This document shows, one piece after another, positions 1-33,411 of a stretch of DNA of 33,411 nucleotides. Within the stretch, counting starts at the first letter, position 1. Each line of letters begins with the position of its first letter. Location of the stretch: the IMG/VR virus record IMGVR_UViG_3300032331_002803, positions 1 through 33,411 of that record; one strand, written 5' to 3'. Source of the stretch: a virus. The notes beneath the pieces are model-generated. The model ran no database searches. It was not told where the DNA came from and saw only the letters and a program-made list of their open reading frames with translations. Position numbers and translations under genes: made by a program.

Positions 1-59
1 GTATCTACGGCAAGGGCGCCTGAACTTATATGCCGTACCCGATAATGCCTGGGCGGGGG
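1..59. other. Candidate cos / terminase recognition region
   Basis: This non-coding stretch lies just beyond the stop of the HNH gene. It contains a perfect 7-bp inverted repeat, TACGGCA at 6-12 and TGCCGTA at 31-37, enclosing the palindrome GGCGCC at 15-20. A GC-rich run follows at about 47-58 in an otherwise AT-rich genome. If the genome closes on itself, this DNA would lie between the HNH and small terminase genes, where cohesive-end sites of HNH-encoding siphophages usually lie. The repeats are seen in the sequence; the cos role is inferred, and the exact cut cannot be read from it. Confidence 0.35.
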
Positions 60-359
60 TTAGCCCGAACCTTTTATTGAATTGCAACTTCTGCAAAGGC
101 ATTGCAGGTTTGACCAAATGGATTGACCGCCGTTTTTTTTACTGACTATGTGGTCAGTTGTTAAATCTTTCGTTGATCCGCATTTAAAACAGTAAGGATA
201 AACAGTTCTAAATTCCTTAGATAACTTACGCCATTTAGAATCATAGCCGCGCTGAGTTGGTGTCGGTCTTTGTTTATCTTTTATTCTTTTACAACTAACA
301 CATCTTGCTGACCTGGTAATCACTTGGCAATCAACGCAAGGCCGAGGCAACTTAAACAT
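60..359 (-). CDS. HNH endonuclease
   Basis: This 99-aa HNH nuclease has two CxxC pairs near the N-terminus (CVDC, CVSC) and two later ones (CFKC, CRSC) around the catalytic core TTDHIVSKKNGG. The size and layout match the small phage HNH proteins encoded beside terminase, which in HK97-like phages work with the large terminase to cut the packaging site. It is the last gene of the leftward early operon, and its ATG overlaps the stop of the endonuclease VII gene. On a circular map it would directly precede the small terminase gene, which fits that role. The family call is firm; the packaging role is inferred from position. Confidence 0.9.
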   Translation of the reverse strand: MFKLPRPCVDCQVITRSARCVSCKRIKDKQRPTPTQRGYDSKWRKLSKEFRTVYPYCFKCGSTKDLTTDHIVSKKNGGQSIWSNLQCLCRSCNSIKGSG

Positions 360-732
360 TGTGCCTGGCTATGTACATTAAGGCACGATGTAAATTACTC
401 AGTGAATCTTTGAAGTGTCCTAATCCCATATTGCAATTGGTACAAAGTAATCCACGAATCTTTTTAGTTTTGTAATCGTGATCTACATTTAATAATGATT
501 TATATTCCGCAGCATTTGTGCCACATATAGCGCATTGGTTGTTTTGCGTTTCGAGTATCTTTTTATATTCAGCATCCGATATATCAATAAGCCTGCGATA
601 CTTACTGCGACAACTCCTGCAAGTATGATATAAACCATTTGATTTCTTACGATCTTTGTGGAATCTATGTAATGGTAAATCTAATTTACAATGCCTGCAA
701 TTTTGCAGATCATTCTGAATCCTCATCATCAT
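352..732 (-). CDS. Recombination endonuclease VII-like nuclease
   Basis: This 126-aa protein is of the T4 gp49 (endonuclease VII) family, which resolves Holliday junctions and branched DNA before packaging. The family signature is clear in the C-terminal half: a CAIC zinc pair, then VDHDYKT, RGLLC and CNMGLGHFKD, supplying the catalytic Asp-His residues and the second zinc pair (LLCTNC). An extra N-terminal knuckle has CRHC and CRSC pairs. The start is one of three consecutive ATG codons, all within the end of the preceding gene. The phage also encodes a second, unrelated resolvase-like protein at 9575-9922. Confidence 0.88.
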   Translation of the reverse strand: MMMRIQNDLQNCRHCKLDLPLHRFHKDRKKSNGLYHTCRSCRSKYRRLIDISDAEYKKILETQNNQCAICGTNAAEYKSLLNVDHDYKTKKIRGLLCTNCNMGLGHFKDSLSNLHRALMYIARHNV

Positions 733-910
733 CTACATCACTGTAATTCGTATAAGGCGCAAGGCGATCCTCTGGTGGTAGTGAAAGATATGATTGCAAT
801 GTTGATTGCACTGCACGATTAATTATTGAATCAATTGCATCAAAAGATAAGTTTTGATCAGTAGCAATCTCAGTTGCAACATCACCAATTTTAATTATGA
901 TGTTTAACAT
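710..910 (-). CDS. Small acidic-tailed hypothetical protein
   Basis: This 66-aa protein is one I do not recognise. It is predicted to be mainly helical and ends in a strongly acidic tail (DVDDDEDSE). It overlaps both neighbours: its start overlaps the end of the 904-1215 gene, and its last 23 nt overlap the endonuclease VII gene. This tight packing is the main argument that it is real. Function unknown. Confidence 0.6.
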   Translation of the reverse strand: MLNIIIKIGDVATEIATDQNLSFDAIDSIINRAVQSTLQSYLSLPPEDRLAPYTNYSDVDDDEDSE

Positions 911-1215
911 TTTGTAAGTTCTGATCTGGAATCTAATAGATCATCAATAAACTTATTTACTATTTCGCGTTGGCGATGTGTAAAGGCTGGATCATTACGA
1001 GTGCGAGAAGCATGAATAAGGGCTTCATCTATTTCGGTTAAATCCTCAACTTCTCCATTCATAACTTTTCCAACCAATAAAGAAACCCTAGACAATTTGG
1101 CTAGGGCTTTCGCAGAGATAGTAAAATCTGCTAACGCAAGTGTAACACAAAAGAGTGAAAACTTATGCAAATTAAAGTTGGTTACTTCTGGCTTTGATGA
1201 TTGCAGAGAGATCAT
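904..1215 (-). CDS. Hypothetical protein
   Basis: This 103-aa protein has no motif I recognise. It looks predominantly alpha-helical and soluble, with one moderately hydrophobic stretch at about residues 20-50. The chosen ATG lies 9 nt after a GAGG-like ribosome site and leaves a 44-nt overlap with the upstream zinc/HTH gene, longer than usual here, so a later start is possible. The next gene begins within its stop codon. Probably part of the early regulatory or replication cluster. Confidence 0.6.
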   Translation of the reverse strand: MISLQSSKPEVTNFNLHKFSLFCVTLALADFTISAKALAKLSRVSLLVGKVMNGEVEDLTEIDEALIHASRTRNDPAFTHRQREIVNKFIDDLLDSRSELTKC

Positions 1216-1918
1216 AAAGACTACCTCGCCTTTCTACCTTATGGGTTTTAATTAAGTTGTAAACAGTTCGTTCGGTAGTTCCCATCCAAGCCGCTATTGC
1301 CTCAACATCTAGGTAAAACTTTTTATTAGGGTTACTCATTGCTAAGGCAATTAACCTAAGCACTGACCAACTCTGTTTACATCCGAAGCAAGAAACATCA
1401 TCCATAAGATTTTCTACATCAATTACAACAAACCTTTTGCAATCATCTGTTGGGCAAGGAATCCTTCTTGCCTGTTCAGTAAATCTTTTTGCAGCCGATC
1501 TGCCTTTTGCATGGAGGCCATAAACCTCACTAGCAAATTCTACCGCCCATTCTTGGCTAAGGCTCCATTCTAAGTGGGAGCAGTGGAAATCCACTGTTGC
1601 CTGCACCTCAGCATCAATGGTTGGCTCTTTGGGTACCAGCGCAGGTGGGGTTAGTTTCCTATCTGATCTAATGATTACTTCCCAAGAATGCAGGGTTCGC
1701 AGTAGGTCAGTAGCCACTGAAAAATCCAGCGCTGCTACATTCACCCCAATACTTCTCTCAGCGCTTACCTTGCCTGAGCCGCTTCTGCCTGGGGTAATAA
1801 ACATCTGCGATTCAAAATGCAGGTCAGGTAATTCAACTAAGGAGGATTTAACTTTCATAAAGCAAGAACGGCAGGCGCCTTCTCTCTCGGTTACTCGACT
1901 ACATACTTGGCAGTTCAT
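1172..1918 (-). CDS. Zinc-ribbon and helix-turn-helix DNA-binding protein
   Basis: This 248-aa protein appears to combine two zinc-binding elements with a C-terminal winged-helix or excisionase-like HTH. The first four Cys lie at about residues 3, 6, 16 and 19; a second cluster (CPTDDC then CFGC) lies in the middle. The HTH at about residues 205-245 has the segment AAWMGTTERTVYNLIKTHKV followed by a basic wing. Proteins of this layout occur in many actinophage early regions beside primase genes. A role in regulating early transcription or replication is inferred. Its ATG overlaps the stop of the upstream 1918-2271 gene. Confidence 0.7.
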   Translation of the reverse strand: MNCQVCSRVTEREGACRSCFMKVKSSLVELPDLHFESQMFITPGRSGSGKVSAERSIGVNVAALDFSVATDLLRTLHSWEVIIRSDRKLTPPALVPKEPTIDAEVQATVDFHCSHLEWSLSQEWAVEFASEVYGLHAKGRSAAKRFTEQARRIPCPTDDCKRFVVIDVENLMDDVSCFGCKQSWSVLRLIALAMSNPNKKFYLDVEAIAAWMGTTERTVYNLIKTHKVERRGSLYDLSAIIKARSNQL

Positions 1919-2271
1919 CAGAAGGGTATCTCCTCTAGCATTGGTTTGTGGTTGATCTTGCGATTCCAGTAATCAGGTGGCTCAGTTTCAAATAAGGTAA
2001 ATGTGCTGCATTTGTGTTCAGCCAGAATTACTCTCTCTGGTTTAAATTCTGATCCAATCACATAAGCACCCATTCTTGGGGTTACCTCAAAACTAACTAA
2101 AGTTCGATGGGCTTCATAGGTTCTAATCTGGCTAACCTTCTTAACTATCTCCTCTAAAATGTTGAGCCTCTCTATATCAAGTTTTGTTGGGAAGCCAGCA
2201 GATGAATGACCTGACCAAATAAGTTTTCCACAGGCTCTGCAATTTATAGGTTTAAAGTCTAAATAGTTCAT
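1918..2271 (-). CDS. Hypothetical protein with N-terminal zinc knuckle
   Basis: This 117-aa protein has one CxxC pair near the N-terminus (CRACGKLIW) and a lone Cys later (HKCSTF), suggesting a partial metal site. Otherwise I do not recognise it. It is the first gene downstream of the iteron/DnaA-box region and overlaps the zinc/HTH gene by an ATGA junction, so the two are probably co-translated. A link to replication is suggested only by position. Confidence 0.65.
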   Translation of the reverse strand: MNYLDFKPINCRACGKLIWSGHSSAGFPTKLDIERLNILEEIVKKVSQIRTYEAHRTLVSFEVTPRMGAYVIGSEFKPERVILAEHKCSTFTLFETEPPDYWNRKINHKPMLEEIPF

Positions 2272-2291
2272 AGCACCGATCCTCTACGCAT

Positions 2292-2400
2292 ACCGAACCA
2301 CCGATCCGCCTCCCCCCTATAAGGGGGGGAAGGCGCGGATCGGTTATATGGCAGGAATCCGCAGGTTCGGCGGATCGGTTGCGGATCGGCGGATCGGTTG
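2292..2400. repeat. GCGGATCGGTT iterons and G/C hairpin (candidate origin)
   Basis: This gene-free stretch holds an 11-mer, GCGGATCGGTT, exactly repeated at 2335-2345, 2370-2380 and 2389-2399. A near copy (GCGGATCGGC) lies at 2381-2390 and an inverted copy (ACCGATCCGCC) at 2300-2310. TCCCCCC at 2311-2317 pairs with GGGGGGA at 2324-2330, and the flanking inverted iterons extend the hairpin. It is far more GC-rich than its surroundings. Lying directly beyond the primase-polymerase gene and beside a consensus DnaA box, it resembles an iteron-type origin. An operator array is the alternative. Confidence 0.6.
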
Positions 2401-2404
2401 TTTT

Positions 2405-4480
2405 TCATAAGTTATCCACAGGCAAACTCTTTAAATCATTGGCCAAATATTGCATTTCATATTGATACAAAGACTTCTGGCCAACCCTGCGAACTGATAG
2501 GCACCTACGATTTACCAAGGATTCTAAAATTACTTTCATATTATCATTGCCAATAGAATGCCCATCTTTTCGCAATCTAGTTGCAATCTCATTCTTGCCC
2601 ATTTCAACCCCATGCTCTGCCATGAAGGTTGAAACCTGCTCCATTTTCTTTTCGATATTCATAACCTCGGCGGTGGCACCTTCAATAGTTATCTTTATAT
2701 TTCCAGTTGCCAATGCCTTGATATTTGCAACGCCAAGGTTCTTACCCTCCTGGCAAATGGCCCTGACATAGCCAGGGCGATCCTTAGTAACTTTAAGCGC
2801 TAAGGCGCCGTCAATGCCTCTGCCAAATGCAATCTCAACCTCAACTGCTACTGCGCAACCATCAATATCAGCACGCTTTGCTTGGGCGCCGATGGCGTAA
2901 TTTCCACGATTATCTTTAGATTTAGTAACATGATCGATTGTAATAATCGCTGCATTATGCAATCTCAGCGGGCGCAAAACCTCTTGGCTAAATGAGGTGG
3001 CATCTTTGTTCTTTTCTAAATCTAATCCCATAATGTTCATTGCAGCGTTTACTCCATCAACAACGATAAGAGAGGGTTTATACTCATCGATTTTGGTCAG
3101 CAAAGCCTCTCTAGCGCCTGCCGTTAGCGCTTCAGTAGGGTTACTATACAGAAAACTTTTAAAGTGTCTTAAATCGGCTCCTAGCGTCTTTAAGCGATTA
3201 TAGATTCCTCGAACTGAATCCTCGAAGTCTAAATAAAAAACAGTGTTGCCTTTATCTAACTCTTGGCGAACTGCCTCAAGTGCTACCCAGGTTTTGCCTG
3301 ATTCTGATTCACCAAATAGTGCGTTGATCTTGCCAGCGTAGAAAATACAATGCCCATCAAGGCGAGCAAGAATTGATGGCTCTGGTTCATCAAAGATATT
3401 GTCGGCGTTAATAAAATCTGGAATCCAAGTTGAGGTTGTTACCTCCTCATTCTCATCCCGCAAGGTAACTAGGGATGGTGAGTGAGTTTGTAGATTTGCT
3501 AAGGTGTTAAGTTCTATCGGCTTGCCGTAGCCCTGGCTTCGCAAGGCAGATGCAGCAGCCTTGAAATCGCCATTGTGTTCTAGAGTTGCGTAGGCGGCGA
3601 ACTTGGAATAGGAATGCTCTGATTCAAATATTGTGGATGTGGTGAAAACATACAAATTATCTTTGCCGTTAAAGTTTGTTGTTGCTGAGATGCCTTCATC
3701 TTTTCCTGGGCGACGCCAGGCGGTTGCATCGTTCTTGGTGTAAACCTTCGACCAACCAAGGGGAGTTAGAATTTGATCCCAAGAAACTTTAGAGTTGTAA
3801 TCATCTCCTGGCAGTGAAAGATTAACCTCTCGGCTTTTTATTTCCTGAGCAATGTTTTCAACCTTTGGCATCTCATCAAAGCATTTAAAGATTGAGAACA
3901 GGGCTTCACGCTCTGCGAGTGTAATAGTAGGAATTGTGGCGATGGAGCCACTTAACATTTTCCAAGGCTCACCTGATGGATGGCAAGTACCTGCTGATGG
4001 AGCCAGGATTACAAAGCCGCCTTCACCTCTAGTTTCACAAAGTACATCAACGCCGCCGTTCTCACCTGGGCGCCTTGCTAATTTTTGATTGCCAGGAACT
4101 AATCCATCTTTGATTCGGTATAGCCAATGTATGCCACCTGATGGTGTAACTTCGCAATAGCCATCTTGAATCTTTTGCCAAATCTCACCTAGCCCTGAGT
4201 TCTCAGCCATATCTTTTGCCTGAATGTGAATTTGCGCTGCTACTGCTCTACCTTCAAGTTCTAACATCTCTAGGTTGCCTGATACTGCGCCGCAGATAGC
4301 ACCAACACCTTGCTGAGTTCCTTTACTAAACCAATCAACTAACTCTTGAGTTGTAGGGCGTTCCTCTTGATATTTGCGCCAAGTAAATGGTGCAGGCTTT
4401 TTAGAACCATCAAGTGAAACAGGAACTACTGAGATTCCTTCTTTGGCTAATTGCAGCGCCGATAGGTAAATATCGTTCAT
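2405..4480 (-). CDS. Bifunctional primase-polymerase / RecA-fold ATPase
   Basis: This is the central replication enzyme, about 691 aa from the ATG at 4480. Residues 1 to about 195 form a prim-pol domain like that of phage and plasmid primases, with acidic strand MLELEG, the motif TPSGGIHWLYR and GGVDVLCETRGEGGFVILAPS-type core elements. Residues about 380-560 form a RecA-like ATPase with Walker A GESESGKT and Walker B SLIVVDG, and the tail resembles a winged helix. It should prime and help unwind phage DNA. A TTG codon 15 nt upstream is in frame, but the ATGA overlap with the 46-aa zinc-ribbon gene makes ATG at 4480 the better start. Confidence 0.88.
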   Translation of the reverse strand: MNDIYLSALQLAKEGISVVPVSLDGSKKPAPFTWRKYQEERPTTQELVDWFSKGTQQGVGAICGAVSGNLEMLELEGRAVAAQIHIQAKDMAENSGLGEIWQKIQDGYCEVTPSGGIHWLYRIKDGLVPGNQKLARRPGENGGVDVLCETRGEGGFVILAPSAGTCHPSGEPWKMLSGSIATIPTITLAEREALFSIFKCFDEMPKVENIAQEIKSREVNLSLPGDDYNSKVSWDQILTPLGWSKVYTKNDATAWRRPGKDEGISATTNFNGKDNLYVFTTSTIFESEHSYSKFAAYATLEHNGDFKAAASALRSQGYGKPIELNTLANLQTHSPSLVTLRDENEEVTTSTWIPDFINADNIFDEPEPSILARLDGHCIFYAGKINALFGESESGKTWVALEAVRQELDKGNTVFYLDFEDSVRGIYNRLKTLGADLRHFKSFLYSNPTEALTAGAREALLTKIDEYKPSLIVVDGVNAAMNIMGLDLEKNKDATSFSQEVLRPLRLHNAAIITIDHVTKSKDNRGNYAIGAQAKRADIDGCAVAVEVEIAFGRGIDGALALKVTKDRPGYVRAICQEGKNLGVANIKALATGNIKITIEGATAEVMNIEKKMEQVSTFMAEHGVEMGKNEIATRLRKDGHSIGNDNMKVILESLVNRRCLSVRRVGQKSLYQYEMQYLANDLKSLPVDNL
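2412..2420 (+). promoter_or_regulatory. DnaA box TTATCCACA
   Basis: This is an exact match to the classic DnaA box TTATCCACA. It lies within the last codons of the primase-polymerase gene, 12 nt from the last iteron. One 9-mer could occur by chance in 33 kb, but its placement beside the iterons and the replication gene supports a role in host DnaA recruitment. Confidence 0.45.
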
Positions 4481-4617
4481 TTGCAAGTACCGCAATAATT
4501 ATTGCTCCGAATATTATCTTTGGTAATAAAAAGTGGTTTAGAGCAATGGTAACAATTTAATAAGATGTAGGGCTTGCCTGTTTGTTCGAAGTAAAAAGGT
4601 AATCTAAATTTTATCAT
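4477..4617 (-). CDS. Small zinc-ribbon protein
   Basis: This 46-aa protein is short but convincing. It has two CxxC pairs, NCYHC at about residues 21-25 and YCGTC at 41-45, consistent with one structural zinc. It begins inside the last codons of the upstream methyltransferase gene, and its stop forms ATGA with the primase-polymerase start, filling an otherwise unexplained gap. Such miniature zinc ribbons often act as nucleic-acid or protein adaptors. The specific role is unknown, but co-translation with the primase is likely. Confidence 0.75.
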   Translation of the reverse strand: MIKFRLPFYFEQTGKPYILLNCYHCSKPLFITKDNIRSNNYCGTCK

Positions 4618-5884
4618 CAGCGCCCCTTTGGTTTATAGCAAACTCAATTCTTGCTTTTGCGATTGGTAAATATTCCTCAGTTAGTTCAATGCCAACAAAG
4701 TTAAAACCTTCATACATAGCAGCCTTGCCAGTTGAACCTGAACCTAAGAATGGGTCGAGTATTGTGCCGTTTGGTGGCGTAATTAATCTGCATAGGTATT
4801 GCATTAGGTCGGTTGGTTTAACAGTTGGGTGATGGTTTCTATTTTTAGTATCCCTACCTTCTGAAATCGATGATGGCTTACCGCTTGTACCATTAGCCGT
4901 TGCGAAAGTAACTACTTGCCGTTCTTGAAATTCATTACACCCCTCATTGCGATCACGCTTGCTAGCCTTAGCGCAGTAAAAGAATCGGGCGGCGCTGCCA
5001 AATCCATCTTTTTCGCCTTGCCCTAAGTATTCAGATGTACCGCCACCAAATTCACCAAAACCAGTTACTTTTGTTTTTGACCAATGCCCACCGCCCGCGT
5101 TGGCAGGAAACAACTCAACAACCTCATAACTGCCATCGTGAATAAAGTTGGCGGGGAATCGGCCAGTGTGATTTTCATAGGTAGATGTATCACTACCACG
5201 ATCAGGTTCACCTCCCGCAAAAGTTCCTTTTGGTGCGTGATGAACCGAAACTGTTTCACTACCAACTCTAGTTCCATCAATATTGATTCCACCTACGCCG
5301 AAAGTTAAAACATTATTAGCAACAGTACCTTCAAATGGCTTTCGAGCCAGCACTATCGGTTCGTGCGCTGGTTTAAGTGCAGTTCCCCAGCCCTGCCATT
5401 GCTTCGCAGCGGCGGTGGCGGGGGCGGTTGGAGTAATCCCATCTCCCCACGCACCATAACGCCCAGTTGATTCAGATTGCGCACCCCTGCGAGTTTCACC
5501 AACAACCTCACGCTCTGCACCTGCTGCCTTATCAATCCCTTTGCTTATGTTATGCGACTTAGGAAACCCACTGCCATAAACCCACATAATCTGATCTCGT
5601 ATTTCAAAGCCTGCATCCTCAATTGCAACCGCCATTCGGTGATAGGTGCGTGAGCCACCGAAGGATAATAAATGCCCACCTGGTTTTAATACACGCAAAA
5701 CTTCTTTCCATAAATTAATATCATTAGCAACACCAGTTGAATCCCAACTCTTACCCATGAAACCTAACTCATAAGGCGGATCAGTAACTATCGAATCAAT
5801 CGAGTTCTCAGCCAGCGTTGGAAGTATCTGCTTTGAGTCGCCATTGTATAAAGTAAATTGCTTGCTACTGTAAAATATCATCAA
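4604..5884 (-). CDS. DNA adenine/cytosine-N methyltransferase (beta class)
   Basis: This 426-aa amino-methyltransferase probably methylates adenine N6, though cytosine N4 is possible. Motif IV, DPPY, is at residues 35-38 near the N-terminus. The AdoMet-binding motif DPFLGSGSTG lies near the C-terminus after HPTVKP, the order of the beta class. The long middle section would be the target-recognition domain. It is six bases downstream of a C5 methyltransferase gene. No restriction enzyme is recognisable nearby, so both are probably orphan enzymes protecting phage DNA from host restriction. Two adjacent ATG codons are possible starts. Confidence 0.9.
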   Translation of the reverse strand: MMIFYSSKQFTLYNGDSKQILPTLAENSIDSIVTDPPYELGFMGKSWDSTGVANDINLWKEVLRVLKPGGHLLSFGGSRTYHRMAVAIEDAGFEIRDQIMWVYGSGFPKSHNISKGIDKAAGAEREVVGETRRGAQSESTGRYGAWGDGITPTAPATAAAKQWQGWGTALKPAHEPIVLARKPFEGTVANNVLTFGVGGINIDGTRVGSETVSVHHAPKGTFAGGEPDRGSDTSTYENHTGRFPANFIHDGSYEVVELFPANAGGGHWSKTKVTGFGEFGGGTSEYLGQGEKDGFGSAARFFYCAKASKRDRNEGCNEFQERQVVTFATANGTSGKPSSISEGRDTKNRNHHPTVKPTDLMQYLCRLITPPNGTILDPFLGSGSTGKAAMYEGFNFVGIELTEEYLPIAKARIEFAINQRGADDKI

Positions 5885-5890
5885 CGCCCC

Positions 5891-6877
5891 CTAGAATAAT
5901 GTTTCATTTATACGATCACTGGCTGTTAATGTATAACTTGGATCATTTTCACCTAAGAATCCTGAGCCACCTGGGCCAGCAGTTTCTTTTCTGCCAATCA
6001 TTGCGCCGTGCATTGAATAGGCAACAACCATTTGCATTTGATTTTTGTCAGGCATTCGCTGTTCATTTGATTTTACTGTAAGAGTTGAGGCGGTTTGACT
6101 ACCATCCCACCAGGTTGGGATTAATGGAACATTATTGCCACCAGTTCCCATTAAAGCAGATAAAGTTTGTGTGTTGTTTTCATAAACTCTAACTACATCT
6201 CTGCGCTGGGAAATATCAAAACTTACTCCTGATTTATCATATTCCTCAAAGCCTTTATCAATGATTTTGGTAAAATTTTTTGCCTTTTTTCTGCTCTTGC
6301 TAAAATGCCCGATGCTGCTTTCGGTGAGAGCCAATATTTCCGCAGGTGTTCTCCCTGAATCTCCAGCACATCCGACAATAAAGACCCTTCGCCTTCTTTG
6401 TGGAACTCCGAAGTGCTGAGCGTCGAAAACTCTATATGCGACCCCATACCCGCGCTCAACCAGCGCCCCGATGACGGCTCCCATATCTGTTCCTTTGTTA
6501 GATGACAACAATCCAACAACATTTTCGAGGATGAAGTATTTGGCTTTTGTTTCATCAAGCAATCGCACGATTTCATAGAATAATCCTGATCTATTTCCAT
6601 CAAGACCTGCTCTTTTTCCTGCAACTGATAAATCTTGGCAAGGGAATCCCCCTGTAATGATTCCATTCTCTGGATCAAATCCTGCATTGATAAGTTGCTC
6701 ACCTGTTACCCCTTTCACATCATTAAATAGTTTTGAATATGGAAACTGTTTTGCAAGTATTGCAGATGCTTTAGGATCAATTTCAACACTAGCCACAACT
6801 TTTACTCCGCTGCGTTCTAGCGCTAAATCAAAACCACCTACACCTGCAAATAATGAAACTGCTGTTAATTGATTCAT
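5891..6877 (-). CDS. C5-cytosine DNA methyltransferase, C-terminally short
   Basis: This enzyme, about 328 aa from the ATG at 6877, has the N-terminal C5 motifs: motif I SLFAGVGGFDLALE, catalytic motif IV GFPCQDLS (Cys80), motif VI ENV and motif VIII QRRRR. It then runs into a target-recognition region and stops at TLTASDRINETLF. Family members normally continue for tens of residues with motif IX (RRLTxxExxRLQGFP type) and motif X (GNSV type). Neither is present here or in the reading frames just downstream. An in-frame TTG at 6925 lies inside the tRNA-like element, so I prefer the ATG, which follows GGGGTGAG. Confidence 0.85.
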   Translation of the reverse strand: MNQLTAVSLFAGVGGFDLALERSGVKVVASVEIDPKASAILAKQFPYSKLFNDVKGVTGEQLINAGFDPENGIITGGFPCQDLSVAGKRAGLDGNRSGLFYEIVRLLDETKAKYFILENVVGLLSSNKGTDMGAVIGALVERGYGVAYRVFDAQHFGVPQRRRRVFIVGCAGDSGRTPAEILALTESSIGHFSKSRKKAKNFTKIIDKGFEEYDKSGVSFDISQRRDVVRVYENNTQTLSALMGTGGNNVPLIPTWWDGSQTASTLTVKSNEQRMPDKNQMQMVVAYSMHGAMIGRKETAGPGGSGFLGENDPSYTLTASDRINETLF

Positions 6878-6903
6878 CTCACCCCAATCAATGTTTGTGT
6901 AGT

Positions 6904-6957
6904 GCAAGTGTTGGAATCGAACCAACTTTTCCCCCAGGAAAGCCGCCAGGCACTTGC
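6904..6957 (-). ncRNA. 54-nt tRNA-like element (acceptor stem plus T-arm)
   Basis: Read on the minus strand, GCAAGTG at 6957-6951 pairs perfectly with CACTTGC at 6910-6904, like a 7-bp acceptor stem. Before the 3' strand is a T-arm with the universal motif GGTTCGATTCC inside a 4-5 bp stem (GTTGG/CCAAC) and 7-nt loop. Only about 24 nt separate acceptor and T-arm, too few for D and anticodon arms; they can form one short hairpin (CTTTCC with GGAAAAG, one bulge). No CCA is encoded. It looks like a minimal tRNA mimic or degenerate tRNA, not a working one. Confidence 0.55.
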
Positions 6958-6960
6958 TAT

Positions 6961-6997
6961 CTTGGCGATTAAAAGGAAGGTTAAAACCGCCAAGAAT
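6961..6997 (-). other. Stem-loop between SSB-like gene and tRNA-like element
   Basis: The repeats CTTGGCG (6961-6967) and CGCCAAG (6988-6994 or close by) form a perfect 7-bp stem enclosing an A-rich loop, and TTAA pairs can extend it. On the minus strand no T-run follows, so it is not a standard terminator. It lies immediately 5' of the tRNA-like element and could be a processing site or mRNA-stabilising structure. Confidence 0.45.
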
Positions 6998-7000
6998 GTT

Positions 7001-7465
7001 TTAAACTGGTTTAGCCCCTAATTGTGCCAGTAATGCAGCAACTTCAGGTGTGATGGTGCCATTCGCCGCAGGCACTGCCGCTGCTACCGCAGGAGCAGGA
7101 GCGCTGGCTGTTCCTAAATAAGCATTTGCTTTAGCAAGAGCAGCAGCATCAGTGGTTGCATCTAATAAAATCCAAGGCGCAGATTTACCAGGCTTTGCAG
7201 TTCCCTGCCCAATGCGGGCTAGAACCTTCTGGCCGATCTTTTGCTTCAGAGAGTTGCGTAGTGCAACATTGAAAAATAAAACGCTATCGTATGATTTATT
7301 GGTATCAAGATTTACCAAAGATACTTCAACTGCTTCAGCGTCGCCGTGTACTGTCTTGATGCCTGTTTTGTAATCAGTTGGAGTTATGATTAGTAGTTGT
7401 CCTGCTAGATCAGCAACCTTGGGGCCGCTTTCACTCATTGATGGTGGTGAGAAGGTCATTCTCAT
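7001..7465 (-). CDS. SSB-like single-stranded DNA-binding protein (tentative)
   Basis: This 154-aa protein resembles a conserved actinophage protein often treated as a single-stranded DNA-binding or replication accessory factor. It has an N-terminal beta-rich core (residues about 15-115, with KVADLAGQLLIITPTDYKTG, then SVLFFNVALR and VLARIGQG) and a low-complexity Ala/Pro linker before a short helix at the C-terminus (PEVAALLAQLGAKPV). The core plus flexible tail resembles SSB organisation, although the tail is not acidic. It sits between recombination and methylation genes, and its ATG overlaps the stop of the 42-aa gene. Confidence 0.5.
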   Translation of the reverse strand: MRMTFSPPSMSESGPKVADLAGQLLIITPTDYKTGIKTVHGDAEAVEVSLVNLDTNKSYDSVLFFNVALRNSLKQKIGQKVLARIGQGTAKPGKSAPWILLDATTDAAALAKANAYLGTASAPAPAVAAAVPAANGTITPEVAALLAQLGAKPV

Positions 7466-7590
7466 TCCCCCTTTTCTGTTTGGTTTGTGGTTTGGATTGG
7501 GTGTTGCATTTGTTGTTGATGAATTAGATTTGATTCTAATTCCTCCTTCAACTTTTTTAAATCATTAATCGTTGCTTCATCTAGGCTCAT
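7462..7590 (-). CDS. Small coiled-coil-like hypothetical protein
   Basis: This 42-aa protein has a predicted N-terminal amphipathic helix (DEATINDLKKLKEELESNL) and a Gln/Thr-rich tail. It is joined to both neighbours by ATGA overlaps, with the Cas4-like nuclease upstream and the SSB-like gene downstream, which is strong evidence for translation. I do not recognise the protein. It may be an adaptor of the nuclease or of the SSB-like protein. Confidence 0.65.
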   Translation of the reverse strand: MSLDEATINDLKKLKEELESNLIHQQQMQHPIQTTNQTEKGE

Positions 7591-8324
7591 ACAGTATCGC
7601 CAGCGCAAGCAACTGATTCATCTTTACTAAATGGTTGGAAATATGGGCAGTAATTACAAAGACGGCTGCTCACCTTTGGTATAACTGCCCACATCGACGG
7701 AAACTGCTCAACATCAATTGATGTAAGCAGCGCATATAAATTATCTAATCGCTCAAGGGCCGCCAAAGCAATTTGTTCATCATAATCATAAAGTTCAATG
7801 TGCATATCATCTATTCCACCTGATGTAGGTAAATAGATAAGAGCAACTTTATTTACAACTGCGCCCATCTGGGCTAAGCCGTAACCATACAATTGAACTT
7901 GGATTTGTTGCTGAGTGGTAGCGCCACTGCTGCGGCGTTCTTTTAATCCACTCGTACCTGTTGTTTTCCAATCCATTACGATCCCACGAACTTCATCATA
8001 TAAATCAATAGTGCCTGATAGTCCGCCTCTGATCGTAACTTTTTGTTCGACTTGGAAACCTTCAACTTTTTCAAATATTTCCGCTAAGTGAGAATGAATT
8101 GCAGTTCCAACTTGAGCAGCCCAATTACCACTAGAGCCTTCATTAGCCTTTGGAATATCAATTAACTTATAGGCTAAACGGCGCAAGCATTCGTGGCCGA
8201 TTTCAGATGGGCCAATAGATACTTGCTTGCTTCTAGGTGTCCAAGTGCCAGCATCGGTAATGATTTTTGCAATATCCATTGCCATTTGCTTGCTTGGTTT
8301 ATTTGGTGCTATTAAGTTATTCAT
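7587..8324 (-). CDS. Cas4/RecB-like PD-(D/E)XK exonuclease with Fe-S cluster
   Basis: This nuclease, about 245 aa from the ATG at 8324, is of the Cas4/RecB family. Visible signatures are GTAIHSHL (His77), GTIDLYD (Asp107), the DWKTT core (Asp118, Lys120) and the QVQLYGYG helix. Four Cys at about residues 46, 223, 226 and 240 match the 4Fe-4S staple of Cas4/AddB proteins. In phages such enzymes act in recombination and end processing. No CRISPR array or Cas1 is present, so it is not part of a CRISPR locus. Several ATG codons cluster at the start; I chose the one forming an overlap with the 29-aa gene. Confidence 0.85.
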   Translation of the reverse strand: MNNLIAPNKPSKQMAMDIAKIITDAGTWTPRSKQVSIGPSEIGHECLRRLAYKLIDIPKANEGSSGNWAAQVGTAIHSHLAEIFEKVEGFQVEQKVTIRGGLSGTIDLYDEVRGIVMDWKTTGTSGLKERRSSGATTQQQIQVQLYGYGLAQMGAVVNKVALIYLPTSGGIDDMHIELYDYDEQIALAALERLDNLYALLTSIDVEQFPSMWAVIPKVSSRLCNYCPYFQPFSKDESVACAGDTV

Positions 8325-8406
8325 CATCCTCATCATCATATTCATCTGGTGTAATTGGATTAAATGGCGGTGTATCAATCGTTGGAGCAGGAATGATACT
8401 ACTCAT
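8317..8406 (-). CDS. 29-aa acidic microprotein
   Basis: This tiny ORF encodes a proline-rich N-terminal half and an extremely acidic C-terminus (DEYDDEDDE). Its ATG overlaps the stop of the 8399-8719 gene and its stop overlaps the Cas4-like nuclease start, an arrangement repeated throughout this operon. A charge-mimic or inhibitor role is conceivable but unsupported. It may also serve mainly to couple translation. Confidence 0.5.
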   Translation of the reverse strand: MSSIIPAPTIDTPPFNPITPDEYDDEDDE

Positions 8407-8719
8407 TATCTTGCTCCACGATTGAGAAACGCCGAGAGTTTGAAATAACTTCTAAGGTATCTAAAACCTGCGCAGGTAAAATTTCCTTTGCACGCTTTAC
8501 ATCAAAACGCCTAGTTTCGATAAAACTCCATCGAACTACTGGCCGATTTTGATACATACCAACTTCAGCATCGCCAAGAGATTGCTCAATGTGCGCTCTG
8601 GCTACATCTGCTACCTCTTGCCATTCTTTGATCTTGACTAGAGCATTTTTATAGTTCTCTAGCCAAGCAGCGGTGTTGTTATCAAAATCAACAACACCTT
8701 TTTCAATTTCTACACTCAC
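8399..8719 (-). CDS. Conserved nuclease-associated hypothetical protein
   Basis: This 106-aa protein starts at GTG (8719) behind a G-rich ribosome site. Its second half has the pattern VGMYQNRPVVRWSFIETRR, then VKRAKEILP and SRRFSIVE. I recognise this as typical of small phage proteins encoded beside RecB/Cas4-like exonucleases and recombination genes, whose function is not established. The first half is an amphipathic helix. The position just upstream of the nuclease fits a partner role in recombination. Confidence 0.65.
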   Translation of the reverse strand: MSVEIEKGVVDFDNNTAAWLENYKNALVKIKEWQEVADVARAHIEQSLGDAEVGMYQNRPVVRWSFIETRRFDVKRAKEILPAQVLDTLEVISNSRRFSIVEQDNE

Positions 8720-8739
8720 TGATTTACCCCCTTATTTGT

Positions 8740-9105
8740 TTACCAGTATTTGTGCTTTAACCAATGGTTCCAGGCTTTGCAAGCACCGCCTGAACCATAA
8801 TGCCGCCCAAGATAGGCAAGGGCTGCAACCATTTGCGCTGCTGGAGCATCTGAGCGTTTCATTCCAAGATTCTCCATAGTTCCATCCAATAGTTGGCCGA
8901 TACCCTCGGCTGAACTAATTGGATTCTTGGTATCGTTCCAATGGCTTTCTTTAGTCATTAGTTGATCCCAACATTTAAAATCTTTATTATTCAATAGTTC
9001 CTTTGCCAAATCTCTAGCATCCACTTGATTGATCAGCATTTTAGGCTGAGTAGATAGTGGGCTAACCCGATCTGGTGAAACTGCTTGAACTAATAAAGAA
9101 GTCAT
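8740..9105 (-). CDS. Lysozyme-like / transglycosylase-fold protein
   Basis: This 121-aa protein is of the lysozyme-like superfamily, related to the C-terminal domain of actinobacterial aggregation-promoting and resuscitation-type proteins. Signatures are CWDQLMTKESHWN with the likely catalytic Glu53, then SAEGIGQLLDGTMENLG and a C-terminal AWNHWLKHKYW in place of the usual HGWY-type ending. The first ~20 residues are weakly hydrophobic, not a clear signal peptide. It would cleave peptidoglycan glycan strands. It lies in the early operon, overlapping the WhiB gene by ATGA and far from the CHAP endolysin. Confidence 0.75.
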   Translation of the reverse strand: MTSLLVQAVSPDRVSPLSTQPKMLINQVDARDLAKELLNNKDFKCWDQLMTKESHWNDTKNPISSAEGIGQLLDGTMENLGMKRSDAPAAQMVAALAYLGRHYGSGGACKAWNHWLKHKYW

Positions 9106-9578
9106 TGCGCTAACCCCGATGATGAGCGCAATTCTTTGGCTAACTTTTCTATATTCAGGTTTGATTGGATTGCTCCTTTCATTTTCACCTTTTCATACCT
9201 GCGAATCATCTCCTTTACATAAGGTAGATTCACTTGCAGAAATGATGCTATGTGTTGAGGAGAACTTCCTTCATCGTGCATTTTACGAACAGTTTTGGCT
9301 TTACCCTTGCGTTCCACGAACAGAGATTGTTTTTTAAATAATCTCCTACGCATCTCGCCAGTAGTTCCACCCCAAATGCCGAATCGGATTTGCTCCTTTA
9401 TCGCGTACTCCAAGCATTCCTTTCTATGTGTGCAGATGTTACAAATTGATTGCAACTCTGGGAGGCGCTCTGCCTCAAGTATCTTTCCATCGGGAAAGAA
9501 ATAGTCTTTGTTTTCCAATTTTGCACAAAGCGCATTGGAAAATTTGGGGGAATCAGATAGGAAGTCAATGGGCCTCAT
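9102..9578 (-). CDS. WhiB-like Fe-S transcription factor with extra C-terminal HTH
   Basis: This 158-aa protein has four cluster-binding Cys at residues 18, 46, 49 and 55, followed by GIWGG at 67-71 and a basic segment (EMRRR), the diagnostic WhiB layout. WhiB proteins bind the principal sigma factor and reshape transcription; phage versions can interfere with host WhiB function. It continues past the usual end with a basic linker and an HTH-like segment at about residues 95-130 (VRKMHDEGSSPQHIASFLQV), unusual for the family. It overlaps the lysozyme-like gene by ATGA and the resolvase-like gene by 4 nt. Confidence 0.92.
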   Translation of the reverse strand: MRPIDFLSDSPKFSNALCAKLENKDYFFPDGKILEAERLPELQSICNICTHRKECLEYAIKEQIRFGIWGGTTGEMRRRLFKKQSLFVERKGKAKTVRKMHDEGSSPQHIASFLQVNLPYVKEMIRRYEKVKMKGAIQSNLNIEKLAKELRSSSGLAQ

Positions 9579-9922
9579 TTATCAGAAAGCCATTGAGTTA
9601 AATCTTGAATCACCCAAGATTTTTCAATACCTGCATTGCGCCGTTTAACAATCACATAAGCAGGGGGAATAAAATCTAAATTTCTTGCTCTTGCATAATT
9701 CTCAGCCTCGATTTGTGCTTCAGCCCAAAAGATAGGTAGGTCTAACTTCTTTCGATTCTTAAGTTCTAAAATATAGGTAGCACCAGAAATGATTACAACT
9801 AAATCGCCTTCATCTCTTGCGCCCGCCTTGGTCAAACGCTCTGCTACAACACCAGCAGCGCGAAAGAATCTTAGAACTGCCGTTTCAAAAGCAGCACCTT
9901 TTCTACCATTTGGGTTAGCCAT
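9575..9922 (-). CDS. Holliday-junction resolvase-like PD-(D/E)XK nuclease
   Basis: This 115-aa protein resembles the Hjc-type resolvase fold. It has an N-terminal helix with Glu13 (KGAAFETAVLRFF), a basic stretch leading to GD (Asp40), then strand and ELK (Glu53, Lys55), with the following helix FWAEAQIEAENYAR. This is the PD-(D/E)XK active-site order of archaeal and phage resolvases. It probably processes recombination intermediates during replication. The ends overlap the WhiB gene and the 9922-10254 gene. Related very short repair nucleases are an alternative. Confidence 0.78.
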   Translation of the reverse strand: MANPNGRKGAAFETAVLRFFRAAGVVAERLTKAGARDEGDLVVIISGATYILELKNRKKLDLPIFWAEAQIEAENYARARNLDFIPPAYVIVKRRNAGIEKSWVIQDLTQWLSDK

Positions 9923-10254
9923 TACTTAACAATCTCCAATCGGATTTTGTTTTTGTCTTGAACTGTTTGAATTATCTCCTGGGCTAAATCGAGCAACTCT
10001 CGCTCAGTAAGTTTTGCAACCTTTAATGCCATTGGCGGTAAATTCCTGCGAACATTATCCAATCGCATCGTTGCAAAATCATCACGCAGATCAGCCTTGG
10101 ATGCCTTTTTAATTTCGGCAAAATCACTGAGTTCAATTTCATCGCTGATATTTTCAATCAAATCAACGCAGGCTTCCTGCTCCTCTAAATACAAATAGTA
10201 GGAGCCATCATTAGAAATAAAGATTCTAAAAATCTCACTCCAGTTATCACTCAT
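9922..10254 (-). CDS. Hypothetical acidic helical protein
   Basis: This 110-aa protein begins at the ATG at 10254, which overlaps the stop of the upstream membrane-protein gene. A longer reading upstream in the same frame lies inside that other gene and is rejected. It is acidic in the first half (DLIENISDEIELSDF) and helical in the second, with no known motif. As an early-operon gene next to recombination and WhiB genes it may be regulatory, but no function can be assigned. Confidence 0.65.
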   Translation of the reverse strand: MSDNWSEIFRIFISNDGSYYLYLEEQEACVDLIENISDEIELSDFAEIKKASKADLRDDFATMRLDNVRRNLPPMALKVAKLTERELLDLAQEIIQTVQDKNKIRLEIVK

Positions 10255-10403
10255 TTGCTTAGCGCTCTTTTCATCTTGGCGCGGCTGCGTTCTGCCTTCT
10301 TTACCTGCCCTGCCCAATCATCGGTTCCATTGGTCAGCAGGATGGCAAGAGAAGCCCCTACTAGGGCTAAACCCGCTGCACCTATCATTATTGCTATTTC
10401 CAT
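10251..10403 (-). CDS. Small single-span membrane protein
   Basis: This 50-aa protein has one clear transmembrane segment at residues 3-23 (IAIMIGAAGLALVGASLAIL) and a basic cytoplasmic tail (KKAERSRAKMKRALSK). Its ATG follows a GGGGTAAGGA ribosome site and its stop forms ATGA with the next gene. It is the first gene of the long leftward early operon, so the leftward promoter should lie just upstream. Function unknown. Confidence 0.72.
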   Translation of the reverse strand: MEIAIMIGAAGLALVGASLAILLTNGTDDWAGQVKKAERSRAKMKRALSK

Positions 10404-10510
10404 TCCTTACCCCCTTTTAACGCCCAGGTTTGGGCTTAGGCGTAAGTGTGGCACACATAACTGACTTTCGCGGGGGCAAGTGGGCCGACACGCTGAGGGG
10501 TTGGATTTGC
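10404..10510. promoter_or_regulatory. Divergent intergenic region, part
   Basis: This is the start of the gene-free interval between the leftward early operon and the rightward small-gene block. GCCCA and TGGGC around 10426-10439 form a small hairpin that would lie in the leftward 5' leader. The leftward promoter must be near here, but I could not find a convincing -35/-10 pair. The rightward promoter-leader follows. Confidence 0.4.
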
Positions 10511-10587
10511 AGGTACTTGACCATATAGTCAATTGTCTATACATTTATCTTATTGGGATACACCAGGTACCCAATAAAAGGAAGGCA
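10511..10587 (+). promoter_or_regulatory. Promoter-leader unit 1
   Basis: A -35 TTGACC at 10517-10522 and a -10 TACATT at 10540-10545, 17 bp apart (or TATACA at 10538-10543), precede a leader and a strong ribosome site AAAAGGAAGG ahead of the ATG at 10592. The leader contains the inverted repeat ATTGGG/CCCAAT (10552-10575). About 69 of 77 positions are shared with a second unit at 11796-11872, including 29 identical bases at 10534-10562. TTGAC/GTCAA forms an inverted repeat over the -35, a possible operator. Confidence 0.75.
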
Positions 10588-10591
10588 CTAA

Positions 10592-10813
10592 ATGAATACA
10601 TTAACATCAGATCAAATACGATGGAATTACAGATGCGGTTTAGATCGCAAATTTCTTATCAGGATGCGAGTTATGCAATACGCCGATCTTTCTCTAACTG
10701 CTCAAGAATATAAATATTTTTACAATGGCTTATCAGCAGTAGAAAAACAAATTGCAGATGCATTAATTGAGGATATTGCAGAGGCAACTGATCTAGCAAT
10801 GTTAGGCAACTAA
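10592..10813 (+). CDS. Hypothetical protein, first gene of rightward block
   Basis: This 73-aa protein is one I do not recognise. The N-terminal third is basic (WNYRCGLDRKFLIRMRVMQ) and the remainder is acidic and helical. It sits directly behind promoter-leader unit 1 with an AAAAGGAAGG ribosome site, so it should be expressed strongly and early. Its stop overlaps the next ATG (TAATG). Small early genes of this kind in phages commonly modify or inhibit host proteins, but nothing shows that directly here. Confidence 0.7.
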   Translation: MNTLTSDQIRWNYRCGLDRKFLIRMRVMQYADLSLTAQEYKYFYNGLSAVEKQIADALIEDIAEATDLAMLGN

Positions 10814-10977
10814 TGCAACGCTCTAAAAGGTATCTGCAAGTTCGCAAGGTAGCCAGGATAAGTTTCTGGCTACTAATGCTGGTCACGATTTATTTCTTGG
10901 CAACTCACATTAACTACACCGCCGACGGCTACTGCTTCGGTTCAATGGATAAGTGCTATCTAAAGGAAGGTAAATAA
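10813..10977 (+). CDS. Small membrane protein with C-terminal Cys pair
   Basis: This 54-aa protein has a basic N-terminus followed by a single transmembrane segment at about residues 16-31 (ISFWLLMLVTIYFLAT). The short tail carries two cysteines (GYCFGSMDKCY), which could form a disulfide on the outer face given the positive-inside rule. Start and stop are set by TAATG coupling to the preceding gene and by a spaced AAGGAAGG site for the next gene. Function unknown; superinfection exclusion is one speculative possibility. Confidence 0.68.
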   Translation: MQRSKRYLQVRKVARISFWLLMLVTIYFLATHINYTADGYCFGSMDKCYLKEGK

Positions 10978-10978
10978 A

Positions 10979-11128
10979 ATGGATAAGCAAGTTAATAAAA
11001 TGATAGATACAACAGTGGAGAATCTGTTGAGAGCAAAAGATACAAATGATGATCGATTAATTCAGGCAGTTTTAGTAAATCTAAACTCTGTTCTACCTTC
11101 TTACATTGAGGCGTTAGATAATGAATAA
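10979..11128 (+). CDS. Small helical hypothetical protein
   Basis: This 49-aa protein is predicted to be entirely alpha-helical and acidic at the C-terminus. A strong ribosome site (AAGGAAGG) lies upstream of the ATG, and the stop overlaps the start of the next zinc-ribbon gene. No family recognised. Confidence 0.62.
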   Translation: MDKQVNKMIDTTVENLLRAKDTNDDRLIQAVLVNLNSVLPSYIEALDNE

Positions 11129-11264
11129 CTGCCAAATGTGTGAAAAGCCTAACGCTCACTTAGTTCGCCGCTGGTATCAATACGATAATGGCGAGCAGTT
11201 CCAATGCCTAGTTTGTCCAAAGTGCGATGTTTTACATTCCAATATGATGATGAAGGGGAGGTGA
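11121..11264 (+). CDS. Small zinc-ribbon protein
   Basis: This 47-aa protein has two zinc knuckles, CQMC at residues 4-7 and CPKC at 32-35, separated by a beta-hairpin-like segment (RRWYQYDNGEQFQC). It starts inside the previous gene's last codons and ends with GGGGAGG, which acts as the ribosome site for the next gene. One of three miniature zinc ribbons in this genome. Function unknown; binding to nucleic acid or RNA polymerase is possible. Confidence 0.7.
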   Translation: MNNCQMCEKPNAHLVRRWYQYDNGEQFQCLVCPKCDVLHSNMMMKGR

Positions 11265-11268
11265 AATT

Positions 11269-11436
11269 ATGGGCGCAATGAAAGCATTATTTACAGAAAT
11301 GCAAATGGATATGCTGGCATCGGCTGAGGTTCTAATTACTGCTAGCAATAGCAGCGATCCTGATGAAATGGCTAGGGCCATTTATGTAAGTATGAAAGTT
11401 TTAAATCCGCATCTAAAAACACTAACAGGAGAATAA
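11269..11436 (+). CDS. Small helical hypothetical protein
   Basis: This 55-aa protein is methionine-rich and probably made of two or three helices. The start is supported by GGGGAGG about 8 nt upstream and the stop by a TAATG overlap with the ribbon-helix-helix gene. No recognised family. Confidence 0.62.
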   Translation: MGAMKALFTEMQMDMLASAEVLITASNSSDPDEMARAIYVSMKVLNPHLKTLTGE

Positions 11437-11567
11437 TGGCTACGAAACCGCAACGATCAGTAAGAATTGCAGATGCAATTTGGAATAAGGTAAGAATCAA
11501 AGCAGCAGCGGAGGGCAAAACCGCCTCTGAGGTAATCAATGATTGTTTGAAGGATTACATCAAATGA
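11436..11567 (+). CDS. Ribbon-helix-helix DNA-binding protein
   Basis: This 43-aa protein fits the Arc/CopG fold: a short strand with basic residues (QRSVRIADAIW), helix 1 (NKVRIKAAAEG), the turn KT, and helix 2 (ASEVINDCLKDYI). Proteins of this size bind DNA as dimers and often repress their own promoters, so it is the best candidate regulator of the two promoter-leader units that flank this block. It is coupled to both neighbours by TAATG and ATGA overlaps. Confidence 0.72.
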   Translation: MATKPQRSVRIADAIWNKVRIKAAAEGKTASEVINDCLKDYIK

Positions 11568-11797
11568 GAATCCTTTGGGCGGTATTAACGGCAATAGTGG
11601 CCGTCGGCAAGGGCAGGCGGCCCCTGCCTTGGGCGATCCTGGGCTTTATGGGAGGTTGGGTGGCCTTGGGCATTGCTTGCCTCAGCCCCCAGCGCCCGCT
11701 GCGGCCAGTACCTCCTTGGCTGCTTAATTTGGGCTACCAGAGCCAGGCTAAGCGGGCTTTTGCCAAGATCGACACGCCCAAGGATTTATTGGGCTAG
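11564..11797 (+). CDS. GC-rich small membrane protein
   Basis: This protein, 77 aa from the ATG at 11564 (ATGA overlap with the ribbon-helix-helix gene), has two hydrophobic segments: about residues 2-14 (RILWAVLTAIVAV) and 20-40 (PLPWAILGFMGGWVALGIACL). These are followed by a Pro/Arg-rich soluble tail. Base and codon use differ sharply from every neighbour: it is strongly GC-rich with G/C third positions, suggesting recent acquisition from a high-GC actinobacterium or its phage. Function unknown. Confidence 0.68.
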   Translation: MRILWAVLTAIVAVGKGRRPLPWAILGFMGGWVALGIACLSPQRPLRPVPPWLLNLGYQSQAKRAFAKIDTPKDLLG

Positions 11798-11872
11798 GTA
11801 CTTGACTAGATAGACAAATGTCTATACATTTATCTTATTGGGATACAACAGGTAGCCCACAAAAGGAAGGCA
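11796..11872 (+). promoter_or_regulatory. Promoter-leader unit 2
   Basis: This is a close copy of unit 1. It has a -35 TTGACT at 11802-11807, a 17-bp spacer, a -10 TACATT at 11825-11830, the same 29-base core at 11819-11847, and a ribosome site AAAAGGAAGG. The spacer carries GACAAATGTC, an inverted repeat at the place where unit 1 has GTCAATTGTC. It precedes the ATG at 11878. The leader hairpin is kept as TGGG/CCCA although its sequence has drifted. Confidence 0.75.
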
Positions 11873-11877
11873 AGAAA

Positions 11878-12174
11878 ATGAAGGCAAAGAAAATAACAGT
11901 AGATCAGAAGTTAGCATTTGTGCAAGGAGTAATTCTTTCAGCCGCTTTTGATTCAAATGATACATACGCAGTAGCAATACTTCAACAATTAATTGATAGT
12001 GCTAAAAAAGAAGTTGCTGTTGATTTTGTAAACAGAGAGGATGCAGCGGCTCGCAAAATTGGCAAGAGAGTTGCTAACAAAAAAGAAGCAATCAAAATTG
12101 CAGCAAGTGCAGTAACTTGGGATGAGAATACACTTTACGGCTCATTCGCTCGTGAGTTAGGATTAAAACTATAA
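11878..12174 (+). CDS. Basic hypothetical protein behind promoter unit 2
   Basis: This 98-aa lysine-rich protein is predicted to be helical. It has its own promoter-leader unit, and the AAAAGGAAGG site fixes the start at 11878; an in-frame codon farther upstream lies inside the promoter and is rejected. Ordinary AT-rich codon use contrasts with the GC-rich gene just before it. It ends at the bidirectional terminator. No family recognised; an early host-takeover protein is a reasonable but unproven idea. Confidence 0.7.
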   Translation: MKAKKITVDQKLAFVQGVILSAAFDSNDTYAVAILQQLIDSAKKEVAVDFVNREDAAARKIGKRVANKKEAIKIAASAVTWDENTLYGSFARELGLKL

Positions 12175-12179
12175 AACAG

Positions 12180-12226
12180 AAAAAAATCCCTACCTCCGCC
12201 GACGGCTGGCGAGGTAGGGATTTTTT
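12180..12226. terminator. Bidirectional factor-independent terminator
   Basis: ATCCCTACCTC at 12186-12196 pairs perfectly with GAGGTAGGGAT at 12211-12221, and an inner GCC/GGC pair tightens the loop. An A-run precedes it and a T-run follows it. It separates the convergent rightward block and the leftward epimerase gene, so it can stop transcription from both sides. Confidence 0.93.
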
Positions 12227-13088
12227 ATTGGGCTAGCGCTTGCGCTATACCCTGCTCTAAGGAAATCTTTGGTTCATAAATCATATTCATAAATCTTGGA
12301 TTACCAACACGATACTCAACACCAACTGGCGCAGTTATATCAGTTTGGATTGGTGCTAAATATCCAGCAGATAACATCATCATTTCTGCTAAATCAATAA
12401 AAGAGGTTGCCCTACCAGAGCAGATATTCATAACTTCAACGCCATTAAGAATGGCTGCAAAAGTTGCTTGAACTACATCGTCAATATGTACAAAATCTCT
12501 TACTTGCTGACCTGATCCCCATATTTTAAATGGTGATGCTTTCGCCTTAGCCCTGGCAATAAATGATGGGAATGGATAATCTAAAGATTGATCAGCGCCA
12601 TATCCTGAAAATGGGCGAAGGATGCTTACCTTCAAGCCTTCATCTCTGGCGTATTGGGCCAGCATCTCGCCAGTTAATTTACTCCAACCATAAGTTTGAT
12701 CAGGAGTTCTGATGTGTTCTAAATTTATATCTTGCTCAGATAATCTTGCTTTAAATCTTGCTCGCTGCAACATAATTGGATAAGCAGCAGAGGATGAGAA
12801 ATAAACAATTCGCCCAGGGCGAGTTCTAAGCGCCCATTGGAATAGGTCAGAATCAATTGCCAGGTCAGTGGCAACTGCCAAAGGATTACCTTCAATGGTG
12901 GCTCTGCCACCGACTACGGCGGCTAAATGAATTACAACATCAAAGTAAGTGTTATCGGCTGCAAAGAATTTGCGAGCATCGATGCCTGATTTAATATCAA
13001 AGCCAACTACATCATTATTTTTAGTATCTAAGGCTCGATGAAATGCTCTACCTACAAATCCTTCATCACCTGTAATCAGGATTTTCAT
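12225..13088 (-). CDS. NAD-dependent sugar-nucleotide epimerase/dehydratase
   Basis: This 287-aa protein is of the extended short-chain dehydrogenase family. It has the Rossmann motif GDEGFVG (residues 7-13), a Ser-rich stretch SSSAAY around 98-103 and the catalytic YxxxK (Tyr133, Lys137). Such enzymes epimerise, dehydrate or reduce the sugar of UDP-, GDP- or dTDP-sugars. It overlaps the glycosyltransferase gene immediately upstream, so the two probably make and transfer a modified sugar to virion proteins, DNA or the host surface. The substrate cannot be told from the sequence. Confidence 0.88.
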   Translation of the reverse strand: MKILITGDEGFVGRAFHRALDTKNNDVVGFDIKSGIDARKFFAADNTYFDVVIHLAAVVGGRATIEGNPLAVATDLAIDSDLFQWALRTRPGRIVYFSSSAAYPIMLQRARFKARLSEQDINLEHIRTPDQTYGWSKLTGEMLAQYARDEGLKVSILRPFSGYGADQSLDYPFPSFIARAKAKASPFKIWGSGQQVRDFVHIDDVVQATFAAILNGVEVMNICSGRATSFIDLAEMMMLSAGYLAPIQTDITAPVGVEYRVGNPRFMNMIYEPKISLEQGIAQALAQ

Positions 13089-13759
13089 TTAAGTTTAGCC
13101 AGTAGCGTTTGGTATTGATCGCTAGCAATGTAATTATCATAGGCAACTTTATCGGCTGAATAAACCTCTGGTGCGTTCACCCTAGCGTAATTTTCATCCA
13201 TAGGCGCCTTGCCGTTGAAGGCGTGGCAATGCTCAATGATTACATCAGGTAGGTATTTAATCTTGCCTAAATCCTGCCCAAGTTTTAGCCAAAAGTTATC
13301 TAGGTATAAATGGCGCTGAGTATCAGGAACCATTCCTCGCAAGGCTTCTACAATCTCACCCGACATCGCAACCGCAGTTGGTAGCGCTGAGCCTTGGAAT
13401 AGATCGTTACCATAAACAATATCTGAGCCTGTATAAAGTTCCTCAACAAACTTCTCATCCCAGTTAGCAGTTCTTGGGCGGTGATCATCACCCATAAATG
13501 CAAAGTTATCAAACTCGCCTATAAATTGGCGGGCTATGTAATTTAGTGGGTAAGCCATCCCACCAGTTTCATTATGAATCATAATTACAGATTCAACTGG
13601 CAGTTTCCAGGAATATTCACTTCGAGTTTCATCATTAAAATCTACTATGTAAAATCTTTTAGCCTTTGTATTTGTTTCTACAAAAGCCTGCTCTAAGGCA
13701 ATGGCATTATCTGGCCGCCCGCGAGTTGGAATAAGAACTACTAGATCACTCTCCACCAT
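13085..13759 (-). CDS. GT-A-type glycosyltransferase
   Basis: This 224-aa protein resembles a group of actinophage glycosyltransferases. It opens with the strand LVVLIPTRGRPDN and has the metal-site motif FMGDDHRPRT (Asp91, Asp92). Further features are YGNDL and an acidic catalytic region around LYLDNFWLKLG. It lacks membrane segments, so it should act in the cytoplasm. It is overlapped by the DUF6378 gene on one side and the epimerase gene on the other, forming a sugar-transfer pair. The acceptor is unknown. Confidence 0.8.
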   Translation of the reverse strand: MVESDLVVLIPTRGRPDNAIALEQAFVETNTKAKRFYIVDFNDETRSEYSWKLPVESVIMIHNETGGMAYPLNYIARQFIGEFDNFAFMGDDHRPRTANWDEKFVEELYTGSDIVYGNDLFQGSALPTAVAMSGEIVEALRGMVPDTQRHLYLDNFWLKLGQDLGKIKYLPDVIIEHCHAFNGKAPMDENYARVNAPEVYSADKVAYDNYIASDQYQTLLAKLK

Positions 13760-14012
13760 TTGCTAACTCCCCCGCTATCGCAAAATAAGCAGCGCCATCA
13801 ATGTAATTATCAGCCTTATAGGTTTCCATTGATCTTGCTACTTTGATTAGTGCGCAAATCATAGCGCCTTGCTCTGGTGTTATCTCGCAATCCAGATAAG
13901 CAGATAGAAGCCTGCTAATACGATTAAAGTTAATAGCAGGCGTTCCATAATCATTTTGCCTGTCGGTGTGAGTAAGCCTCTTGGCTTCATCTAAAATTTT
14001 CCCCCGATTCAT
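13746..14012 (-). CDS. DUF6378-like protein
   Basis: This 88-aa protein has the pattern of the phage DUF6378 family: GKILDEAKRLTHTDRQNDYG, then LIKVARSMETYKADNYIDGAAYFAIAGE. The family is widespread in phages and its fold resembles nucleotide-handling proteins, but no activity is established to my knowledge. It sits between lysis and sugar-transfer genes. Confidence 0.7.
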   Translation of the reverse strand: MNRGKILDEAKRLTHTDRQNDYGTPAINFNRISRLLSAYLDCEITPEQGAMICALIKVARSMETYKADNYIDGAAYFAIAGELANGGE

Positions 14013-14016
14013 TTAT

Positions 14017-14229
14017 TTACTTAGAGCCTAGGCCGTATTCTTGCTCTGTTTTATCTGCCCACTTAGCGGCTGGGCCAGCGATTGAACCAATTAAAATTGC
14101 ATATTGAGGAGCAAGATCAGCAGCGAGTGCAATTCCCATTGTTACCGCTGATGCTAGAACTGCTCTTGCATAAGATTTAAAAGCAGAAATTGTTTTAGGG
14201 TCTTTTAATTTAGCGATTAACTTTTCCAT
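14017..14229 (-). CDS. Holin-like membrane protein
   Basis: This 70-aa protein has a charged N-terminus and two hydrophobic stretches (about residues 22-38, VLASAVTMGIALAADLA, and 42-55, AILIGSIAGPAA). It has a hydrophilic tail (DKTEQEYG) of the type seen in small phage holins. It lies directly after the endolysin gene, the usual place for a holin. A second membrane protein on the other side of the endolysin gene could share or oppose this role. Confidence 0.68.
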   Translation of the reverse strand: MEKLIAKLKDPKTISAFKSYARAVLASAVTMGIALAADLAPQYAILIGSIAGPAAKWADKTEQEYGLGSK

Positions 14230-14238
14230 TTTTATCCT

Positions 14239-14697
14239 TTAAGGGCGAACTACGCCCATTATCAGGGAGTAGGAGCGTTTCCTAAGATACACACCATCTC
14301 CATTTGATTGGCTTCCTACACTACCACTTGAGGTATTACCTTCGATAACTTGCAGGTATTTTAGCGCAGTATTGTTCCATTTTACGATTCCGACATGATC
14401 AGGTTGAGCATCATCATCAAACTGGAAAAATACAATATCTCCAGCCTGAGCCTGACCTATTGGAATTACTTTGTTTTTCTTAGCAAACCATTTAAGGCCC
14501 GCATCACAAGAGGCAAACCCCTTCTTGCTTTGTGCTGCAATATTAGATATTAAACCAGCCTCATTAAAACACCAGGAAACAAAGGTAGCGCACCAAGGTT
14601 GGTTATTTGCGCCATACCATTTACCAAAGATTGTTTCATTATTAGAAACTTCTTTGTAGCCAATCTGGGCTTTGGCTATCTCAATTACTTTACTCAT
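14239..14697 (-). CDS. CHAP-domain endolysin
   Basis: This 152-aa single-domain peptidoglycan hydrolase has catalytic Cys36 (QPWCATFVSWCF), His101 (DHVGIV) and a third polar site at EGN (about residues 119-121). The family cleaves peptide bonds or the amide bond in peptidoglycan. There is no signal peptide and no wall-binding domain, so it should depend on a holin for release. Small membrane-protein genes flank it on both sides, making a compact lysis cassette. Confidence 0.9.
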   Translation of the reverse strand: MSKVIEIAKAQIGYKEVSNNETIFGKWYGANNQPWCATFVSWCFNEAGLISNIAAQSKKGFASCDAGLKWFAKKNKVIPIGQAQAGDIVFFQFDDDAQPDHVGIVKWNNTALKYLQVIEGNTSSGSVGSQSNGDGVYLRKRSYSLIMGVVRP

Positions 14698-14704
14698 AAC
14701 ACCC

Positions 14705-14923
14705 CTACTTATTCTTAACTAACAATCTGTAAATTTCATCAATCCTAACCTCTAGCCGATCAACTTGGCAGGTTATACTATCAATGCGATCCCGAACCGA
14801 GTTTCCACCATTTGGTTTAAGTTCAGAAAGATAACTCTTAACTAAAAATCTTACCCCTGTTACCAAAAATCCAATCAATGTTCCAACCGCGACGCAGATC
14901 GCGGCCCATTCGTTAGCGGTCAT
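14705..14923 (-). CDS. Membrane protein with coiled coil, holin-like
   Basis: This 72-aa protein has one transmembrane segment (about residues 7-28, AICVAVGTLIGFLVTGVRFLV) followed by a predicted coiled coil (ITCQVDRLEVRIDEIYRLL). This single-span-plus-coil design is common among small phage lysis proteins in actinophages. It overlaps the 14920 gene by ATGA and precedes the endolysin gene. It could be a second holin or an antiholin. Confidence 0.65.
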   Translation of the reverse strand: MTANEWAAICVAVGTLIGFLVTGVRFLVKSYLSELKPNGGNSVRDRIDSITCQVDRLEVRIDEIYRLLVKNK

Positions 14924-15174
14924 TTGGTAATTACCAACACACTCATTAATGCGGTACCTGTTGAAGTAATGCCATATATTGCGTTTTCGTGATTAGCAAA
15001 AACTGCTTTATCGCCATTATCCATTCTGTATCCAGTTGATGAAGTTACATTGCTATCACCTAAATAAATTGTGCCTGATGATGAATGAAAGTGAACTTCC
15101 TCAGCCTGAGCATCTCCTGCTACTAATAAAGTTGCGGCAGTAGTAACTGTTGTTTGGCTTGAACTTATTGGCAT
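14920..15174 (-). CDS. Small virion-like hypothetical protein
   Basis: This 84-aa protein is rich in Ser, Thr and small residues, with a beta-rich pattern (SGTIYLGDSNV, TGYRMDNGDKAVF). Such proteins are often tail appendage or decoration components in marine and freshwater phages. It has a strong ribosome site (AAGGAGAG) and follows the terminator at 15270-15297 and a 25-codon ORF. It is coupled to the holin-like gene. A structural role is inferred. Confidence 0.6.
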   Translation of the reverse strand: MPISSSQTTVTTAATLLVAGDAQAEEVHFHSSSGTIYLGDSNVTSSTGYRMDNGDKAVFANHENAIYGITSTGTALMSVLVITK

Positions 15175-15182
15175 TTCTCTCC

Positions 15183-15260
15183 TTAAATAAGCCCCGAATC
15201 CTCAATAGCATCGACGGCATCATCGATGCTTTTTGTTATATCTGGGAAATCAAATAGCAT
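15183..15260 (-). CDS. 25-aa microprotein
   Basis: This very short acidic ORF (about 25 residues, with LFDFPDITKSIDDAVDAIED) has an AAGGAAAA ribosome site. Its stop lies just ahead of the AAGGAGAG site of the next gene. It sits immediately after the factor-independent terminator on the minus strand. It is plausible but short, so it may be only a leader peptide. Confidence 0.4.
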   Translation of the reverse strand: MLFDFPDITKSIDDAVDAIEDSGLI

Positions 15261-15269
15261 AATTTTCCT

Positions 15270-15297
15270 TAAATAAAAAACCCCGCTAAAAGCGGGG
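15270..15297 (-). terminator. Factor-independent terminator after tail-fibre genes
   Basis: CCCCGCT at 15281-15287 pairs with AGCGGGG at 15291-15297 around a 3-nt loop. On the minus strand this is followed by a run of six T. It closes the long virion operon downstream of the 113-aa fibre-associated gene; read-through or a new promoter must feed the lysis genes. Confidence 0.9.
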
Positions 15298-15314
15298 CTG
15301 TATAATTTTATTTC

Positions 15315-15656
15315 TTAAAGTGCTTCTGCTTCAACCCAAGAGGTTGTTGCTTCATCCCAGATATAACGCTTGCCATCAGTAGGCATTGGAGTTGGTGGAT
15401 TCCAGAAAGAACCTGATCTAGTCCAAGATGGATATGGTTGTGGTGCAATAAATATATCCTCATCAAGATTATAGGTATATCCAACGCCTGCGTAGGTGCC
15501 TCTAATTTTAGAGTTGTAACTGGTGCGCTTACAGGTTTGACCTCTAAAATTACCATACCAAGTTTCAGTATCTAAACCTTCAATAAGTTCCGTTTCATCA
15601 ATACCTGTAATAACTTCGGTAACTATTCCATCTGTAATAAATGCGTAATGTGCCAT
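15315..15656 (-). CDS. Conserved tail-fibre-associated protein
   Basis: This protein is 113 aa from the ATG at 15656, which overlaps the upstream stop as TAATG. It has the pattern YAFITDGIVTEVITGID, then WYGNFRGQTCKRTSYN, YNLDEDIFIAPQPYPSW and a C-terminal WDEATTSW. I recognise this as a protein very common beside fibre genes of marine and freshwater phages, function uncertain. Its place directly after the glycine-rich adhesin gene supports a role at the tail tip, perhaps as adhesin partner or fold helper. Confidence 0.72.
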   Translation of the reverse strand: MAHYAFITDGIVTEVITGIDETELIEGLDTETWYGNFRGQTCKRTSYNSKIRGTYAGVGYTYNLDEDIFIAPQPYPSWTRSGSFWNPPTPMPTDGKRYIWDEATTSWVEAEAL

Positions 15657-16510
15657 TATGCCCAACTCACATTTCCTGTGCCTTGAGTAATTGTTGCAAT
15701 GGTATTTGCACCACTTGTTGTTGTTGATCCTGTTAAACCTGCACCAATTGTTATCGTTGCATCCGCTGTTACAAATCTCAAAATAACAATTCCTGAACCA
15801 CCTGCTCCTGCTGTGCCAGCAAAATTTTCCTCAAAACCACCACCACCACCACCACCAGTATTAACTGTGCCAGCAACTCCAACTCTTGTTGGGGAAGTAT
15901 CTCTTGCACCACCACCACCGCCGCCACTTCCGCCATTGTTTGCGGTGCTTCCAGTAGCACCACCACTACCACCACCACCAGCATAAAATACAGATGAACC
16001 TGAAATAGATACCTCAACACCATCTCCACCTTCTTGTACGGCATCAGTTCCGCCTATTTCACCAGCACCACCGCCGCCACCTTCAGAATTACCACCATCA
16101 CCATTACCACCACGAAAACCCTGATTTGCAGTTCCAGCGGCCCCGCTTCCACCGCCGCTTCCGCCAGAATTAGCACTACCAAATGGAGCATCTGAACCAC
16201 CGCCACCGCCAACAGTTGAAATGGTAGAAAATACGCTACTCACTCCATTGCCATTGTTTGCAGTTCCGCCAGCACCAACAGTTACAGTATAATTAGTTGC
16301 TTTAGTAATTAATAAAGGACTTTCTAAAGTTCCACCGCCACCAGTAGCAGTAACAGTTGAACGCAAACCACCAGCACCACCACCGCCACCTGATCTATGT
16401 CCGCTCGTGGTTGATCTTGCACCACCACCACCACCACCTGCAACAACTAAATAATCAATGGGAATTCCTCTTACATAATTTTGACTTGCAATAATCCCTA
16501 GTAAAGTCAT
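15656..16510 (-). CDS. Glycine-rich tail adhesin
   Basis: This 284-aa protein is dominated by runs of five to seven glycines in segments such as DYLVVAGGGGGG, GGGAGGLRST and TVTVGAGG, interleaved with short variable loops. It resembles glycine-rich phage adhesins whose polyglycine helices pack into a sandwich and whose loops contact the receptor. The last ~45 residues are a fibre-like Thr/Gly tail. It is the likely receptor-binding protein and host-range determinant. It overlaps its neighbours by TAATG. Poly-proline reading frames on the opposite strand are by-products of its Gly codons. Confidence 0.82.
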   Translation of the reverse strand: MTLLGIIASQNYVRGIPIDYLVVAGGGGGGARSTTSGHRSGGGGGAGGLRSTVTATGGGGTLESPLLITKATNYTVTVGAGGTANNGNGVSSVFSTISTVGGGGGSDAPFGSANSGGSGGGSGAAGTANQGFRGGNGDGGNSEGGGGGAGEIGGTDAVQEGGDGVEVSISGSSVFYAGGGGSGGATGSTANNGGSGGGGGGARDTSPTRVGVAGTVNTGGGGGGGFEENFAGTAGAGGSGIVILRFVTADATITIGAGLTGSTTTSGANTIATITQGTGNVSWA

Positions 16511-17409
16511 TACGCAATATCTCCTAGAATTGTAAAAGTATTTGAACCAGTGCAGACAATTGAGGCTGCTGAAAATTGCGCTCTTAAAGTTGGAGCAGAT
16601 GAAGTAGCACCAGTTGATGTGATGGTTACACCAGCACCTTGAGCAAATGGAACTGCACCAGTGCCAATGCGTTGAACATTAATTATTTGACCAGTTGTAA
16701 AAACTGAAGGTGGAACTGTTACAGTTCTTGAAACGCTATCGCTTACAGTTACTAATTTAAAAGCATCTCCAGCAACTAAGGTATAGGCAGCAGTTTGAGC
16801 ATTAAGGGTTAGTGAAACTCCAGCCACATATTTAAGCCCTGTCGCTTCGCCCGAATCCGCTACGAGTGTGGTGCCGTTTGCGCCCACTGTGAGTTTACTG
16901 AAGGTATCGGCTCCAGTACCTACAACAAGATCACCCTTGGCATCTATTGCGGTTGCCATAGAGTTTGTGATAGTAACAGTTCCAGATGTTCCGCCGCCTG
17001 AGATTCCAGTTCCAGCGGTTACGCCTTCAATATCTCCAGAGGCTGGTGTTGCGAATTGGAAAAAGATAGCAGCACTAGCGCTAGTAAAATATAACTTACC
17101 GCCCTGATTTTGTGCTAAAACTAATGAACCTGATGTGGTAACTGTTGCAGTACCTGCTGTTATTGTACAAACTCCAGCGCCAAGATTTTGGACAAATACA
17201 ACATCACCTGCTGCAAATAAACTAGTGTTTACAGTTATTGTGGTTGAGCCTGCTGCATTCATTGCAACAGTAGTTCCTGCATCTGCTGCTACTAAAACAT
17301 AACTAGTAGTTTTCGCAGTTGCTGATCCACCGCCCATAGCCGTTTGTTGCAGGCTAGTCATTTGGGCTGCGGTAAGAACCTGTCCAGTGGTGAAGGTTTG
17401 TTTTGCCAT
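16510..17409 (-). CDS. Tail fibre / appendage protein
   Basis: This 299-aa protein starts with FTTGQVLTAAQMTSLQ, an N-terminal module common in actinophage tail appendages. It continues as low-complexity Thr/Ala/Gly beta-structure with a central AGTGISGGGTSGTVTITN segment typical of environmental phage fibres. Two similar beta repeats appear: SYVLVAADAGTTVAMN near residue 36 and AYTLVAGDAFKLVTVS near residue 208. It probably links the minor tail protein to the glycine-rich adhesin. Confidence 0.78.
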   Translation of the reverse strand: MAKQTFTTGQVLTAAQMTSLQQTAMGGGSATAKTTSYVLVAADAGTTVAMNAAGSTTITVNTSLFAAGDVVFVQNLGAGVCTITAGTATVTTSGSLVLAQNQGGKLYFTSASAAIFFQFATPASGDIEGVTAGTGISGGGTSGTVTITNSMATAIDAKGDLVVGTGADTFSKLTVGANGTTLVADSGEATGLKYVAGVSLTLNAQTAAYTLVAGDAFKLVTVSDSVSRTVTVPPSVFTTGQIINVQRIGTGAVPFAQGAGVTITSTGATSSAPTLRAQFSAASIVCTGSNTFTILGDIA

Positions 17410-17422
17410 TATTGCTCCTTAG

Positions 17423-18691
17423 TTAATAACTCAGAATACCAGAACCCAAGCGGCCTTGATCGGTGGTGCTATCAAGGATAAACGCCTGAATTAGAGGTTC
17501 TGCGGTTAGTATTTTTGTATTGAACATTGTGTTAGTTATATCGTGCTGAACGCCTTGCACAAATAGTTCCTTGGTAATAGTTGATCCACCTGGAACAGTT
17601 TTTGTAACATTAACCAAATCGAATATCTCAAGACTTAACCCAGCCGCAATTTTGGTAGGTGCTGAGGAATCTAGGAGATTTATAGTCATTGAATCTATAC
17701 GATCAGTTGTATCTTTTCGGGCTACCAATAGGGTTTGAGCCTGATCTAAAGCCTCAGCATCGGTTTGAACTAGGATTCCATCACGCTTGCCTGAGTGAAG
17801 GAAATAGGTATCAATTGAAGGTTGATCAAAAACATTTTGAGGAACAACTGAATTTAGGCGAGTAACTGTTACATCATTTACTAGCAAAGTATCATCGTTG
17901 GCAAACTCAATTTGTTGATAGGTAATTGCAGAACCATCATCGGTAAATACTGTTGGAGTTTCATCTGCTTTTTTACTAATTGTATCCCTAGATAAAAATG
18001 TTGCGTTTCCCTCGGCATCAATAAAAAATCCGCCGAACTCTGAGGATTCAACTAATTGAATCGCTGTAAGCAAATCTCTATTATCGGTGCCAGGATCGGC
18101 CTGAAGGATGCTTGACCCAGCGTTTATATCTCTTTGAGATTCTGGCCAACTTACAACATCAAGCAATGTATTAATTCTATCGCCACTTAATTGAGGTGAG
18201 CCAGCGCCAGCAACAGTGCTAATACCAATACCATTTAATAATCTAAAGCCATCAACACATTGCAAGGTAATCTTAGAGGTTTCATCTACCCCTAAACCAT
18301 AGGTGCTGTTGTAAGCGGTAATATAACCAGAGTAAAGATAATAGCGATCAGTTCCGCCACCATCATTGTAATCTGCATAAATACGAATTTTGCGCAGTGG
18401 TAATAATTTTCCATAATAGGGAGAGGATGTGTTAGCGGGCGAAAAGTCGCCGTTGTTATCGGCTAAAACTACTGTTGCAGCACCAGCCTCAAACTTATTA
18501 AGAATGCGGTTTCTGCCTCGGCGAATATTTACTTGCAAGGCAATATCTGAAACATCAACTACATCGCCAGGAGCATCGGCTAAAATACCAGTGCCAAGAG
18601 GTGTAGTTGGATCATCTAAGATTAATGGGTTACCAAAGGCTGGGCCGTTTGCAAAGTCAATGCTTACGCCAAGAACTGGAGTACCTGGCAT
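17423..18691 (-). CDS. Minor tail protein (baseplate hub-like)
   Basis: This 422-aa protein is encoded directly after the tape measure gene, where distal-tail or tail-associated proteins are found. The N-terminal part has VNIRRGRNRILNKFEAGAA, LADNNGDFSPANTSSPYYG and LYSGYITAY, a pattern I know from actinophage minor tail proteins. The C-terminal part resembles the hub domain that ends in VQGVQHDI. It probably forms the ring or hub at the tail tip. Dit and Tal functions may be combined here, since no other large baseplate gene is present. Confidence 0.8.
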   Translation of the reverse strand: MPGTPVLGVSIDFANGPAFGNPLILDDPTTPLGTGILADAPGDVVDVSDIALQVNIRRGRNRILNKFEAGAATVVLADNNGDFSPANTSSPYYGKLLPLRKIRIYADYNDGGGTDRYYLYSGYITAYNSTYGLGVDETSKITLQCVDGFRLLNGIGISTVAGAGSPQLSGDRINTLLDVVSWPESQRDINAGSSILQADPGTDNRDLLTAIQLVESSEFGGFFIDAEGNATFLSRDTISKKADETPTVFTDDGSAITYQQIEFANDDTLLVNDVTVTRLNSVVPQNVFDQPSIDTYFLHSGKRDGILVQTDAEALDQAQTLLVARKDTTDRIDSMTINLLDSSAPTKIAAGLSLEIFDLVNVTKTVPGGSTITKELFVQGVQHDITNTMFNTKILTAEPLIQAFILDSTTDQGRLGSGILSY

Positions 18692-20724
18692 TACAAATCC
18701 AAAACTCTAGCGTTAATTGATCGACCAGATGTTTGACCAGCCAAAATACCATTTCTAACTGTTTCAGTTAAGTCATTAGCAGCAATAGCGCTACCAGCAT
18801 TATTAACAGTTACATTAATATCACCAGCACGCTCACCAGCACGATAAGTTTGATAATCTGGCATTGATACTGATGGTGATACAAATGGTGTATCAGAAAT
18901 TTTATTTGTTGAAGCAACTTTTTGTTGTAAATTAAGAATGGTTTGAGTTGCTGCTGCTAATTGATCTCTATTAGTTGCAAAAGCAGAATCATAATTTTTC
19001 ATTCCAGGCACATTTTGTTTAGCAACAAAGTTTTCTTTGCCAACCGCTTCTAAATAAGCATTTAATTCTTTCAAAGCAGTTTTCCAACCATCGGCTGCGG
19101 CTAATCCTGCTGCATCCCAGCCTGAACCAAGATTTACATTACCAGTAACAGAGGCAATGTATTTAACCACTTCATAATTAGTTAGATTCCACTTGCTAGC
19201 AAGAAGGTTTACTTCCTCTTGAGAAATCTTACTATCTGAAATAACCATTAAAATATCAGCGTATCGTTGCGCTGCAATATTCATACGATTAGTTGCCTCG
19301 TAATTGGCAAGCAATTGATCATACATTGCTTTTTGAGCAAGATTTTGTTCTTTAAGAAGGTTTAATCTAACTGCCTCAAGTTGAATAGGATCAGTTTCAG
19401 ATGTAGGTGTAACACCCATTGCCTTTAATTTATTTAAGGCTTCTTGGCTTGCAAGTTGTTTCTTTTGCTCAGCAGTTAGTTTTGCAGTGTTACCTACTAT
19501 TTTGCCAGTAGCAACAACAACTTTTTCGGCGTTCTTTACGCCAGGTGCGCCATAAACATTTCCCCAACCAGGAGTTAAGGCTCTAATTTTTGTATTTTGA
19601 GCATCAATTGCATCATTATTTTTATTTAATTGCTTATAGGCAACTAACGCTGCGGTAGTAAATGTAGCAATTGCTGCTGCTGCTGCTAAGGCCGAGGTTC
19701 CACCTGTTGCAAATGCGGTAGCGGTACCTGCTGCGGTGGCTGCCACTGCCTGCTTGCCAAATGCGGCAGTTAAAATATTGATTGCACCAGTTAGGGCAAT
19801 TACTCCAGCATAAACTTTAGTTGCGGCAAATGTGCTTATTAATAATGCACTAAGAACTTTAATAGTGCCAAGATTGCGTTGGATATAATCAAATAAATTA
19901 AATACTTGAGTAATTAATTGAGGAATTTGTTTTAGGATTTTTTCTAATCCAGCAGCCAAATCATCTTTATTGGCATTAATCCAAGCCTCTAATTGAGGCA
20001 AAACTTTAGTTGAAACAACATCAGCAAATTGTTCAATTACAGGTAATAGCGCATAACCTAATGTTTCAAGAACTTCACCATAGGCAATGTTTAAACCTTT
20101 TAATCTAAACTCTAAAGTTTTGGCACGAATATTAGCCTGATCTTTAAAAGTATCATTTAGGCTTTCTAATACGGCATTTAAATTGCCTGATTTAATTATA
20201 TTTTTATCAAGCGGAACGCCTAATCTAGTAAGCGCACCAAGATTGCCATTTACCGCTTTACTTAATGCTAAGGAAACAGAGGCTAAATCTTTTCCTGTTC
20301 CAGCCGAAATATTTAAGGCGGTTCCTAATAAAGATTGAGCGGAGGCAACATCGCCAGTTGCCCTGGCTAGGGTAGCCAGCGCGGGCCTCAACTCATCATC
20401 GGAAACAGAAACTTCTTTTTGTAATAAAGTTATGTAATCCTCAGTGCTTGCAATAACTGCATCTGTTGCACCAACAGTATTTTTTAAGGTAGAAGCAAGT
20501 AATGCTTGGCTCTTTTGATCCTCCATAGCAGCACGAACTGCATCAGTTCCTACTTTGAGAGTAAACGCACCAACAGCAGCACCTGCTGCGGCAAAGGCTA
20601 AGGCTGATCTTTTAGCAAATTTATCAAATTGTTTGCCAAGATTTGTTATATCTTTTTGAGCCTGCTTTGAACCTTTAGCGGAGTATTGGGTGATAATCCG
20701 AGCAATAATTGCGCCAGTTGCCAT
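18691..20724 (-). CDS. Tape measure protein
   Basis: This 677-aa protein sets tail length and is the longest in the tail cluster. It is helical, starts with a coiled segment (KGSKQAQKDITNLGKQFDKF), and has hydrophobic stretches at about residues 289-321 and 342-362 that may insert in the host membrane during DNA entry. By the rule of roughly 1.5 angstrom per residue the tail would be about 100 nm. It follows the frameshifted chaperone and the 184-aa protein and overlaps the minor tail gene by one base. Confidence 0.9.
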   Translation of the reverse strand: MATGAIIARIITQYSAKGSKQAQKDITNLGKQFDKFAKRSALAFAAAGAAVGAFTLKVGTDAVRAAMEDQKSQALLASTLKNTVGATDAVIASTEDYITLLQKEVSVSDDELRPALATLARATGDVASAQSLLGTALNISAGTGKDLASVSLALSKAVNGNLGALTRLGVPLDKNIIKSGNLNAVLESLNDTFKDQANIRAKTLEFRLKGLNIAYGEVLETLGYALLPVIEQFADVVSTKVLPQLEAWINANKDDLAAGLEKILKQIPQLITQVFNLFDYIQRNLGTIKVLSALLISTFAATKVYAGVIALTGAINILTAAFGKQAVAATAAGTATAFATGGTSALAAAAAIATFTTAALVAYKQLNKNNDAIDAQNTKIRALTPGWGNVYGAPGVKNAEKVVVATGKIVGNTAKLTAEQKKQLASQEALNKLKAMGVTPTSETDPIQLEAVRLNLLKEQNLAQKAMYDQLLANYEATNRMNIAAQRYADILMVISDSKISQEEVNLLASKWNLTNYEVVKYIASVTGNVNLGSGWDAAGLAAADGWKTALKELNAYLEAVGKENFVAKQNVPGMKNYDSAFATNRDQLAAATQTILNLQQKVASTNKISDTPFVSPSVSMPDYQTYRAGERAGDINVTVNNAGSAIAANDLTETVRNGILAGQTSGRSINARVLDL

Positions 20725-20725
20725 C

Positions 20726-21280
20726 TCATCTCCTACTATTTAAATTGGTTTGTAATGTTTTTTTAGCATCCTCTAGGGCTGCTGCAACTCGCCTTTGGAT
20801 TGCCTCTTTATCTTTATCAACAACCGCCCAAATAAGGCGGGAGGCTTTGCCAAATGAATTGCTTAAATATCTAATAAATTGATTTCTTGATGCGTTGCCA
20901 CGCCTGCCCGCAACTTCAAATATTGCACCAGCAGCGCTCTTATTAACTAACGCACCTGCGCTAGTAGTGTAATCGCCGCGAACTTTACCCTGCGCTTTGC
21001 TTTTGGCAATGCCTGCCTGAATTGTGGAAATATCCCAGGCTGGCCAGCCTGCGCCACCGCGAGTTCTTGGATTAGCGGCTGGAGTTTTACGCCAGCCGCG
21101 CATTGGTGTTCCATAAACAGGATTAGTAAATTGAATAACTAAGTTATCTGCTGATCGCTCAGCCCTACTTAATTCATCATTAATTACTTTGTTAAATTTT
21201 CTAGCCGCTGCTTTATCAAATTGTTTTAAGGCATCTTGCGTTTCTTTGATACCTGTTAAAACGATAACCTCATCAGCCAT
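20726..21280 (-). CDS. Minor tail / HK97 gp10-like protein
   Basis: This 184-aa basic protein has a helical start (IKETQDALKQFDKAAARKFNKVI), a Gly/Arg/Pro-rich loop (NPVYGTPMRGWRKTPAANPR) and a C-terminal helix rich in Lys and Arg. The pattern resembles HK97 gp10-type neck or minor tail proteins. Its location between the tail chaperone and tape measure genes is unusual for gp10, which normally precedes the major tail gene. The start ATG overlaps the end of the frameshifted product. Confidence 0.6.
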   Translation of the reverse strand: MADEVIVLTGIKETQDALKQFDKAAARKFNKVINDELSRAERSADNLVIQFTNPVYGTPMRGWRKTPAANPRTRGGAGWPAWDISTIQAGIAKSKAQGKVRGDYTTSAGALVNKSAAGAIFEVAGRRGNASRNQFIRYLSNSFGKASRLIWAVVDKDKEAIQRRVAAALEDAKKTLQTNLNSRR

Positions 21281-21682
21281 ATTTATTTGCCTTTGCTCTT
21301 TCCTTTAGATAGGCGAACATTGCTTCTAAGACACCATCAGGGGCATCTATCAAATCAATAGGAGAGATGCCCAACTCCACCGAGGCCGTTGCAATTGCAA
21401 AGGTTAGGCTATCTCGGTGGATTCTGAATTTGGGTCAGAAATCATCTCCACTGATTCGAGTGTATCTAAAAACTCTGGGCCAAAAGGTTTTACAACTCGA
21501 CCATTATCTTTCAAAGATTGCCAGGCCAAAAAGTAGATATGCTCCATTTTTTGATCCTCTGCAAACAATTTTGCCAATCCTTTGCCGAACTTCTGCTCAA
21601 AAGCAACGATGGTGCGTGGGCGTAGTGAAAAAACGCTATCTACACCATCGTTAGTTTTGATCTTTAGTGATAATCCATCCAT
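21273..21682 (-). CDS. Tail assembly chaperone, -1 frameshift product (gpGT type)
   Basis: This extended chaperone arises when ribosomes slip back one base at CCCAAAT (21428-21434), reading 85 codons of the first frame and 51 more in the -1 frame to a stop at 21273-21275. The added part includes DSLTFAIATASVELGISPID and EAMFAYLKERAK, which resembles known chaperone C-termini. In lambda-like tails the long form bridges tape measure and tail-tube protein and the short form is made in excess. The position between tail-tube and tape measure genes and the open -1 frame make this a strong case. Confidence 0.82.
21404..21682 (-). CDS. Tail assembly chaperone, short form (gpG type)
   Basis: This 92-aa protein is the unshifted product. 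It opens with LSLKIKTNDGVDSVFSLRPR and has the helical core VAFEQKFGKGLAKLF, typical of phage tail chaperones that bind the tail-tube subunits and tape measure during assembly. It ends a few codons after the slippery heptamer. It lies just downstream of two tail-tube genes and upstream of the tape measure, as expected. Confidence 0.8.
   Translation of the reverse strand: MDGLSLKIKTNDGVDSVFSLRPRTIVAFEQKFGKGLAKLFAEDQKMEHIYFLAWQSLKDNGRVVKPFGPEFLDTLESVEMISDPNSESTEIA
21428..21434 (-). promoter_or_regulatory. -1 programmed frameshift slippery site CCCAAAT
   Basis: On the minus strand the heptamer C CCA AAT follows the X XXY YYZ rule in the chaperone reading frame, allowing both tRNAs to slip to CCC AAA. 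The -1 frame has a stop (TGA) just upstream of the site and is open for 51 codons after it, as expected for a programmed shift. Confidence 0.8.
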
Positions 21683-21701
21683 TTTATTTCCCCCTAGTTA
21701 G

Positions 21702-22109
21702 TTATGATGTTGCTTTTGTTATTGCACCTGATATTGGCCAGGTAACACTTGCTGTACTTAATTCACCGACGGCTCCAGAAAGTGGCTGCCATTCTGAAAC
21801 TAAAGCGTTGAATGAATATGATGGATTTGTTGCAGTTGTAGTTCCTGCTACTGGCTTAATTACCATTGCAGCAGAAGTTCCAATTGTAGGATAAACAATT
21901 GATTCAAGAAGTCCAGAACCGAAATCCTGGAAAAATTCAATTGTTACCTGATTATCGGCTAATCCCGCAACTCTAGTGCGTGAGGTGTTTCCAAAAGATG
22001 TTGTATCTACTACATCTAGTGAAGTGCTTAAAGTTATTGAACTTACATAACTTGAAACATCGGTGCTTGCGAAAGTAACTGAAGCGTTAGTTAATACGAT
22101 TCTTGCCAT
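21702..22109 (-). CDS. Major tail tube protein, paralogue B
   Basis: This 135-aa protein is beta-rich. It opens with MARIVLTNASVTFASTDVSS and ends with a stretch (EWQPLSGAVGELSTASVTW) identical to its upstream neighbour. The family signature of actinophage tail-tube proteins is visible: VVDTTSFG, TIEFFQDF and a C-terminal WPISG. It is immediately upstream of the chaperone gene, its usual client. The stop of paralogue A overlaps its ATG. One copy may be the tube protein and the other a decorated or terminal variant. Confidence 0.8.
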   Translation of the reverse strand: MARIVLTNASVTFASTDVSSYVSSITLSTSLDVVDTTSFGNTSRTRVAGLADNQVTIEFFQDFGSGLLESIVYPTIGTSAAMVIKPVAGTTTATNPSYSFNALVSEWQPLSGAVGELSTASVTWPISGAITKATS

Positions 22110-22519
22110 TATGCAACCGCCTTAGTGATAGCGCCAGAGATTGGCCAAGTAACAGATGCGGTTGATAATTCACCAACTGCGCCTGATAGTGGTTGCCACT
22201 CTGAAACTAAAGCAGTGAAAGTATATGAAGGATTTGTTGCGCTTGCTGCTGATGATGTTGGTAATACTACAACTGAAGTAGTACTTCCAAGCAATGGATA
22301 AATTGTTTGTTCAACTAAAGATGTTGCAAAATCTTGGAAAAACTCGATGGTTACTGAATTATCTTGCAAACCAGCAACGCGAGTTCTTGCCGCAGTTGAT
22401 GAAAACCCTGTTGTTTCTACTACATCAGTTGATGTACTTAAAGTTACGCTTGAGATATATGATGAAAGGTTTACTGAATTTATCGTAACCTTCGCATCGG
22501 TTAATACGATTCTTGCCAT
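22109..22519 (-). CDS. Major tail tube protein, paralogue A
   Basis: This 136-aa protein is a tandem paralogue of the 21702 gene. It has the same start (MARIVLTDAKVT), the same TIEFFQDF core and a near-identical last 33 residues, while the middle loops differ. The likely event is gene duplication followed by divergence of the middle, with the conserved C-terminus perhaps kept by gene conversion. I cannot tell which of the two polymerises into the tube. Confidence 0.8.
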   Translation of the reverse strand: MARIVLTDAKVTINSVNLSSYISSVTLSTSTDVVETTGFSSTAARTRVAGLQDNSVTIEFFQDFATSLVEQTIYPLLGSTTSVVVLPTSSAASATNPSYTFTALVSEWQPLSGAVGELSTASVTWPISGAITKAVA

Positions 22520-22695
22520 TATTTGTCGGCTCCTTCTTGGATTGCTGGTTTGGTTGTTCCCCCAGTTGCCTTAATGTGGTTGCCAGCAATCAATGCTTCT
22601 ATGTTGGCTCCTGCATTAAGCAATTCTTTTTCGGTGATTGATTCACCTTTGTTTTTATTACAAACCTCTACTTCTGAGGTAATTACATAAGACAT
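22519..22695 (-). CDS. Small tail-cluster hypothetical protein
   Basis: This 58-aa protein begins after an AAGGAG site, and its stop overlaps the start of the tail-tube gene (TAATG). The first half is beta/helix mixed with KGESITEKELLNAGAN; the tail is Thr/Gly-rich. Small proteins at this place, just before the tail-tube gene, are common in actinophages. Possibly a head-tail joining or decoration factor. Confidence 0.65.
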   Translation of the reverse strand: MSYVITSEVEVCNKNKGESITEKELLNAGANIEALIAGNHIKATGGTTKPAIQEGADK

Positions 22696-22704
22696 TTTTT
22701 CTCC

Positions 22705-23103
22705 TTAACCCCAAAGTGTGAGGCGGTATCTATAAGATAGGAATAAACTGCCAGCAGAATCATAAGTGCCACCTTCAGCGCTAATAACTCTAAGTGTGTT
22801 TACTGCACCACCTAAAGTTCTATCGCCTTCAATAGCAGCCTTAATTGAGCCAGCCCCTGATCCTGCTAGAAAAGCATCTAACTTATCTTGGGCAACTCTT
22901 TCTGATAGGCGTTGAACAATCACCAACACATCACAATTGGCTTGGTCTAAACCTCGCGCATTGTTTATATCGAAGGTGAAATCTAATTGACCAACAACGG
23001 CTGCTGGTGGTGTAACTGTATCTGGAATTAAATCATATACTCTAAGCCCAGTTATTGTTTGAAGGCGAGTTTTTAAACCATCTCTAACATTGCTTGGAAT
23101 CAC
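22705..23103 (-). CDS. Tail terminator-like protein
   Basis: This 132-aa protein lies between the connector and tail-tube genes, the position of the tail terminator. The pattern fits: an N-terminal helix (IPSNVRDGLKTRLQTI), a proline-rich strand with VTPPAAVVG, a central strand pair (DVLVIVQRLSERVAQDKLD) and a C-terminal beta strand ending in LSYRYRLTLWG. Such proteins cap the growing tail tube and join it to the head. Overlap of 4 nt with the connector gene. Confidence 0.7.
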   Translation of the reverse strand: MIPSNVRDGLKTRLQTITGLRVYDLIPDTVTPPAAVVGQLDFTFDINNARGLDQANCDVLVIVQRLSERVAQDKLDAFLAGSGAGSIKAAIEGDRTLGGAVNTLRVISAEGGTYDSAGSLFLSYRYRLTLWG

Positions 23104-23708
23104 TTAGCCAAGCCGCCATTCTTTCGGAATGGGCGAAGTAAAACCTCAACATCAGCATCGAGGCGAGAATATAATCTAACTGTTCCCATCTCAGGGCTAC
23201 CAGCAATTCCAAATGGTGATTGCCTGCGCCCAAATAATCGTGATGATTGAATTAAAGTTGCCATATTTATTTGATCAGGAATTGCTGAAAATCCCCATAC
23301 TCCCTTTATTCGAACTGATTGAGGAAGTTGATATGGAAAAATATAACTGCCAATTGCTAAAACTCTATTGTATGGAAAAGATTTAATTGGATTATTAATT
23401 GGCTCAACCATATAATCGGTTGTACTCCAAACAGTTCCAAATGTACGATCAAAATTATCATCAGTAGCAACTTCACTAACTGTTGTTATATCATCAATGT
23501 TAATTGTATAAGGATCAAGTGCGGTGTAATAGCGAGTAACTGGTGAACCTACACTGCCATTTACATAAAAGAAACGCTCAGTATAATCATCAATCATTCT
23601 ACTTGCTGCTTCAATAGCAGCCTCTAAAGCAGTATCATCTACTGAATCAGTAATATTTAATGAGGCTTTTAATTCAGCCAATGTGCAGTAGCCGTTAGTT
23701 ATTGCCAC
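23100..23708 (-). CDS. Head-tail connector (gp6-like)
   Basis: This 202-aa protein starts at GTG (23708) behind an AAGGA site. The N-terminal CTLAELKASLNITDSVDDTALEAAIEAASRMIDDYTERFF is typical of HK97 gp6-type connector subunits. The middle holds IDDITTV and WSTTDYMVEPIN strands and VRIKGVWGFSAIPDQI. It should form the ring between portal and tail. The position just before the terminator-like gene agrees. Confidence 0.85.
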   Translation of the reverse strand: MAITNGYCTLAELKASLNITDSVDDTALEAAIEAASRMIDDYTERFFYVNGSVGSPVTRYYTALDPYTINIDDITTVSEVATDDNFDRTFGTVWSTTDYMVEPINNPIKSFPYNRVLAIGSYIFPYQLPQSVRIKGVWGFSAIPDQINMATLIQSSRLFGRRQSPFGIAGSPEMGTVRLYSRLDADVEVLLRPFRKNGGLAK

Positions 23709-23820
23709 GCTTTATCCTTCTTTCCGCTTTAGGTAAAATCGCTCTTTCAAGTTGCGGCTGGGCAGTAGCCGTTTCCTTAGGTTTAATTCTTTTATTAAAA
23801 ATCTTTTTTAATTTTTCCAT
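23695..23820 (-). CDS. Small basic protein in head-gene cluster
   Basis: This 41-aa protein is very rich in Lys and Arg (KLKKIFNKRIKPKE, PKAERRIKRGNN). It begins within the last codons of the glycosyltransferase gene and ends inside the connector gene start, closing an otherwise unexplained gap. It carries the AAGGA site of the connector gene. DNA binding or a minor head component is conceivable; the family is unknown. Confidence 0.55.
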   Translation of the reverse strand: MEKLKKIFNKRIKPKETATAQPQLERAILPKAERRIKRGNN

Positions 23821-24491
23821 AATTTATGGTGCCTATCATCTAGCCAGTATGATTTTTGATGAGGCAAAATTGCCCCTGTATGCACATATATTGGAAATCC
23901 AAGGGAACGAATACGACGGCTGAAAAGTAAATCCTCGCCTATCCATTCGCCATTTACTGGCCCATCCCAAAACCAACACCAACTTTTACCCATACTAGGA
24001 TCGGCTGTTTCACGCATTTTCTCTAATACGCTGCGATGAATTAGTAGGCAACCAGTGCCTGCGGCATCTATCTCAAAAACTTTGTTCTCATCATATTTAT
24101 AGAGAGGTAAGAATCCCTCTGGTGCATCTTGGAATATTGCTGGAACTGGTTTTGGATATTCACTCTTGCCATCATTAAAAGCAGCAAATACCAACCCTGC
24201 TACAACTGGCCGTTCTAAATCGTGGGCTGTATCAATCAACTTATCAAAAGTTGCAACACCTAGTTGCTGATCGCTGTCCACCATCAAAAGCCAATCAGAT
24301 TTTGTGTTATCCAAAAATTGTTTAACAATCTGATTACGAATCTTAGAAAGTAATCCTGAACCTTTAACTCTTACAAATGGCCCTAATCTTGATGATCTTG
24401 ATTGGGCTAATTGAATTAATGTGTAGGCAAACGATCCATTTACTTGGCCTGAATCGCAAGAACCTATTGTTACTTTATGTGCGCTTTTCAT
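23808..24491 (-). CDS. Glycosyltransferase within the head operon
   Basis: This 227-aa GT-A-type protein has the metal-binding MVDSDQQ motif (Asp72, Asp74), AGLVFAAF, the loop AAGTGCLLIHR, a Trp-rich catalytic area (SWCWFWDGPVNGEWIGEDL) and a C-terminal HQKSYW. It is related to the GT2-like enzymes often found in tailed phages. The position directly after the major capsid gene is notable and suggests decoration of capsid or tail proteins, but DNA or host surface targets are possible. Confidence 0.82.
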   Translation of the reverse strand: MKSAHKVTIGSCDSGQVNGSFAYTLIQLAQSRSSRLGPFVRVKGSGLLSKIRNQIVKQFLDNTKSDWLLMVDSDQQLGVATFDKLIDTAHDLERPVVAGLVFAAFNDGKSEYPKPVPAIFQDAPEGFLPLYKYDENKVFEIDAAGTGCLLIHRSVLEKMRETADPSMGKSWCWFWDGPVNGEWIGEDLLFSRRIRSLGFPIYVHTGAILPHQKSYWLDDRHHKLWKN

Positions 24492-24500
24492 AGTTCCCCC

Positions 24501-24558
24501 GAACTACTTAGGAGTTTAGGTGGCTTAATCGGGGGAGGTTAAGCCACCTAAACAGTTC
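24501..24558 (-). other. Long stem-loop after the major capsid gene
   Basis: GTTTAGGTGGCTTAA at 24514-24528 pairs perfectly over 15 bp with TTAAGCCACCTAAAC at 24539-24553, around a G-rich loop. An outer GAACT/AGTTC pair (24501-24505, 24554-24558) extends it. No T-run follows on the minus strand. A second option is pairing of CCCCCGA (about 24496-24502) with the loop TCGGGGG (24529-24535), mutually exclusive with the outer stem. It may lower downstream expression or protect abundant capsid mRNA. Confidence 0.7.
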
Positions 24559-24574
24559 TTAATTACCTTCTAAT

Positions 24575-25921
24575 TTAGAAGGATGGTGCTGCTAAGCCAG
24601 TTCCGCTAATGATTGATGCGGCTAATGGATAGCGTTCTGCGGTAAAGGCTGCATAACCATAAACAACTGTTTTAACAGTTAGGTTACTTGCGCCTGTTGC
24701 CTCAAAACGAAGTGAGAATGGTGATCCTGGTTGCTCGAATAGGTGCATTTCGCGTGAATCAACCAAATAGATTTCATCTTGGTTAGTGCTTGCTCCGTAA
24801 GTAGTTGCTACTGAAGCGTCTGCAATAATTGGTAATCCAAGTAGTGAATAACCTGAATTTGCATATTGCGCAACGCCTGCTCCTGTTGCAACGGCATTCA
24901 TTACGCCGTTTGCTGCTGGAACTACTAGAGGGCGGTTTGAACCATCAACGCCTGCTAGCAAGAATGCTAGGCGGCGTGGGTGCATGATCCAATGTGTTGG
25001 AGTTGTAAATACATTGCTTTGAACTTTCTGCAACGCATCAGCCAACTTTGGATATAGAAGTGCAACAGTAGGAGTTGTTGCAGTAAATGTTACTGCGTTT
25101 CCACCTGAGTTGCGGATACCCTTAATGGTTCCTGCTGTTCCAGCACCATTGATGATGCCAGAGTTAAGTGTTGTGTGCCATGAACGAATCAAGTCTGCAA
25201 CAACAAATGAATCAATACCTGTTCCGCGCTCAATTGCTTGGCGTGATAGGTCTTGCTGTCCAGCGATTGTACGAACATCCACTGTTAATAGAGTGTCATC
25301 AGCATCAGTTTCAGAAACATCAGTTGCCTGAGTTTGTTGAATTGCTGTTGATGTGCCAGTAGTCATGCGGCTGATGTTTATAGTCATTCCGCTTGCAGGT
25401 AGCGCAATCTTATTGGTTGCGAAGTCTGCTGTTGGGCGACCTGCGCGAGCCAATGGAGCAGCGAGATCAGTTAAGTACTGAGGAACTACTAAACCTTCAA
25501 AGTTTGCAGTTGTTCCATCGCGGCGCTCAACTTCCTCCTCGCGCATGTGGCGAGCAAGGCGATCTTGCGCTGAGAAATCTTGCTTGAATTGTGCATTGAA
25601 AGCATCTTTAATAAATGATGCTCCTGAATTTGGTGTATAGGTACGCTCCTCGCGGGTTACCTTTGCACCGCCAGCCTTTGGCATTGCTACATCTGCAACT
25701 GCTGCACGAACTTCTGCAACCTTTGCATCTGCATCTGCCTGGGCCTTTAGGTTTTCAATCTTTGAATCTAGTGAGCGTGATTCTGCAACTAGGGCATCTA
25801 CCTTAGTTGTTTCATCAGCAGTTAGATCGGTGCGATTCTCTGCGGCTACTGCCTCAAGAACTGCATCCATCTCTGCCTTCACTGCATCACGGCGTTCAAT
25901 TACTTTGTCTAAATAAGACAT
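24575..25921 (-). CDS. Major capsid protein, HK97 fold
   Basis: This protein is 448 aa from the ATG at 25921, chosen because AAGGAG stands 8-9 nt upstream; an in-frame ATG at 26008 is possible. The first ~110 residues are an alpha-helical, charged delta-domain (SYLDKVIERRDAVKAEM, repeated Glu/Ala/Asp helices) that acts as scaffold and is removed by the protease. The rest is the HK97 shell fold, with GLVVPQYL, THWIMHPRRLAFL, GLPIIADASV and the closing RYPLAA segment. It is followed by a large stem-loop. Confidence 0.92.
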   Translation of the reverse strand: MSYLDKVIERRDAVKAEMDAVLEAVAAENRTDLTADETTKVDALVAESRSLDSKIENLKAQADADAKVAEVRAAVADVAMPKAGGAKVTREERTYTPNSGASFIKDAFNAQFKQDFSAQDRLARHMREEEVERRDGTTANFEGLVVPQYLTDLAAPLARAGRPTADFATNKIALPASGMTINISRMTTGTSTAIQQTQATDVSETDADDTLLTVDVRTIAGQQDLSRQAIERGTGIDSFVVADLIRSWHTTLNSGIINGAGTAGTIKGIRNSGGNAVTFTATTPTVALLYPKLADALQKVQSNVFTTPTHWIMHPRRLAFLLAGVDGSNRPLVVPAANGVMNAVATGAGVAQYANSGYSLLGLPIIADASVATTYGASTNQDEIYLVDSREMHLFEQPGSPFSLRFEATGASNLTVKTVVYGYAAFTAERYPLAASIISGTGLAAPSF

Positions 25922-26032
25922 TAATTTAACTCCTTGGTTGGTTGAATTTTGAGGTGGTGGCGATACCTTGCGCGGCGCTAAAGGGTGCGCAGTTCGCTCC
26001 GACTTCATCTGCTGTACTTTTACAACAGAAAT
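25922..26032 (-). promoter_or_regulatory. Leader between protease and capsid genes
   Basis: About 110 nt of leader precede the capsid start, long for this genome. It holds a hairpin, CTGTTGTA with TACAGCAG around an AAAG loop (about 26003-26022), and the AAGGAG site. It is open in frame with the capsid from an ATG at 26008, which would add 29 proline-rich residues. I see no convincing promoter. Extra capsid synthesis may be controlled here. Confidence 0.45.
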
Positions 26033-27574
26033 TTATTTTGTGGTATTTATTATTGCTTTGGCCAAGCGTAATGAAATCTTACGGCTTGCCTCATCTGATG
26101 GTTCTTTAAGAGGTGAGATACTGCGAAGTTCACTTGATTTATGCCCAACTAAAGTTTCAGTTGCTACATAACCATCACGCAATTCTCTATAAACTCTAAT
26201 TAGAATTGCTGGATCGCCTTCCTCAGCCTCAATACTAAAATCAGTATCAGGAATTCCAAGAACTCCTTGGCGCATTACATGTTCGATTCTGCCTCTTGCA
26301 GTTCCGCCACTTGAATCCCATTCGACAAAATCGCCAACTACATCTACGGCGCGGGAATCAGTTTCAACCTCATCCTCAATTTTATCATCAACCTCAGAGT
26401 TGCCAACCATCATTTCAAGGGCTGATTTAACTTCCTCAATATAATCATAACCTTCAGAAATTTGTTGTAAGGCTGCTTTTAGTGCAACTAATGAATCACC
26501 AGTTACTTCGCGACCTTCTTTAATTGCAGTTAATGTTTCTTTTAGTTGTTCTCTAGCCTCAACCTTTGTAGTTGGATAGGCTGGATAAGTAACAACTGAT
26601 ACATCGCCATCAGAGAGAGAAACCTCAGTTAGAACTCTACGGCTACGATCCTCGCTCCACTTTTGGCGAATAACTCGGAATGCAAAACTCATTTGATCTA
26701 CATCGCCACGCTCAACTAGTTTGTAAATATCGCGGCCTTCTGTTGTATCCGCTAACTCTGCATCTATTAATAATCCACGCTCATCCTCAGTTAATTTGAG
26801 TGTGCCATTTTTAGTTCTTGCTAAAGGCAATCCTTCGTGGTTAATAAGTAAGCGCACATCTGGAGTTTCGCTTAATGTTTTACGAAACGCTCCTGGTGCA
26901 ATTGATTCTTTAAATGGTAGCGGAACACTTGATTCGTTAAAAACTGCTGCATAACCGCTAAGGCGCATTGTGCCATCCTCGGCTGATCTTGCTTGAACAT
27001 CTTTAACTGTATAAGTGCGGCGTTCAATCTTTTTCATTTCTCTCCTTGAATCTGCTTCTGCATTCAGAGCATCAATTTTGCGTTGCGCCCAATTTTGCGC
27101 TCTATCTGAAAAATTGCTATCCCCACCCCAAAGAAGCCAAGCAACTAAGCCTGCTCCTGGATAACCTGGATCGGATGGATCATTATTTGATGGCGCTTTA
27201 CCATCTACTTGATGGCGGGCAAACCAAGGTGCCATCTTTCTAACTTTTGGTTCTGTTATATTCCCAGCAGCCATATCTCTTGCTGCTGCGATGGTGGCAG
27301 GCACTAAACCATCGCCCCCAAAACCTTCCTCATAATATTTCAAGCCACGCTTTGCGTTATCTTGAATAAATGAAGGAACACTTAAATCAACGGCGCGAGT
27401 ATTTACTTCTCCGCCTGGCTCCATATCCTCAGCAATTGAAACTGCAACCATCTGATCTATCGCATCTTGCTTAGATGTGTGGCAACCAATGGTTGTATAA
27501 GAACCATCAGATTCCTCTTTTACAGTTGCCCAACTAGCGCAATCGCTTTGCTTATCAGATATTAAATATGGCAT
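26033..27574 (-). CDS. Prohead protease in a multidomain fusion
   Basis: This 513-aa protein has a central HK97-type (U35) protease, about residues 185-345, with catalytic His246 (INHEG) and Ser296 (QMSFAFR). Before it are a CASWATVKEESDGSYTTIGCH module (about 11-48) and a domain with VPSFIQDNAKRGLKYYEEG and VAWLLWGGD (65-155), both known from actinophage head proteases. After it, at about residues 412-490, is a small beta-barrel-like domain (DFVEWDSSGGTARGRIEHV ... LVGHKSSEL) similar to hypervirulence-associated TUDOR domains. It matures the capsid; the extra domains may anchor it. Confidence 0.88.
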   Translation of the reverse strand: MPYLISDKQSDCASWATVKEESDGSYTTIGCHTSKQDAIDQMVAVSIAEDMEPGGEVNTRAVDLSVPSFIQDNAKRGLKYYEEGFGGDGLVPATIAAARDMAAGNITEPKVRKMAPWFARHQVDGKAPSNNDPSDPGYPGAGLVAWLLWGGDSNFSDRAQNWAQRKIDALNAEADSRREMKKIERRTYTVKDVQARSAEDGTMRLSGYAAVFNESSVPLPFKESIAPGAFRKTLSETPDVRLLINHEGLPLARTKNGTLKLTEDERGLLIDAELADTTEGRDIYKLVERGDVDQMSFAFRVIRQKWSEDRSRRVLTEVSLSDGDVSVVTYPAYPTTKVEAREQLKETLTAIKEGREVTGDSLVALKAALQQISEGYDYIEEVKSALEMMVGNSEVDDKIEDEVETDSRAVDVVGDFVEWDSSGGTARGRIEHVMRQGVLGIPDTDFSIEAEEGDPAILIRVYRELRDGYVATETLVGHKSSELRSISPLKEPSDEASRKISLRLAKAIINTTK

Positions 27575-27580
27575 AAATTC

Positions 27581-27844
27581 CTAAACTAGAAGTAAAACTT
27601 CGGCATCATCATCAAGTATTGAAAAATCAATTCGAGATGTTGATTTGCTGGAGAGCGTGCCAAGTTTTGTTTTAGCAGTTGCGGTCTTTATTGAAACTGT
27701 TATTTTTACAGGTTCAATAATTTCAGGGAAGTTAGGCTGAATGTAATTTGGTTGGCCACTTTGACTAGCAGGGATTGTGCTACTTACACCATCATAGGAA
27801 AAATTTGAATCGTTATAGGCAATATTTTGATTATAGATTGCCAT
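27581..27844 (-). CDS. Virion-cluster hypothetical protein
   Basis: This 87-aa protein sits between the appendage genes and the protease. It has an Asn/Tyr/Ser-rich N-terminus (AIYNQNIAYNDSNFSYDG) and a beta-rich C-terminal half (VKITVSIKTATAKTKLGTL) ending in an acidic strand. Not recognised; a structural or decoration role is likely by location only. Confidence 0.6.
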   Translation of the reverse strand: MAIYNQNIAYNDSNFSYDGVSSTIPASQSGQPNYIQPNFPEIIEPVKITVSIKTATAKTKLGTLSSKSTSRIDFSILDDDAEVLLLV

Positions 27845-27851
27845 TATTTAA

Positions 27852-27953
27852 TTACCCTTGTTCCTCATCTGGTAGGTCGATTTCTTCAACAATGTTGTTA
27901 TTTGGCTTTGATTCGTCATAGCCGCCAAAGCCGTAGGTAATTGATTTGTGCAT
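27852..27953 (-). CDS. 33-aa microprotein
   Basis: This short protein begins with HKSITYGFGGYDESKPNN and has an acidic tail (EEIDLPDEEQG). The TAATG overlap with the upstream fibre-like gene supports translation. The final codons lie 10 nt before the next ATG. Function unknown. Confidence 0.55.
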   Translation of the reverse strand: MHKSITYGFGGYDESKPNNNIVEEIDLPDEEQG

Positions 27954-28849
27954 TATGCCGCCCTTAACCATACATAGGGTGTAGAAGTATTATTTGTTAA
28001 AGTTCCTGCTGTTGCAAATGCACCAGTTACGCTTGATTCAGAAAACCCCTGCACTAGATTTCCACCAAAAGTAGTTGTTGTTTGGAATAACATTATATTT
28101 GATAAACTAGACGCTGTGGCAGCCCCAAAATAACTACCTGTTGTTGCGGCGGTTCCTTGTTGGCATAAAGCCAACCAGTATAAACCTGGACTTAAAGATT
28201 GACTTATAGTTATCTGATAATTAGTATTTGTTGCGCTTGGAGATACTGTACCAGCGTCTAATAAAACAGTTGTAGGAAGTCCATCAGAATCATTATAGAT
28301 ACCCATTCTTACTGTGGTAGAACCTATAAAATCAGCCTGAGTATGAAGGGCAATTCTGTCAAAAGTAGTAGTTTTAGAAATATAAATTGGTTGATAGTAA
28401 GTAGTCTGATGAGCAACGATAGATTTAAACATACCATTAATTGGTGTACGAATATACAATCCTGAATATGGTCGCAAAGTAGGAATTTTAGTTAGACCTA
28501 AATCATAAGCAGTTTTAACTGAGTTAGGAGTAGCCGCAGTTGTAGTGCTGGTGCTAGATGTTGAATCTGTTAATTGAACTGCACCTTTAACTGAGGTTGT
28601 AGCATCAGCAATAGATAGCGTTCTATTACCTGATAAATCTCCGCCGCCTGCTAATGGTGAAGTTGTAGATATTGTGCGAGCAGGTAATACTACATTTGCA
28701 AGATTTGCTCCAAGAGCAGTTTCAATTGCTTCAACGGCATCATTTATATTTGTATGCTGGCTTGCGTGGGGAACTGTTGCTGAATCAAGAGTATCTGTTG
28801 CTGTTGGATTACTAAAATTATCAATATTGCTTGGATATGAAGTAGGCAT
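27953..28849 (-). CDS. Fibre-like appendage protein in the head cluster
   Basis: This 298-aa protein has an N-terminal HTNINDAVEAIETALGAN helix, then STTSPLAGGGDLSGNRTLSI and TTSVKGAVQLTDS, a signature of phage fibre shafts and collar domains. The C-terminal half is beta-rich (FDRIALHTQADF, VRMGIYNDSDGLP, GLYWLALCQQG), resembling carbohydrate-binding or receptor-contact domains. It lies between portal and protease, not among tail genes, so it may be a head fibre or be expressed with the head and placed on the tail. Confidence 0.72.
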   Translation of the reverse strand: MPTSYPSNIDNFSNPTATDTLDSATVPHASQHTNINDAVEAIETALGANLANVVLPARTISTTSPLAGGGDLSGNRTLSIADATTSVKGAVQLTDSTSSTSTTTAATPNSVKTAYDLGLTKIPTLRPYSGLYIRTPINGMFKSIVAHQTTYYQPIYISKTTTFDRIALHTQADFIGSTTVRMGIYNDSDGLPTTVLLDAGTVSPSATNTNYQITISQSLSPGLYWLALCQQGTAATTGSYFGAATASSLSNIMLFQTTTTFGGNLVQGFSESSVTGAFATAGTLTNNTSTPYVWLRAA

Positions 28850-28861
28850 TATTCCCCTCTA

Positions 28862-29245
28862 TTAATTTGCTAGTGTTAGTGAAACTGTTAATGAACCACT
28901 TGGGATTGTAAAAGTATCTCCAGCAATATAAGGATGACCTAATATTGTTCCTGAAAATAAAAAATTACCTTCAACTAAATCATCCCAAATAGTAAAATAA
29001 GTTGCATTTTCTGAACCTGCAATATTTTTCCAAGTTAAATCTATATCAGATGATAAACCACCTATAAAGGCTGGTGTAAAAGAAATTAATTTACGAGTAG
29101 TTTCGATAGCAGAATTTTTAATGCCATCCTCGCCAGGGTTGCCTATATGAAGTTGCACATAAACAATAGGGATGGAAAATGTTTTGCCATTTCCTAATCC
29201 ATCTAAAAATTTATTTGCTAAATAATTGCTTAAACCTGTTGCCAT
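28862..29245 (-). CDS. Phage tail/appendage protein of a known conserved family
   Basis: This 127-aa protein matches a pattern I know from many actinophages: LSNYLANKFLDGLGNGKTF, then IVYVQLHIGNPGEDG, TYFTIWDDLVEGNFLFSG and AGDTFTIPSGSLTVSL. It is annotated in relatives as a tail-fibre or minor structural protein. Here it directly follows the portal gene, sharing the TAATG junction, and precedes the fibre-like gene, with which it probably works. Confidence 0.72.
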   Translation of the reverse strand: MATGLSNYLANKFLDGLGNGKTFSIPIVYVQLHIGNPGEDGIKNSAIETTRKLISFTPAFIGGLSSDIDLTWKNIAGSENATYFTIWDDLVEGNFLFSGTILGHPYIAGDTFTIPSGSLTVSLTLAN

Positions 29246-30933
29246 TATTCATTCTCATTAATAAATTCCTCAATGATCTCATCAATGCGGCCTTCTTTAT
29301 CGCGCTTAACTTTCTTGCGAACTCGCTTTTGTTCAATGTTATTTGTTACTTGAACATTAGGTGCTTCAACATTTACATTAGGAGCAGCAACATTAACCTC
29401 TGGTGATTCCAGCATTACCATCGCTGGTTCAACAGTTACATTAGGTGCAGCCACATTTACAGTTGGCTCTGGCATATTAACAATGGTTTGTTCGTTGCGC
29501 TTCTCTCGGCTCTTAACCTCATAAACTGCGCTTGGATCGCCTGGGTCAATTGATGCAACCTGTTGCAACTGACTACTTGGAACGCCAGTGTGCTTCATTT
29601 TAGGTAAACCAATTGCAGCATTAACGGCTGCTGGATCAAAGCCAACCTGAATAAGTGCAGTAACAATTTCGGTTCTTAACTTTAAGCCAACATCTTTAGC
29701 ATCTGCGGCATCAATGTTTTGTAGAGGAACTCGGTATTGATCGCCAGCCTCACCAAGAGGAGATAAATCCTCAGTTGAACGAACATCATTTAAACTCAAG
29801 AAACCTTCACGCAAACCTTTTGTGTAAGCATCATAACGCTCAGTGGTTGTTCCGCGTAGAAGTGCATCAAGATTAAATTTAACAAAGCCATCTTTTTCAG
29901 GAAGCAAAGATGATAGTGCTTGCTCAATTCTTTCTAGTAATGGGCGAAGTGAGTGTTGTACAAATGAAAGGTTCTGCGCTTCAACGCTAGCAAAACTCAT
30001 TGCACCTGCAACTGGATGGCCTAATAGTGAAATCGGAACTCGGAATAATCTTGCGATTTCCTCTAATCCAAAGCGGCGTGTGTCTAGGAGTTGGGCATCT
30101 TGAGCATTTAGTGAAAGCGGTTTAAATGCTGCGCCACCTGTTAGCACACCGATCTTGCCTGCACGATAAGGGCCTGAGTGAGTGATATTCCAATCGCGGC
30201 CAATGTTACTTGCTTGCTCCTCAGTTAATTCACCAGGTACTTCAATGATGCCGCCAGGATTTGCTGCATTTCCAAAATAAGAAGCGGCATAAGTATCAGC
30301 AGCCATAACAGCGCCGATAGTAATTCTTGCTGCCTCAACTGGGCCTAAGCCGTAGAAAGAACCAGGTAATTTAAATAATGGAATGTGTAGCAACTCATCT
30401 TTTGTAAGCCTCATTATTTTCTGGTTAAAATCTTGAGTATAAACTCCGCCTGCTGGATCGTATTCTTTAATGGTTACTTCATAATAAATCGGCTCATTTG
30501 GATTATCGCGCTTAATTCTTACTGATTCAGGATTGATGCAATAGAGTTCAACAACTTCACCCATATCATCACGCACTGTAAGAATGTAGGCATTGCCTCG
30601 CAAATTTAAAGATGCAAGAACTTGCTCTAAAAATTCCATTCTAGTTGATTCAGGATTTGGTGAATTTACCCAAGCAGGAGTATCGCCATAAACTGCGGCA
30701 TAAGAAATTCGCTGGCGGCCTCTGCGAACATAAGCACCCATTGGCAATGATGAAATTGTATCGCCGAGCAAACGAACGCAGGCATAAACTGTACTCATGC
30801 GGATTGCGGTTTCAGATGAAACTACAACTCCTGCTGGTGAACTGTATGCAGGGCGGCCTGGAACTAGCGGCTCAACAAATTGATTTGTTGCTCGCTTCTC
30901 ACTAGCACCGCGTAACGCTCTTGATAAATTCAT
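29245..30933 (-). CDS. HK97-type portal protein
   Basis: This 562-aa protein forms the dodecameric ring through which DNA enters and leaves the capsid. Typical segments are STVYACVRLLGDTISSLPMG, PNPESTRMEFLEQVLASLNL, YGLGPVEAARITIGA and LEEIARLFRVPISLLG. Beyond the usual core it carries, at about residues 485-530, short repeats of the type VNVAAPNV/VNVEAPNV, followed by a charged helix (KKVKRDKEGRIDEIIEE). The gene lies downstream of terminase and overlaps the small membrane-protein gene by TAATG. Confidence 0.93.
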   Translation of the reverse strand: MNLSRALRGASEKRATNQFVEPLVPGRPAYSSPAGVVVSSETAIRMSTVYACVRLLGDTISSLPMGAYVRRGRQRISYAAVYGDTPAWVNSPNPESTRMEFLEQVLASLNLRGNAYILTVRDDMGEVVELYCINPESVRIKRDNPNEPIYYEVTIKEYDPAGGVYTQDFNQKIMRLTKDELLHIPLFKLPGSFYGLGPVEAARITIGAVMAADTYAASYFGNAANPGGIIEVPGELTEEQASNIGRDWNITHSGPYRAGKIGVLTGGAAFKPLSLNAQDAQLLDTRRFGLEEIARLFRVPISLLGHPVAGAMSFASVEAQNLSFVQHSLRPLLERIEQALSSLLPEKDGFVKFNLDALLRGTTTERYDAYTKGLREGFLSLNDVRSTEDLSPLGEAGDQYRVPLQNIDAADAKDVGLKLRTEIVTALIQVGFDPAAVNAAIGLPKMKHTGVPSSQLQQVASIDPGDPSAVYEVKSREKRNEQTIVNMPEPTVNVAAPNVTVEPAMVMLESPEVNVAAPNVNVEAPNVQVTNNIEQKRVRKKVKRDKEGRIDEIIEEFINENE

Positions 30934-31073
30934 TAATTACCTTTTTCTGTAATCCATACTAAAAAACTTCCAAGCACAATTAGTGCAACTGGAATCGAAA
31001 GAAGTGCTAAGCCTGTTGTTACGCAGGCAACCCCAACTACTTCAACAACCAAAGTAGCATTTATTTTTTTCAT
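30933..31073 (-). CDS. Small membrane protein between terminase and portal
   Basis: This 46-aa protein is strongly hydrophobic, with two adjacent segments (TLVVEVVGVACVTTGLALL and VALIVLGSFLVW) that form a hairpin or one long span. It has a strong ribosome site (AAGGGGGAG) and its stop overlaps the portal start as TAATG. Similar short membrane proteins occur next to the portal gene in other actinophages. Function unknown. Confidence 0.72.
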   Translation of the reverse strand: MKKINATLVVEVVGVACVTTGLALLSIPVALIVLGSFLVWITEKGN

Positions 31074-31236
31074 TTACTCCCCCTTATTGTTAAAATCATT
31101 TGTCAAATCGTGGCGTGTCTTTTAAATTTCTATAATTGTTGTGCGTAATAAATTGCAATTTATGTAATTGTAAAAAGTGTCAAAAGTATAATTAAGGCAG
31201 TGGTTAGGAAATACTTAATCACTAAGGAAGGTAATT
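31074..31236 (+). promoter_or_regulatory. Intergenic promoter/operator region before 31237 gene
   Basis: This region carries a perfect -10 TATAAT at 31187-31192, with no convincing -35, and a 16-bp perfect palindrome ATAAATTGCAATTTAT at 31148-31163 overlapped by CAATT/AATTG (31156-31170). This places an operator-like dyad at the -35 region of the rightward promoter. A second TATAAT at 31131-31136 is also without a -35. On the other strand it holds the leader of the small membrane-protein gene. Confidence 0.55.
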
Positions 31237-31383
31237 ATGAAATGCCCAAAGTGTAATAACAATATGAATAGTGGTTATCGGATAACACTCGGTAGTAAGA
31301 AACCGATGCAAGAATATTGGTTTTGCAATGATCACAAAAAATGTAAATTTGCAATGTTAAAAAAGAAACCTAAACCTGAATAG
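31237..31383 (+). CDS. Rightward small zinc-ribbon protein
   Basis: This 48-aa protein has an N-terminal CPKC knuckle (residues 3-6) and a second pair of Cys at 30 and 36 (WFCNDHKKCKF), followed by a Lys-rich tail. It has the same AAGGAAGG ribosome site as the rightward early block, its own TATAAT and a nearby palindrome. It opposes the virion operon and overlaps the last 14 nt of the large terminase gene. It is probably expressed early, perhaps to affect RNA polymerase or virion-operon transcription; that is inference. Confidence 0.72.
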   Translation: MKCPKCNNNMNSGYRITLGSKKPMQEYWFCNDHKKCKFAMLKKKPKPE

Positions 31384-32899
31384 TAAAATATCTAGTTAGT
31401 GGCGCCTTGGGTTCAGGCGGTTGCGTGGCTCGATCATAACCAAAGATTGAGGCAACAGCAGCATCTACCTTGCGACGGCTTGAAGCCTTGGCGACCATTA
31501 CTCCTCTTGAGGATTGTTTGGTAACGCAGTTTGTGATGTGGCGGGCCAAGCGTTCATCGCCATCGTGAGTAAATGATCCATTAACGACGGCCTCATAAAA
31601 TTTTTGTGTTGCAGGTACCATTCGTTCCGCTGAGTTTGGATAACTAACAACTGGTAAGCCGTTCTCATCAAGCACCATGAAGGTTCGTTGCCATCTTGCG
31701 GGATCGAATACAACTTCTCTAACTTGGAATCTGGAATCTCGGTAAACATCTATTATTGTTTTTTCAACTTCAGCAACTGGAACAAACCAACCTTGCTCTG
31801 CATCGTGCGGCTTCTCCCATATTCCAACAACCTTTAAATGTGGTTTCTCTCCACCTAAGAACCAAGCAACTAAAGCAGTTGAATCATTTGAGAACGCTCC
31901 ATCAAATGCTAGAACTACATCCTCACCAGGAATATCCTCGCGCTCTAAATCTACTATTGCTTCCCAAGCACCAGTTGGTAACCAAGCGGTGGTTGTGCTA
32001 ACAAAACAATTTATTCGCTTTGTTCTAAATTCCGCTTCAGGAGTGCGTAATACCGCCGATTCAAAATCCTCAAGATCAACAATATCGCCGATGCCAGGAT
32101 TACTTTCTTGCCAAAGTTGCGGATCACGATGATCTCCTTCTGGCTTAGTAGGTTCCCACCAAGCAAAGAAAAAACTTGGATCAACATTTTCACCCTTAGC
32201 AATTCTCTGGCCGTATTGGTAAAGAGAGTAGCAAAGTGAATCTTGTCCGCTAGTTGCAGTTTTAACTCCAGCAGTAGTAATGCCAAAGAGAAGTGAATCT
32301 TGCCTAGCACCACCTGCAAGGCTCATTACATCCCATAGTTCTCGATTGGGTTGGGCGTGAACCTCATCAAAGATAACTAATGGAGAAGGGTTTAATCCTT
32401 CTTTAGTGTAAGCCTCAGCAGAGAGAACTCTATAAACTGAACCTTTATCTTTAAATTCAATTGCATCTTTGTAAAGGGTAAACATTGTTGAAAGTTCAGG
32501 ATCGAGTTCAACCATTCTGCGGGCTGTACCGAAAACAATTCGGGCTTGATCTCTGTCGGCTGCGCAAGAGTAAATTTCAGAACCATTACCGCCGAGAGTT
32601 AAACCTGCTAAACCAACGCTAGCAGCGAGTGCCGATTTGCCATTCTTTCTAGCCATCCCAATTAACGCGGTTCGGTGTTTGAACCTGCCATTTTCTTTTC
32701 GGGCTAAAGCGTGATTAAGTAATTCTTTTTGCCAAGGGCGCAGACTTAATAATTCACCAGCAGGTGCTGCTATTGAATCTTTAGTAACTCTACAAACTGC
32801 CTCTGCGAACTGGCTATAAAGCGGCCCATCGCCTGCTGCGATTTCTGCATCGCTTACTGGCGTTAGCCAGCGCGGTGGCCAGGAATTAATTTGTTGCAT
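31370..32899 (-). CDS. terL: Large terminase subunit
   Basis: This 509-aa packaging motor/nuclease has an ATPase Walker A variant GMARKNGKS (about residues 81-89), Walker B with catalytic Glu LVIFDEVH (174-181), and a coupling motif near GITTAG. The nuclease domain has Asp333 (VLAFDGAFS), Asp399 (VVFDPARW) and Asp479 (RKVDAAVA) as metal ligands. It is a full-length family member. It overlaps the small terminase gene by 14 nt. Together with HNH and the small terminase it should cut at a cos-type site. Confidence 0.95.
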   Translation of the reverse strand: MQQINSWPPRWLTPVSDAEIAAGDGPLYSQFAEAVCRVTKDSIAAPAGELLSLRPWQKELLNHALARKENGRFKHRTALIGMARKNGKSALAASVGLAGLTLGGNGSEIYSCAADRDQARIVFGTARRMVELDPELSTMFTLYKDAIEFKDKGSVYRVLSAEAYTKEGLNPSPLVIFDEVHAQPNRELWDVMSLAGGARQDSLLFGITTAGVKTATSGQDSLCYSLYQYGQRIAKGENVDPSFFFAWWEPTKPEGDHRDPQLWQESNPGIGDIVDLEDFESAVLRTPEAEFRTKRINCFVSTTTAWLPTGAWEAIVDLEREDIPGEDVVLAFDGAFSNDSTALVAWFLGGEKPHLKVVGIWEKPHDAEQGWFVPVAEVEKTIIDVYRDSRFQVREVVFDPARWQRTFMVLDENGLPVVSYPNSAERMVPATQKFYEAVVNGSFTHDGDERLARHITNCVTKQSSRGVMVAKASSRRKVDAAVASIFGYDRATQPPEPKAPLTRYFTIQV

Positions 32900-33347
32900 T
32901 ATGTTTTTGCTGGAGAAGTTCCTCTAGTTTTCCGCGAGCCTTCACTTCAGCAACCCCCAGTTTTGATCTATCACTTGGAGTTAATCCAAGCAAAGATAAA
33001 TTTTTAACAATATCACCCTGCACTGTACTCAGCATTCCGAACAAAGGATTTTGGTAAGCATAACCTTTATCGGTAAAGAGTATAAATTGTTCAGGTTTTA
33101 GTTGATCCTGAATTTGTTTTTTTAATTCCATCTTTTCGCAAAGTTCTAAAAGTATCGTGCCATCTGTATTGGCAATCCAAGGAGCAAGACTTAAAACCTC
33201 ACGCCAAAGAGTTGCACCAACTTCGCTCAAATGCTCAGGTGGTTGCGCAGAAAATCTTGGCAATGCAATAACTTTATTTAGATCAGGAAGTTTTTGTTTG
33301 CCTGGATTTCCATTGCGGCGTTTAATTTCATTTGGCTTTGCAGCCAT
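32886..33347 (-). CDS. terS: Small terminase subunit, P27 type
   Basis: This 153-aa protein belongs to the P27 family: the N-terminal KRRNGNPGKQKLPDLN motif and PEHLSEVGATLWREVLSLAP, then a helical core and NLSLLGLTPSDRSKLGVAE. It recognises the packaging site and loads the large subunit. The gene overlaps terL by 14 nt and lies next to the window's right end, so its upstream DNA (with the first 60 nt of the window if circular) should hold the packaging site. Confidence 0.88.
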   Translation of the reverse strand: MAAKPNEIKRRNGNPGKQKLPDLNKVIALPRFSAQPPEHLSEVGATLWREVLSLAPWIANTDGTILLELCEKMELKKQIQDQLKPEQFILFTDKGYAYQNPLFGMLSTVQGDIVKNLSLLGLTPSDRSKLGVAEVKARGKLEELLQQKHNATN

Positions 33348-33411
33348 TTTTATCCTGTCCGATTTGTACCAAAATGCCCCCTATTGAAAAATTCGGAAAT
33401 GTGCGAAGTCA
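33348..33411. other. Right-end non-coding stretch
   Basis: These 64 nt before the small terminase gene contain no ORF. I see no clear repeat in them apart from AT-rich runs near 33384-33396. If the genome is circular they join the repeat-bearing left end to give about 123 nt between HNH and small terminase genes. Confidence 0.4.

Follow-up and report, generated by a model that had tools for sequence, protein, structure and literature searches.

The question raised by this locus is why an RNA with the features of a tRNA, far shortened, should lie between two protein-coding genes of a virus. The window, i.e., the whole stretch of 33,411 nt that was analyzed, comes from a virus record of 33.4 kb, and the element in question occupies a gap of about 120 nt between a single-stranded DNA-binding protein (SSB)-like gene and a C5-cytosine methyltransferase gene. 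A preliminary description made from the letters alone had placed a tRNA-like element at 6904-6957 on the minus strand and offered three roles for it: a decoy for tRNA-targeting defense systems, a processing signal for RNase P/Z, or a degenerating tRNA. We confirmed the element at these coordinates, and by placing its structure, its relatives, and its genomic context side by side, a choice among possible functions can be made with graded confidence.

A miniature cloverleaf with all four helices

Read on the minus strand, with coordinates and strand checked, positions 6904-6957 give the sequence GCAAGTGCCTGGCGGCTTTCCTGGGGGAAAAGTTGGTTCGATTCCAACACTTGC, which RNAfold predicts to close into a four-way junction of acceptor, mini-D arm, middle hairpin, and T-arm (Table 1). 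We regard this fold as near certain. The acceptor had been described as a 7-bp stem (GCAAGTG/CACTTGC); the stem exists, but it has only 6 bp beside a 5-bp T-stem, because the C of the seventh pair also belongs to the T-stem and its G is engaged within the mini-D arm. The proposed T-arm with a paired stem was borne out as GTTGG/CCAAC around TTCGATT, which corresponds to the 5-bp stem and TTCRANY loop of a canonical tRNA. The statement that D and anticodon arms could not be accommodated had to be abandoned, as the 24 to 25 nt between acceptor and T-arm hold both the mini-D arm and the middle hairpin. The loop of the latter is G-rich and 4 nt long in the window, and anticodon loop geometry is absent, with neither a 7-nt loop nor U33. 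Free energy by itself was discarded as evidence, being nonsignificant for the element alone (z of -0.76 against shuffles, i.e., not unusually stable). The element together with the hairpin just upstream is unusually stable, with a z of -3.29 that was reached by 0 of 200 shuffles.

Table 1. Features at the locus and the evidence for each
Feature	Position in window	Strand	Evidence
SSB-like gene, phrog_870; conserved upstream neighbor of the element	7001..7465	minus	PHROG match, 7e-27
Hairpin P1, 11-bp stem, loop TTAACCTTCCTTTT, 2 nt from the acceptor stem	6960..6995	minus	Folding, relatives
Miniature tRNA-like cloverleaf, 54 nt	6904..6957	minus	RNAfold, covariation, covariance model
Acceptor stem, 5' strand, GCAAGT	6952..6957	minus	Six of six pairs covary
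Mini-D arm, GCC-TGGC-GGC, 3 bp, GG kept in loop	6942..6951	minus	Variants in relatives
Middle hairpin, TTTCC-TGGG-GGAAA, "anticodon position"	6928..6941	minus	RNAfold, parse of relatives
T-arm, GTTGG-TTCGATT-CCAAC, 5 bp	6910..6926	minus	T-loop type common to all parsed relatives
Acceptor stem, 3' strand, ACTTGC	6904..6909	minus	Covariation
A73-C74 tail without CCA; RNase Z cut expected after the A	6902..6903	minus	Tail count
Shine-Dalgarno-like GGGG of the downstream gene	6882..6885	minus	Sequence, survey of starts and Shine-Dalgarno motifs
C5-cytosine DNA methyltransferase, downstream cargo gene, ATG at 6877	5891..6877	minus	PF00145, 3.2e-55

Compensatory changes across relatives

Related loci were gathered from viral contigs through the SSB-like protein. 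A T-arm (5-bp stem and TTCRANT-type loop) follows the stop codon of phrog_870 in 133 of 141 distinct stretches, against 1.4 in shuffles, and a 6/6 acceptor is found in 75 of the 133 unaligned loci, against 27 expected from shuffles; the strict acceptor search is the weaker test because the sixth pair is mismatched in many classes. A parser for acceptor, mini-D arm, and T-arm returned 55 distinct elements, of which some 50 were clean, with acceptors that include GCAAGT, GAAATG, GCGAGC, GCGTGG, GTGTTG, CCATTG, CCGTTG, GAAGTC, GGCGTT, and GAAGAG and with mini-D stems of GCC/GGC, GCA/TGC, GCT/AGC, GTC/GAC, and GTA/TAC.

A parser of this kind favors sequences that pair, and we therefore counted covariation on an alignment of 13 rows, A3; two MAFFT alignments (A1 and A2), in which class E or the 5' ends were mis-registered, were left out of the counts. 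All 182 of 182 base-pair cells in A3 are paired (100%, against 34 to 43% in slid registers), a percentage that is biased upward because the rows were drawn from parsed elements, but this choice alone does not explain the changes on both sides of 10 of the 14 pairs, including all six acceptor pairs. Covariation is present in the acceptor, D, and T helices, with a score of 0.683 against 0.162 in shuffles. A covariance model built from these rows recovered class E members outside the training set (E value of 6e-9) and gave one strong match at this locus in 18 of 20 virus records. When applied to 297 genomes of the class to which Streptomyces NRRL B-1347 belongs, it gave a single match, in a genome already known from the pattern search described below, and it consequently does not simply detect ordinary tRNAs.

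The family, with elements of 52 to 63 nt, is uniform in some parts and free in others. The T-loop is TTCRANT or TGCAAAT in every parsed relative, and the GG of the D-loop and C56 of the T-loop, residues that take part in the elbow of tRNA, are retained. An A-C tail without CCA is present in 48 of 49 distinct elements, with variable sequence beyond the AC. The stack of acceptor on T-arm measures 11 bp in most classes and 12 bp in class E. The middle hairpin differs among relatives in its stem, in its length, and in its loop, which does not form an anticodon loop; GGGG is contained in most of these loops, the exceptions being L205, L206, L212, and L217.

The comparison indicates that the element is a maintained RNA with a structure selected at the RNA level and is not a chance hairpin. 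The relatives gave neither of the outcomes that the preliminary description had set against its own reading, i.e., loss of the stems or breakage without compensation: the stems are conserved, and the changes in them are compensated. This also bears on the idea of a tRNA that is losing its arms, or of a minimal tRNA that still decodes. Full tRNAs fill the same slot in Streptomyces-type phages, which makes a tRNA ancestor plausible, but pairing is perfect across very divergent sequences, the anticodon position is unconserved, and both a U33-anticodon loop and CCA are missing. The compensatory changes rule out the degenerating tRNA of the preliminary description, and we consider this explanation as a whole, with the decoding version included, highly improbable. 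We also considered a mini-tRNA that decodes through a Pro-like NGG anticodon and rejected it, as neither the geometry nor the position of the loop is constant in relatives.

Relationship to known RNA families

In the window, ARAGORN reported 0 tRNA genes, its tmRNA search gave no match, and Rfam gave 0 matches at the gathering threshold. At a relaxed threshold, Rfam matches were all sub-gathering, the best on the strand of the element being tRNA-Sec (21.8 bits against 47); across six related loci, the single Rfam match (L045:7346) lies away from the element. No description of the element was found in the literature searched, from which subscription journals and preprints were excluded. Like the tRNA-like domain of tmRNA, the element combines an acceptor and T-arm with a reduced D-arm and no anticodon arm, but at 54 nt it has neither a tag reading frame nor CCA. 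The arm-reduced mitochondrial tRNAs of nematodes and mites are likewise shrunken tRNA folds; they are decoding tRNAs in which the D- or T-arm is lost, whereas the element keeps both in miniature and has no decoding loop. The element represents an RNA family uncatalogued in Rfam and tRNA annotation and is probably a variant among known tRNA-like processing substrates.

A pattern search for a mini-D arm plus T-arm beyond the family returned several matches that were rejected as relatives. Those in Pseudomonas prophages and T5-like phages are tRNA-Gly-like genes with a short D-arm, those in Patescibacteria are by eye ordinary tRNAs, and the match in L297 resembles the end of a tmRNA. The short-D-arm gene is found in L249 (4045-4129), other Pseudomonas virus contigs, L276, and L300, with a GTGGGGAAAGACCCAC hairpin before it and a gene for a small membrane protein, holin-like by eye, after it; T5-like phages carry a related tRNA-Gly. 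The Peregrinibacteria/Peribacteria tRNAs of L272, L277, L284, and L287 have a 3-bp D-stem (GCA-GGTT-TGC); ARAGORN detected the first two (Arg) and missed the last two, which are Ile(GAT)-like by eye. Further miniature tRNA-like folds were seen at L258:2960-3025 (minus strand), L244:6773-6818, L251:1543-1604, and L293:6426-6486, in unrelated contigs from rumen Clostridiales, two large phage contigs, and Streptomyces NRRL B-1347. The middle hairpin is wholly absent from the fold in L244.

The slot behind the SSB-like gene

The product of the upstream gene has no Pfam match. Its structural model is beta-rich, with moderate confidence, and the best PDB match is the ssDNA-binding protein of phage PRD1, a weak one (E value of 0.05), so that the assignment of the phrog_870 product as SSB-like is weakly supported. 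All named relatives of the gene are found in actinobacterial phages (of Streptomyces, Gordonia, Rhodococcus, Tsukamurella, and Mycobacterium), and the host of the window virus is for this reason probably an actinobacterium, as are probably the hosts of the element-carrying small phages in general. The genes on either side of the element are co-directional and would share a single transcript.

Other structures can fill the same slot. In the Streptomyces-type contigs L099, L100, L101, L102, and L103, ARAGORN identified full-size tRNAs there (Tyr, Ala, Thr, Thr, and Pro, with four different anticodons), and in L100 another tRNA-like structure lies about 100 nt beyond the slot tRNA. Behind the SSB-like gene of Streptomyces phage YDN12 (L095/L096) lies a tRNA-like structure that is larger and has two T-arms. 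The element is absent at this place in TP1604 (L089/L097), a relative of YDN12, and the two constitute a natural presence/absence pair in culturable phages. Absence was also found in Rhodococcus phages with co-directional genes and in Gordonia, Tsukamurella, and Mycobacterium phages in which the next gene is convergent, the latter showing other hairpins only. Judged from these sequences, what is kept at this slot is shape and not decoding identity.

The upstream hairpin and its loop

Of 51 distinct elements, 47 have a second hairpin, P1 in the window, that stops 0 to 4 nt short of the acceptor and whose loop mostly carries ACCTTYC. This loop is often complementary to the middle loop (ACCTTYC against GGGG), and in L206, L207, L212, and L217 purines and pyrimidines are exchanged between the two. 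Shuffling within loops reached the total complementarity in 5 of 1000 cases, i.e., the order within the loop matters, and permuting P1 and middle loops among elements reached the total of the own pairs in 330 of 2000. Since the actual pairs of loops hold no clear advantage over permuted pairs, contact between the loops is only suggestive, and a clear contact is not formed in L203, L205, L221, L222, and class B.

It could be speculated from these loops that P1 and the tRNA-like fold act uncut, as a cis-regulatory RNA that controls translation or stability of the SSB or the cargo gene and perhaps binds the SSB-like protein. The complementarity in most classes, including those with exchanged loops, and the dependence on loop order speak for such a function. 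The outcome of the permutations and the classes without clear contact speak against it, and a regulator has no need to mimic an acceptor, a T-arm, and a tail; we consider it unlikely.

The downstream edge and the exchangeable cargo gene

The 3' edge of the element can coincide with the start of the next gene. An ATG or GTG lies 0 nt after the A-C tail, without a Shine-Dalgarno motif, in 11 of 111 distinct downstream contexts, and in most of the others the gene starts 21 to 34 nt downstream, mostly behind a purine-rich, AAGGGGG-like Shine-Dalgarno motif, with some automatically assigned starts artifactual (e.g., at 77 to 81 nt) and a few contexts left without an assigned start. The 11 abutting starts encode one small protein family, and alignments of the 11 begin at residue 1, which supports the assignment of the start. 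Other phages carry the same family at different places, on or close to the stop codon of a gene upstream of it.

The cargo gene varies between phages and may encode Dcm (C5), other DNA methyltransferases, Mom-like proteins, zinc-ribbon proteins, or small unknown proteins. Could the element then be a recombination joint or insertion site for cargo swaps, in the manner of integration at the 3' ends of tRNA genes? The high variability of the downstream gene would fit, and the strongest fact in favor comes from L203/L257 (the same virus), in which the T-arm, the acceptor 3' strand, and the leader are duplicated on the far side of a small cargo gene (about 340 bp), as after capture of a cassette. 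The duplication, in the region around 3337-3420 of L203, spans 48 bases, of which 46 are identical (95.8%), and it shows for one lineage that the element can be a site of cargo capture; it does not imply that the element functions as a joint. Compensatory changes on both strands argue for selection on RNA and not on DNA identity, and a search with a 23-mer gave no exact match in the genome_contigs set, which may lack the host. On these two grounds, an attP core derived from a host tRNA was rejected. With the duplication confined to one lineage, we regard the joint as an improbable function, but it may be true as a secondary consequence of the element.

The Mom-like genes present a separate observation. 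Mom-family genes (PF25680; L086, L228, and L025) occur in some related phages and not in the window, and Mom-like loci include L086:7002-7649, L136:3071-3715, L170:4439-5095, L228:2391-3098, L025:4573-5142, and others. The first 25 or so Mom-like codons double as a 76-nt cloverleaf that resembles tRNA-Gly(UCC) and carries CCA; it is read in frame from a start codon upstream. In 13 distinct sequences, 286 of 286 pair cells of this cloverleaf are paired, and five of the six anticodon stem pairs show changes on both sides, accompanied by amino acid changes. The Mom domain begins at about residue 32 in L086 and L228, directly after the cloverleaf, and at 52 in the more divergent L025. A tRNA-Gly-like identity is suggested by TTCC in the anticodon loop and by alignment to annotated T5-like tRNA-Gly; the anticodon loop has 6 nt, the T-stem is bulged, and function as a tRNA is putative. 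Mom of phage Mu adds a glycinamide-like group, and a connection between Mom and glycyl-tRNA might be followed as a lead only.

A proposed role in operon punctuation

The fold and the selection on it, its position, P1 at its 5' edge, and start codons at its 3' edge are all observed, and we think it reasonably probable that they reflect operon punctuation, with the element acting as a processing signal between the SSB-like and cargo messages. Among the three roles offered in the preliminary description, the RNase P/Z signal is the best supported, on account of the fixed operon position, the flush P1 hairpin, the abutting start codons, and a fold that is kept while the anticodon region changes. 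We infer the following cuts. Host RNase P would recognize the acceptor/T-arm stack together with the elbow of D-loop and T-loop and cleave before G1 (window 6957), and a second cleavage, by RNase Z or another nuclease, would take place on the 3' side of A73 (window 6903). These cuts would leave the SSB message with P1 as a terminal hairpin that shields it from 3' exonucleases and would put the cargo gene on a separate message with a new 5' end, with possible effects on stability and translation. In the class E subgroup, the cargo message would start with C-AUG and be leaderless.

RNase P gauges the stack of T-stem and acceptor from the elbow and cleaves non-tRNA RNAs that bear this stack (PMC4919913); the retained D-loop GG, T-loop C, acceptor-T stack, and putative D/T elbow would match the features that it needs. 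The RNase P RNA of Escherichia coli cleaves hairpins consisting of acceptor stem, T-stem, and T-loop alone, and the first mRNA reported as an RNase P substrate is that of T4 gene 32 (PMC11143913). As gene 32 encodes the SSB of T4, there is a parallel to the SSB-like gene here that is suggestive only. In the actinobacterium P. acnes, leaderless messages are common and an obvious RNase Z homologue is lacking (PMC3848588), and in some hosts a different enzyme may therefore have to make the 3' cut.

Several observations weigh against punctuation. The stack is mostly 11 bp rather than 12 and CCA is absent, by which the efficiency of RNase P can be lowered; the G-rich middle loop and the ACCTTYC of P1 are conserved in most classes, although neither is needed for cutting alone; and the co-directional Rhodococcus phages and TP1604 manage without the element. 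Its absence where the next gene is convergent counts in favor. The same cuts would also yield a stable, excised tRNA-like RNA as a by-product, and it is conceivable that this RNA accumulates and acts in trans, as a small RNA or as a decoy for a host factor or a tRNA-targeting defense nuclease or toxin. The acceptor/T-arm and the G-rich "anticodon" loop retained across classes would suit a mimic, but the middle hairpin, which is the part read by most anticodon nucleases, varies in stem, length, and loop, there is no CCA, and a mimic would leave unexplained why the element is tied so tightly to one junction, with P1 flush against it and start codons abutting it. We hold this to be unlikely, if the least so among the alternatives considered, and the decoy role of the preliminary description gained no support from this analysis.

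Punctuation of this kind has counterparts in known systems. In mitochondria, RNase P and RNase Z excise tRNA folds that separate the genes of a transcript, which creates the mRNA ends, and some of the mRNAs are leaderless; the phage element differs in occurring once per genome, in being shrunk to 52 to 63 nt without an anticodon, and in that its cuts are predicted. Non-tRNA substrates of RNase P, such as acceptor/T-arm model hairpins, T4 gene 32 mRNA, the C4 RNA of phages P1 and P7, and E. coli operon mRNAs, share an acceptor/T-arm-like stack with it, but they are single cases, whereas the element is a covarying family of more than 100 distinct loci with a full miniature cloverleaf. A bolder version of the proposal, which we put forward tentatively and with less than even confidence, is that the small phages of a whole lineage place a fixed mark before an exchangeable cargo slot, in the form of a miniature tRNA that is built for this purpose and keeps only the determinants of RNase P and RNase Z.

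In conclusion, this analysis adds an RNA family overlooked by current tRNA and Rfam annotation. If the proposal is true, the mark would confer a separate message end on any gene placed behind it, and tRNA-processing enzymes would make the message of one subgroup leaderless, a posttranscriptional route to leaderless mRNAs. Bacterial viruses would then have evolved tRNA punctuation outside organelles, and the dozens of covarying sequences of 52 to 63 nt would constitute a near-minimal natural substrate set for recognition by RNase P and RNase Z.
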